In this document: one piece after another, positions 1 to 64,000 of the stretch
How the letters are laid out: each line of letters begins with the position of its first letter
How positions within the stretch are numbered: position 1 is the stretch's first letter
Source of the DNA: Sipunculus nudus
Taxonomy: Eukaryota > Annelida > Sipuncula > Golfingiida > Sipunculidae
Length of the DNA stretch: 64,000 bases
Direction: 5' to 3'
Assembly: GCA_026874595.1 (NCBI GenBank)
Contig: CM049316.1
Span: forward strand, 20,051,839-20,115,838
Notes under the pieces: model-generated
Seen by the model: only the letters and a program-made list of their open reading frames with translations
What the model was told of the DNA's origin: nothing
Database searches by the model: none
Translations under genes and position numbers: made by a program

Positions 1-368
1 AATTTTTACATTTCAGTCAATATGTCAAATAAACTGACTATTTTTGCAGTGAATTTGTATAATGCCTCAACATTCCAGTCATTTTATTTGAGCGAATCAG
101 GCAATTTGTAAATTGACTGAAAATTTCAGGCAATTTACAAATTGACTGATTTTACATATTGATTGTGAACATGTATATGTGTATTTATGTATGTATGCAT
201 GTTTGTATGCCTGTTTTTGTATATGTTGTATATGGTTTATATTTGGAACTAGTTTATTTTTAACTTACACGAAAGGTGCCTGTGAAACTTTAAGTGAGAC
301 TTGCATGTTTAAGTTTTGTTTCAGTACATATAAACGTGTCCATGATAATCATATATTCTGACTTACAG

Positions 369-598
369 GATGCCCTGACGGATGGGCAGGGTTTAAAGGT
401 CTCTGCTACAAGGTCTTCAAGATCGCTACAAATTGGCATATCGCTAACGCTAGGTGCAAACAAGTGAGTGCGACCCTTGCTGAGATACCCGGAAAGGAAC
501 ATAATGCTTACGTCAGCAGTATAATATCCTCCTCAAGCTGGCATTATCTGAACGATCAAGCGGCTGATGGTATCTACATGAGTACTCCAACAAAACGG
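369..598 (+). CDS. Receptor exon: N-terminal half of C-type lectin domain
   Basis: The acceptor ends in TTACAG and the donor is GTACGA. The exon enters in phase 1 and leaves in phase 0, giving 76 full codons. It starts CPDGWAGFKGLCYKVF, the long-form C-type lectin start with the extra N-terminal cysteine pair, followed by W..A...C....A.LAEI. The cysteine and tryptophan spacing is typical of the fold. Confidence 0.85.
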
Positions 599-803
599 GT
601 ACGATACACAAACACCTAGCTACCCCCCCCCCCCCTTTATGGACGAGCCACTATTGATATCATAAACATTTTGCTTAGGTATACATGTTCGGCTGACCCC
701 AGATTCGAACTCATGTCGGTGGATAATATGTCCCTCGTTCCAACCGCTTCTCGAGAAAAGCAAGATTTACCAGCAAACAATGTTTAATACACACTCCATA
801 ACA

Positions 804-856
<53 letters not shown>

Positions 857-1316
857 ATAATAAAGCGAACGTGCATGTAATGGCAAAAATTCCAAAAGCC
901 TTATCAGTACCAAAAGCCTTATTCAAAAAAGATCTGTAAACAACCGAAAAATATAGGTCTAAAAACTATAAAATGTAGAATGTGTGTATGATTTTGAAGA
1001 AAGCCATTACTAACCCACGTCACCTTAAGTTAAAAGAACAGAGATCTTCGTCTGTTTGTTGTTCTTTATCTCCTTGTTTTTACCGTTGTCACATCTCAGG
1101 CAACGTATAAAAACTGGGATACAAGGGAACCAACCAAGGTCCACCCATCAGGTGCCAATGAGGACTGTACAGAAATGAGGCTTGGCGGGAAATGGAATGA
1201 CATGCCGTGTAGTACAAAACTCCATTACGTCTGCTCCATGAAATCTGGTATGTACTTCAAATAATTAGTTTGATTTTCATGTTCTCAAGGAACGCACGCA
1301 CATACCTAAGCGCGCG

Positions 1317-1351
<35 letters not shown>

Positions 1352-4300
1352 GCACAGAGAATTAATGAGCAAAAGTGACAATGTCTAATGTCTGGCATAT
1401 CCTCAGAACAAATAGTCAGTCCGATTACAGTATACTTAAAACTTTTTCGCAACTTTTATAGTCACTATACTGTATCGAAGTCTTTGGTCTCGTCTTATTT
1501 CCTTTGATGGAAATATCAATGAAACATCATTAAATATAAAAAGTATGTTTTGCAATACAAAATTTTTAAAGGTGTATGTTATCTACAAATTTCAAATGTT
1601 GATGTCTAAACCAACATATTTTAATCATTTTTAACCCTTTCCTGTTAAAGTTAGATTTCCGACAAATTCTGACACTATTTAAATTTACACTAGCAGCAAG
1701 ATCTTTTCAAGTTTTTTTTATCTTTATCAAATTTTCAACAAATATTTGTTGAAATATATATAATACAATATTTTTGCTCTGAAAGAATCTATACATATCA
1801 TGGCATTCTAGTTCCCATTTTGAGTTTTTAGTGGCCTATAACAGAAAAAGGGTTAACATAACGTTTCCATTATATCTAATAACTAATATTGCAATAAGTA
1901 AACCTTAGACTTTATACTTGAGTGATAACATCCAAGTTCCGAGTTCATTAGGCAAGTGAACTATTATTTTAATTGTTTATGATAAACGCTGTACGAGGGC
2001 GGCGGCCGCTCAACTAGACCTCACGTTTGACTGAAATGTAGATATCATTACCTTATTACCCCTATATTTTTAACAGAAATGCACGTTATACGTGATACTC
2101 TATGAGAATCTTTGGAACTACCAGACCAATTTATGAGCGGATATCCCTGATTTTGCATATTATGACGTCATTGCACAGTTGAACAGCTGGAGAACGCCTT
2201 AAGCTATGTTTCCATGTGCCCGTAAATGCGTATGCGCGTATATGCATGAAAAAAAAAAAAAATTGGCGTTTGCCATGTGTCTAAATACGTGAGCTGGCAG
2301 ACGTATATATTTGTACAATAGATCTGGCAGGTATTCAACACAAAAAAATGGTGAAGAGACGTCATTTTACCCTGAATCTCTGAGTTTATGATGACCCTAT
2401 GCGTGAAAAGCGCTCCTGTGGCCATTTTCACACATATACGCACATACGGTGACGAACACATGCAAACACCACCGTAAAAATGCGATTTTCACGCATAATA
2501 ACGCGCACGGAAACACAGCTTCATTGTTGAAGATGAAGAGTCGTGTACGTGGCATTGATGCTGGACCCCAGGAATGCTAAATTAAAGTTTTTCACTGGAA
2601 ATGGACTAGGGTTAAGTTCAGTGGAGATATGTGTGTTGCCCTTTCGACCATTGAACGGGTATGATAATCAGTGCCCATGTGGTTATAAAAATGAAAATAT
2701 TTATGTAACATGCACAGAAAACATCTATCTGTAGTTCAAGTCCTCTCTCACTTACCAGAGACCTACTGGATTGATGACGTCAGATGCTCAGGGAATGAAA
2801 GTACTCTGAGCGAATGCCCCCACGGTCCTTGGGGTCAACACACTTGCGGATTGGACCAAGCTGTGATGATCACCTGTTCCTCCACTTACAGACAGGTAAA
2901 AAGATGACAGAAGATTCAGTAAAACAAAGCGTGCAGGGCCCAAGCTGATAGTCTTATGTACATGTATATCAATCTTTACGTGTGATAATACACAGAGGAG
3001 AAAATAATAACCCGCCTTTTCTCAAGGTGCTTTATCAAGGTTAGTTTAAATTATTCGTCCACTAGATTATTTAATTTTGCAAGCTTTTGAAGCAAGACTT
3101 ACTTTGAATCTTGTTTTAAACGTTTGTGAAAATAATTCAATCTGTCTATAGGCACCTAACGCGATTACACCTATATATACGTCATCCTTGACATAAATTT
3201 CAGATAGCAGTAGGAAACAACGGTATAGCTCATGTGACGAGGACCTACCGCGGACTTCTGCAAGTATTTCACTCCGATGAATGGCGCCACGTGTGTGACC
3301 GGAACTTTGATGTTGCGGACAGTCAAGTGGCTTGTCGACAGTTACAAAACCCTCGTCATTTGGCGATGTTCTCCGAGGAAGAAACAGGGATGTTTTGTTT
3401 GAATTTATCACATATCAATATTTTTAGAATAGTTTTTAATGGGACATAACGTTTTCATGTCAAAGTATATTTACCATGAATCAAAGGCCAGGTTTCAGCT
3501 CCCGTTTAGGTATTCGGTATTTGGAGACAAAGACTGATGTCCGGTGCCAACATGGTATCGTTGAAATCAGTTAATTTATGAATAAACTTCGATACTTTTC
3601 TTGAAACAGTTTAAAACAGTTCAAACTTATTATTGGCAGGGTATGGCTCCTTCAGCCCTATTTAAGGGCCAGTCACATATCACGTAATTCATTTGACAAC
3701 TTACAATAAAAAGATGTAAAACCTAAACCCTATTTTAAATTAAAGTAGACGCAAGTAAGTAGCATGTAATATTTTCCGCATAAAACTGGCGGAGAAACAG
3801 AAAAACGTATAAAAAATAAAGAAAAATGACCAAAATGTATAAAATCAATCGTTGTAGTTGTTTTCCTACACATGAAAAATTCCAGCAGCATCTGTAGGCC
3901 TATCTGGTTTCACTTTACACACACATTGCCGAATCTCAGTACGCGAACATAGCAGGCAACCGTTACGCACAGGTCATTGAAGAGACAAGCTGTCACGGAA
4001 CATTGTATTTTATAGGTTCTGGAAACCTTACACAGTATTTCATTGGATGTTCAGGAGGAGTTACTGAAGGGAGGTCCTGCTCAGAACAAGACGGCAATAC
4101 ATTTATCTGTCAAGATCCAAAGAGGCGACTAACTTGTAGTAAGGTCAGTCAAAGAATTATTAAATGAAAAACGTCTGTCAGTTGAACAGCATTTCATGAT
4201 CTTTTTACATTTCTCTTACATTGTATAACACCCGAAGCAAATCACTCCTTTCTGTCACAGAACACAGTACGCGGTGTATATTATCATAGGAAAATCTGGG

Positions 4301-4384
4301 GATCAACTTCAAGCAGCTAAAACAATAACTAAACCCACATTTTTTTGTGTCAATTTTTTGTGTACTCCGTTGTCTTTATTATCA

Positions 4385-4430
<46 letters not shown>

Positions 4431-7400
4431 TATGGACCCGGTTGTCATGACGAAGGGAGAACCACTGGATGTTTCCTCAAAGTAATGCACTGTGGCGACT
4501 ATCATTACTGAGAAGAAAATATCTGCAAATCAGGACAAATATGATTATACACCGTGAATATTTTGTTTTAGGAGATCATATGTGACAAAGACCATTATGG
4601 TCCGGACTGTAGTTCTAAATGTGGTGAATGTGATGAGGACACATGCTCGGGTGTTGATGGAGTTTGTCCAAGCCCCGCGTGCAAGTCGGGATACAGAGGG
4701 ACGAAATGTGACCAAGGTAAGGATAGGTGTTACACCTGAAATTCACTGTAGCAGTGCTCAGCCTGCGAGTGGGCAGTTAAGCATTACAAACGACTATACG
4801 CAGCAGGCCGTTAAATAATTGTTTGATCTCTTTTATTTACTGATAATCAACTTGTTGCCTTCATGCATAAGTTATTTAAATTAATTAGTATCTTGTGCTC
4901 TCCGTTTTCGTTTGACACACTCTTTTATGGGATAATAAGTTAACATATTTGGTGAGGGCTTTTTTACTCTATACACATTGCTACGAATTTTGTGCCATAA
5001 CATATCATGCAGGTAAACTAATAATTGTGAGGATACTGTGACAATTACACAAGCCCACCATCAATACTGAAAATGGCTGTTAAAGTTGCTTTATAACAGC
5101 AAATACCAGAATATAACCCTTTGCACACACGTTTGATGTATCATCCATGCAAAATCTAGTATAACTTATGTTAGGCTTAAATTTAATAATGGGAAATTAT
5201 GTATGCTCTTGTCAGTTTGCTTGTCTGGTACATGGGGCTTAAACTGCACAAAAAGTTGTGAGAAATGTTACGACAACTCCTGTAACCCGACCGACGGTTC
5301 GTGTGTACAGAAGAGATGTCCGACCGGCTATCGTGGTCCAAGATGTGACGAAGGTAAGTCATGGCAGCTGAAGCAGCTAGGATTGAAAGGCCCAGGTAAA
5401 AATATACGTGTCAGTGATTGCAAAAGATTGTCTGATTTTCATTGTCTTCATCGTATATTCCTCCTTAATATTAAGCTGCTGTTGTCACTCTTAATTGAAG
5501 AGGCCTACTTGTGACAATGAATTACTTAAAACCTACAGCCCTTTCCTAAGCCTTTCATCAGACTACTGAAACCTGTCTTCATTCTTAAAGTTCCTAATGA
5601 CATTTTGTGTATAATGGACAGGAATCGACTCTATATTTTCATTATATTAGTGTTATTGGATTTATATTCTGCGTTTTACACTGTTGATAACGACACTATT
5701 GATTCTGAAGAATAGGATCTAGTAAGAAGTACGCGATTAAAAGTTGTTTTAACAAGTCATATCACTTGTCCCTGTATGTAATTACTGAGGCTGAGGTTAA
5801 ATAATAGTAAAGTATACTCGTCAATATAATCGTCAGCCTAAAGGATGTTGATAGCATGTTAACGAATGCTGACTTGTCTCTACAAATATACCAACAGTAT
5901 TATTCTTATAAACTGAGTAAACCTTTGTACATGCATTTCATGTAAATGCATTCCTAACACTGATCAGAATACAGTTTACTGAGAGCAAATGATATTGAAT
6001 TACTCTTAGAGAAAAACACTACAGGAAGTTCGAAAAAAGGCAATCCCCTTAATTAATGATATATAGGACTACATGATATTTTTCTACATAAAAGAATTAA
6101 AGGACGAAAAATAGGTGTTACTTTGACATGTCAGTTAAGTGAACTTTCTTAAAAAAAAACTGTTGTATTGCATTGCATTGTGAAAAGTACGATCCAATGC
6201 TGTGTGCTCTTTTAATTTCGTTCCCTTAGATTGTCCTGGAGGAAAATGGGGTGAAAGTTGTTCCAGGGATTGTGGAAAGTGTTCGGACGGACCCTGCAAT
6301 GCCGTCAGTGGCAAATGTCCGTCGAGTAAATGCAAGGCCGGCTATACAGGCGAGGGATGCGAACAGGGCAAGTATTTTTTAATTGAAATTTAGTCTATAC
6401 ATCTTAAGAGGGGGACCGATTTTCATATTTAATATGGGTATGATTATATAATAACAATTCTTAAGCTGGGTCACTCTATAAAACATAGTAGGTTGCTCCG
6501 ACTTTAAAACAGGTTGGGATATTCACTGGAAAGAATAAAAGTTGTGGTTATTTCTTTCCCTAAGATTTCATGGATGTTAATGTAATTTCCGAATAATAAA
6601 TTGTCAATTTTATGAAGACTGTTGAAAATTTAATTAGAATATTCTTCTCACATCTAATCTGTTTGGATAGGTTTGTACGGCAATATTGAAACCTCAAACT
6701 CATTGTAACATATAAGAAAAACAGCTCTCTTTACCTTTAAACCGGTGTCAGAAGACGCCTCATAAAAAGGGGTTAGAATTTTATCAAATACGTTGGCCCT
6801 GGACATGAATTTCATTTCTAAATAACTAAGAAGTCTTAACTCTTTTCCATTTAACTCTAATACATCTCGAATATTAGCAACTATACAAGTTGCTGGAGAA
6901 GCTAGTCGACTGCAACTAAACAAATCGTTATCTTAAGATTAGATTAAGTAAAAGAAATGAAAGGCAAAAAACTACCCTTACGGGAAAATATATGAGGTAA
7001 AGGTATTTATATCACATATTTCTGTGTCTTCTCAGCACCGACTTTGACAAGCACCAGCACTGGCTGTAATGGTACAAGCATGACGTCACAGGCGTTGAAG
7101 TCAGAGCAGTCAGACTGCCACGTGGCCGGCTGGGTGTATCCTGGCCTGTCCGTGGCTGTTGTTGTAGCCGTCCTAGCGGTGGCCGCTAACGTGGTCCAAT
7201 TGCTGTACTACAAAAAACGGTGAGACACAACATATATTTACTGTACATCCTCCAACTGATATGAATTGGCCAGAAATTAACAATCCAGCTCTCCTTCTGT
7301 GGCCTTTTACGTGGTCCAGTTGTTATTCTGTCGTAATAAAAGAAATGAGCCCGTAAAATCTGTAGGATCGGTATATGTGAGGGTGTTGCAAGAAAATCGA

Positions 7401-7825
7401 CTGCAAAGGATGTCAAGGATTTTCTGGCCGAATATTATCCGGGCGGAAAATTCGGTAAATGTGATGACGGAACCGAAAAAAAAACCGGCTGATTTACAAC
7501 CTACTTTTCCTTTAACAACCTGCCTAGTGATCTGCCCGGGAAATCGGTAGGTGTGCGGGCACTCGGCGAATGGCGCGACTTGTAGATTTTTCCGGCCGCT
7601 TAAAAAATTGCTTGGCCAAATAAAAAAGACAGACGGGAGGCCGGCTTTTTTGCATGGGTCAGCAGTGCCTTCATATCTACCGATCCTATATACCAATTTT
7701 CCGGCTGACAAAAAAATCGATAAATACGGGGCCTGCTTTAGAGTGTTTGAACTACTTTTGTTTACAGGAAATCACAAAACGGAGCCCAGGTTGGTCCAGT
7801 GGGTTCTGAAGGGAAACAGCAGTAA
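369..7825 (+). CDS. C-type lectin / SRCR / EGF-like single-pass membrane receptor (5' end outside window)
   Basis: This is a multi-exon gene running 369-598, 1100-1247, 2759-2895, 3204-~3390, 3940-4143, 4572-4716, 5216-5353, 6230-6367, 7036-7219 and 7768-7825. Domains in order are a C-type lectin domain, SRCR half-domains, three MEGF/SREC-type EGF-like domains with eight or so cysteines each, a transmembrane helix (VYPGLSVAVVVAVLAVAANV) and a tail of about 20 residues ending in EGKQQ. Splice phases agree across every junction except the 3' end of the 3204 exon. There is no signal peptide because the 5' end is off the window. The architecture suggests a cell-surface pattern-recognition or scavenger receptor that binds ligands outside the cell. 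The tail shows no obvious signalling motif. Ligand and pathway are unknown. The domain identities are well supported; the exact exon set in the SRCR part is not. Confidence 0.8.
782..850. repeat. TA microsatellite in receptor intron
   Basis: (TA)n at about 808-849. Similar runs lie at 1311-1350 (CA/TA), 4388-4424, 10816-10848, 17163-17182 and 49399-49447; a CT run lies at 16400-16428 and a GA run at 30188-30221. Confidence 0.9.
1100..1247 (+). CDS. Receptor exon: C-terminal half of C-type lectin domain
   Basis: The acceptor is ACATCTCAG and the donor GTATGT. The exon leaves in phase 1. The translation holds NWDTREPT, then NEDCTEM, then GKWNDMPCSTKLHYVC, which is the calcium-loop and WND region of a C-type lectin domain. 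The sugar-specificity triplet reads EPT where mannose-type domains have EPN; WND is intact. Confidence 0.85.
2203..2519. mobile_element. Small inverted-repeat element (MITE) in receptor intron
   Basis: The ends are inverted copies: GCTATGTTTCCATGTGCC on the left against GCTGTGTTTCCGTGCGCG read inward from the right. It is flanked by TTAA (2199-2202) and TTCA (2520-2523), compatible with a worn TTAA target duplication. It has no transposase. The 85-codon minus-strand ORF inside it is incidental. The superfamily is uncertain. Confidence 0.6.
2572..2720 (+). pseudogene. SRCR-like coding remnant or unplaced receptor exon
   Basis: The frame reads FFTGNGLGLSSVEICVLPF and then GYDNQCPCGYKNENIYVTC, resembling the C-terminal half of an SRCR domain (GxGxxxLSSVxC ... 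C ... VTC). It can begin after an AG at 2570-2571. It ends in another frame only about 30 bp before the next exon, too close for an intron. It could be a decayed duplicate exon or an alternative exon. The MITE at 2203-2519 ends 52 bp upstream. Confidence 0.35.
2759..2895 (+). CDS. Receptor exon: C-terminal half of an SRCR domain
   Basis: The acceptor is ACTTACCAG and the donor GTAAAA. It enters in phase 1 and leaves in phase 0, matching its neighbours. It encodes TYWIDDVRCSGNESTLSECP and then WGQHTCGLDQAVMITC, the classic SRCR second half (W.DDV.CSG.E..L..C ... H.C ... V.C). The expected first half between the lectin domain and this exon was not found. Confidence 0.85.
3204..3390 (+). CDS. 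Receptor exon: N-terminal half of an SRCR domain (3' end uncertain)
   Basis: The acceptor is CATAAATTTCAG and the entry phase 0 matches the previous exon. It encodes RGLLQVFHSDEWRHVCDRNF followed by DVADSQVACRQL, the SRCR first half (G.lev...W..VCd..f...da.VaCRQL). No convincing phase-0 donor is visible between 3350 and 3440, so the 3' end is approximate. The open frame runs on to a stop at 3447-3449. Confidence 0.7.
3940..4143 (+). CDS. Receptor exon: divergent SRCR second half
   Basis: The acceptor is CGAATCTCAG and the donor GTCAGT. It is 68 codons in phase 0-0. It encodes QVIEETSCHGTLYFIG, then FIGCSGGVTEGRSCSEQDG and FICQDP. Cysteine spacing resembles an SRCR C-terminal half but is divergent. 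A GTAAGG at 4139 is an alternative donor; GTCAGT at 4144 is chosen because it keeps phase 0 with the next exon. Confidence 0.65.
4572..4716 (+). CDS. Receptor exon: EGF-like domain 1
   Basis: The acceptor is TTGTTTTAG and the donor GTAAGG. It encodes CDKDHYGPDCSSKCGECDED and then CKSGYRGTKCDQ. The YGPDC...C..C pattern and closing GY.G..C are typical of the EGF-like repeats of MEGF10/SREC-type scavenger receptors. It leaves in phase 1, setting the phase of the next two EGF exons. Confidence 0.9.
5216..5353 (+). CDS. Receptor exon: EGF-like domain 2
   Basis: The acceptor is CTCTTGTCAG and the donor GTAAGT. It is 138 bp, phase 1-1. It encodes GTWGLNCTKSCEKC, CNPTDGSC and CPTGYRGPRCDE. Length and phase are identical to the next exon, so the two probably arose by exon duplication. 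Confidence 0.92.
6230..6367 (+). CDS. Receptor exon: EGF-like domain 3 (GC splice donor)
   Basis: The acceptor is TTCCCTTAG. It is 138 bp, phase 1-1. It encodes GKWGESCSRDCGKC, CNAVSGKC and CKAGYTGEGCEQ. The donor is GCAAGT rather than GT; the rest of the donor consensus is perfect, as is usual for GC-AG introns. Confidence 0.9.
7036..7219 (+). CDS. Receptor exon: juxtamembrane stalk and transmembrane helix
   Basis: The acceptor is GTGTCTTCTCAG and the donor GTGAGA. A Thr/Ser-rich stalk (APTLTSTSTG) with two cysteines leads into the hydrophobic run GLSVAVVVAVLAVAANVVQL, then a YYKKR stop-transfer sequence. The positive charges place the C-terminus inside the cell. Confidence 0.9.
7299..7350 (+). 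repeat. Partial intronic copy of the transmembrane-exon 3' end
   Basis: The bases GTGGCC....ACGTGGTCCA.TTG repeat those at about 7179-7204, roughly 120 bp upstream. Read in the same frame they give VAFYVVQLLFCRNKR against VAANVVQLLYYKKR in the exon. Most differences are silent or conservative. It may be a young tandem duplicate or a diverging alternative exon; no clear splice donor follows it. Confidence 0.5.
7345..7733. mobile_element. Possible inverted-repeat element in the last receptor intron
   Basis: TAGGATCGGTATATG near 7361 is mirrored by CATATCTACCGATCCTA near 7670, and the outer edges GAGCCCGTA and TACGGGGCC are also inverted. The stretch is CpG-richer than its surroundings. No target duplication is evident, so boundaries are approximate. 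Confidence 0.4.
7768..7825 (+). CDS. Receptor last coding exon and stop
   Basis: The acceptor is TTGTTTACAG. It encodes KSQNGAQVGPVGSEGKQQ followed by TAA at 7823-7825. The phase joins correctly to AAA-CG at the end of the transmembrane exon. Confidence 0.85.
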
Positions 7826-10650
7826 GACGGTCTGACGAGTTGATATCTGCATCAACGAAAATTATGATTTTCCCTGTAACTCTGTATTCATTTATATCAT
7901 ATGCTTACATAGAACTCTTTCAGAAGTCGTTAGCGTGTTTTTCATTATTTGGATCACGTGCTTGGCGTGTTTTTCATTACCAACATAAATGTTTACTACA
8001 TACTATTCTTATAATACAGGCGTTTGAATCCCTGTTAGTACAAATTTTATATAAACAATTAATGACAAACATTATTTACAAGTTAAGCGACTGTAAAGCG
8101 TTGGTGGAATGTTTATAAAGTTGCCTGAAAACTGTTTTACCTGAAATATTTTTTTTTTACAAAAGGGATTCAAGTGCCTGTATTTATATACGCTCTAAGT
8201 TATTCATGTTTCATGTAGGGTGTAGCTTAATTAGAACGCGTTATGCCTAATTTTGTTAAAGGTGCAATTTAATAATATCCAAAATAATCAATCTAGTTTG
8301 CGTATCTCATGTGAAATTTCATGTGAAATCGGATTCATACTAATATTTATCAGACAGCACACATATGCCCAATATGTGGATCCATATTAATGCCTATTGT
8401 CTATATAAAAACAGTTGTTATGAATATGAAAAATGCCAGTTCCTTTTTGTACCTCAACACTGCTTGTATGAGACGAAAACTTGAACGAAAACTTGAAAGC
8501 ATTAAGATTGGATTCTTGATTCAAATAAAATTCGTTTACACCTATTCACGAAGGATGTCGAGTTATTGTGTTGCGATTATACATCCTGAATCACGCCGAC
8601 AACTTTTGAACATTCTTTGTGTGAAAAGAGTGCTTAAAAAAATATGGAATAATAATAATATCAGTGCACTATAGTTTACCGCTCTTCCCCCATAGGGTTT
8701 GAAATTTACATATAACAAGTTAAGAAATTTCAGGATGCCGAATATTTGGCCCGTATTATCAATATGTATTGTATAGAGAAACTGTTTTCCCTCAAGACCA
8801 AGTATTTCAAGTGCAAACTGGTCAACACGTGCGCACTGAAAATATAGATGGCATTCTTCCACATGATATATGAATTTATCAGGGACAATCCCAGAAGCTG
8901 GAGGGTAGTTGACTCGCATAAAGGGACAACCTCAAGAAAAGCATTGGCACAATACATAATAACCAAACATAACGAAATTATTAGAATTAACCGAGTTATG
9001 GAGTTTATATATTCGGGAATGCAAAATTAACTCGGATAAATTTCTACGTTTCCGCATTTCTTTAAAAAGTGTTCAACTTGAACGTCACCTCAGTTTTCTT
9101 ACAGGTAAAACCTTCAAAAGTTGTAGTAAATATTTTAAGAAAGAGAACGTTTTATCATATGAAAAGTGAAAGAAAACGCTTTTGTTAGGATATAAAGCCA
9201 GTACAAGTGGTTCCATCCTCGATAACACTTTCCTGAAACATTGTCAAAAAGTACGTTTTGATGACTTTAGCACAGTGTGCATCGTTCAGAGGCTAATAAT
9301 TATTAATAGTCATCTGGCGACTCTTTTCTTATTAAGGAATCATGGTTCATGTGTTTGGCTAGAAAACAAAGCAATTGCATGTCATGTTTTGTATGATATT
9401 CTTTCTTGCGACGTATCTAAAATAAACTTTAAAAGGGAAATTTTTTTCGCAGTTGTTTTTTTAACGTATCTGGTATAATGCGCACCATATATTAAGTGCA
9501 GCAAATCAGGTTGAGACTTTTTAAAAGCTGCAATGGTTTCAATAAGAAAACTTACATACATTGTAATCCATTATAGCTGGGAAATAAATTATTTTTAAAT
9601 CAAACGGACATGTCTTTGTGAATCTTTCTGAAATCTTAACAAAAAGTCTTTATGTCACACCAGAGTTCTTTGTAATATTTAGACAAAATTGCACGTACTT
9701 ATGAACTGATGCATAAACCGCCTATCCAGTTGGAAATAAACAAGATTCATTTCACGTTACCATTTGAAGTATCCCTAGAAGTACTTGCGCGATGAGTTTA
9801 CAAAAGTTAGTTGGGACATCCATCAGAGTGTACCACCAGAGCTTTTGCCCTCCTCATGACAATCTTTAAAGTGCACCCAGTAACAATGTATAGCGAGGTA
9901 GTACGCCTGGTCATAGACTTGGGGTGTTTTGCTCGCTTCACTGAGGATCGTCACCGATCGTGACAAAACAATTGTCAGTTAGTCTATCGAAATGGCGTCA
10001 CTCTTTCTCTTTACTTAACCTTCGACTACAGAATAACACGGCTATGCCATTAATTCTATAAATATATGTATATTTATGTATGTCTACTATTCCCCCCCCC
10101 CAAATATTTAGCTTTGCCACGAACGAGACGGCTTCAGTTCAAGGGACAGTTCCATTCAACGTTCCAACTGAGCCCTTAGATAATGTTTCACATTTAAAAG
10201 GAACTGTATTATGAAGAGATGATGTCAGTCAAATGGAACAATGGCTTGCCCCACTCCACTTTTGTCATGGATCTTCCCTGTGGCCAAGCCTCGAATATGC
10301 AAGGATTTGGTCTTATATTGTCGGGAACGATGCCCGATGTGTCATAAAGCCTGATGTGTCCTGAACTATTTGACTACTTTTTTAAAGTGGTTATTGTAGC
10401 GCCGTCTATCAAACCAGGCCGGCCATTCCAGATCTAGCTAAAATACACTACGGAAAAGCATTTCATATTTGTTTATCTGAATATCTAAATTTTTATATAA
10501 CCCCCCCCCCCCCCCGGAGTGTTTACTACTGGCACAACGTGAACCTCCCTTCCATATAATTCTGTCCTGAATACAGTGAAGACACCATATCCTAGACTGA
10601 CATGGTCGTAACTGTTCGAGATTATGCTTTACATGCTTTTTTCAGTTTTT
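7826..10650. other. Receptor 3' UTR and AT-rich intergenic DNA
   Basis: No supportable coding region was seen. An AATAAA at 8524-8529 is the first candidate polyadenylation signal on the plus strand; others occur at about 9585 and 9735. Short poly-C runs lie near 10091 and 10501. ORFs here lack protein-like composition. Confidence 0.4.
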
Positions 10651-10812
10651 ACTTGCTTTGATCAGCTCTGTGACAGCGCAGCGACACAGTACTGGTTCTA
10701 TGCTTTTTAATTATACAGATCATCTGGACTCATCCCATAACACGATATATATCAACAAGGTCATCTCGGTTTCACACATTTATTCTCATTCATTTATATA
10801 TTTATCATTTAC

Positions 10813-10853
<41 letters not shown>

Positions 10854-13800
10854 TATATTACCCCAAAACATAAAGAAGTTGCTCACATAGAACACAAAGT
10901 TGAGTTTACCCACTGCATCACTAATGTGACCACACTGATAAAAGAAAAAAAAAATGTCATGCAACTGGGACAAACATTGTCTGTCAGTTTTTTTTACAAA
11001 AGCAAATCTTCTTAGAGGCATGAGGCCATTGCACTTTCCAGGAAACTGAAGTAAGGTTGAATTAACAAAATTGCACAAAAATGCTGGCGCACCGTACCTC
11101 CAACCTGTGGATATACATCTGGAATGTGTTGTACGGAGATCAAAAAGACTGTACAATTATCATGTCATGAAGGAATAATGGCCTGAAGTGTCATAAACAT
11201 TTCTGATGGACATGTAACGGTACATTTCAACAGGTAGAACAGAACTGGCAAATGAAATATAACTATAACTATATATAAGTGTGTCACAAACATGAATTTG
11301 TAAGAAGATCAATGTTAATACAAAATGTGGCACAAGAAAGATTGTCATGGAATATCCTGAGTATATTTAACTTTCAAACAAACTAAACTTGGCATTATAA
11401 GCTATCTTTGATACCATGGCTACCTACTAGTATATATGTATAGGGAAAGCACTGTCTTCAGGTCACTCTATTATGGATAAGTTCATCTTTTATGGATATG
11501 AAAGATGTTAACGCTAGGGACCTACTTGATACAGACACCAACGAGCAAAAAAAAAAAACACTTTCTGTGTGTTATGCATTAACCATGCACAACACACGTT
11601 GCTTATTCCTTAAAATTATACAAAGTATATACAAAATGTACTCTGTTTATTTATCATCATGGCATCTATCAAATATAAAAAAAAACACCTGAACTCTATA
11701 AAATGTAGTGTTAACCTTTGTACTACAGTGCTTATGCAGCAATCACGTTATATTTCTTTTTGACTCATACCACTGACCCTTTGATTGCAAAGGCTTCATT
11801 TGCTGTATACAGCAACAAGGGTTGCTGTAACAAAAGTATGACTCACATGATGTGCAAATGATTGAGCCCTTTACAAAATGTATCCTAATGAAAGGCAGTC
11901 TATGCAACCAGTGTGTAAGTGGAATGATTTACAATGAATGTACCCTGACCACTGCTATATGAGGTGCAGGTCTCTGCAAATGCCCTTAGTTTTAAATCAA
12001 AGAAAACAGTGTGCACAGTGATACCAACTCTAATATTAGATGAGTGTAATTCTAAGATATGTTGCACAAATAAGGTGATTATGTAGAGTGAGTCAGTGAC
12101 ATATATATGCTACTACTTAAATGGCACTTTGATATTAATTCTGATTAGTCTACATTGTAAAATTCTACAAAGCTGACAGAGGAATAATTGATCAAAACAG
12201 ACTATCACATCAGCATCCAACTAGCATCCTTATTAGTGTCATATATAATTTACTGTTAATAAATAAGATAATACTCAATTAATACACCTTGATGGTAGAG
12301 TAAGCTTGTCCATATTTACAAATATTTCTGAATATACATAAGCAAGTTTTCATGGGAAAATCACTAAAACTGCTACACAGATAAACAAAATGAGGTAGAG
12401 ATAAATGATATTTCATAAAATCAGCTAACAACTATGATCTGCATCTCTGCCATGAAGTAACTTAATAAGAGAAGTATCATCCGCTGGTTGACACAGTCAT
12501 GCTGAAAGACTATACTGTTGCAGCAGTGATTTTATAACTAATAATTATATACTTTAAGCTGCCATACTTAATAACATAATTTATTTAACTCATATTACAA
12601 AGAATAAGTAGTTTTACACTAAAATACCTACTTGCACATTTTCATCTCAGTAATATTTGCCAAACTGCTCTACAAACATGACTCTTGACATTCTAATCTA
12701 AAGCTTAAATTTCATGTTTCAAAATCCACAGGTTGCCATGGTAATACTTGCATGCTTATCTGAAACTACACCCCAAAGGTAGCATGATGACACTTTGGTG
12801 TTGTAACTACCTATAGTTATTTAGTTAAAATATAATCTCTCTGTATCATTGGTGATATTATCATGCACAAATTGTGAGAGGAGTAAAGAATGTGATAGTT
12901 TAAAGTGATTCAATCACATATCTGTATCTTATGTAGGTATATTCATGATGTTTTAAAAATGACACAGTGTTATTAGTGTTAATATGATGCCTATTAGAAA
13001 GCTACCTTTATGCAGTAGCCAACTTCTATATAGTCCATGGCCACTTGCGTAGATATTCTTGCAGAATGCTTATTACAGAAAAGATTTCCACTCACAGTTA
13101 TTAATTTCTACATAATACAAAAAATCAGCAAGTGCAACTTTTTTTACATGAATTATTAAAAAAAAGTCATTGATTATATGCAGACTGAATACACCTTAAA
13201 ACAGAGGAATACATGCAGTACATGTAACAACCAAGAACATTTTGAAGGTAATCCGCAATAACACAAGATTTTATATGAGATTCCAGTAGACAAAAGTTTG
13301 CAGGTATATTAAGCAGAGTGCAATAAATAAAGTAAATTATCTTATAAATGAAAGAAGAATGCTACTTAATTGCTGAAAAAAAGTGTTTATCTACTGGGAT
13401 GAAATGCAAACTGAGAGCCCTTTTCTAAGTTTATAATATCAAAAAAAAATTATAGAAAAATTTGCATGACCAGATTAGACACAGTTGCTGAGCTCGTGTA
13501 TGTGTTTACATATAACATGTGCCACCTTAGAATACATTTAAGACAGCACAATGTTATATTGGCAAAGCCAAATTAAACAGCACAAAGAATTAGGCCAAAA
13601 TAAAACAAAAGTATGGTTCTCAGGCACTTTTTTCAGAAATCAATGCGGGCGGGTGGTATTATTATTTTTTAATTTTTTGGTATGTTTCGATAAAAATGTC
13701 AAATGATAAGGGAAAAGCATGACAATAAAAGGTTTATTTTGCTAAACAGGTAAAAGCACTACATAAAGGAAATTGTACGATTTTATCTTCTTGAAAGAAA

Positions 13801-16123
13801 TGCCCGAACGGCTGCAGCTGAAAATTGGTAAGATTCTATTGAAAATCAAAATAAAAATTTTTGATGTGGGGGTTTAAAATTGATGCGGGCCGTGCCTGAG
13901 AACCATACCTTTTATATTTTTTGGCCTTAAATGTTTAAAACTGAATGCAGCTTGACATCATTACAATATATGTTGTTTCATATAATTGACCTGTTAACTG
14001 CTGTTCATATTTACCTAGGGCATGTATACCATCATTTATTACAAACATTAGTATATTCCACACCTTGACACAAAAATATCAAATATTTTATAAATTTCAT
14101 TTTACAAGAATTTAATTATTACATATTAAAGTATACTATGATATTAATGTAGGATGTTTTATACCCTTCGACTAACATCCTAAGAGATCTGTGATAATGT
14201 CATGAAGTGACATCTCTAAAATTTGTTACTGCAAAGGTAACATCTGTATTTTATGGCAGGATGGAAGTTAATTTAAAATATCTGATATACCGTATACAGA
14301 GCATATCACATTCCAGAAGTGCAAATATCAAAACCACAGTATTCCTCATATCTGAAAGCGTACCCTAGAAGCCTACTTGTACCTTCTTGAAGTGAAAATG
14401 TTTTTTTTTCATATTATCCTCCATTTACAAGTCAGCATTAATATTCAGCAAGAAGACGACTCATTATGCATTTTATGTGGGTCAACAGGGCTTACCTGAG
14501 AGCTTTATCACCAATCATATGGAAAACTTCACTCCAATGGCCATCTATCCTAATGCAACAACACCCCTGTACATGGTTTCATTAGACTAACATCTTAATA
14601 TTAGACTATCAATGAGGAATTTACAAAAAAAGAATATAGGTGCGTGTTAAAACAAAAGCTTAAATCCCAGAAATACAGCAACAAACATACAAGGGGAATT
14701 TCCGATATGGTGAGTTTTTCAATCTGGTGGGTGCTGTTAGAAATTACCTAACCATATTCAACCATTGGTTTTAAGTGACAAACCTTTATTTATTTATTGA
14801 GATTTTTGGTGCAGTTTTTAATAATCCCAAGTTTGCCAATCTGACATCTCCGCTTGTACTGATATCATCAAACATAATACTATTAAATAGGTGGTATGTG
14901 GACAAAACATCACAGAAACATTGACCCCACTTGAAACAAATACAGATTAGCTACATTCACACTAAGTTTGTTTTTATATACATAATTGAACGTCATGGAT
15001 GTACAGTGCTTTCTGGATAAAATGTAACACAGAGAGACACAACATACACAAGAAAATAAGGTCATCTTAACTTTTACTATCTTACAAAATGTTTTTGTTC
15101 AACTACTGAGTCACGTTACCACAATGTCTAAGTCAAAACTGTTCTAATACACTTATGTATTACATTTTGTACATTTTTTTCTATATTTATCAACTCAATC
15201 ACTAAGCATATTAAGTGATTATACTATACAATAAATTGATCACAGGGATAGTGTAATTTCATTTCTTTGGCAAAATATAACATAATTCAAAACTTAAAGG
15301 AGTGGAACAACCTTTTTAGGATATCAGTTAACAAGACAGTCATCCTCTCACTAAAATATAAGCTAACAAACATATCTTGTACTCATGATAAATTGCAATC
15401 TTTAACATTACATACTACGAACACAGAACATGAATGCTATATGTGCCTTAGAGGCTCAATAATACCATAATGCATATACCACACTCTTGGGCATTTTTGA
15501 ATGCTTGCACCATTTAAACACCAAGATCAAAAACTGAGAGCCAAGTATATAGACTAAGCTCTGCTTGAATTTGTATATTTGAGTAGACAGTTCTAATTGT
15601 TAAAATACTTTATGCTAGCTAATACTTAATTTATAGTTTTAAATATGCTAATGCTGGAGCTATTCCTTACATGTGGTAATGTTATATATGTTGTGCAACT
15701 GCTTCTACTTCACCACTGCTTTCAACAGCATGGTTTGTTGTGCATCACCACCAGGGCATTGGTACAAGGAGAAGAATACTCTGACCAATGAGAGTGGAGG
15801 TGTTTGCCTTAATGGCTCTGGTGGAACCAAACTAGGGGTCTATAACATTAGTTTAGACATAAGTGAGGTTCATATACTATTCTTAAAATTTCGACAATAA
15901 AATAAATACCAAAGTGACCAACATGTCTTTCAACTTATAAGCAAATAATGACTTAAATCACTTCATTGCAAAATACCATCTGACCTTCTGCTCAAAAGTC
16001 ATAATTTTCATCCACAAGTATTTTCAAATATGAAACCCTTGATGCCTAACATCAGAATTTACCACAGTGTGCATATAGGAGAGCTTTGGTATGATGAAAA
16101 GAGATCCTAAGCACCAAGCGCTT
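10651..16123. other. AT-rich 3' flank of DENND11
   Basis: No gene was seen. A TA microsatellite sits at 10816-10848. This stretch follows the DENND11 stop codon on the minus strand and probably includes its 3' UTR. TTTATT signals (AATAAA on the minus strand) are frequent, for example near 14786, so the cleavage site cannot be fixed. Confidence 0.4.
13611..13908. mobile_element. 298-bp MITE with perfect 17-bp terminal inverted repeats
   Basis: It begins GTATGGTTCTCAGGCAC and ends with its exact reverse complement at 13892-13908. Subterminal GCGGGC (left) and GCGGGCC (right) flank an AT-rich core. It has no ORF and no clear target duplication. The termini are of a type I associate with marine invertebrate MITEs; the superfamily is not assigned. 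Confidence 0.75.
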
Positions 16124-16322
16124 CTACCTAGGACAACATGGATTGTCGACCATGAGAATGACGTCTACTCCATATGTTTCTACAAGCTCCATGAGGAAGC
16201 TACGGTCGCCGATGGGGTCCAGGCCCATACTCCTCATGTGATCTGCTGTCAGCGTGCGATCTTGTGACATTGATACGTCCAGAAGTGTTTGAAAAAGACG
16301 ATTGTTTTGTTCTGTGAAAAAT
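16124..16322 (-). CDS. DENND11: DENND11 last exon and stop
   Basis: The acceptor is TCCTTTTCAG. It encodes [40 protein letters not shown] and the conserved end VDNPCCPR, then TAG (16126-16124). Confidence 0.95.
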
Positions 16323-16396
16323 CTGAAAAGGAGCAAAAAAGTTTTACTACAAGGTTATCGGTGTCAAAAATAGGCTCAACAGTGAACTCTCAGTCT

Positions 16397-16433
<37 letters not shown>

Positions 16434-19400
16434 ATATACTGTGAAAGTGGTTAATTTGGCGTGTCTGAATTTTGGTGCATTTTTATTTTTATAGCATTAG
16501 AGCAGCTTGAATTTTCACATAAATCTGTATGTAAGGTAATAAATTGTATATCAATAATTAAAATATTTAAAAAAGATAGGTTTGTAAGTTACTTACATCC
16601 TTCTTTACAACCTTCAGGTGACTCCTTACATGCAACGGGCAACTGGTCAACTACTGTGACTGGACGGTATGAACAATATGTAATTAATCTGGACTTATCA
16701 TGTTTGATTATGCAATGGTACTGCAACCAGCTCCATTGTGTGACATCTGAGAAAGTTGTAGAATTTCTCTACTACCACAAACGTGACTATACTAACCAGA
16801 AGCAGCCAACTATGTCCAAACAACAAACAGAACTGACAACAGTGGCTGGTTGCTCAAAAGGCTACTTATTGTTTCACAGTTCCTTCAAATCACTTTAAAT
16901 GAGAAGGGTCTTTCTCAAGAAATCACTTGCTATGAACTCTTATGACAACATGACTACTCCAACATTCTGGTCAAAGAAGCCTCAACTCAAGCGACCATGC
17001 ATGGGGGAATTACCAGGCCCACATGATTGTGTGTCAGGCAAGAATGCTGTAATCTTCCAAACGATCACATTGAATTTATGTGTGTTCTTATTTTGGTGCA
17101 AATCTAGCTCCCGCTAAAAGTGTGAAAATTAAAACCCTGCTAACAAAACCACTACCACAGTTTTTATATATATATATATATATGAATTTAAACTGAAGAG
17201 TGAGGACCCATAATGAGAGGCCCGTATCAAACAGAATTTGTAGTTTTTAAACTTTATAAAGTTTTTTTATACTTGTAGGTTTTAAAGCCTGAACTATATA
17301 TTTATTAATTATAATATTGTATGGATTTAGGATTTATTACATGCATAACATATCATTCAAATATATATATATAAAATTTACACCTAGTAAACATTTTTCC
17401 GAATGTCACAATGACAAGATTGTTTTGCCCTTTTTTATAGCAATATTTGACCTGCAACACATCAGGGTAAATTGATGGTACAGGTCTGGATTGTCTTTCA
17501 TATAAAGAATAAAGAAATATACACAAGATGCAAGTAAAATGATACATAAAAAAAAATAAATTTTATTATTTTGGTTCATACATCAACACTGAAAATGCTG
17601 CAATCTGAACTTCTGCAAGGTTTTTAGATATTATAACCTTTTTTAAATAACTGGGAAAAAAAATCTGTCTTACGAAGTGAACACATCTTCATCATCCAGG
17701 GTGTCTTCCCCAAGTTCTTCTCTAGAAAACTGGTGAGCTGACCTATGAAAATAAAATAGAAATACATATACAGGCAACAAGGGGTGGCCTTTAATGAAAT
17801 AAATTCTGAAAAAGATAGTTCTAATATTAATTAATTTAAGATACTTGTCATACCATAAATAAGAGAACTTAAAAGTTTACATTAATAACAAATACAGTTA
17901 AGACGCATTGTACATGGAAATTTGGAGGGTAAGTCTTAAAATTATTGGAAAGCACAACAGTTTCACCACAGTAAAGGGGGTTTGGTGGCCATAAAACCTG
18001 TGTCTTCCAGGTATAAGACAGGATAAAGCTCTGGAGATGACCCCACCTTCATTTGCAAATTACAGTAGGACAGTCCGACAGACTGAGAGAATACAAAATC
18101 ACGAAATTCTCACAACTGGGTGCATATTACCGTAAAAATCGTAATAGAATACAGGCATTATGTTAGGATAATGCCTTTAACAAATTTTGGAATTTTGTAT
18201 TAACTCAACATGCATCTTATATTTGGGGAATCATCATGAATCTGATCTGCAACAGCATAAAAAATTACCAAGAGTCAGCAATAATAGAGGCATTTACAGG
18301 CAGTCATTTGCTTTCTAAAATGTATTGTATTTTCCTACAAATATCAATCATTTTTCTATATAAAAGGCTAATATTTATTTTTAGCCTACTTTAACACTGT
18401 TTTCAGTGGAAGAGTTGTAAAAAGTACAAGATTATCTTATCATCACTAGCCAATGACATACCCATTAGTGGCGTCATGATTTCAGTGGGCACATAAGCAT
18501 TAGTGTTTTATACAGACACAAGGTGGAACTACCTTGGCGGCTTAATTTACTCCTTTCAAAAGCAAATTTTGTGCTGAAGGCTGCAGTAGTTTCTAAGGTA
18601 TTTGGTAACAGACATTGCATCATGATTGCAAACTAATAAATGTTAAATTTTGTGAATGACAAAATTTGAACTTTCGTAAAGACACCATCTTGAAAATAAT
18701 TTGACTAAATTTATGCTCATTTTATTCCTCTTCCTTTAAGCATTAACTTTGATATGAAAGCCTAAATATTAAAGAACCTCCAACAAGTGCTTTGCACTTG
18801 CGACACATATATAACCTAGTGTTTTGCACTCATGACACATGAAAGGTCTTTGCACTTGCGACACATATATAACCTAGTGTTTTGCACTCATGACAAATGA
18901 AAGGTCCATTGGGACATCATATCTACCTAACCTAATTGTATGAAAGTTGTAAACCAGCCGCGTAATGCCTGGTCTCAAAAGTCTGCTTTGTCCTACATGG
19001 CTTGTTGTTGTTTCAACAAGCACTTACTAAACCCAGTTTGGAAATGACGAAATAGCCATTCAAAATGGCAAAGTTCATGTTAAATGGTGAAATCCTGTCT
19101 TCCACCAGGTACTGTTTTTGGCATACAAGTTTCAAAGTCATGACAAATATTCAGATACATGATTTCTAGTGGAGTTAAATAAAATATGACACCTTTGATA
19201 GGTATGTTTAATTCTCACTACAAGTCGAGAATTATCTTTTAATACTTTATGACATATCTTGGAAAAAGCAGGAAAGACCATTACAGCCTGCAGAAAGTAG
19301 GTAAAGGCAGGTGGCGGCACCTACAGGTCTAAATCATTTAGCAGTCACATGATCAATATTCCTATGAAATTTAATACTGAAGGCTGCAGCAGTTCCCAAG

Positions 19401-22400
19401 ATATTTGGTAAAAGACAATGGACAGTGCGCCAAGGCATAAGTTCACAGAGTATTTAAATAAGAGTATTTATTGTTTGTTGTATGTGAAATCTAAGGAAAT
19501 CTAAGATTTGGAATGAATTCCGCCACATACGGTAGGAGTTGGGGCGGGTTTGAGAAAATTTGGGTGCGTATTCTGTTAAGGATTTTGGCAGGAGTATGTG
19601 TGCATCAATGACTAAATATTCTGAGCAAACATGGGATCTATGGGTCTCAACACTCAGCTGAATTTATCTATAAGGATAGGTTTATGAGTTTTTTTTTCAA
19701 AATATGGGTCCTGTGATCAGTTTGAAGCCAACCTGTCTACCCAAACTGGATTTACATCCATAATCTAAATTGTCAATGGATGGGACCTGTGACCTTTGAC
19801 CTTGTGACCCCAAAATCAATCTGCTTCTTCTCCTATTGGTAGGTCAGCTATATATGCAAGATGAAGGTTTGGGATGAAAAGCTTGGCCTAAAATGCTTCC
19901 ACAATCTTCTAAATATGTGGGTCCTTATCGTCCTGTGACCTTGACCTTTGACCTCATGACCCAAAAATCAATAGTGTTCTTGTGTTTGAGGTGGGCCATA
20001 TACAATTCAAGGTTGAAATCCATATGTCAATCCAAACTAGAGTTAATATTAGGAAACAAATTTCATGGACATACAGAAAGACGAACAGACAGGGTGATCC
20101 ATATAGGGCATCTGCTTATTCAAGCGGGGCTCTAATAAACAACACAAGGTTTCAGGACACAGATGAAACCACAGTAGCAAATCTGATACCGGGTAGTATC
20201 AATACAACTGGCAATCTCAAAATAAAGGACTAGGGACCAATGGATATGTTTATGAGCTTTTTCCAAATATGGGTCATTTGATCAGTTTGAAGCCAACATG
20301 TCTATCCAAACTGGATTCCACAATCTTTTTAAAGAAGTGGATCATGTGACCTTGACCTTTGATCTCATGACCACAACATCAAAAGGGTTCTTACATTATT
20401 GGTGGGTCATATGTAAGACAAGATTGAAACCAATATGTCAATCTAATTTGGAGTTACCATCAAGAAACAAATATGTGCACAGATGGCCCTTGTGACCTGT
20501 ACCTTTGACCTTGTGACACAAAAATCAATCAGCTTCATCCCCTACTGGCACGTCAGCTATAATATGTGATAGATGGAAGGTTTAGGATGAAACGTTTTGC
20601 TTAAAATGCATGCACAATCTTTCAAATTATGTGGGTGCTGTGACTTTGACCTTTGAACTCATGACCCCAAAATCAACAGAGTTCTTGCGTTAGAAGTGGG
20701 CCATATACAATTCAAGTTTGAAATCCATATGTCAATCCAAACTGGAGTTATCATCAGGAAACAAATTTGATGGACATACAGTAAGACAAACAGATGGACA
20801 GACAGATTGATTAATATAGGGCATCCACTTACTCAAGAAGGGTTTCAGGACACAGATGAAACCACAGTTCATAATCTGATAAAATCAATATAATTTAGCA
20901 GTCTCACAATAAGGGAAAATATCATAAAAAATATAAAAAATAAAGTCAGTACCACCAGTCTTCAGGAACTGAAGAAATCAATCATAATCAATAAACACAC
21001 TGGGTTTTGGGACACTGGATGAAACCACAGCTGAGAAACTGACACATCTGTTGTCATTTGAAGGTCTAAAAGTAAAAATAAATTGTAAAAATTTAAAATA
21101 TACAGGTGTCACCACACGTTTTTGAGAACTAACATAACTAGTCCAGGTCATGGCAAGATTCATAGCTATCCATGCATTAATTATCAAGATACTGGAGGAT
21201 TTGTATCAAATTTTTAATTATTCTGGAGGGTACCTGGAGCCTAATAGCTCAAAGGATATAGGTCACAGTGACCTAATTTCAGGTATCCAAGGAGTTTTTT
21301 CTGAACCTACCTGGATATTCAGTAACAAGTTTCAAAGGTGAACTGTTACAATTTGTGCCTTGCTAATGGACCGCTGGACGGACAACAGCCAAAGCGCCAT
21401 TCCTATACCTCAGTCAACATAGCTTAAAATGGGGTGCATATTCTAATGAGGCAGCATATTCTCTAAAGAACTTTAAGGTTTGTCAGTTTTTATGCACAAA
21501 AAATGTGTTTTTTATTTGGTTTAAATGAGATTCCTGCCATGATTTTTACCCGGTCTTGTAACAAAGCTGATGAGGGGCAATTCTTTGCCCTATTTTTTCC
21601 CTAAATCAAAATGCTAGGAAATTTTTTATGAAACATCACCTCAAGATGACATCTCATTACTGTCTGACACCTTGTCCTACTTTGTATGTTTCAATGCTGA
21701 TAACTTTCACACAACATGAACTGCCCAATACATACCCAGCTTTATGCCTTTAATCACAAAATAAACTTGATTTTACAGTATTTCAGGATCACTGACCTCT
21801 GTGTGTTTAGTTTGTTGAATTTGTCTCTATCAGCATCACTGATTTTCAGCAGGTCTTTCAAAACCTCAGATTGGGTTGTTACATTCTGGTTATCAACGTA
21901 TACATCATACAAATTACTCTTCATCTCAAATATCTTTTCTGTTGTGCCTGCAAGGGAAAAAATATGTTTTCTTTTATCACATCAATTTTCATGATATAAT
22001 GAAAATCTTTAATTACACCTATTGGACTGTATATTTGTAAGAAATCTGCACTTGTACATCTAATGACATTTAGGCCCACAGTGATTCACAATGTACCAAT
22101 TCATTTATGATAATTACCCTCCTAAATCATGCCATGCAAGAAAACTTCTCCTACAAATATTTTGCAGGAGACCTGAGCAGATTGTTACACAGACTTTAAT
22201 ATGTTCCGGACACATTAACTCGTACCATGCATTATATATATAACTGCTTGAGACACGTTTCATGGCTATGGAGTCTACCAACCTGTAATATCATTATTGT
22301 AAGGAGTTGTACCATTATTTTAAGCAAAACCTTGCGGGGCAAAACTAAAAAACCAACAAGGAAATTCCCAGAGGTCACTAGTGACCACTTTAAATACCCC

Positions 22401-25400
22401 AAACCCCCTACCCAAAATATATGAATTTCATAAGTTATAAGATAATTTGTTCAACCCATATAGATACATAATACAGGTCACTGTTGTGCTGCTGTCAGCA
22501 AGACAACAAATGACAGCAAATGACAACAAGATGTTGTTAGAGACATCAAACCCCTGCCTGGATGATGCTATAAAACCAATCAACAGCCCTATGATAATGA
22601 AATAGCCATAACAATGGGACTGAACCCTTTTAATTAATTTTTTTAAAGACCGAGTGCCACTATAAATACCAGGGGGCGTTACTGGGCAACATGGAGTTTC
22701 ACATAATATCTGCAACTGTTCACTTGGGCTCTGACTGTAATCTGAATATTAGCTGGGAAGGAAGATGTTTCCAGGGCTGGATTTTTGCAGACATGTTCCT
22801 AGTACTGCAAGTAACTGAAATAAATTATCATTTCTAGGTCAATTTATGTGGCGTCTGCAGGAAAATGAATTATAAGTGTCCATGCCAGTCCCAGTTCAAA
22901 TTTAGCGGGGGAGGTGCACAGCCACGGCAGGAGCCAATCAGTTAGCAGCCATGATGTGTATAAACAACAGCACGTGGCTTTGTGCACAAGCAGGCCTGCC
23001 ATGTCATTAGTCAGTGACTGTCCGTCTCTGTTCTAAATACCGGTACTCACCAGAACAAGCTCTGCTGAAACTCCATGCACCATACAAATCCATATTGGCT
23101 TTTAAATGTTAACTTTATAAGCCCAGTTTAAATCAAGCTTTGTTAGAAATAACACCTTGATGAACAGCATGAGAGCACACACAGTCACATGAACCTGTAC
23201 ACCAAGTTTCTGAGTGAAGCTGTGGCTTGGCTGAATAAAAATTCTGGGTCAGTTTACTGCTAGGCCATGGACATGAAACATGAACCACATTGGGTTACTT
23301 CAATAATGTTAGGAATTTCTCATTTACTTGGGGTAACAGACAGCAACATTTGTTGAACAGATTTTAGTGAGTCTGCTTGAAATAAAGTTGTATAAAGTTA
23401 TTGTTACATATTCAATTCAGTAGCACTCAAAATGCATTGGAAATTAAATATGCATGGCAAACACAATAACCACAGAATTTCTTCATGCTGCCTTGGTTAT
23501 CTGCCTTCCAGCTTGTATACATCTTTCAGTCCCGCTATTAATCTTAATTTACCCTTTGGATACTGGGGCCAGCAAGGCGACAATCACCAGGGGTACAGCT
23601 GCTTTGTGATGTTATATACACAGGCAGCCTCAGTGAGAGGGTATCTGTTGGTAATCCTGTGAATTAGTATCTTCTTCAGGTTACTCAAAAGGTTTATATG
23701 ATTAAACTGTGTTCATATTTATATAATATCCCATACCATTTTTGAAATGATAATACACTGATGGAGATTGAGATGGGGACATAATGTTACTATTTACTTG
23801 TTCAGACACATTCACAGTTAACCAGCACATGTATACATGTCAGCAGTAAGCCACGTGCTCAGGCTGATGTCTGTATGATAAGCTCAGATCTTGCTGTCAG
23901 TCACAGTCACATGACCTCTCCTGTAACCGGATGGTTTGGGAACTCGGCCTTTAAAGTGATCCAGATTACCTCCAATAAATGGGTGGTTCCTTAGGCGATT
24001 TCTTAATGCCCCACAAACTTTTCAAACAAGCAAAATCAAGGAATTTATGTCTTCTGCCTTCAAGTCCAGGAAGATTTTAAAGTCTGGTGACTAAATGCAA
24101 CTAGTTTTAACCACACGCAACAGATGGCAGCACCTGGCAGTTACTGCAAAAAATTTAGTTAAAAATTAAAGTTATTTTATCCACGGCTGGCAACACCTGC
24201 TGGTGATAAGTGAAACTAAATGTGCTGATTCACCATTTCAAAAATGAAATATCATACTGTATTATTATTTTGTGAGACACTCTAAAACCAATCCCAATGA
24301 AGGTAAGCATGAGGGCAATCACTTACCAAAATTTGAAATTAATCGGATATTATTTTTAGGAAAGTATTGCACAGAAACAAAAACTTGACTGATGGAAAGA
24401 CAGACAGACATTGGGACAAACAAAACAAATGACCCAGGGGTCATGACGCTCAGCTGACCAGGAAGACATTGACAAAAGTAATTTTATCATCTGAATGTCA
24501 AATTTGAATGAAATACTTTTTCCAAACTTGACCTTTTGTTTAAAATCATCCAATATTCATTGGGGTACTATGGAGCTCTGTAGCATGAAGGATATGGGTA
24601 ACAGACACCTATTTCAAGGTTTACAAGATGACTTTTCAGGGGTCTCCCAGCATGTCAAAAAATAAAATTCTAGGTCCAGTTATTATGATTTGTGCCCTGT
24701 TAACAGATGACCAAATGTTTATTCTGAGGGGTATTTGAAAGCCGCATAGGATGAAGGATATGGGTAACAGAGATGTAATTTCAGGTGCACAAGGAGACTT
24801 TTCAGGGGCCTCCCAGCATATCAAGAAAGGAGATTCTAGGTCAAGTCATTATAATTTGTGCTCTGTTAACAGAAGACCAAATCTTTATTCTCGGAGCCAT
24901 AGCATGAAGGATATGGGTAACAGAGACCTAATTTCAGATTTCCAAAGAGACTTTCCAAAGGCCTCCCTGCATGTCAAGAAAGAAGATTCTAGGTCCAGTC
25001 ATTATGATTTGTGCCCTGTTAATATATGACCAAATCTTTATTCTGGGGGGGTACTTCAGAGCCCCATAGCTCACAGAATATGGGTAACAGGGACCTTATT
25101 TCAGGTTTCCATGTAGACCTTTTATGGGCTTCCCTGGAGGTGAGGATTCTAGGTCCAGTCATTATGATTTGTGCCCTGTTTACAGATGACCAAATGTTTA
25201 AAGATCACAAAAGTAGAGAAAAAAATCGTAAAAAATAAAAAAAATATAGCTGGCGACACCAATCTCCAGAAATTGATGAAACACTCCATGATCAATATCC
25301 ATGCAAAGAATCATGGTGATTAATGCATTAGTTGTTCAGATACTTGAGCTTTTGTATTAAATTTTTCATTATTCTGGGGGGTACTTCAGAACCCCATAGC

Positions 25401-28400
25401 TCGAAGAATATAGGTCACAGTGACCTAATTTCAGGTTTACAAGGAGAATTTCCATAGACCTCCCAGGATATCAAATAAGAAGATTCCAGGTCCTGCGGTT
25501 ACGATTTGTGCCCTGTTAACAGACAGACGCCTGGATGGCCGGACGGACGACGGACAAAAGGTGATCCCTATAGCTCAGATGACTTTCAGTCAGCTGAGCT
25601 AAAAATTGAAAAAATACAGGTGGCGCCACCAGAATGCAGAAACTGATGAAACATTTCATGATCAATATCCATGCAAAGAATCATGGTGATCAATACAATA
25701 ATTGTTCAGATACTTGAGCTTTTGTATCAAATTTTCCATTATTCTGGGGGGTACTTCGGAGCCCCATAGCTCAGAGGTTATGGGTAACAGGGACCTTATT
25801 TTAGGTTTCCATGTAGACCTTTTATGGGCTTCCCTGGAGGTGAGGATTCTAGGTCCAGTCATTATGATTTGTGCCATGTTAACAGATGACCGCATCTTAT
25901 AAGGTCTCAAAAATAGAGAAAAAAATTCGTAAAAATAAAAAACATACAGGTGGCGCCACCATACTGCAGAAACTGATGACACATTCCATGATCAATATCC
26001 ATGCAAAGAATCATGATGATCACTGCAATAGTTGTTTAGATACTTGAGCTTTTGTATCAAATTTTCCATTATTCTGGGGGGTACTTCGGAGCCCCATAGC
26101 TCAAAGGTTATGCGTAACAGAGACCTAATTTCAGGTTTCCAAAGAGACTTTTTATGGGCCTCCCTGCATGTCAAGAGAGAAGATTCTAGGTGTAGTCGTT
26201 ACGATTTGTGCCCTGTTAACAGATGGCCGCATCTTAAGAGGTCTCAAAAATAGAGAAAAATATTGGTAAAAATCGAAAAAATACAGGTGGCGCCACCAGT
26301 CTGCAGAAACTGATGAAACGCTCCATGATCAATATCCATGCAAAAAATTATGATGATCAATGCATTAGTTGTTCAGATACTTGAGCTTTTGTATCAAATT
26401 TTCCATTATTCTGGGGGGTACTTAGGAACCCCATAGCTTGAAGAATATAGGTCACAGTGACCTAATTTCAGGTTTACAAGGAGAATTTCCATAGACCTCC
26501 CAGGATGTCAAGTAAGAAGATTCCAGTTCTAGCGGTTACGATTTGTGCCCTGTTAACGGACAGACGCCCGGACGGCCAGACGGCCGGACGGCCGGACGGA
26601 CAACGGACAAAAGGTGATCCCTATAGCTCAGATGACTTACAGTCAGCTGAGCTAAAAACCCAAATCAATGTCCCCTGTTCCTTCCAAGGAAGCGGTGGAC
26701 AAAAAATCAGTTCATAAACTGTAAACTGAGGTTAAAGTATAATGCCTCTCTTGAACTGGCGGTATAATGACAAATGTGATGTTAAATCTTACCTAAATCT
26801 TTTTTAACAACAAGAAAGAGACAAAGGTGCTAAACAGTAATACATGTACATAAACATGACAACCAACATGTCCAGTGATCTGATGCACACACAACAAACA
26901 AATACTAGGTCACAAATATCATAAAAAAATATATATTCAAACCTTTAAAATACTTATTGCCACACAATAATATTTGAGGAATTTTTATCAGAAAATTTGC
27001 AAGAACAGAACTCTGAAGCAAAATAAGGAAACATATATACATATATATACACACACAATGTATATAAAACTTAATCACATATCATATGAAACATGAGAAT
27101 AAATGTGTATATATATATATATTTATATTAATTTCCATCCTTAGACACTATATACACATTTCGGGATGCACATACACACATCACATGACATACATCTAGT
27201 AATACTTACATGCTATATATGAGAGTTCAGTTTCTAAGGACTCTATATCAGCTACATTGACATAGAAGTGCGGTGTGAGTTCTCGATTCGTTAAACTGCT
27301 TCCAATGTGATGATTGGCTAAACAGCATGCACAATACACTGAAACAAAAAGAAATTTGGAAAGTGCAGTATTGTGCAATGACACAGACAAATGGGGGGGG
27401 GATGTCTGCTTACCTTACAACTGGCTATCCAATGTACAACAAAACTCACATATATAACATTATTCTTTAATTAAAATTATGTTCTGTTTACACCAGAGTG
27501 TTAGATTTTTTCTATTTACAGGCACTTTAATTCAAAATTCCATCATGAGCTAAATTCTCCATTAAAAATTTGGTAGGTCTGATTTCAATATCATGGAAAC
27601 ATGCAGTTATTGGGTACATTTTCTGTTCATATGACATGATTTAAGTTATGCAAAAGAGATACTACCCAAACTTTTGTATGTTTGCACATATTGATACTTT
27701 AACCTCTATCATATATAGTTCAAATCTGAAAAGTAAACATACTTACTTGTATTACTGATGTATTAGAGAAGGGCACATATTTACTAAAAAGATTTGTGTA
27801 TAAGCATTTTTGTAAGTCCTCATGTACCAAAAGAAAATCTCTTAATCAGTGAATGATGGAGTGTACTTCACTGATAAAAAGATGTGTGCAAAATTTATTT
27901 TGGGACATGCCTTGCTGTTGTTGCATGTATGAAGGTGTGCCAGGTGAGGCTGAACTAAGACAACCCTCCAAGGAACATTCTCCTTAATCTACACACAAAT
28001 CTGTAAACATTTACTAGTTGCATTTAATATGGTAAATGATTGGGAATGTGTGGTAGTTAAATGTGTTTAGTCTTAGCAAATGTGAATAAACTTCTCAAAG
28101 ATTTTGTGATGCACATATGCTATTTACTATTATTATTTTAATAAATGGTCAAATATAAATTGAAGCCTTATCATTACATATCTGCCCCTCTGTGTATATG
28201 TGTTAAGATAAAGTGAGTGTATATGGTAACACACCTCTATAACATACAACACCAATCGGTGGAGGTGAGAAGAAGAGAATCCGCTTGCCAAGGAGAGCGT
28301 ATTTCCATAGGACAAAGATCTGGTCTCCAAAAAACTGGATGAACTGTGTGAAACAGCCTGCTGGGTGGGTGATCTGCATGGAATAAACACAGACATTGAA

Positions 28401-30184
28401 AATGTAAAAGAGAAATCACATTTTTAGCTTAAAACATTAAACTATAGAACAATAATGCAAAGTATTATTTATGCTACAAATTTCTTTCTTGCTTATAAAT
28501 GAAACTGTATTTTTTTCTAAACAAAATTTTTAAACCATTCTTATTGAAATTAAGTTTTAAAACTTCAATTTTAAGCATTAAATTGTTATTTAGTGTATGT
28601 GAAAGTATAAAAGTAAAAGAAATATTCCTTAAGGAAAACAAAGATATGGAGAGAGAGACAGAAAATCTTCATTTGACAAAATGATACTCTGTTGGATGTC
28701 TTCACACTGTACAATTGAAGTTTTTATGTGTGGAGAGTGCTTTTTTGACATTTCAGCTTATGTCACAATGGACACCTGGTCATGTGGTGCTAGACTGTAT
28801 GGCCTCTGAGAGTTTTTGTTATTAAGGATAAGATTAAAGATGCATTTGTAAGCCTTTCTTGGTCATTGTTAAACAAACTCAAGACTCACTTATTGTAAAA
28901 GCATATTATACAGAAAAATATATATTTACCAGTGAGCAAATATGTATGTATATGCAACTGTATTTTAAATACTGTTCATGATATTGAAAAAAATGAATGT
29001 TTGTTGATGAAGAAAACAACTGTAAGATGCCTGTGCCCTGCACACTTATCCTCTTGTTTGCATACAACCAAGTCCTAGAAACATAACCTCAGCATTACTT
29101 CACCAAGTGAGGTATTGTGCCATATTGACCCTCTGACATTACGACCAGATTACTGGCTATGATAGTGCCTTTACATCTAGGTCTGAGGGACACATTATAA
29201 GGGTGTCATCTCAGTGCGACGCATCTCGATAGGACGTATGGCTGTTTTCACTGCTCGTTACGACGCGGCTCACTGAGATGCGCCGCTCAGAGAACCACAG
29301 CGGCGCCCGTTGAGACGTAGCCCGGCGAGACGAACCCGGGCAGGGCGTGTATCGCCTGTCCATTAGGACGATACAGAGGTTCAATTCAGTAGTATAAACG
29401 TTTGTAAAACTATAATTTAACCATTCTTTACAACTTGTAGATGTATGAAAAAAGGAGAAAAAAAAAAACTGTCCGGATACCGATGTTTTTATATCAGTAT
29501 TACAAAAGCTTCTGATAGACATGCATCATTGACCCGCTATTTCAAACAAATACGCGCTGTCATACAATATATCCACGTATGGGGGAATATTTTAAGCTTT
29601 ATGAATTAATTACCTAAATATGCCAAACAAACAGAATAAAATTGATTTTGCCTAAAACTGACATGCCTGATTATGACAGGATTTAATTCCAGCTGGACGA
29701 TTTCGGGTTTGACGACGTTTCGGCTTGACGATGTTTCAAATATACGTTCGTGAAGATACAGGTGTGTGATTAATTGATTACTGATTGTGTATAGATTTAA
29801 CAGATCTTTGTACTTGAACCCTGGCAAAAAAAAAAAAGAAAACAAGCTAGGAAAATACACATTAAACTATTTTATACTTTAACACGTATGTCTTTTATTT
29901 CGGGGGGGGGGGGGGGGGAGGGTGAACATAAATATGTTAATTTTTTTCCTAAAATGAAAAATATAACGTGAGAAAAATACGAGTGGATGTATTTTAATTT
30001 ATAAACACTATAATACCTGACTTATTCTACAAATTTACCACTGGTTTACTTAGGATCAAAGGCCCTCTACGGTCTTTGTTAGACCATTTATTAGATAAGT
30101 CCTGCAATAACCATGACCTGAATTGCATGGTGTATTCGCTGCTTATGCCAAATGAGCAGATCCATAAACATGATTGATTGATTT

Positions 30185-30224
<40 letters not shown>

Positions 30225-33200
30225 GGGGGGGGGGCAGAGAGACAGACAGACAGAGAGTGAAGGAGAAGGAAAAATTTATAATGATGCAAGAATGTTATAT
30301 TTTTAGTAAATCATTTACAAACCTCGATTAAGAAAGGAAAAAAGTACATTTCTAAAAGGTAACCAGAGACGTTAGCTTAATAACAAGTTGATTCCATGAA
30401 ATTATTAGGGCTAACAGAGCCTATTTTCTATTAATTCGACTATTATCACTCATATAACGTCATGGTTACCAATGTTAATATATAGCATGTTAAACTTTAA
30501 TATATATATATATATTTATAAATATACGTATTCATCAGTTAGAAAAAAAAAGAAATACGTCAAAGACATCTTGAGAGACAGTTTAATGTGATTCCCTCAT
30601 AGTGTTTAAGATAATTGTGAACTAAATAAGGTAAAAAATTACTGAAACTTAATTTTGGAATTTATCCGCAACCGGTACCATTCAGAGCTATTTTTGTAAA
30701 GTTTGGTGAAAGCACATAGGTCTCATATACAAAAGCATGAATTGTCCCGGGTTTTTGCTGTGCATGTCAAAATTTATTGGCCTTATCCATGTTATGATAA
30801 TGGTAGATATTATTATAACCTTTTTACTCTGGACTGTTTTATTCAACAATGTGCATATTGTATTTTACTGTTTCTAATATCAGAGGCATTTAAAAGTATC
30901 ACTTAAATGCTAATATATAAAAAATATATAAAAATATATAACTATGTGACTAAGCTCACTTACATTTGCTAAAAAGTCAAATAAATGCCGCGAAAGAGCA
31001 GAAGTGCATGCTGATCTGAGCAGTAAAAGAGTTATGTTATAACCAATAAAATGAAACAGAGATCATTAATCGGATATATTCACCATGCGGTCAAGGTATT
31101 AATACCGATATTATGCTGTATTCTGTGGTACCAGTACAATATCAAGGTCATTTATTCAAATTTAAAAATAAATTAAGCAAACATCAAATTATCATCTTAC
31201 ATGTAAATTTGAGAAAGCGTGGTTCAAGAATGAAAATATTCGTCTTGACCAAGGAGGAGTCATTTTATTGCCACTTAAAATAAAAAAAAATGTTGCGTAT
31301 TATAATTATGGACAATGAGGATGTTGTAATGTTTATTTAGATAGTTATGGTTGCACGTGCCTTAATAATCATATCAAAGGTTACATAATCAAGGGTGGAT
31401 TAATATTAGTATAACACTTTAAGAGAACCCTTCGCGGCAGAGCGGTTTTCGGCTGCACAAAACAGCTTAATTATATCACACAAGCGGGATTTCCCCAGCT
31501 TAACGTGATGCCCTGTGATGAGAGCAACCCCGTTAACATTTGCAGGTCGCAAAAAATAATAATTATATAATTAACTAGCTGATAAACCTGGTATACCGGG
31601 CTTTTTACCGGGGTTTGGGAGATATATTTACTGGGATTTGAATGATGACTCATTTTTTATTATAAAAGTTAAAAAAGAAAATATAGATTTTTAGTGGTAT
31701 ACTCTCGGAATACAATATGTATAAATATTTTTTACTGTTATTTTGTGGCGCTGTGCTCGTGGCAAAATCTTACCCTGGTATGTTTACCTTGAAGACCTGG
31801 TCAGTGATGGTTTACATTGCGAACCGGAACAAGACGCGGAGGCATACAGTGTTTTGTTGATATTTGACTGGTTTCTATCGTTGGACGTATAAAGAATAGG
31901 TTGATGTGAGGAACACATGTAAGATTAATTAAATGTACGTTGCAAGGAAACTGTTCCTGAAGAAGGAAACAGAAATATGCATACATCGTAAGTAGCAGAA
32001 GCGGACCCAGCGGGACTCCATGCAGTGGGTCCGTAACCCATTTTCAGCCACCGCAACCTTTTTTTTCATCATATCAGACAAATTTTGAGGCCTGAAACCC
32101 CCGCCACCACCCAACCCCACCCCAGCCCTGTTCCTGAAATTGGGACCTTGAATTAGGTTTTGTCATTATTCCTCCTGGGTTGAACTCTCCATTTCATAAA
32201 GCGAGAAACATGTGTTTTTCTCTTTTACTGACCAAGCACGTGGGTCAAATCCCTCATTGAAAGCAAGCGCTATTCATACGAACAATAGTCCTTAGTGTTA
32301 GAGGCTAAGTGACCACAATGCACGCATTCCGGTGACTGCCGAAGGCAGTTCGGCTGAGCTCTGTAAAAAAACGAAAAAATCACTCAAAATTATATGTATA
32401 TTAAAAATTATTTATTTTCATATCGCCTATGTCTCTGCGGGGATAATAACCTTTAAAATGATGTATGGCACAATATTGTACACAACGCGGTTTTAGAGAA
32501 CATTGCGCACAAACGTGAACCGAATTCCTTTTATAAGTACTAGATGAATATGTATAATCATTTTCATTTTTCAACTTCAAATTTATGCTGTATTATATGG
32601 TATACACACTCTTCGCCAAAATGAAACCGAATATGGCAGCTGTTTTCCATCCAAGTCTAGTATAGCTTTTGTAGAAAAATTACTAGCATTTCTAAAAGAC
32701 AAAATATTAGACATAAATTGTCACTAATATTTCTCCATTCTGTCCATTTTAATTTACCAGTGTCGTTCTTTGAAAATTTTATGATGGAATAGAACATCGG
32801 TCAACGATATATCTATATCAGTTGGTCCAATATATGTCCAGTGAAATAAAACATATAGCCATTCGAACATATATAGTTGCATTTTCATTTATTTATTATT
32901 ATAGTGTAATTTTCTCTTTCATTCCGATAAATCATTCACTTTCCATATTAATTATTCTCTCTCTCTCTCTTTGGATGAGCACGCACGACATATTTTCTTA
33001 ATTGTTTCTTTCTTTCTCTTTTAATTGCATTTTTTTCCCCATTTTTTCTTGTTTATCCATCTTTATATGTATTTTTACTGTTCTTACTTTTTTCCTTATT
33101 CATCTTTTTTTCTGTGTTTCTAACTGTTCTTACTCTTTCTTTTCATCTTTCTTTCTCGCTCCTTTTCTCCCCTTTTTTATTCTGCATGCCCTTCTCTCTT

Positions 33201-36200
33201 TCTGTCTATCCATCTATCACCCCTTCTTTCTCCTTTTCTCTTTCTTTCCACGTCAATCACTCCTTTAAATTTGCCTATCCATAATATATCATTTTCCTTC
33301 TTCCGTTCTTTCTATCATTCCTTTTCTTGTTTTACTTTTCTCTCATTCTTTCTGCTAACCCTTCTGTCCGACTTTATGTTAGCTTTTTGGTGGCTTGATT
33401 ATGGATCTGCTTAATTAGCGGAGACCTAGCGACTGAGAAGTCAATAGTTATTGTTAATACAACATTAATCTTATCAAAGGATCAACAAAGAAGGCAAATA
33501 GTCTTTGATCACAAACCAAAGGGAATGGTGACACTACCAGTGATATTAATTGTTTCATATTTAATGAATATAAAAGATTAAGCTTGAACTGTACATACTG
33601 TCCCTTTTAACACATATGAACATTGGCATGTTCATATGGTATAATGGTCCATTTTTATTTCACTATATTAAATTTCGCTTCATGAAAATATCTACCGCAA
33701 CAAGGAATTATTTTATCAAACAAACTATGCATGAAATCAAGGACCGAAATATGTAAAGTGTATACCAAAACTAATTTTGTCGGTATACATTCCCTTTTTA
33801 AATATACAAAGTAAAAGTAAATGTGTCGTCCAGAAACGGAGATTTGTCACCATTAACTGTTAAGCACAATGCACTGATATGCATTTTAAACACGCGAACA
33901 TACACATGCACAAAACACATACAATTGTGTCGTCCCACAAGGTCAGCTGAGAGTCAGAGGCCGACCATAACCATACCCACACGTTTTTGAAAATAACTGG
34001 AATTTTGCACACTCAAAAAATATGAAACATTTTCACTTAATGGTAGTTGGCCAATCACCTACACTTTAACTCCTTATTAAATACTCGGACAAATTGTCAT
34101 CCATTCAAAATGTCTTCTATTTGGAATGTCGTCCCGGCCGAAGTCGTCCACACCTAAGTCGTCCAGTTCGATTGCATCTCTCTCGTAACTGCCTTTGTAT
34201 TTTCAGATTCTGACCCACACGTTTCAACAAGTTTTGCTTCAATTTTAATTCTTTCTGAATCTAGGTGTCAATGTGACTTATCTAGAAACAGCATATTTCA
34301 TATTCATTGCATGGAGTATTATGCCTTCATTTTATTAAATTCCATAAACGACAATACCTGTTTTCTGGGGATATTTAAATAAAAACATAGTTAATTTCAA
34401 GTAAAAAATAAATAAATAATGCAAGTTAATAAACCACAGTGTTATATTCTATTAATAAATTAACAGTGAGTATAACTTGAGTAAATCATGAGCAGGACAT
34501 AGCTTGCCCGACGCGCCTCGTGGTGCGTTTACAACTTTACACAACCAAAAGCACTGAACCGCGTCGAACTGGGCTACGTCTGAGAGGGCGTTCTAGGCAT
34601 GAGCAATGAACCGCGTCTGATTGAGCTGCGTCTCTCCGGGTGTTCTGAAAGCACATGCGTCGTATCGATCTGCGTCGTACTGGAACGTAATCATTATAAG
34701 GCCCCATGAGGATGCAAATATTTTTGTCATTTTTGACAATGCCTAATGGCCTACAGGTACACTCTCAATTGACATATAAACAAGAATAATCATTAGCAAT
34801 TTAGTGTACTTTCTAACAACACCAAACCACTGTGAGAAAAATTCTGTGTTAACACATATTGGTAAACCCTCTGCATGTTTGAAGAATTTCTGACTGCATG
34901 AATACAAACATTGCTAGCACAGGTTACTGGATGCAGCCAACTTGTATGCAATACAGGAAAAGACTCATTACCACAGAGATGGGGTCTCAGTTTGGGTTGT
35001 GAGTTCACATGTATCCTCTTATCTTAATTCATCATTCGTAGCCTAATGTTAAGATTATGGGCTGTTTACCACAATATGAATGCAACATGATAGAAGACCA
35101 CTATGATGCATTCCTCAATATTGCTTGTATCACAACCCAAGTAGGCTTACCAGCCAAATTATCATTGCCCACTGAGTCAGGTTATCACAGCTGGGTGAGT
35201 TAATGACCATGTTGTTTATTTATGTTTAACAAACTGACCTTTAGTGCAGGGAGTATTTCTGAGCCTGGCGTAGACAATGGAGTAGAGCTGCCAGCTAGAC
35301 TATGTGAAGACCCGTTGTTGACTAGTACACCTTTTTTGTCCTCATAGAATGCCTTCAGCCGGCCATATTTACCTGGTGAATTTAGCATGTGCCTGTAACA
35401 CACAAAACAAAGAGCGTAACAAACCTATTCATTATATAAAGACTCGAAGAAACATTCAAGATCAAATATGTGGATCAGAATATCAGATTTTGTAAATCAA
35501 TAAGGATAATATTTATATAATTATATGTTTTCATTTAGCAATACTAACTTTATTCTTCTATCAAAATCACCAGGGCACAAAAAACACTACTACCTTGTCA
35601 ATTACTGTTGTTAATTGAATTACTGACTACCATTTGTCACTAACTGTCATCTATACCTATTTGAAAAATTGACCATGATGTTTAAATATTCTATTTTTGA
35701 CAAATAAAATAGAATTAATTATTTATATGTCTATTCTCATTTTATTCTCCCTCACAATCAAACTACCCAACATGGGAAGAATAAAAAAAAGCATTTGAGA
35801 AATAAATGTGACATGGGGCATTAAAGAAACTTTTATCAAAACATTTTCAAATATCTGATCTTAATTTGAAATATAGGTCTCAATTTTCTCTTTTCATTCA
35901 GGCAACTACACTGTTCCGATGATTTTAATAAAAATTAAACATAAGTCAGAAATTAAAATATAATATCCTTCTAGAATAAAATTACCCTCAATAAAAGGGT
36001 ACACAAAATTAAGATACTTCTTGTATATTCAAACAATATCAACTGAAAGAAATTGTTTAGTTTGTACACAAAATTGTAATTTTATTGAGTTGATTTTATA
36101 TGAGGGGGGGGATAAATTATTACAAGTGATCAAGAATGTTATATGAGATATGAAATGGAGTGTTAACTGAATCTCTGGCCATGTTGAATTTAATTGAGGC

Positions 36201-39200
36201 TGACATAAAACTAGGTGGGTAACTGGCCCATGGAGCCTGAGTGAGCTCCCTTTAGAACCAGTCATTTCCCCCCCCCCCCCCCCCCCCCCGAAGTCCAAGG
36301 TGTTACAATGTTACAAAACAATGTATGTGAAATGATTCAGAAAATACCAATATATTCTATCTTTATAAATTTATCATTTGTAGAAATTAATAGAAGCTGC
36401 AGCACCAAATATTTCAATACCAAAAGTGTTTTAAACATATATGATGGAGGAAGCTTCATTGCTAATGGCAGTAGAACATAAGTCCTGCTACAGTACACAG
36501 ACAGTATAAATCCTAAAAATTAAATATATTGACATCCCCAGGGCACAGTAATTATTTTACTGAAATTTATGGTATTTTGAACACTGGTGAACTAAAATTT
36601 CATCATCCAGCTTAATTTACATAAACCTGAGTTTTGGTCTATATTATGATCCAATGTATTCATAACAAGTTTCACCTCAACAATAAATCTTTACAATCAC
36701 ACAGTCTGTTTAAAGCCAATGTTGTTCCCGCATATTACCAATAAATTGTGGATTACCTCTCTGGCTGGGCTGGTCTATCTTCTAGCAGTGCTAGCATTGC
36801 CCCTGAGACCAGGGTTGCCAGTTAGCCAATTTCATGGCTATATTTCTCAAATTTGCTATTTTAAACTCCCACTGGCCACCAAAAACCTGTTTGGCCGTAA
36901 AGAAAAAATGGCTGAATTTTGGCCGAATCCCATGGTTCATTCATATTCATAACATTGTCAAAGGTTAAGAAATAGGATCAACAATCAATAGGTCAAAGGT
37001 CCCTGAAAGAGCATACATGTGCATGTCACCTGTGTGCACTTGGTGACATCAGCAGTAATTTTTTTATTTCACATTATCAAATTTCACAGAATATGGTAAT
37101 CAGATGACTTTCTGCCCAGTTATAGGGCACTGGCTGACATAAGTCACATGACATATTAAAGCAACTTGTGCATATATTAGTTTGGCTGGATTTTGGCCAG
37201 GGCCAGATGGGAGCATGCTGTTTCTGGAATCTGGAAACCCTGCCTGAGACCTCCTCAAAACATGCATGCAATATTGCAGAGGTAATAGGCTTTTAGTGTC
37301 TAAACTTCTATAAACAATAGACTGACATCCAAAGGCTGGCATAGGCTCCACATGTTTAAACCTCCGTCTCATATAACCTTGTTGTGACCAAAGGTGTTAA
37401 TAAAACAAAGATATATTAAGCTTAAATTATCTGTATTTAACACCAATATAAAATAAAAAACTAGTTTTTGAAGCATATTCACATATTCACAGTCCTTCCC
37501 ATATGCACCCATCACCAGTTAAAAAAGATTTTTCTAATTGTTTTTTTCCTACAGCCTTTGAAGATTGCCCATCACAGAGATAAATTGTTCAATGAATGAA
37601 TAAAATACTACCAATTATGTATTGGGAACATAACAAAATGCAAATAAAGCCAAAGAGGATTGTGGTATTGAATGCACTTAGTAACCTGTCATCTCCTGGC
37701 CAGTGTGGGGCTGTCATGTCCTCAGGGTATGTGAGAAGAAATCTGGGTAAGCAAAATAGAACAGGAAACACATCACAGATACAGCACAATGTCACATAAC
37801 AAGAGAAGAAAGAATGTTAATATCAAGTACACACTTCACTGCAAGGCCACACCAGAAAATAAATTGTTTTACAGACCCTGCGACAATAACATTACGAGCA
37901 AGACAGCTGTTCTTGTTTTAAAACATTTCTTGTTTTTAATATAACGGCTGAGAGTGATATAACATATGTGAAATTTTGTGGCCAAACAAGAAGGACATCA
38001 AATGTCCTTCAAATCTGGAAATGGTGCATATGAGCTACGTTGCAATTTACAAGATACAAAACATTGTCAATATTTTATCAATGGAAATTTTGCATTATTA
38101 ATACAAGGCAGGAAATAAATAGAGATATTACTACGGACTTGGTGCTTATTAAAAAAATATTGAACTGCAAAATTAAGGAGCAGGAATTCTGCAGAACAAT
38201 TTTTCAAGGATGTGGCCCAACACATGCAGCAAATAGTTTCCTCTGCTGACACAAGGTGGCGATCCACTATACATCCACTGTGGTCCATTTCACCAAGGGG
38301 TGCCCATTATTGTTCCGTGACATTTTTTTCTAATGAAAGTTCTTTAACTGAATCATAACATTTTGTTTACCTTTTGAAAAAGAATTTATGTGATTTCTGC
38401 TTCCTCGGTGTATATATTAACTATCATGGCATAATTCTGGTTGTGAAAAATTCTTATAATTATAATGCATCTGTGAAGGATGTATGAACTTGTTTGTCAA
38501 AATGTTTGTAAACACAGCAATGTTGACAAATGGGAAAAACTTGTAACCTTAAGTGGTAGGTTACATAATGCAGAGGTAGAAAGGTTACTTGTTCCAAAAT
38601 GCCATTTGCAAAACTCTGGCTTATCTGACTAATGGTGCCAGATTCCTTGTTGAATTTGTTTTGATTATTTTGGCAGGCCCCACATATTATAAACACATTA
38701 ATATAAACTAGATGTGTCGGAACGACACGAATGCCCCCGCCTGGGGAAAATTAGAAACATTTGTAAAATTTTGAAAAATTTTTTAAGTTCAGGAGGTGTC
38801 GTATGGTCAAAAGTAGGTCAACAAGGGCAAAATGCAAACTCGATCTGTAACGGGTCATAATCAAGCAACACACCAAAAATCATGCCAGTATATGCAGGCA
38901 TTGTGAAAAAAAGTCCATACATGTGCATTTTCCATAAAAATTTCTGTCTTTCATGAAATTTTTTATGTTTAGGAGCCGTAAAACAATCAAAAGTAGGTCA
39001 ACCAGGACAAAACGCGAACTCGATCTGTAACTGTCATTATCTGCCCACACATAAAAAATCAGGGTGGTATCTGCAGGCAAAGAGGAAAAAATGTCAGTAC
39101 ATATGCATTTGTTATGAAAATTTCTATTTTTCATGAAACTTTCTATGTTCAGGAGCAGTCAAATGGTCAAAAGTAGGTCAACTGGGACAAAACAAGAACT

Positions 39201-42200
39201 CAATCTGTAACTGGTCATTATCTGCCTACACACCAAAAATTAGGCCCGTATCTGCAGGCACTGCGAAAAAAAAAGTCCATACATGTGCACTTTTTTATGA
39301 AATTTTCCATGTTAGAGCACCGTCAAATGGTCAAAAGTAGGTCAACTGGGAAAAAACTTGAACTCGATCTGTAACTGGTCATTATCTGCCGACACACCAA
39401 AAATCAGGCCAATATCTGCAGGCATTGCGAAAAAAAGTCCGTACATGTGCACTTTTTTATGAAATTTTCTAAGTTAAGGAGCCGTAAAACAGTTAAAAGT
39501 AGGTCAACTGGGACAAAACTCGAACTTGATCTGTAACTGGTCATTATCTGCCGACACACCAAAAATCAGGCCAATATCTGCAGGCATTGCGAAAAAAAGT
39601 CCGTACATGTGTATCTGTCATGAATATTTCTATTTTCTGGAAATTTTCTAAGTTTAGGAGCCGTAAAACAGTCAAAAGAAGGTCAACTGGGACAAAACTG
39701 GAACTCGATCTGTAACTGGTCATTATCTGCCTACACACCAAAAATCAGGCCAATATCTGCAGGCATTGCGAAAAAAAGTCCGTACATGTGTATTTGTAAT
39801 GAAATTTCTATTTTTCATGAAATTTTTTAAGTTTAGGAGCCGTAAAACGGTCAAAAGTAGGTCAACCGGGACAAAACGCAAACTCGATCTGTAAATGGTC
39901 TATATCTGCCCACACACCAAAAATCAGGCCAATATCTGCAGGCATTGCGAAAAAAAGTCTGTACAACTGTTTGATTTCGGAATGACGGAAGGACGGACAT
40001 GGGTAAAACTATATGCCCCGGCCACTTTGTGGCGGGGGCATAAAAATACAAGCAGCCTGTGTATGGTGATATCCACATTTCTGGCCTATTTTTATAAAAA
40101 CTTACAGGGATTACCTTTAGTTTATATAGGTCAGATAGGTGATTGGGCCCCTTTTAAGTAAGAGGCATCCAGAAAGTCATTACGTATAAAATTAATAAGT
40201 TTGAATCATATGTTTAATTCTCTATGTCTGGAGTGCTCAAAAAAGTTCTGTCACCTTTCAATGAATATTTCATAATTATCACCAAAAACCAATGGACACC
40301 CCAAAGTGTAACAGACAGCAGCAGCCTGAGTAGGCCTACCATTGTAAAAGTATAGAGCTATACAGCAAATTCCAATCATGAAGAAAATGTACAGTTTGCA
40401 TGTTCTGCAAGGGGAATAGAAAAAAAAGATGTCTAAAATGCTTGATCATTTGTAAAAAACTGATGACACAAGGCATGTCATTTGAGTGATTTTGGTGGAA
40501 AATGTGGCAGGCCATGGAGTTTCATATGAAGAAATTAGTAAAATGGCATATATTAGCATGCAGATGAATTGTTTGGTTAATACGGCAAAGACAAATTTAA
40601 GAAATAGGTTGAAAATAGTCAGTCTCAGAGAGATTCATTATAACTGCTTCAATCTCCACACAGGGTCACTCCACAACAAAGATTCAGTTAGATTTGTTCC
40701 TGTAAGTCATGAAATATATAAGGGTTTTTTTCAGGACAAATACTACAAGCAGTAGACCTACCTCACTTGTGTTTCTAAGAACTGCATGTGCCTGTATAAA
40801 AGAGTGTATGACGTTGCTAAAATGCCCACTGATTTCATACGTGCTCCCCTCTCTATCGCACTCTCTACTGGCATGTTTTCAAAACAAGCCAAGCCAAACA
40901 TTGCGTCTTTCCTGAAATACCTGCAAAGTACATGATGAAGAAAATTACAATTCACATAAACTGTATATATTTCTGCATACATGCAAATTTTTCTTTGGCT
41001 GATTTTATATAAATTGAGGCAGTGAAAGAGAACATATTATTATTTTTCTACATATCAGTAAAAGCCTGCTTAATAAATACCTGTAAGACAAGGAAGTGTT
41101 TATCAGTTTTGAAAGAGTTTAGAGATAACATGTTTAAGATAAAGTGCCACAAGCTTAACTGGGACATAAACTGGGTCACAGAGGCAAAGTCATTTGCTGT
41201 ATATACCAGAACATATACAACATAAAGCTGCTGTATTTATTTACTTGGACTCATGGAAAGTCTCTTACATATAAGACAACGTTCAGTACCTGAAGAACAT
41301 ATTGGGCTCAGTTGATCATGTACAAAGAAAACATAAAATGAAAATACACACATTATGTATGGAAACTGAAAATGCAGTTGTAAATCAAACTGGTCCTATT
41401 ACTGGCTGTCACTCAAATATATCCCTGTCAGCTCTAAAAGCCAGATATCTCACTTCTAGTTAATCATCATGTATTTTCTTTTCATACAGATAAGAAATTA
41501 TAAGAAAAGATTAGAGAAAAGAAACACTCAAATGCATGAGTAAATGTGCCAGAAAAAAACATGTAGACCTTTAAACAAAGATGTGATATTAAACTACATA
41601 CATCCACTGCTGCACAGCATTCATTCTAAGAATCCAGAAAATATAACATTTTATTTATGTACAGATTCTCTATATAAAAAAAACTCACACAAAATCTTTG
41701 TCGAGTCTATGTGACCCTGAGACCATGGCCTTGAACTCTACCCCTTCAAGGTCAGCATCCTCTGGCATGCACCATTCTATTACATTACCTGTAAAAAAAG
41801 ATCAAATAGATCCAGATTGACAAGCCAGTCTACAAGGTGTGAGATCATGTCTATGACAAATCACAATTCCACACTGGAAAACTTTATTTGAGAAAGATAA
41901 TATCTATTAGTTTGGAATGAATAACAATATGTCATGATATATATCATGGTTCAGATGATACCTGATATTTACATATTGTGATATTTCAAAACATGGCCAT
42001 ATTATCTTTATATAACACATGTGTGCAAGCTCATATGAAAATATGACTGATGTGAAAAATAGTTGATAATGATTTGATTGTTTAATAGATTTACACTGAT
42101 GATAAGTTCTTTTCTCTTTGACATGATATAGCTCTCAAGATTAAATATTGGGAGTTTTGTATACTGATTTTTAACAGTAATATTATACAATATCCCAAAA

Positions 42201-45200
42201 TTATAATATAAATTTTATAATAATTTTAACCAATCACTGCCAAAAGGGCCACCAAAGTGCACTCGGCTGGCACCTATAACTCACTCATTTAGCCAGATTC
42301 ATAGAGTTAAACATACCACATATTTATTTTCAATTCTTAAGATTTTCATTAACCTCAAGCAAACATTCTCTGTAGAAACTGTTGAAAATTTTGTAAAGAT
42401 ATGACAATAGATGTACATGTAGCATGTAGAAGAATTAATGTAAAGTGAGTCAGAATTAGTCCAAAACCTAAAAAAAAGAACAGTACAAGGTTGTTATGTT
42501 GGATTTTATAATGAAAGTCCTGTGAATATTCTTAAATCTATACATATTGCATAAAACTGAATCAAGTATATTTCTGTACATCAGCAAAATTAAATTGTTC
42601 ACATTCTGTATGACATTTTTTATGAGACCAAGTATGCACAACACACAGTACTATTAATGTCAAGCTGGTACAACTACATTTAATCTTCATTTCATGTGTG
42701 CAACACTATACATCTAATGTACCATACATGCAACATATTATCCACATAGTGAAATAGTGTTCGTCTGAATAATGTGATATGGACAAACTTAAAGAACATT
42801 CATATGAACTGAGTTTCTGATTTCAATTTTGTTATGGCATATTTAAATTTATTTATATTTCCATCAATAATTATTCATATGAACTAAATTCCGGGGTTAA
42901 GTTTTGGGTTATTAATATAATATACATATATATATAAAACTAAATCCTACTGTTGCTTTAAATATATTTCCAAAAGAAACCAAAATCAGTGTTTAATCAT
43001 AGGCGTCTACCCAGGCATCTAGGTTTTATCTCAGGTTACTGCAAATGTCCTACATGTCATTTTTCAACTGACAATCACAACACAAATATATGTATTCTTA
43101 TAACATCCTTCAAAAGCTGATAATGCTGAATTGCTGATATAATTTGATATGGAAAACATGTTTTTCTGCCTTTCTTTTTATTACTAAACTTTAGACAGAT
43201 GATATATGACTATGTGTAATTGACTGTGCCCCCTAGTCCTGAATTCTTGTGTCACCATAAACCAAACTACTACTAAGTCACTACTACTAAATAAATCTGA
43301 AAAGTATAAGGTTGTTATGTTGGATTTTATAATTAAAGTTCTGTGTATATTCTTAAATCTTTAGATATTGCATAAAACTGTGTCAAGTATATATCTGTAC
43401 ATCAGCATTTTACTTGTCTACATTCTGTATGACCTTTTATATGAGACCAGTTATGTACAACATACAGTCACAAGCCTGTATGTCTAAATAGCCCCTATAT
43501 AGCCTAATACTACCCATAGAAATATTAAGACACAAGGTAAGAAAAGCCCAACAGAAGACTTGCAGCAACCTGCAGTATAAATTATCAATTTTCAACCTAC
43601 CAACGGAGTGGCACAAACTTTTCTCTTTCATGCACATAAAATTGACCAAAATAATTCCGTCTGACACAGAACTAACTCTGGTTATGATCCCTAGCTACGT
43701 ATAATTAGCTGTTTAACAAGGCACAGCGGAGTACTGTGTGCCTGTCTTCCCCTCTATTGCCAAAGAGAAGGCCTGAGCGGCTTCCGACAGATTGGTGGTG
43801 CTCTCTTTGGTCAGCTCGTTTACATTTATGATGAACATTCCAACGGTGGTGCTTGGATGCCGCTCTGGCCTTCTCGTAGGTAATGGAGAGGAAGACTAGG
43901 GCCTGCGGTGCAGTACTATTAATTTCAAGCTGGTGCAACTGCATACAATATTCACTTCATGTGTACAACACTATACAACTTAAACGCAACAGCAACCTGT
44001 GTCCATAGAGCACAGGTTTAGACAGACAGCCCAACACCTTGCTGACTCAGTGCCTTGGGAACGCATTCGGCAGGGTGTCGGGGTTGTCTGTCTGAGCCTG
44101 TGGCCTATGGCAAGCTGTCACTCAAACAAAATGTAACTACATTGGCTCTGTGCATTCCTTGCTGGGCTGGTATCTGTTTTCCAGGCAACGGATACATGGC
44201 TATGATAAAATAGTCTTTAAATGTCATAAGAGGTCCATGGAGTGGGAACACAGTGTGAGCTAAATTTTATTTATTATTTAATCAAATTAACTGCCCAGGC
44301 ACCCCACATGTAGAGGCTCATGTGCAAGTTGGGTATAATTTAATACACAAAATTCATGCAGCAACACTGGCTCCAAGATGGTCCACGCTGACCTGGCTAG
44401 TGACCAGTTCCAATCTTCATGCAGAGCGAGAGCATGACTACAATAAATCTGTCTTTATGTCATAGTTAGATTGATGGAGCAAGAAAAAAAGTGAACAAAT
44501 TATTGTCAAATATGACATATTTTTTTATACGAATGCTTGATTACATATCAGATAATGAAAATTACATCATTTTTTTATTTAGTCTAATTAATCAAAATAA
44601 ATATATTGATTGAAATTCTAGAATAATTTAAAAAATGAATACTGGTTGGATTAAATTAAAATTGGTAGTATACATGTCTTGTGGAAAATGTCAATAATCT
44701 GGATGGAAGAGATAATAATAATAAAATAATGGCATCATCAAAGGGAATTTTTTTTTCATTTTAAATTGTCAAATAGTGAAAATGTGTGTGATAAACCAGA
44801 CTTACAAGGACGTCATCTGGACACCCGTGTTGTCACATATGGACCACATGTTTTCAACTACTCGTGCATAAGAATAATTCGTAACGGCCGGATATATACA
44901 TGATTTGGGTCGCTACACTGTCGGCACCAGTTATTGACGTGTCAATCACCATGTCATACCTGCTTTAGTGTCAAATGCCACCACGAATATGGCAACGATG
45001 TGGTCAGTTTCAGCGGCCAATAATTCCGGACTGACGTCACTAATGCTGATGGCGCCGACCCCTGATGATAGACAGTTTCCATGGCGTCCGAGAACCTGGT
45101 CACTCTCAAAAAGGCTCCTTATCCGTCTGCGAGGCTCAGGGACTTCTAACGCTGGACCAGACACGTTTTCTAATAGCGGCGACTTTTCATCATCGTCCGC

Positions 45201-45203
45201 CAT
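16124..45203 (-). CDS. DENND11: DENND11 (LCHN) orthologue, DENN-domain protein
   Basis: Nine coding exons on the minus strand, 45203-44960, 41788-41689, 40920-40762, 35392-35239, 28373-28235, 27338-27210, 21947-21797, 17742-17674 and 16322-16124, sum to 1344 bp (447 residues plus stop) with consistent phases. The vertebrate protein is about 455 residues. Diagnostic stretches include [126 protein letters not shown] and the C-terminus [12 protein letters not shown] proteins generally act as exchange factors for Rab GTPases; for DENND11 this role is predicted, with a reported link to neuritogenesis. A short conserved segment expected just before ITHPAGC (family motif like HRYMYPEMK) was not found between 28374 and 35238. 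Introns are long and full of transposons. Confidence 0.93.
16438..17162. mobile_element. Possible terminal-inverted-repeat element in a DENND11 intron
   Basis: The left edge ACTGTGAAAGTGGTTAATTT is mirrored by AACCACTACCACAGT on the right. It contains a 145-codon plus-strand ORF at 16461-16898 and a second at 16899-17117, neither resembling a known transposase. Boundaries and family are uncertain. Confidence 0.4.
17674..17742 (-). CDS. DENND11: DENND11 exon 8 (69 bp)
   Basis: The acceptor is TTTTCATAG and the donor GTAAGA. It encodes [20 protein letters not shown], an acidic linker matching the position and charge of the vertebrate segment before FFLEQNN. It is too short to show as a long ORF, but its phase joins exons 7 and 9 exactly. 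Confidence 0.85.
18790..18905. repeat. Two-copy 58-bp tandem repeat
   Basis: Copies begin CTTTGCACTTGCGACACATA at 18790 and 18848 and differ at few positions. They lie in a DENND11 intron, with no coding content. Confidence 0.85.
19690..20890. repeat. Dispersed repeat block with recurring DR1-type motifs
   Basis: Segments recur within the block: ATATGTCAATCCAAACT, GTGACCTTGACCTTTGACC, CCCCAAAATCAA and a tail with AGACAAACAGA. TGACCTTTGACCT occurs exactly at 19790-19802 and 19942-19954, with one-mismatch forms at 20353, 20500 and 20647. No coding was seen. It lies in the 17743-21796 intron of DENND11. Confidence 0.75.
21060..21420. repeat. Single copy of the 'GTACTT-CCCATAGCTC' repeat family
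   Basis: The order of blocks is the same as in the 24.5-26.7 kb array: ACAGGTG.C.CCAC, TCATGGCAAGATTC, GATACT...TTTGTATCAAATTTT, ATTATTCTGGAGGGTAC, AATAGCTCAAAGGATATAGG, then a GGACGGACAAC tail. It carries a perfect AGGTCACAGTGACCT at 21260-21274. Confidence 0.7.
21797..21947 (-). CDS. DENND11: DENND11 exon 7
   Basis: The acceptor is CCCTTGCAG and the donor GTCAGT. It encodes [20 protein letters not shown] and then [19 protein letters not shown], aligned with the family segment TTEKIFEEK...DVYVDNQNV. Confidence 0.94.
22647..23950. mobile_element. 1.3-kb TTAA-flanked non-autonomous transposon, copy 1
   Basis: It begins AGACCGAGTGCC and ends GGAACTCGGCCT, inverted matches, flanked by TTAA at 22643-22646 and 23951-23954. 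A second full-length copy lies at 58629-59992 in the same orientation with high similarity throughout. No transposase ORF was seen. TTAA duplications point to the piggyBac or Kolobok superfamilies. It is in the DENND11 intron between exons 6 and 7. Confidence 0.85.
24540..26660. repeat. Degenerate tandem array of a dispersed repeat (8 blocks)
   Basis: The landmark ATTCTGGGGGGTACTT...CCCATAGCTC recurs near 24550, 24720, 24886, 25043, 25371, 25741, 26071 and 26408. The first four are about 165 bp apart and the last four 330-370 bp apart. The ends at 25530-25610 and 26560-26655 carry a GACGGACGGAC tail and TATAGCTCAGATGACTT...CAGCTGAGCTAAAA. ORFs here with GGTSEPHSS are repeat read-through. Confidence 0.8.
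27210..27338 (-). CDS. DENND11: DENND11 exon 6
   Basis: The acceptor is TTTTTGTTTCAG and the donor GTAAGT. It encodes [15 protein letters not shown], then [20 protein letters not shown], matching the family's [13 protein letters not shown] block. Confidence 0.93.
28235..28373 (-). CDS. DENND11: DENND11 exon 5 (visible), central DENN core
   Basis: The acceptor is TTCCATGCAG and the donor GTGTGT. It encodes [20 protein letters not shown] and [17 protein letters not shown]. It enters in phase 0, so any missing exon upstream must be a multiple of three. Confidence 0.93.
31985..32190. mobile_element. Fragment of the CGGATCC-type MITE family
   Basis: AGCAGAAGCGGACCCAGCG and CCTCCTGGGTTGAACTCTCC match the ends of the copies at 46884-47104 and 54081-54286. 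The right terminus is missing or too diverged. It lies within the larger 29203-34691 element. Confidence 0.5.
33000..33360. repeat. 360-bp pyrimidine-rich tract
   Basis: Nearly all C/T with a strong T bias on the plus strand. The 88-codon plus ORF of Phe/Ser/Leu here is a composition artefact. Confidence 0.8.
35239..35392 (-). CDS. DENND11: DENND11 exon 4
   Basis: The acceptor is TGTGTTACAG and the donor [26 protein letters not shown] matches the family, followed by a divergent Ser/Thr-rich linker ([17 protein letters not shown]). It leaves in phase 0. Confidence 0.9.
36810..37242. mobile_element. hAT-type MITE with perfect 8-bp target duplication
   Basis: The termini are CAGGGTTGCCAG on the left and CTGGAAACCCTG on the right. 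It is flanked by CCTGAGAC at 36802-36809 and 37243-37250. CAGGGTTnCCAGA ends with an 8-bp duplication are characteristic of hAT. It has no transposase. It lies in the DENND11 intron between exons 3 and 4. Confidence 0.85.
38708..40042. mobile_element. Pearl-like element with seven-copy tandem core
   Basis: The core phrase AAAAGTAGGTCAACTGGGAC recurs at about 38809, 38989, 39169, 39333, 39495, 39674 and 39853, spaced 162-180 bp. Each unit also has CTCGATCTGTAAC, TCATTATCTGCC and AATATCTGCAGGCATTGCG. The outer ends CGAATGCCCCCGCC and GGCGGGGGCATA are inverted. The layout (unique ends around a roughly 160-bp tandem core) matches bivalve pearl/CvE-type elements, here by recollection rather than search. 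Confidence 0.7.
40762..40920 (-). CDS. DENND11: DENND11 exon 3
   Basis: The acceptor is ACTTTGCAG and the donor GTAGGT. It encodes [20 protein letters not shown] and [20 protein letters not shown], the hallmark block of the family. Confidence 0.94.
41689..41788 (-). CDS. DENND11: DENND11 exon 2
   Basis: The acceptor is TTTTTTTACAG and the donor GTGAGT. It encodes [19 protein letters not shown] and then [15 protein letters not shown], nearly identical to the vertebrate counterpart in this segment. Confidence 0.93.
42483..42714. repeat. Local duplication, copy A (intact)
   Basis: It shares GGTTGTTATGTTGGATTTTA, CTGTACATCAGCA and CAACACTATACA with copy B at 43304-43980. It is in the first DENND11 intron, non-coding. 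Confidence 0.75.
43304..43980. repeat. Local duplication, copy B, split by a 443-bp insertion
   Basis: It matches copy A except that an extra segment at 43469-43911 lies between CATACAGT and CAGTACTATT, with CAGT on both sides. The insert is GC-richer on its right half and holds an imperfect 38-bp hairpin (arms 43744-43781 and 43859-43896, about 84% paired). Confidence 0.7.
44003..44110. repeat. Imperfect 43-bp inverted repeat (hairpin)
   Basis: Arms 44003-44045 and 44067-44110 pair around a 21-bp loop. CAGACAGAC is kept perfectly in both. No function assigned. Confidence 0.7.
44960..45203 (-). CDS. DENND11: DENND11 exon 1 with start codon
   Basis: The ATG is at 45203-45201 and begins [16 protein letters not shown], an acidic start with a dileucine-like ExxPLL, as in vertebrate LCHN. 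It ends [14 protein letters not shown], the first strand of the DENN module. The donor is GTATGA, phase 1. Confidence 0.93.
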
Positions 45204-45832
45204 GTTTTCTTTTATTTGCGGAAGTGGCTGTCAACAGTGACCCTTGACCACTCGATGATTTGCATGAAAATGTAAATATTATGGCTCGGTGACCCCTGAC
45301 CCCGCACAGGATGTAAACAACGATATTTTTCCCACGTGTCACTAACATCGACGGAACGGGGCGTGGCTGTCATGAATACATGTGGAATCTTTTATTTTAA
45401 ACGCTTTGTATAGTGCAACAGAAAATATTTATCTATTCACAGGTATATGCTGGCATGTATTATATCACTTGCACCAGCTAGAACCATAATTATGTCGGGT
45501 GGACTCAGAGGTTTAAAATTTATATTGTAGGATCAATCGTTTTTAAATAAAAAAAATTATTAAAAATAATATTTGTAGCCAATAATAATTTTAACCTTTT
45601 CACCTTTTCTCACTTTATTCGATCTGTAGAATTCAACAAACGCCACATTTTTAAGAACTTTCACCTAGGCCTTTTTATTTTCAATTTGTATAGACTTTAC
45701 ATATATGCACACTTGTAATAAAAATAACAAGGGACCTATGGGTCACATAGCTCAGCAGAATTTGTGAAAATTTCAGCAAATGCAAAATACACTGTTTTGC
45801 TTATCATATATATAAGCATTTTATAAGCTTAA
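45204..45832 (-). promoter_or_regulatory. Probable DENND11 promoter and 5' UTR region
   Basis: Sequence just upstream of the DENND11 start codon is GC- and CpG-richer than the surroundings up to about 45370 and contains a CCACGTGT E-box near 45332. No TATA box was identified at a convincing position. Beyond about 45380 the sequence returns to AT-rich until the transposon end at 45833. Confidence 0.4.
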
Positions 45833-46006
45833 AGTCCAAGTCTCAGCACGGAGGTCGATTAGTGTCATATGCCCGATTTCTATGTATCAAAACACGATGT
45901 TATGTCCATTTAACATTAATCTAGCAATTTAATCAATTAATACGACAATTTGAAACTGGCGCGCCGAATACACTCCGGAAACTGCCGAAAGCCAAGGGGG
46001 AAATCC

Positions 46007-46022
46007 GTGACGTCACGTGTGG
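46007..46022. promoter_or_regulatory. CRE/E-box composite, left copy
   Basis: GTGACGTCACGTGTGG contains a full CRE palindrome (TGACGTCA, 46008-46015) overlapping an E-box (CACGTG). It is the exact reverse complement of 50459-50474. It lies 174 bp from the element's left end and about 120 bp upstream of the ballast-like ATG. Confidence 0.6.
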
Positions 46023-46144
46023 AAGTCGTCTCACACAAGCATCATGGCGGTGATGCAAAGTAAACAATCCGATGAAACTTCCTATGCGTAAAGTGACAAC
46101 CAAGCGTCCACCGACTATGGCTCAAAATAAGTTATTTCGGAAGT

Positions 46145-48190
46145 ATGTCAGAAAGTGATTGTAGTGATGTAGAATTTGAAAATCCTTGTGATATTGAACC
46201 ATTTCGGTCTGAGCCATAGGCTCGACGAGGCGAGATCGAAGGAGGGTGTACAGAGTCTGACAGTGACAGCCGTGTCAACAAAGAATCCGATGAACCGTCT
46301 CGGGCGTCTATGGGAGCAGGCACAAATGACTGGTAATTATTTTATTTTACTCTTACACTGAATACATCTCAAGTTTCTGTAATTGGGACAGGTTGATTAT
46401 TACACTGAAATAAATATCGCTCAACCAAAGCATGTAGCACTGAATGATTTTATGACAGTCACAGGTTTTCCTGGAAAGATGGGTCCCAGCTAGCCCGTTC
46501 CTGTGATTTATAAAAATGCCATGACTTATCAGTCAGTGGTCATATCTTTTTAATTTAAGAACCATATTAAATAAGATTCTGGAGCAAAAACCAATCTTGC
46601 AGTGTATTTATTATCTGAAAATCTTTATTTTGAAAAAATACTGATGTACCTAATATTAAAGTTGTCATTTGACAAGTGACTTGTGAATTCTCAACCTGGA
46701 TGCTATTAAAATTGTAAAATTATTTTTACAATACTAATAATGATTACATTATAAAATTTATAATTTTTATTAAAAAATTAAATTTTCACTTTTATTTTTG
46801 CACATGTTACATGCACATATATATAATAATTAATTATTTAAAAAGAATAATTTTGCAAATACTAGATATATACTAGTAATATTCAGGGGCGGATCCAGGA
46901 TTTAGAAAAAGGGGGCATCTCCAGGATTTAGAAAAAAAGGGGCGGGGGTCCAACCCAGGAGGACAAATGAAAACCCTAAAAAATGGTCCTCAGGTCTGAA
47001 AAAGAGGGGGTCAGGCGGCAATTTTTGGTCTGAAGCCTTTTAAAAAACGTTGTTTCTGATGAAAAAGGGGGGGGGGGGGTCCAGACCCCCTGGATCCGCT
47101 TCTGATATTTACAGATCTTTTATGCATTCCAATAGCCTTGCAAGGGTTATTGTTTTCACTCAATTCTCCGTGTGTGCAGGGGTGTCAATATAGGTAGGGG
47201 TTGGGGGTGGGCAGATATATATCCCCCACTCTTTTTGGCAAGAAGGAAAAGAATGGTCAGTGTAATCACCCCCCCCCCCCCCACCACCACCACCACACAC
47301 ACTTTTCTGAGAATATATTATATTTTACAAATGAAATATATTATTTAATTGAATTGTATACTTTTGTTCAATTTACGATCTTATATATGCCTTTTTTTCT
47401 AACTTTGATTATCCTCCCATGCCTGTCATCCCCCCCTCCAACCTTGCGTATCATATCAACACCCTGCAAGTCACCCCTCCCCCCCATCCTTGAAGCCACT
47501 GTGTGTGTGTGAGGGTGTGTGTGTGTTTGTGCAAGGTATCTTAATAATTGCATTACAGATGTTATTGCAGTTTTACATATAGATCAGTTTAGTGAAAATC
47601 TCAGGTGATTTCATTTTGGTGTAAATTCAACTCTGGGGTTAATGGTTTATGGAGTTTTATAGCGTATTTGTTTACACCTCAGGACGTATGTGACCAGATG
47701 AACCTATATATGGCTATCTTTGGAATGTAGTCATGATGTCACTCCACATACCATTTCCCTCAAAGGTGTCAGTAAATCTTCATACAGCAAGGCAGACCAA
47801 GTTTGTTGTTCATTGTGTTTATAGCCAAGGGCAGCTATATCCCAATGTCCAGGGGTGATTTTCAAAATAATCTCAGTGGAAAAAAAGTTCCCAGGAATAA
47901 CACAGGTTAATTTACATTTCAGAACACTACCTCTGAACATAATCTTCCACTCAGGACATGCATCCCCAATCAGACACTTTTTAATTTTTCTTTAATCATC
48001 CTTTGAGATTGACATTATTTATGATACACAACATGTCTTTTTGTAGGAAATACAGATACACCACATTCAGGCAGCAGGTTTGATGGGACTGGGGGATTCC
48101 TTGGAAGACACATCAGGATACCACTACCAGCATGTGCAGTGAAAAGGATTGAGCAGGCATTTATGTCACATGATGGGACATAACTTTATA
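46145..48190 (+). pseudogene. P2X7 C-terminal 'ballast'-like domain gene, broken
   Basis: Exon 46145-46332 starts MSESDCSDVEFENPCDIEPF, hits TAG at 46217-46219, then continues ARRGEIEGGCTESDSDSRVN and ends GAGTNDW before a GTAATT donor. This is the typical acidic start of invertebrate 'P2X purinoceptor 7-like' proteins. A later exon near 48048 follows a TTTTTGTAG acceptor: KYRYTTFRQQV, a TGA stop, WDWG, a one-base frameshift, then FLGRHIRIPLPACAVKRIEQ and a stop after HDGT. These match the conserved YRYTAYRQ..RW.WG...R...LPSCVV..IR block. The cysteine-rich middle between the exons was not found. No P2X channel domains are present. It is not functional as written. Confidence 0.65.
46884..47104. 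mobile_element. CGGATCC-type MITE nested in the Kolobok-like element
   Basis: It runs from CAGGGGCGGATCCAGG to CCTGGATCCGCTTCTG, inverted ends of the kind common in aquatic invertebrates. It contains a G14 tract. No convincing target duplication was found. Related copies are at 31985 and 54081. Confidence 0.65.
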
Positions 48191-48603
48191 AAGGGTTCAG
48201 ATGCCCTAGATGGAACTGATGGGTGTTCATCCTTGAGCACATTGATGATATCTTAGTTGATAAGATGTAACAATGAACTTCATTATTTCAGTGCACAAGA
48301 TCTTACACCACAATTATTAGAGCATATTAAATCAATTCTTGCAGTCAAATGCACACATATCCTGTATAATAGCAGTAATCAAGTTTTTACAATTACAAGA
48401 TACAGAAATGGAGCCTTCAAGTCCATGTGCACAATGTTGTGTTTGAGCTCAAGTTTACCAGCAGGCATCTGGCGAATATAAGGTTGATTCCGCCACTTCT
48501 TGTGCAGGTTACAGTTGTTGCATATCTCGCTTACCTAGACTGCTGTTCCTTAACAAGAATCACCTGATCGTGTGTACAAGATGTTCTGTTTGGACAGATG
48601 CTA

Positions 48604-48832
48604 AACAACTCCATCAGTTGTGAGTGGAATAAAATAAATTTGGCACTTGATCTTGGTGTATTTCTTCATATAAGCTAATGCTTTTGGGCCATAAAGGTCC
48701 TTAAATAGGGCCACGCAGTCAAAAATATCCTCAAATCCAAACCCTGTTGCCATATTGGATATCACATTGGCCTGAAACTTATCACCCCAAATAACCTGAA
48801 TGGGATCTATATTCAGAAAATTTTTAAAAGAT
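48604..48832 (-). other. Unidentified open stretch inside the Kolobok-like element
   Basis: A 76-codon stop-free minus-strand stretch reads GDKFQANVISNMATGFGFED, then IFDCVALFKDLYGPKALAYM and KKYTKIKCQIYF. The composition looks protein-like, yet I recognise no family. It lies downstream of the THAP exons on the same strand, so it could be a transposase remnant. It could also be chance. Confidence 0.3.
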
Positions 48833-49094
48833 TACTTAGATGAGGCATTAAGAGGTTCTTAAGGTACATGTATGTGCTTGGAAGCTGCATTGCATTTGGA
48901 TTTATAGGAATGATGGATTGACCAAGGACTGATGGACAGACATCAAGGCAATTATTCTTGAGCGGAGCCTGAATAAAGTCAGTCAGCATGAACAGATTGA
49001 ATAAATTTATCTCATTTTCTTTTCTTCATATTTATATACTGATATAAGAAAAATCTATAATAAATATCAAATTTATAAAGATTAGATATTTAAC

Positions 49095-49321
49095 AATAAG
49101 TTCATCGAAGGATGAATCGGTATCATAATCTACATCATCAGAAGGGAAGTATTCATCATCTTTATAAATTGGTGGTGCTTCATCATCATCATCATCATTA
49201 TCATCTGCTTCTTCTTCTTCACTGAAGATGCTGCTATCTTCTGTATTTTGGCCGACCAGAGCTTCACCAATCAGTGAGCACTGGACACCAGCATTTTTTG
49301 TTGATACATTCACTGGGCAAC
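49095..49321 (-). pseudogene. THAP gene exon 2: acidic linker
   Basis: The acceptor is TTTCAAATTCAG. It reads CPVNVSTKNAGVQCSLIGEA, then a long acidic run (SEEEEADDNDDDDDEAPP) and YFPSDDVDYDTDSSFDEL. Linkers of this form follow the THAP domain in invertebrate THAP-transposase-like proteins. The following catalytic exons were not found. A TA microsatellite at 49399-49447 lies in the intron. Confidence 0.5.
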
Positions 49322-49394
49322 CTGAATTTGAAACAATATGCCATTTTCATTGATTTCCAGGACAACTGAAAGATAACTTTTTCATTTGTAAATT

Positions 49395-49449
<55 letters not shown>

Positions 49450-49924
49450 CTAACATAACTTGTCATAAGATCTGTTCACACAATATTCATAGTATTTATG
49501 CTTTATTAAAATAAAATTGTGCATGTGAAATAATATAGGGTAAATAAGGCAAAACGTCACAACTGTAAGCATTAAATGATTATTTAAATCAGAGTGGCCA
49601 CTGTATTAGTGTAATTTGTTAACAAACAATGGGGGTTATGGACACACCCCTTGACGCACCCCTAATTTGCTGGCTGACTGCCAGGCGATTTGGCAGGAGT
49701 GGTGGGTGTTCACAGGTTTCCTGGGAACAAAAGGGCATAATCCCAGCTTTAAAAAAAAATGCAACAACTTTGCACTAGGCCTCGGAGTAGATTAAGCACG
49801 AAAACCGTGTTTACATGGGCGATAATAAGGTATATTCAAATCACATGACAATTGCTCAAAATTTAAAATACATAAATAACTTTCTTTAGCAGTCATTTTA
49901 CTCACAGTTATCAGGTGGAGCCCT

Positions 49925-50346
49925 TTTCTTGTGACCTAGCATGCTTCACGCCTTTTCCCAGCGAGTACCTCGGGCGCTTAATTGGCGGCGTTATATTGTC
50001 CCGGCCCTTGACTGAAGTTGAAGCAAGGCTGGATCCCCTCTCAGTCGGCCTTGCAGCGGGTTCTTGTGGAATTATACTCGGAATTGCCCCTTGTATCAGA
50101 TCTAGTTGTTTTCTTAAATATCCGGCTTACCATTGCTGATAGTTTTTAAAATCGTCAGGAATCCGGAATTGTGCCCCATACATGACACTGGAAAGTTTTG
50201 CAAGGAGTTCCCGACCTACAATCGGCTCGTCTCTGTCTGACAGGTCCCACTTTTTTCCCAAAACGTACGTCTTTCGGCCAATTGTGGACGTTCACACTAT
50301 CTTTGTTGGTATTATTGCATCCACTAAGAACATCTCGCTTCGTCAT
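49925..50346 (-). pseudogene. THAP zinc-finger exon, degenerate
   Basis: The ATG at 50346-50344 begins MTKRDVLSGCNNTNKDSVNV and HNWPKDVRFGKKV, a THAP N-terminus in which the first zinc cysteine is replaced (RDV). A frameshift near 50170 moves into RIPDDFKNYQQW, then TAA, then AGYLRKQLDLIQGAIPSIIP, the usual end of THAP domains, followed by a basic Pro-rich stretch to TGA near 49924. One zinc ligand and the reading frame are lost, so it cannot encode a working domain. The plus-strand ORFs at 49915-50139 and 50198-50551 are antisense shadows. Confidence 0.7.
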
Positions 50347-50458
50347 TTTGATACTGTGTAAGATATACAGTGTATGTCGAGGGGAAAAAACACGGCAGTC
50401 AAGGATGCAGACCGGTAAGACGCGGCATGTTGACCCATGTGATGTTTACCCAGCCGTG

Positions 50459-50474
50459 CCACACGTGACGTCAC
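50459..50474. promoter_or_regulatory. CRE/E-box composite, right copy
   Basis: CCACACGTGACGTCAC is the perfect inverse of 46007-46022. It lies 193 bp from the element's right end and about 113 bp upstream of the THAP ATG. It may be a promoter element or a transposase-binding subterminal repeat. Confidence 0.6.
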
Positions 50475-50671
50475 TGAAGCCACGCCCACCGCGTATCACC
50501 GAGTGCACCTTTACACTCAGCAGCGTGATTACCGTGATGTTTCACGGATAAAATGGAGCATAAATTCGATCTCGTTCAGCTTGAAACGGTGTTGTAAGCA
50601 CTGTATTAACTTATTAAAAGGGTACATGACGCTTTTTTAACTTATAAAAGTGCATGAAACTTGGACTTTAA

Positions 50672-52700
50672 AGGATGTGGCCCAGCTTAAATGAAACTGA
50701 AACCCTGTGAATTAAAGAATAATGTACATGAGCCAAAGTATAATAATAAACATTACTCTATAAACTGAAATAAAATGTTAAAAATTCAAAGAGCATAAAA
50801 AGAATCAATAAAAATGTCAATATAACCAAATAGATATAAATTGCATTTGCATTGTGTAAAAAACAAAACTTGTGGCCTGAAACCATTAAATGTTCAATAA
50901 GGAAAAATGGGCCTTATAATGTAATACGAAAGGATACATTTCATTAACAAAAACTGTGTGAATTTATTTAAGTTTTCAATGGTTTAATATAAGGCCATAT
51001 ATGCTAAAAAATTTATATGGCGGAAGTTTGCCCAATATTCCAGATTAAATAAGTTGTTAATCTGTCAACAGAATTTGGGTGGGGGGGGGGGGGGGAGAGC
51101 GCTGGCCAGGAATGAAGGGATTACATAACTTTCTAGGGAGCTGAGCTCTAGCATACACTGGCTTGATGTTAACAATACTTGCCATGGTGCTCAAAAACTG
51201 GATTAAAATCTACAGTTTTTTATTATTTGGTTTCTAATTTCAGATTTTAACAGATGAAATGCTTATGTTAACATGCTGTAAAAACTAAATCCACAGCAAT
51301 TAAATCCACAGCAGTTAACAGGAAAAAAACATGCCATGGTCAAATTTGGAAAAAGTTAAAGGTAGTCATTTTAGATTTATGCTAATAACTTGTATAATTT
51401 GAAAAATTCAGATCTATTTTTTTAGTATACAATTGAATTTTGATAAAATAATGTAATATATAGAAAAAAAGTCTCTAGCGTCAGCAGTGCTCTTGTGAAG
51501 TAAATATATTTCCTGATATTTTACAAAGTGTAATTTGTTCGGGCCCATAACTTAAAAAAAATAGGCAATACTGACATAATTTCTAGCATGTATATAGCAA
51601 ATGTTAGAAGAATATGTATGTTAAATATAATGCAAGTCAGATCAGTGGTTTTGATATTAGGCTGTCTTGAAGTGTAACAATGGGTTTTTAATGGAAAATT
51701 GAAGTTTTTCCTTAATATCTCAAAGGAGTTTAGTCTTAGTGATCCAATTTATGTGATGGTAGGAGATTTTTGAGAGATCTTACTAATACTATATGCTAAA
51801 TGTGGGATTCGTGGATCCAATGGTTTCAAAATTTGCCCTGTGAACTGACGGCCAGACGGATGATAGACAAAGGACCAGGACTATAGCTCAGATGACTTAT
51901 AGTCCGCTGAGCTAATAAAAACTATATGCATCAATTGTATTTAAATTTTATGTAAGATTACATGCATGGCATTGCAGAGAATGAGAATTAAACAGTCTAT
52001 GCTGACAATAAATGAGGGTCTTCAGGTGAAATGAAGATCAATTTTGCAATCAATTATGTATAATGAGGACAAACATTGTCTTCACTTAAAATCAAGGATA
52101 ACTGGATGGTTTATTTAATATAAATTTTGATTTTAAATAGATGTGATCATTTCAGATTCAAATTCAGATGCTAAAAAAATTGATAATAGAACAATGCAAG
52201 TTTAATACTGAAATACAGTGCCATTTTTTGTCTCCCCCAGCTTTTTTCCCTACTTCTGCATGAAAGAGATGAGGGGTCTTCTGGGATTCAACGCTTACTT
52301 GTTCACTTAGGCAAGGATGTTTATTACAGGCAGGGTTTTGTGGTCTCAGCATATGATCCCCCCTCACCCCCCCAATTCTTAAATCACCAATCCACCCTTG
52401 AAGGGCTATATTTCAGAAAGGCACATCTAATCATTGATTGGAATTATCAATATGTTGACATACAGAAATACATATAGATCAAGTTTTCGATAGCATATCT
52501 GCCAAATGTCTCATTCTGTGGGGTCGTTTGATGCAAGTAGCCATTTAAATATCTGAAAACCTGCAACACAGTACAACTAGAACTCTCTAGTGTCGATCTC
52601 TAAATTTTTACCTGTCACAATGGAGAGAATTACAAGTAAGGGCTCAGATATTAGCAGAAAGTTCTTGGTGTAGTTAAAGCAGAAAAGACCACAAAACAAT
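50672..52700. other. AT-rich intergenic DNA with a repeat tail
   Basis: No gene was seen. Positions 51800-51915 carry the GACGGCCAGACGGATGA...TATAGCTCAGATGACTTATAG tail of the same repeat class as the 24.5-26.7 kb array, and a poly-G run lies near 51079. Confidence 0.5.
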
Positions 52701-52726
52701 CACAAATACATATGTTTATAGTACTT

Positions 52727-52732
52727 TTTATT
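52727..52732 (-). terminator. Candidate polyadenylation signal of TMEM231
   Basis: TTTATT on the plus strand is AATAAA on the minus strand, 1.6 kb beyond the TMEM231 stop codon. It is a candidate only. Confidence 0.3.
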
Positions 52733-54080
52733 ATCTTTGTACAAAATCTACAAAGCACTGCTGTACAACCCCAGCTTCTACATCTTAATAAGTTGCAATC
52801 ACCTACTTTAATTTGATGATGATGAGGCTACCAGGTAATCATATAATCAAGTCCTTTGAAACACTTAAAGAATCAATTCCACGTGTCAAATATGATCTAT
52901 GCTTTTTAGATTTATCATTATCATACAAATAGCTGGTTTGACCATCAGGTTTGTAAGGCACATGAACAAAATATCAGATGTTGTGCAGAATGTTTATTCA
53001 AACACCAGTGTTCTTAGGGCCTAATTAATATACTATTGGTATGTACAGTTACTGTCATTCATACCTATGATCCAGGAACTAGTATTTGGTATACTGTATA
53101 TAGTTGGGGAAAATTTCAAATGCCAGTCTAAACTCATATAAGTATCCTAGTGCTCATTTACCTGTAGCATATAAATCAACATATTCTCACACATAGCTGT
53201 AATGCTTATACTTCAAACACTCTTAAATTTCCAACTCTTCAGTAGTTATTAACTGCTGCCTATATAAAGGGGGTAACCACTATATAAGGAATCTGATCAC
53301 TTGGTTCAGTATGATTTTCAAATTATTTTAGAATAACATTCTTTTATATACAGCTGTGTAAAATAACTTGAAGTCTAAGTTGTGTATATGGCTGGCTTAA
53401 CCCTCTGCAGACCAGTACTGCTTTTGGTTATGGTATATGTACATGTCCAAGACTGGAGGTGCTGACAAGTCAACTTATGTAAATATTCAGATAAAAAGAT
53501 GATACAGAGTAAAGATGACATCAAATGTATCATTTCAGTCATACAACCTAAACTATACACTCTGTTTTATTCATCAATATTCATGACTACATGATGATGT
53601 ATAGTGCAGCAATTATACATTATCTCACACTACAATATGTATCTACTATTCAACAGATATTTTAAGTTGAAACAGTACATGAAAAAGTTCTTATAATGGC
53701 AATTTTAAAGCTATTATTTTTCTTTGTTTACAAAGAGACAACAACAATTTCCATTATAAATTTACATAAATACCACAAATAAAATAAATTCATTTCTGAT
53801 CAATATTACACCTTAAATGTCTGATATGGTGCTTATACATTATTATTTAATGTCCAATGCCGCTATCACTGGATGATTAAATATATTCAGTGTAATGATA
53901 CTGGGATAACTGAACATACTGATACAACATCTATTACATACAAAATGTCTGATATTGTGCTGAAAGACCATTATCAAAAAGCTGAAATCACTGGATGATT
54001 AGATATCATCAATGCAATGATACTTGGATATATGTCGATAATGGTACAATATCTGTGTATCATGATATACTGACACACAG

Positions 54081-54286
54081 CAGAAACAGATCCAGGGGGG
54101 GGTCCAGGGGTCTGGAGCCCCCTTCCTTTTCCAGCCATCTCAATCTGTTTTTAAGGGTTTCAGATGATTTTTGATGCCTAGAACCCCCCCCCCCCCCCTT
54201 TCCAAACCTGGGGACTTTTTTGTAGGTTTCGCATTAGTCCTCCTGGGTTGAACCCCTCCATTTCCTAAATCCTGGATCCGCCCCTG
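54081..54286. mobile_element. CGGATCC-type MITE in the TMEM231 3' region
   Basis: It runs from CAGAAACAGATCCAGG to CCTGGATCCGCCCCTG, with a poly-C tract inside. It belongs to the same family as 46884-47104. No target duplication was found. Confidence 0.6.
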
Positions 54287-54360
54287 CACTGGTGGATCAT
54301 TACAGCCCTAATAATGTACATAAAAACGTGCAAGTCCTAAAAGATGGTACGGTGTGAATT

Positions 54361-54526
54361 TCAATGAGTCTTCTGCTTGAATGGCCGTTCCGTGACGGTG
54401 GGTACAAGCTGGTTCTGGAAGATGAAGATGGTGATGCGGTTCAGGATGAAGATGAAGATGAGAAGGATGGCTGCATACTGCACCCAACCCCACTTAAGCA
54501 TCTGCCACAGGCCTGGTGTGAAGCTG
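54361..54526 (-). CDS. TMEM231: TMEM231 last exon and stop
   Basis: The acceptor is CTTAACTGCAG. It encodes SFTPGLWQMLKWGWVQYAAI, the second transmembrane helix, and FQNQLVPTVTERPFKQKTH, then TGA (54363-54361). The plus-strand ORFs at 54364-54625 are its antisense shadows. Confidence 0.94.
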
Positions 54527-57500
54527 CTGCAGTTAAGGAAGGTTGCATGGGCAAAGTCAAAGGCATACTGTGGTTGCCTTTTTGTTCGCGAGGGTTTTAA
54601 TTTCGCGATATTCGCGAATGGTTAATAATCGCGAAAAATAAAACCTCCAGAAAAATTGACCAATTGAGTATGTCCTTCTTATTCAGTGAAACCAATACTT
54701 GTATGTGAATAGGTTAGAACAGTGAGAAATTTTGTAATAAATTACATCCATGCAGGTATAGGGAAAACGTTCCCTTAAATTTGAACTAAACTACCTGTGC
54801 TGTGTCTACGGAACCATCGTTATATGAGAAGAATACCACAAACTGATGACTAATTCTCATTTTATTATACAAACAGGGATGGCTTCACCAAAGATTTGAT
54901 AAAGGTTCTGGTGAGATCGTGAAAATGACACCCTCCCAAAACATTCAAAATGGAGCAATTGCGAAATTTCAGCCTCACGAATATGAAGCCAACCACAGTA
55001 TATATGTGTGAGCCTAGCAGTGTTTGCCCCTTTGACATAAGAGTGTCTATAAAGTAGGCCTACAAGTCCAGTTTAAATGCTTACCGAGTCATGTATTCAC
55101 TACTAATGTCACCCTGGAACAATAAACATGCAAACCAGTGCTGTGGTAAATTTCACACTATCTGATGTTACATTTAAGCACAAGTCCAATCAAGTCCAAG
55201 TCCTTGATCTTCAAGTCAAAGTTCAGCTTCTTTGAGTCTTTTTAAGTGCAAGTAAAAATAATTTCTGTAATTAAAACTTGTAAATTCCAGATAAATGTTA
55301 CTTTACTATTTACAGACATGGGGTCTATTACAGTTGTTCTATTACTGTTAGTATTACTATTACTATAACTTTCAATTTTTGATATTACTATTACTATCAC
55401 AATTACCACATTTTATCTTCCATTACTATTACTATCACTATTACTGGGATATCTATTACTATTACTATTACTTAAACTAGTACTACAATCACATGTTTAA
55501 ATAATATTACAAGCACCTATATCATCCAGGTACCTACACAATTTTCTTATACTGTGTCTGTCATATACAAGAAGCCTAATGATATTGGAGATCTTAATAA
55601 TTTCAACTTCTTTAATTCTGTTTTTCTTTTTTAATATTTTGAAACCTCAATGATCGCTATTGGGGCATTTCAAGTCTAAATTATAAGATAATTGTATGAA
55701 CTCTTGAATACATGTAATTTAAAAGCAACCCACTGTAAAGGCCATGGCATATGTAAAACATTGATTTTATAATTATATGCATACTTGTACATTTTATATT
55801 ATTTTCATATATATTTCACATAAATTAATTTTATAGTACACACTTCCACTTAGATTTAATCTTCTTTCTCACTGTTAATAAATAAAGATTTTCAGTGTAA
55901 CTAAAAATTGTCTCCAGAGGAATTATTTATGTTATTGCATATTATTATTTAGTATCAAAGCTGACAATTCAGTCCTTCATGTATGTATCAGGGGAGGAAT
56001 AATGTAGGGCTGTGTCCTGTTTCCCCAATCCTTATAAATATATCCAATAAAAAACTGTTTATGTCAAGATTCTGGACAGAACCAAACTGGAGACAAAAGT
56101 ACCCCATCTTCTTGGGTGTATATGTTCATTTGGGTGTGATGCCATGTTTTTTTTCCATCACACAGAACATCTTGAGATTGAACAGAGACGTGGTAATCTT
56201 TACAATAATAGTAGCATGCATGGCTTTTATTCTTCAGGCATGCCCGTCTTCATTGCAGCAAAACAAGCATAGGATAATTTAGGAATATGGAGAATGATTA
56301 AAACTGACACCAATTTTACAAAACAAATAAAATATTATTTAAATCACTTTCACAATAAATTTTGTATTAAACAATCTTGTACTTTAAATTTTGTACTTAA
56401 CAGGATCTTATTCATCAATATAAAAATTTCAGATATTGAATAATAAAATATTAAGTTACTTATATTCTCATATTATATAATCAAATAAATTAATATCATG
56501 AAAAAAAATGGTTCATTTAATTTTCAAAATATAAATTAACATAATTTTAGATACTGAATGAAGGTCTGCAAAATTGGTTCTATGAGCTTCAATACGTTAT
56601 AGATAGTGAAAACACCAAAAGCTTATCAGGGTCTGCACTGTATCTTGGGCCATATTATATTTTTCTTGAATGTGTGTTATTGCAATCTGTATGATCGATT
56701 AAAATGCAAACTGGTCTAGGTACATTTCAGAATATGCATATGGATTGATGGATGTGAGATAAGATGTGCATGTCACATTATAATACCGTAATACACTATT
56801 TAACTGTCTCGTAACATCAAACATGCCTCTGTTTATCCATTGTTTACCAATTAAAGGTCAAATTGTGCCAGGTAACTTATTTGGCTTTGACCTACTCTGT
56901 CCAGTACTCTTATGTAATTAGCACCAGTGGTCACCAGCAATGTGGCAGCTGGCCCATGCTTGCTTAAAAAATAGGCACATCCTTGGCAATTACTGGACAA
57001 AAACTGAGTCTGTTTAGCATTATTTGCTGATATGCTTCATGATCAAGGGGCTCACAGGAAGTAAAAGCCAGTAATATGTATTACTCTATTACTTTGCCCT
57101 CTGTTTCTTTTACTATTACTATTACAGCTCAAATTTTTGAGTCTATTACTATTACTATTAGATTGAAAAAAACTGTAATAGTCTATTACTGTTTCCATTA
57201 CATATTACTATTACCCCATGTCTGACTCTAATTTTTAGAGCTCAAGACAACGGGTTCCAAATCATGATAGGTATCTTGCATCTTTTTTGCAGAAAAGAAT
57301 ACTGTGCAAATTTTTACCTTTTTTGAAATATCCTGTAAATAGTTTGACAGACATCAGTGTTGATAGGTCATTATCAAATCTGAACATCAGAACTTCCATG
57401 AAAAATTCATGGAAAATACAGACACAAATGTAATATGGAGTATAAAATACATATATAATTCCCCTAAGGCAAAATTCTAGAGAATCACTGAAAATCTTTG

Positions 57501-60500
57501 ACCAATTTGGAGCATATAAAGAGTAACCTAAATATATTATCATATTTGAAAATCAGGTATTTTGTGATAAAGGTGAATTATCAATATGATTCCTTTTCTC
57601 CAAGAAAGAAAATGGCCAACTGAAGATTAGTTAATATTCAGGTCTTTGAGTAGAGGCTTATGTTGGATCCACTTGCCAAACCAAACAAGCAGAGGGTGAA
57701 TTTTGGTTGCCCTAACAAACTCCCAGGCAAGCAGTTAAGCGTTAATGTTGACCCTGTAATATAGACAGTTACATTACTACACAAAGGATACATAAGTCTT
57801 TCTTCTGGGTAGAAAAGTGTTAATTTTGTGATGAATGGCTTTGATGTCCCTCTGCCTGCAATCCAGACTGGGTAGCTGTTTGCTACCTCAGTAGTAACTA
57901 TAATGATAAAATCATCCAGAAAATCACAAAAGATTTGCATTTTAAAAACTCACACTTTTTATGAGCAATATTAAATGACAAATTTGCAACTATATACTGT
58001 AAACTGAATTACTTATATCAGTAAAGTACCATGCATGTCATGTTGTGGTGTCACAAAGCATATATTAACAAGTTGATACAATACTGACATTCATAAAGTA
58101 ATCTTACGCAATATAAGAAAAACATGAATATGCTCATTCTACAAGCAGTACAGAATAATGCCATTTTTTTTAAACTAATGAATCAAAGAGCACAAACAAA
58201 TGAATACTGCAACAAATACTACACCAATTTTTTTATTCTTAAAAAGCCAATTAAGTTTAATTTAAAAATTAGAAATTTATTGACTTTAATGCTAAATACA
58301 ATACTGTGACATGAGTCAATATCCCTAACACAAATGATATGAAACAGCAAAACATGTAAGATCATGAAAGTAGTTAATAACCCTAAATATAAGTTATCAT
58401 TACCATTCCTGGCAGCATAGTTTTCAAATATTGTTGGGAGACGGAAATCCTCTGCATATATGCTGGTGGTGTTGATCACTGAATTCTGTAAACAGATATT
58501 ACTTCTGTAGTGACCATTCCAGATAAGTATGGTAAGATATCTCGGACAGCAAGCCTTGTGTTAGTGAGATACCAACTGATAAGTTTATAAGGTAGAGAGT
58601 TTTGGATTCAAATCAATACTGAGTTTAAAGACGGAGTGCCACTATAAATACCAGGGGGTGTTACTGGGCAACATGGAGTTTAACATAATATCTGCAACTG
58701 TTCACTTGGGCTCTGACTGTAATCTGAATATTAGCTGGGAAGGAAGATGTTACTAGAGCTGGATTTTGGCAAACATGTTCCTAGTATTGCAAGTAACTGA
58801 AATAAATTATCATTTCTTGGTCAATTTATGTGGTTTCTGCAGGAAAATGAATTATATGTGCCCATGCTAGTCCCAGTTCAAATTTAGCGGGGGAGGTGCA
58901 CAGCCACAGCAGGAGCCAATCAGTTAGCAGCCATGATGTGTATAAACAACAGCACGTGGCTTTGTGCATGCCATGTCATATATATAGTCAGTGACTGTCT
59001 TTGTTCCAAATACTGGTACTCACCAGAACAAGCTCTGCTGAAACTCCATTCACTATACAAATCCATATTGGCTTTTAAATGTTAACTTTATAAGCCCAGT
59101 TTAAATCAAGCTTTGTTATAAATTACACCTTGATGAACAGGATGAGGGTACACACTACACAGTAACATGAACCTGTACACCAAGTTTCTGAGTGAAGCTG
59201 TGGCTTGGCTGAATGGGTCAGTTTATTGCTAGGCCATGGACAGGAAACATGAACCACATTGGGTTACTTCAATAATGTTAGGAATTTCTCATTTACTCAG
59301 GGAAACAGACAGCAACATTTGTAGAATAGATTTTAGTGAGTCAACTTGAGATGAAGCTGAAGTATTTTAAAGCCTGTATGAAGGTGAGAAAAACCTTATT
59401 TGGAGTTATTGTTAACAAAAGAAAACTAAAATTAATAGCAGGAAAAATGAATTGAAAAATTAAATATGCATGAAAAATTCATTTAATCACATAATTTTCT
59501 TGTGATGCCTCTGAAACATGCTTTCCAGATTCAAGCTTGTATACGTCTTTCAATCAAGCCATTAATCTTGATTTACCCTTGGAGTTCTGAGCTAGCAAGG
59601 TGACAGGCACAGGGGGATTTCTGCAATGTGTAATGTCACATACACAGGCAGTGTACGGGCAACCTCAGTAAGAGGGTATCTGTTGGTATCTGTTCATTAC
59701 TATCGTCTTCCTCAGGTTACTCAAAAGCATGTATATGATAAAACAGGGTTCATATTTATGTAATGTCTATGTCATTACTGAAATGATAATAAATTTATCT
59801 GGACCCAGGGAGACATGAAGATATTTACTGATTCACACCCATACATGGCTAACCAGCACAGAAGGATACACTACATGTATACATGTCAGCAGTAAGCCAC
59901 GTGCTCAGGCTGATGTCTGTGTATGATAAGCTTGCCTCTGGCTGTCAGTCACAAGACTCTAAACTGAAGCAGATGGTTCAAGAACTCGGCCTTTAATTCA
60001 GACTAATAGTTGAAAACTTAACTAATTCTGGTATATTCTCACATTCTCCTAATTAACTTGTAAAACCAACAAATTTTAATAAAATAAAGATAATGGCAAT
60101 ACAGCTTTATTATAGTAAAATGAACAACTTAAAACTTTGAAATTTTAGGAGTTCAAGCACCTGAGCTGAGTTAATTTTCTGGTGGACTCAGTCTGGATTT
60201 TCTATTCTTTCTCAGCTTCTGAGGCTAGGAATATTGAGACCTGGTCTAGATTTGAGTCATGTATCCCTGATTTAAAGAACTGGGGTCAATCTGGATTCAA
60301 ATAAGAAGTGAGGGAAAGTCAATGACTTTGATTTGAATTGACTGAAATTAAGTCCCCAGGCTCAAATGAACTGAGATAAAGTGGACAGATGTTCCTGCTT
60401 TCAATTCTGTTCAGCAGAAGTCATTCTTGCCAAAAAGTGTTCCATTTTGTAGATCAGCTGCAGTTTTTGACAAAAAGTAAACACAGATATCTCCCACTGG

Positions 60501-62575
60501 TGTGATAAAGATATTGGCGAGAAGGTGAAATGGTGCTGAATCTAACACATACTGAATTTTGACACACTTGTCTTTGAACCGCCTTGTTCTCAAAAGACCT
60601 TGACTTGCATGAATTGTAAATTGAATCTTTTTTTTTATTGCTGACTTATCTAATTCTTAATCTAAGTATGTACAACTGCAGAGTTTCCATTTCGGTTTGG
60701 GACTACTTGACAGGGCAGTAGCACTTGCTTCCTATCATTTTTAATTTGTATCCTGGTGTCACCCAGGCCCCGTGTCTACCGCACCTGCGGGTCCTGGGTG
60801 TGCAATCATCCCCATTGCTGGGTCATAACACCGAGGAACCCCCCAAAGACGCACTCGTATATGAGTGATACACGGCTGTGGGGCACAGCCTTCCCATTAA
60901 GCCTGCAGAGCGCTAACCCTGGATGGGGGTTGATCATGAAAAACCTCACCGCCATGGCTGAGATTCGAACCCATGATCTCCCTGCTTAGAGTCCTGCGCT
61001 CTACCCCTGAGCCACAGAAGCCGGTAAATTGAATAAGAATAGATTCCTCTGATTTGAATTGGTCCAATCTGAACTTGCATTTTCTCTCGGCATACTAAAA
61101 TTAATTTGAATAGAATTTTCATTAAAACTTCTTGGACTGGAAATTGAAAATCTGAACTGTCCCTAGACCTGCTGATTTCTTTTGAACCCTGATTACTCTT
61201 TGAATAAGAGAAATAGGCTGATCATTAGATAATGCACCAAAATAAAAAAAAATAGCCTGAACTTACATTGTATCTGGTGTCAGTACCCTTGTGTGCCAAA
61301 GGTGCCTTCTGCTTTAAACGCAGGTCACCAACAACTTCAAGGGCAGCACCTGGTTTGGCAGAGCTGTGATGAATAAACGCCATTGATTCCATTTGTAAGT
61401 GGGAAAATTTCTGAAATAAAGATGAAAAGAAGTTGTAATTTACATAATGAATGATTTGGATCAACAAAAACACTGTTTATCAGCTTAGATTAAGCAAACT
61501 ATTTTAAAAATTTAAAAAAAATTTAAAAAAATAGTGCAAAAAAGGGGTTTCTGATCACAAAGTAAAATGTAACAGTCTTAAGAAGCATCACCATTTATTA
61601 TATTGATAAGGTAGTGAACATCTAAATTTATAGCAAATTAAAGGTTACAAATACTAGATGTCAGATTTTTATTAAGTCTGATTTATAAGCCTATTTTTAC
61701 CCTCTACCAAAAATAGTGTGATTGAATTTATACATAAGTAAAGAGTCCATGCAAAATTCATTAAAAAAAAAGAGTCCAGGCCATTCATATTATATCAGTT
61801 ACATTTAGGGCACTTGAAAATTTGTGGAAGAAACTATTTATTCCTGTGAGTCAGTAATTTTAAATCGGAAGAAAATTGTACTTACAAAGAGCTGATAATC
61901 AAATATTAACAACAGTTTAACACCAAGTACATCTTCTGCATCTAGTAAAGGCATCTCAAGATGGAATCTTAGCAAGTCAAACTTCCCATCACCATTTGTG
62001 TCTTCCTCTCGAGACTGAAACAACAAAGTTTGCATTACTATAAGAACAGGGATTACAATATAATGACCAACTGACCATGTTACTCTTGTTTTTATAGTTT
62101 GAAACAGTTGGATGCCGATGAAATATGCTTTGGCATTCTTTAAATTTCTATTTTCTACAAAGTCACTTTAAAGTTACAGAGTTGCAAAGTGCACTTATTT
62201 TTTATCATATGCAGAACAAAAATGTACCTTTAATCTTAAGAATAGATGTTTATGGTTCATTAAGTTATTCAGGGTTTATTTCATGCATAGGTTTAGCACT
62301 TACTAAATTCTACGAAGGTAATGAAACTGATATAAGGATACCACATGTACTCTACAAATATGGTATTCAGTGTTTAAATTTTTTAAACTGAGAATTACTT
62401 TTTGCTATACTAACCTTTATTAATGGCACACGCAACTGATCTTGTATTAATGTATTGAAATTCTGGTATGTGCTCCACACAATGGTCTGGCTTGGGGTGT
62501 CTATGAGAACCAACACTCTGTGTTTGAAGTGAATATTTGGCTGCTCAAAGTAAGAGTCCGACTTCTGCCAAAATC
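54361..62575 (-). CDS. TMEM231: TMEM231 orthologue (first exon outside window)
   Basis: Six minus-strand exons, 62575-62415, 62014-61886, 61410-61267, 58485-58404, 57897-57792 and 54526-54361, join in frame to about 262 residues plus stop; the human protein has about 316. Conserved blocks: GFWQKSDSYFEQPNIHFKHR, LRVPLIKSREEDTNGDGKFD, VLGVKLLLIFDYQLF, MESMAFIHHSSA, GDLRLKQKAPL, RYNNSVINTTS, YPVWIAGRGTSKPFI and FTPGLWQMLKWGWVQY, then the helix AAILLIFIFIL and FQNQLVPTVTERPFK. TMEM231 is a two-pass membrane protein of the MKS/B9 complex at the ciliary transition zone, where it helps control which proteins enter cilia. The first helix and start codon lie beyond 64000. No disabling change was seen. 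Confidence 0.93.
54566..55000. mobile_element. TA-flanked MITE 40 bp from a TMEM231 splice acceptor
   Basis: TACTGTGGTTGCCTTTTTG on the left and GAAGCCAACCACAGTA on the right are inverted, with a TA dinucleotide at both outer edges. The left end has TCGCGA-type palindromes (TTTCGCGATATTCGCGAA). It resembles a Tc1/mariner-type MITE by its TA flanks; the family is not certain. Confidence 0.6.
55313..57224. mobile_element. hAT-like element with ATTACT subterminal repeats
   Basis: It runs from CAGACATGGGG to CCCCATGTCTG, perfect 11-bp inverted termini. Both subterminal zones (55320-55475 and 57075-57213) are filled with ATTACT/AGTAAT-type repeats. The flanks ACTATTTA and ACTCTAAT are only half alike, so the 8-bp duplication is not proven. 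No transposase was seen. It lies in the last TMEM231 intron. Confidence 0.65.
57792..57897 (-). CDS. TMEM231: TMEM231 exon 6
   Basis: The acceptor is TTTTATCATTATAG and the donor a weak GTATCC. It encodes VTTEVANSYPVWIAGRGTSK and LTLFYPEERL. The two bases left at its end join the next exon as ATC (Ile), matching the family's VIS-F. Confidence 0.9.
58404..58485 (-). CDS. TMEM231: TMEM231 exon 5 (82 bp)
   Basis: The acceptor is CTGTTTACAG and the donor GTAATG. It encodes NSVINTTSIYAEDFRLPTIF and ends YAARN. It leaves in phase 1. Confidence 0.9.
58629..59992. mobile_element. 1.3-kb TTAA-flanked non-autonomous transposon, copy 2
   Basis: It begins AGACGGAGTGCC, ends AGAACTCGGCCT, with TTAA at 58625-58628 and 59993-59996. 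It is collinear with 22647-23950 and sits in a TMEM231 intron. Differences include small indels such as a missing GCAAGCAGGCCT-type stretch near 58970. Confidence 0.85.
60745..61022 (-). mobile_element. tRNA-derived SINE
   Basis: The minus strand starts GGCTTCTGTGGCTCAGGGGT, with an RNA polymerase III A box (TGGCTCAGGGGTAGAGC, 61014-60998) and B box (GGTTCGAATCTC, 60971-60960) at tRNA spacing. The body continues beyond a tRNA's length. It lies in a TMEM231 intron. The left end is approximate. Confidence 0.75.
61267..61410 (-). CDS. TMEM231: TMEM231 exon 4
   Basis: The acceptor is CTTTATTTCAG and the donor GTAAGT, phase 0-0. It contains MESMAFIHHS and GDLRLKQKAPLAHKGTDTRY. Confidence 0.95.
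61886..62014 (-). CDS. TMEM231: TMEM231 exon 3
   Basis: The acceptor is TTGTTTCAG and the donor GTAAGT, phase 0-0. It encodes SREEDTNGDGKFDLLRFHLE and ends with DYQLF; human has a similar REEDRNQDGK. Confidence 0.95.
62415..62575 (-). CDS. TMEM231: TMEM231 exon 2
   Basis: The acceptor is TTACACGCAG and the donor GTTAGT. It encodes GFWQKSDSYFEQPNIHFKHR through QDQLRVPLIK. It enters in phase 1. Confidence 0.93.
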
Positions 62576-64000
62576 CTGCGTGTAACAATACATAGACACA
62601 TTACCATGTATATTCAATATATGTTAGTGTGTAAATGAGAATTCAGTTTTGACTTCAATGGGAATTCTTATCTAATGAGATTGAAATTCCACTGTCAACT
62701 GAATTTTTTTAATCAGTTTACATCCTAATTCCCCAGCAAATGGATCTAAAATAATTGATAAAATTTTGATATTATTTATTATAAGACAATATTAGTAGCC
62801 AGAGACTATAATCTTATTAAATGCATAAATTTATTAATATATCAAGAAATGACAGTCTGTTTATTCAATTTAGTCAGTGACAATAATTTAGGCACAATGT
62901 GCTTCTTTTCTTAATGCAACATGCAAGGTTTGCAAGTTTTAGGCAGGGAGATTTAAGCAACAGGATTATAACCTAGTTTTTACTACCAGCTAAAACCAGC
63001 ATTTTGCCTAAAACCAATGTTTGCCCAAATTTACAACTAGGAGATCTATCTATATAACAACTGTAATGAATGGGGTAGTGTAGTCACAAGGCCTTCCTTG
63101 ACTCTTGGACAGTTTCAGGTGTAAGTGATGCATTGTTTCTAGTTGACTAAAATTATGCAGTTCCAGCTATCAGGACTGTACTGTGCTGTTAATTGGTTCC
63201 TGAGCAGGAGACCCTATGTATATGTGGCACATGGCTCCCTTGGCTCAGGTGAAATCATCCCTTTGGGTTTCCTGATGCATGTTTGTTTATGGAGTCATGC
63301 ATGTCTCACTGCTTCCTGAAATGATGTAACAATGCCTCCAGCAGCCTGCTCCAAAGACTGGGCATCTGAGGGGATTGGCTCGACAAGCTTGGTCTAGTCC
63401 AGTGGTTGCTATTGATGAGGGTGAATAGGAAAGTTCACATGCTCTTTCATGCATGACATAATGGTGACTTTCATGATTCCATGCAGGAATCTTGCTTAAA
63501 TTGGCTTATTATTGACCAAGTGATCTGCCAAGGGCCCCAATTCCTAAAGTTCAGGTTTCTCAGGCCTCCTTTAGGTAGTACCTAGCCCACCAGTTTTAAT
63601 TAATTTATTCTGTCATAAGCTAACACCATGGTCATGCTTTCATTCTCACTCCTTTTTATTAATACTGTATTTGCTGTATCATATGTAAATTGGTATGTTA
63701 TTATATAATCATTTTACCAGTTTCCAGGGTATTTCTGCCCTTATGGCAGTAACGAGGGCAGAAAGGTTTCTGCCACTCTGGCTCCTTTCTGGTAGGGCAG
63801 AAACCATGACAGAAATGACAATGGCAGAAAAATGCCAACCCATTTCAGATGAATAACACACCCAGCACTTTTGTGACCCCATGCATCTGGCCACAACACC
63901 TATTAATCAGGAGATGCTCTAACTACTTTGCCCCCCCCCCCCCCACTCCACAAAAATAGGTGATATAAATCACCTCACGCACTAGATTTAGAACAAGTGC
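62576..64000. other. TMEM231 first intron (part)
   Basis: No exon matching the TMEM231 N-terminus was found here, so the first exon must lie beyond 64000. A poly-C run is at 63931-63944. The 61-codon minus ORF at 63709-63894 has no recognisable content. Confidence 0.5.

Follow-up and report, generated by a model that had tools for sequence, protein, structure and literature searches.

The window, a stretch of 64,000 nucleotides of Sipunculus nudus DNA, contains a candidate transposon for which a THAP gene and a gene resembling the cytoplasmic ballast domain of P2X7 had been predicted, raising the question whether the ballast domain travels here as the second gene of a Kolobok-type element and in which state this element is. 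The first part has a published background: Kojima and Bao (2022) named KolX as the second gene of Kol0 Kolobok, noted that it resembles the P2X7 ballast and traced the origin of P2X7 to a fusion with KolX (PMC9587614, in the sections drawn on here). The ballast domain as a Kolobok second gene and as the source for P2X7 is already known, so that the original prediction of an under-described system was overtaken in 2022, and the window family is a new defective example. The same sections give TTAA, RR/YY ends, C/DxxH and KolX as Kolobok traits (PMC9587614).

The element, its ends and its copies

The transposon comprises 4,835 bp (window positions 45833-50667) and lies flush between TTAAs (Table 1). 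Both the flanking TTAAs and the termini had been predicted correctly: the TTAAs abut exactly 45833 and 50667, and AGTCCAAGT ends at exactly these positions, the inverted repeat being perfect over 9 bp and matching at 12 of the first 13 bases. Of the 24 loci (out of 28) in which both ends aligned, 23 have TTAA at either end; three of these are duplicates of one insertion. For the sister copy L008, the joined flanks with a single TTAA are identical to five other uninterrupted sites in the genome (100% over 304/304 bases). The aligned ends and these empty sites show the TTAA target-site duplication of Kolobok for the window family, and the AG..CT termini of the window element conform to the Kolobok 5'-RR...YY-3' pattern.

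Table 1. Features of the element in the window (positions in the 64,000-nucleotide stretch)
Feature	Position	Strand	Evidence or remark
Left TTAA target-site copy	45829..45832	.	TTAA abuts left end in 27/27 loci with aligned left end (of 28)
Left terminal inverted repeat AGTCCAAGT (5'-AG = RR)	45833..45841	+	9/9 identical to right-end reverse complement
KolX exon 1 relic (MSESD..IEPF..GTNDW)	46145..46332	+	stop at 46217-46219 in window copy; donor GTAATT follows
KolX last-exon relic (GFLGRHIRIPLPACAVKRIEQAF..YKGF), C-terminal part of P2X7-ballast-like domain	48047..48219	+	E 6.6e-13 to L046
Transposase fragment upstream of catalytic core (CNNCNLHKKWRNQPYI.MPAG)	48382..48819	-	match C11:20100220-20100657:-, with stops
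Acidic linker of transposase (..EEEEADDNDDDDDEAPPIYKDDEYFPSDDVDYD..)	49032..49346	-	match to L069 (62 aa, 35%, E 2.9e-6) without low-complexity filtering
Post-THAP linker with AIPSI box (cf. AVPTIF box of THAP proteins)	49911..50126	-	shuffle test, first 30 aa
Decayed THAP domain (MTKRDVLSGCNNTNKDSVNVHNWPKD..), frameshifted in window copy	50127..50346	-	alignment to L074; ligand positions
Right terminal inverted repeat ACTTGGACT (ends CT = YY)	50659..50667	-	terminal-repeat comparison
Right TTAA target-site copy	50668..50671	.	TTAA in 24/25 loci with aligned right end (of 28)

The search of the genome for further copies gave a mixed answer. Dozens of copies share the termini and relics of two converging genes, with 47 exact left ends and 33 paired elements, 27 of the latter having a length of 4.4-4.9 kb, while 14/47 exact left and 10/43 exact right ends are unpaired. 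Three of the elements with these ends are long ones. Intact coding parts were found in none of the 28 aligned copies. Both genes, implied to be intact by the original prediction, are broken, the longest stop-to-stop frame within the element being 149 aa over 28 loci. The window element is a dead derivative in which neither gene is intact.

A search of the window and 38 further copy loci (L001-L028 and L059-L068) turned up neither a transposase catalytic motif nor a CxCGxC ballast exon. Because an autonomous DDD/E transposase with C/DxxH was likewise not found in this set, we do not file the window family as autonomous Kolobok; the most fitting reading is a non-autonomous family mobilised in trans. 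An autonomous element bearing the ends of the window family was not found, the closest relative, on C16, having been read in parts; in these parts AGTCC adjoining TTAA was not found, nor were the ends of this relative.

Relics of the two genes

The exon 1 relic of KolX retains the ATG in 27/28 and CTGGTAATT in 26/28 aligned copies, and at the position of its stop codon the 28 copies carry TAG (4), TTG (21) or a gap (3). Its likeness to exon 1 of L046 (DPYQIEPFRLSP) is mainly a by-eye reading, tblastn giving an E of only 0.091. The last-exon relic shows an apparent frameshift near its start and a stop at 48181-48183, a stop codon at 48181 being present in 27/28 copies (TAA 25, TGA 2) and the acceptor TTTGTAGGAAA in 26/28. 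With the stop read as X, the last exon matches the C16 relative L046 over 39 aa (66.7%, E 6.6e-13) and, over 50 aa, L049/L047 (46%, E 3.5e-10), both E-values referring to the 41 loci fetched, a small set. In shuffle tests against four references, no score as high arose in 2000 shuffles for any of them. L046, L047 and L049 match PF20478 above the curated cut-off, and it is via these loci that the last exon compares as homologous to the P2X7 ballast, the second-gene product of Kol0. The P2X7 family itself (P2RX7_C, Pfam) gave no match for the window pieces (E up to 1) or the copy pieces tested (E up to 10). The cysteine-rich exon with the conserved KolX cysteines is present in L046, L047, L049 and L053-L057, and was not found in the window family (window and 38 copy loci). 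The predicted membership of the plus-strand gene in the family of the P2X7 cytoplasmic domain is hence borne out for a relic, by the L046 match and the shuffle tests.

On the minus strand, the L025 version of the transposase fragment matches C16 with an E of 1.9e-13 genome-wide and L069 at 50% over 70 aa; in L069 this frame, after one stop, reads DGRSDTPGHCAKYG, with DGRSDTPGH in frame. The catalytic (DDE) core itself was not found in the window family, which leaves no basis for placing its own transposase in a Kolobok tree. The THAP domain, the AVPTIF box and H2CH are described in the sections of PMC6004289 drawn on here. For the first 30 aa of the post-THAP linker, 4/2000 shuffles scored as high against L074 and 35/2000 against L075. 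Pfam identifies L074 and L075, which are situated next to ballast genes, as THAP, and the THAP-like frame of copy L017 aligned to the true THAP of L074 with a score of 71 (shuffle mean 23.4; 0/2000 as high); against the L075 THAP it was not above chance (1087/2000 as high). Three of the four C2CH zinc-ligand positions are changed in 28/28 aligned copies, which read GAT (26) or GGT (2), TAT (28) and CAA (27) or CCA (1) where C, C and H stand in L074. THAP in Pfam matched neither the window frame (E up to 1) nor the L018 and L021 frames (E up to 10), none of ten stop-to-stop window pieces exceeded the cut-off of a Pfam family, the Pfam matches of window and copy pieces were all weak and unrelated, and the L021 THAP-like frame had no phmmer match in the PDB. 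The predicted minus-strand THAP gene is supported in part, by the alignment to L074 and the retained AIPSI box; a Pfam match, an above-chance alignment of the THAP-like frame to L075 and three of the four ligands are missing.

Related families in the same genome

The proposal that Kolobok-type elements carry a ballast-like protein as their second gene receives its support from the genome at large, in which less damaged relatives show the arrangement: for 10 of 30 ballast-domain (PF20478) matches a THAP match lies at most 10 kb away, always in converging orientation (0.05 expected), the other 20 having none within this distance. The converging pairs form about five families, one of them with visible catalytic motifs: L055 carries a Kolobok-like core with TDRH, DVWH and LESFH on the strand opposite KolX. 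DGR.D, TDRH and LESFH we take to be the Kolobok catalytic regions. The right ends read for two insertions of this family (L053-L057) are identical as far as CT-TTAA and one further base, after which they diverge. Its right-end 16-mer lies, exact, 321 bp beyond three of five THAP matches (C8, C11, C15); a copy with one mismatch lies 2.7 kb past the fourth (C12), and no copy was seen around the fifth (C10). A matching left end was not seen near the THAP matches of this family, and the pattern is noisy (53 and 46 versus control 29 and 30).

On the question whether ballast-like loci are flanked by the ends of the window family and TTAA, 0/30 PF20478 matches lie within 100 kb of any of the 47 exact left ends, the nearest being 102 kb away. 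The AGTCCAAG ends mark the window family, not ballast genes in general. The 13-base pattern TTAAAGTCCAAGT was discarded as a test for ends, being too common (93 and 96 versus control 73 and 95); by eye, none among the first 100 of 189 matches listed lay closer than 10 kb to a ballast match.

Probable origin and mobilisation of the element

We consider the window element very probably a non-autonomous, internally deleted DNA transposon of the Kolobok superfamily, of the Kol0 (KolX-bearing) type, with a two-gene ancestor and mobilised in trans. The ancestor would have carried two converging genes, KolX on the plus strand, a small zinc protein homologous to the P2X7 cytoplasmic ballast, and a THAP transposase on the minus strand. 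The window family keeps the two ends and the outer parts of both genes, its copies sitting at TTAA. A related autonomous Kolobok presumably supplied a transposase, perhaps KolX too, recognising the AGTCCAAGT ends, and this transposase would have moved the dead copies into TTAA sites by cut-and-paste. As a guess, KolX could have an accessory DNA- or protein-binding role in transposition.

With the Kol0 lineage (Kolobok-1_XT type; DDD/E transposase and KolX) the window family shares TTAA, RR/YY ends, transposase relics and a ballast-like second gene, but its catalytic core and cysteine-rich KolX exon are gone, and it is incapable of moving on its own (comparison with the sections of PMC9587614 used). 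Like T2-MITE and other non-autonomous Xenopus Kolobok it is non-autonomous, targets TTAA and has RR-type ends, whereas at ~4.8 kb it retains recognisable relics of both genes (PMC6004289, in part). With the P2X7 C-terminal ballast and nanor-like proteins (PF20478) the connection is the last-exon relic, a homologue of the C-terminal part of their domain; in contrast to these proteins, the window family shows no P2X channel part, and the zinc-binding cysteine exon was not found (PMC7016195, in part).

An active autonomous two-gene transposon with an intact ballast gene is a very improbable identity for the window element: some copies are young, the window copy and L002 differing by 0.4%, but the catalytic motif and the CxCGxC exon were found in none of the loci searched, and the last-exon stop in 27/28 together with the loss of zinc ligands in 28/28 refutes this reading for the 28 aligned copies. 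That the likenesses to THAP and ballast arose by chance in decayed AT-rich DNA might be suggested by the missing THAP and P2RX7_C matches at E up to 1 or 10 in the pieces tested and by the chance-level score against L075; against this stand the shuffle tests (0/2000 for THAP versus L074 and for the KolX last exon versus four references), the genome-wide match of the transposase fragment to C16 and the converging order in 10 relatives. As judged from these sequence comparisons, the shuffle tests and the C16 match already refute chance, which we regard as the least probable reading of all.

Sola3 targets TTAA. Another TTAA-targeting group, piggyBac or Sola3, that acquired a KolX-like gene is improbable as well. 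Only KolX exon 1 and the C-terminal part are retained in the window family, TTAA targets are common to piggyBac, and some piggyBac families carry a protein resembling the KolX C-terminus; however, RR/YY ends, here AG..CT, are a mark of Kolobok against piggyBac (PMC9587614, in the sections used). Further points against this origin are the relationship of the transposase fragment to L069 with its DGRSDTPGHCAKYG frame, and the THAP and AIPSI relics. Capture of a P2X7-like host gene was rejected, since about five families show the converging order.

As a non-autonomous Kol0-type derivative, the window copy illustrates the ordinary fate of such elements, i.e. deletion, decay and, presumably, mobilisation in trans. 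The converging THAP/ballast families lend further support, from one genome, to the published KolX origin of the P2X7 ballast. The THAP-free ballast matches include multi-copy and tandem genes (L029-L032, L035, L036) with open frames of ~180-200 aa and the full cysteine motif; that these are KolX genes which left the transposon and were kept by the host is conceivable but rather unlikely. If true, repeated domestication of KolX, beyond P2X7 and nanor, would be a general feature of this lineage.

Ends, copies and insertion at TTAA

The element at 45833-50667 has the ends originally described, a left terminus AGTCCAAGT and a right terminus ACTTGGACT with TTAA directly outside each end. In a whole-genome search at least 18 places, the window counted, aligned in one piece across all 4,835 bases, in addition to many partial matches; these copy counts are lower bounds as the search tool scores the best candidates only. 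The exact 16 bases of the left end occur 47 times in the genome (reversed control 0) and the exact right end 43 times (control 12), resulting in 33 paired elements, 27 of them being 4.4-4.9 kb long. Among 28 fetched loci, the left end aligned in 27, with TTAA adjoining in all 27, and the right end in 25, with TTAA adjoining in 24; both ends aligned in 24, and 23 of these show TTAA on both sides. Direct evidence for insertion at TTAA comes from copy L008, which resides inside a dispersed repeat. When the two flanks of L008 are put together around a single TTAA, the resulting sequence is found at five further places with 100% identity (304/304 bases). The TTAA target of the window family is shown. 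The copies L003, L005 and L006 (C9:57427918-57540034), 53-54 kb apart, have common flanks 97-100% alike and are a single insertion duplicated along with its surroundings by repeated segmental duplication.

L008 and another copy, L019, lie in opposite orientation at apparently the same TTAA of the dispersed repeat (81% over 103 bp on one side, the other side judged by eye), suggesting a preferred insertion site. Three longer elements carrying both family ends (see table) may be either insertions or fuller versions.

Features of the window element and long elements with both family ends
Feature	Position	Strand	Length
KolX exon-1-like piece	46145-46332	+	
KolX last-exon piece	48047-48219	+	
Transposase fragment	48382-48819	-	
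Long element	C5:12522607-12532166		9.6 kb
Long element	C1:94464997-94472116		7.1 kb
Long element	C6:28107086-28123330		16.2 kb

Gene relics on both strands

The plus strand carries relics of a gene of the P2X7-ballast-like family proposed, which corresponds to KolX, the second Kolobok gene. Its last-exon piece, with X at the stop, matched L046 with 66.7% over 39 aa (E 6.6e-13) and L049/L047 with E 3.5e-10 in a search of 41 fetched loci, all three references being PF20478 (P2RX7_C) matches over the curated cut-off. The alignment score was reached by 0/2000 shuffles against each of four references. The last-exon stop is found in 27/28 aligned copies, the exon-1 stop of the window copy in only four. 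Across the window, L001-L028 and L059-L068, searches for the cysteine-rich KolX exon gave E 0.76 or worse, nor did a CxCGxC string turn up.

The minus strand holds a decayed THAP, an AIPSI-box linker, an acidic stretch and a transposase fragment. For the predicted THAP gene two comparisons disagree: the THAP-like frame of copy L017 scores above 2000/2000 shuffles against L074, but 1087/2000 shuffles are equally high against L075, these references from C3 and C15 elements being THAP by Pfam (1.3e-15 and 2.9e-16). At the three ligand positions occupied by C, C and H in L074, 28 aligned copies read GAT (26) or GGT (2), TAT (28) and CAA (27) or CCA (1); the fourth is TGC in 27/28. The L025 version of the transposase fragment matches C16:14326294-14326506 (L069; E 1.9e-13 genome-wide), which in the same frame, beyond one stop, reads DGRSDTPGHCAKYG, presumably the first catalytic D region of Kolobok transposases. 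Searches for the first-D and second-D regions over the window, L001-L028 and L059-L068 gave E 0.44 or worse; L002 contains one DGRxD string, located outside the element.

THAP-ballast relatives in the genome

PF20478 has 30 genome matches (79/79 candidates scored) and THAP (PF05485) at least 124 (best 150 of 213 candidates scored), the window copy not being among those listed for either. For ten of the 30 ballast matches a listed THAP match lies no more than 10 kb away, in each case on the opposite strand in converging orientation, compared to 0.05 expected on a uniform model. Five pairs (L053-L057) form one young family, 92.5-99.7% alike, and the C2 and C3 pairs a further one, leaving about five families behind the ten. 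L053-L057 all show CRCVCGIC on the KolX strand. On the opposite strand L055-L057 have TDRH and DVWHVAKG, L053 has TDQH instead of TDRH, and the L054 sequence ends before this region; in L055, LESFH follows further along, the intervening stops being what introns would produce. The C15 and C8 insertions of this family are 100% identical over 340 bases to CT-TTAA plus one base and then diverge. For the remaining 20 ballast matches, no THAP match is listed within 10 kb; near one of them, on C16, the L069 transposase fragment lies at a distance of 6.5 kb in converging orientation.

Among the ballast matches lacking a listed THAP match within 10 kb are two groups. L029 (C9:13292678), L030 (C10:28202660) and L031 (C10:28214765) have ballast open frames of 183 aa with the full WCHCGNC motif, L030 and L031, 12 kb from each other, being 100% identical over 3,375 bp, and L029, on another contig, 99% identical. 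L039, L040, L043, L044 and L045 (C16, C5, C3) form a dispersed family with pieces 71-95% alike (L039/L040 95% over 3.2 kb) and ballast exons such as WCVCKNCRQMPTE and GAYRQFVLWQHGRLG, representing either another type of carrier or gene duplication. L035 and L036 (C5:66232258 and 66243420) are an inverted ballast gene pair, 99.9% identical over 2,357 bp and 11 kb apart.

DVWH of L055-L057 agrees with the C/DxxH motif, a Kolobok feature according to PMC9587614. The same paper reports that KolX of the Kol0 lineage resembles human P2X7 at residues 476-595, and that a fusion with KolX gave rise to P2X7. The idea of the ballast-like domain being a second Kolobok gene was hence essentially correct and had already been published, so that the system is not under-described as suggested. 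Stand-alone ballast domains, molluscs among them, were described earlier (PMC7016195), in the available text of which the word stem "transpos" is absent.

Decay and probable mobilization in trans

The genome search called for by the original prediction returned many copies with TTAA at their ends. No aligned copy had intact coding parts, the longest stop-to-stop frame inside the element being 149 aa in the 28 loci. The genes of the window family are dead, and the lesions common to its copies suggest that the founder was dead already. Divergence of 0.4-7.5% from the window copy in the 28-copy alignment indicates that the family probably amplified over an extended period and, in part, recently. 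With ends intact and genes dead, the best reading is a partner supplying transposase in trans: a Kolobok transposase would cut at the element ends and insert the copies into TTAA.
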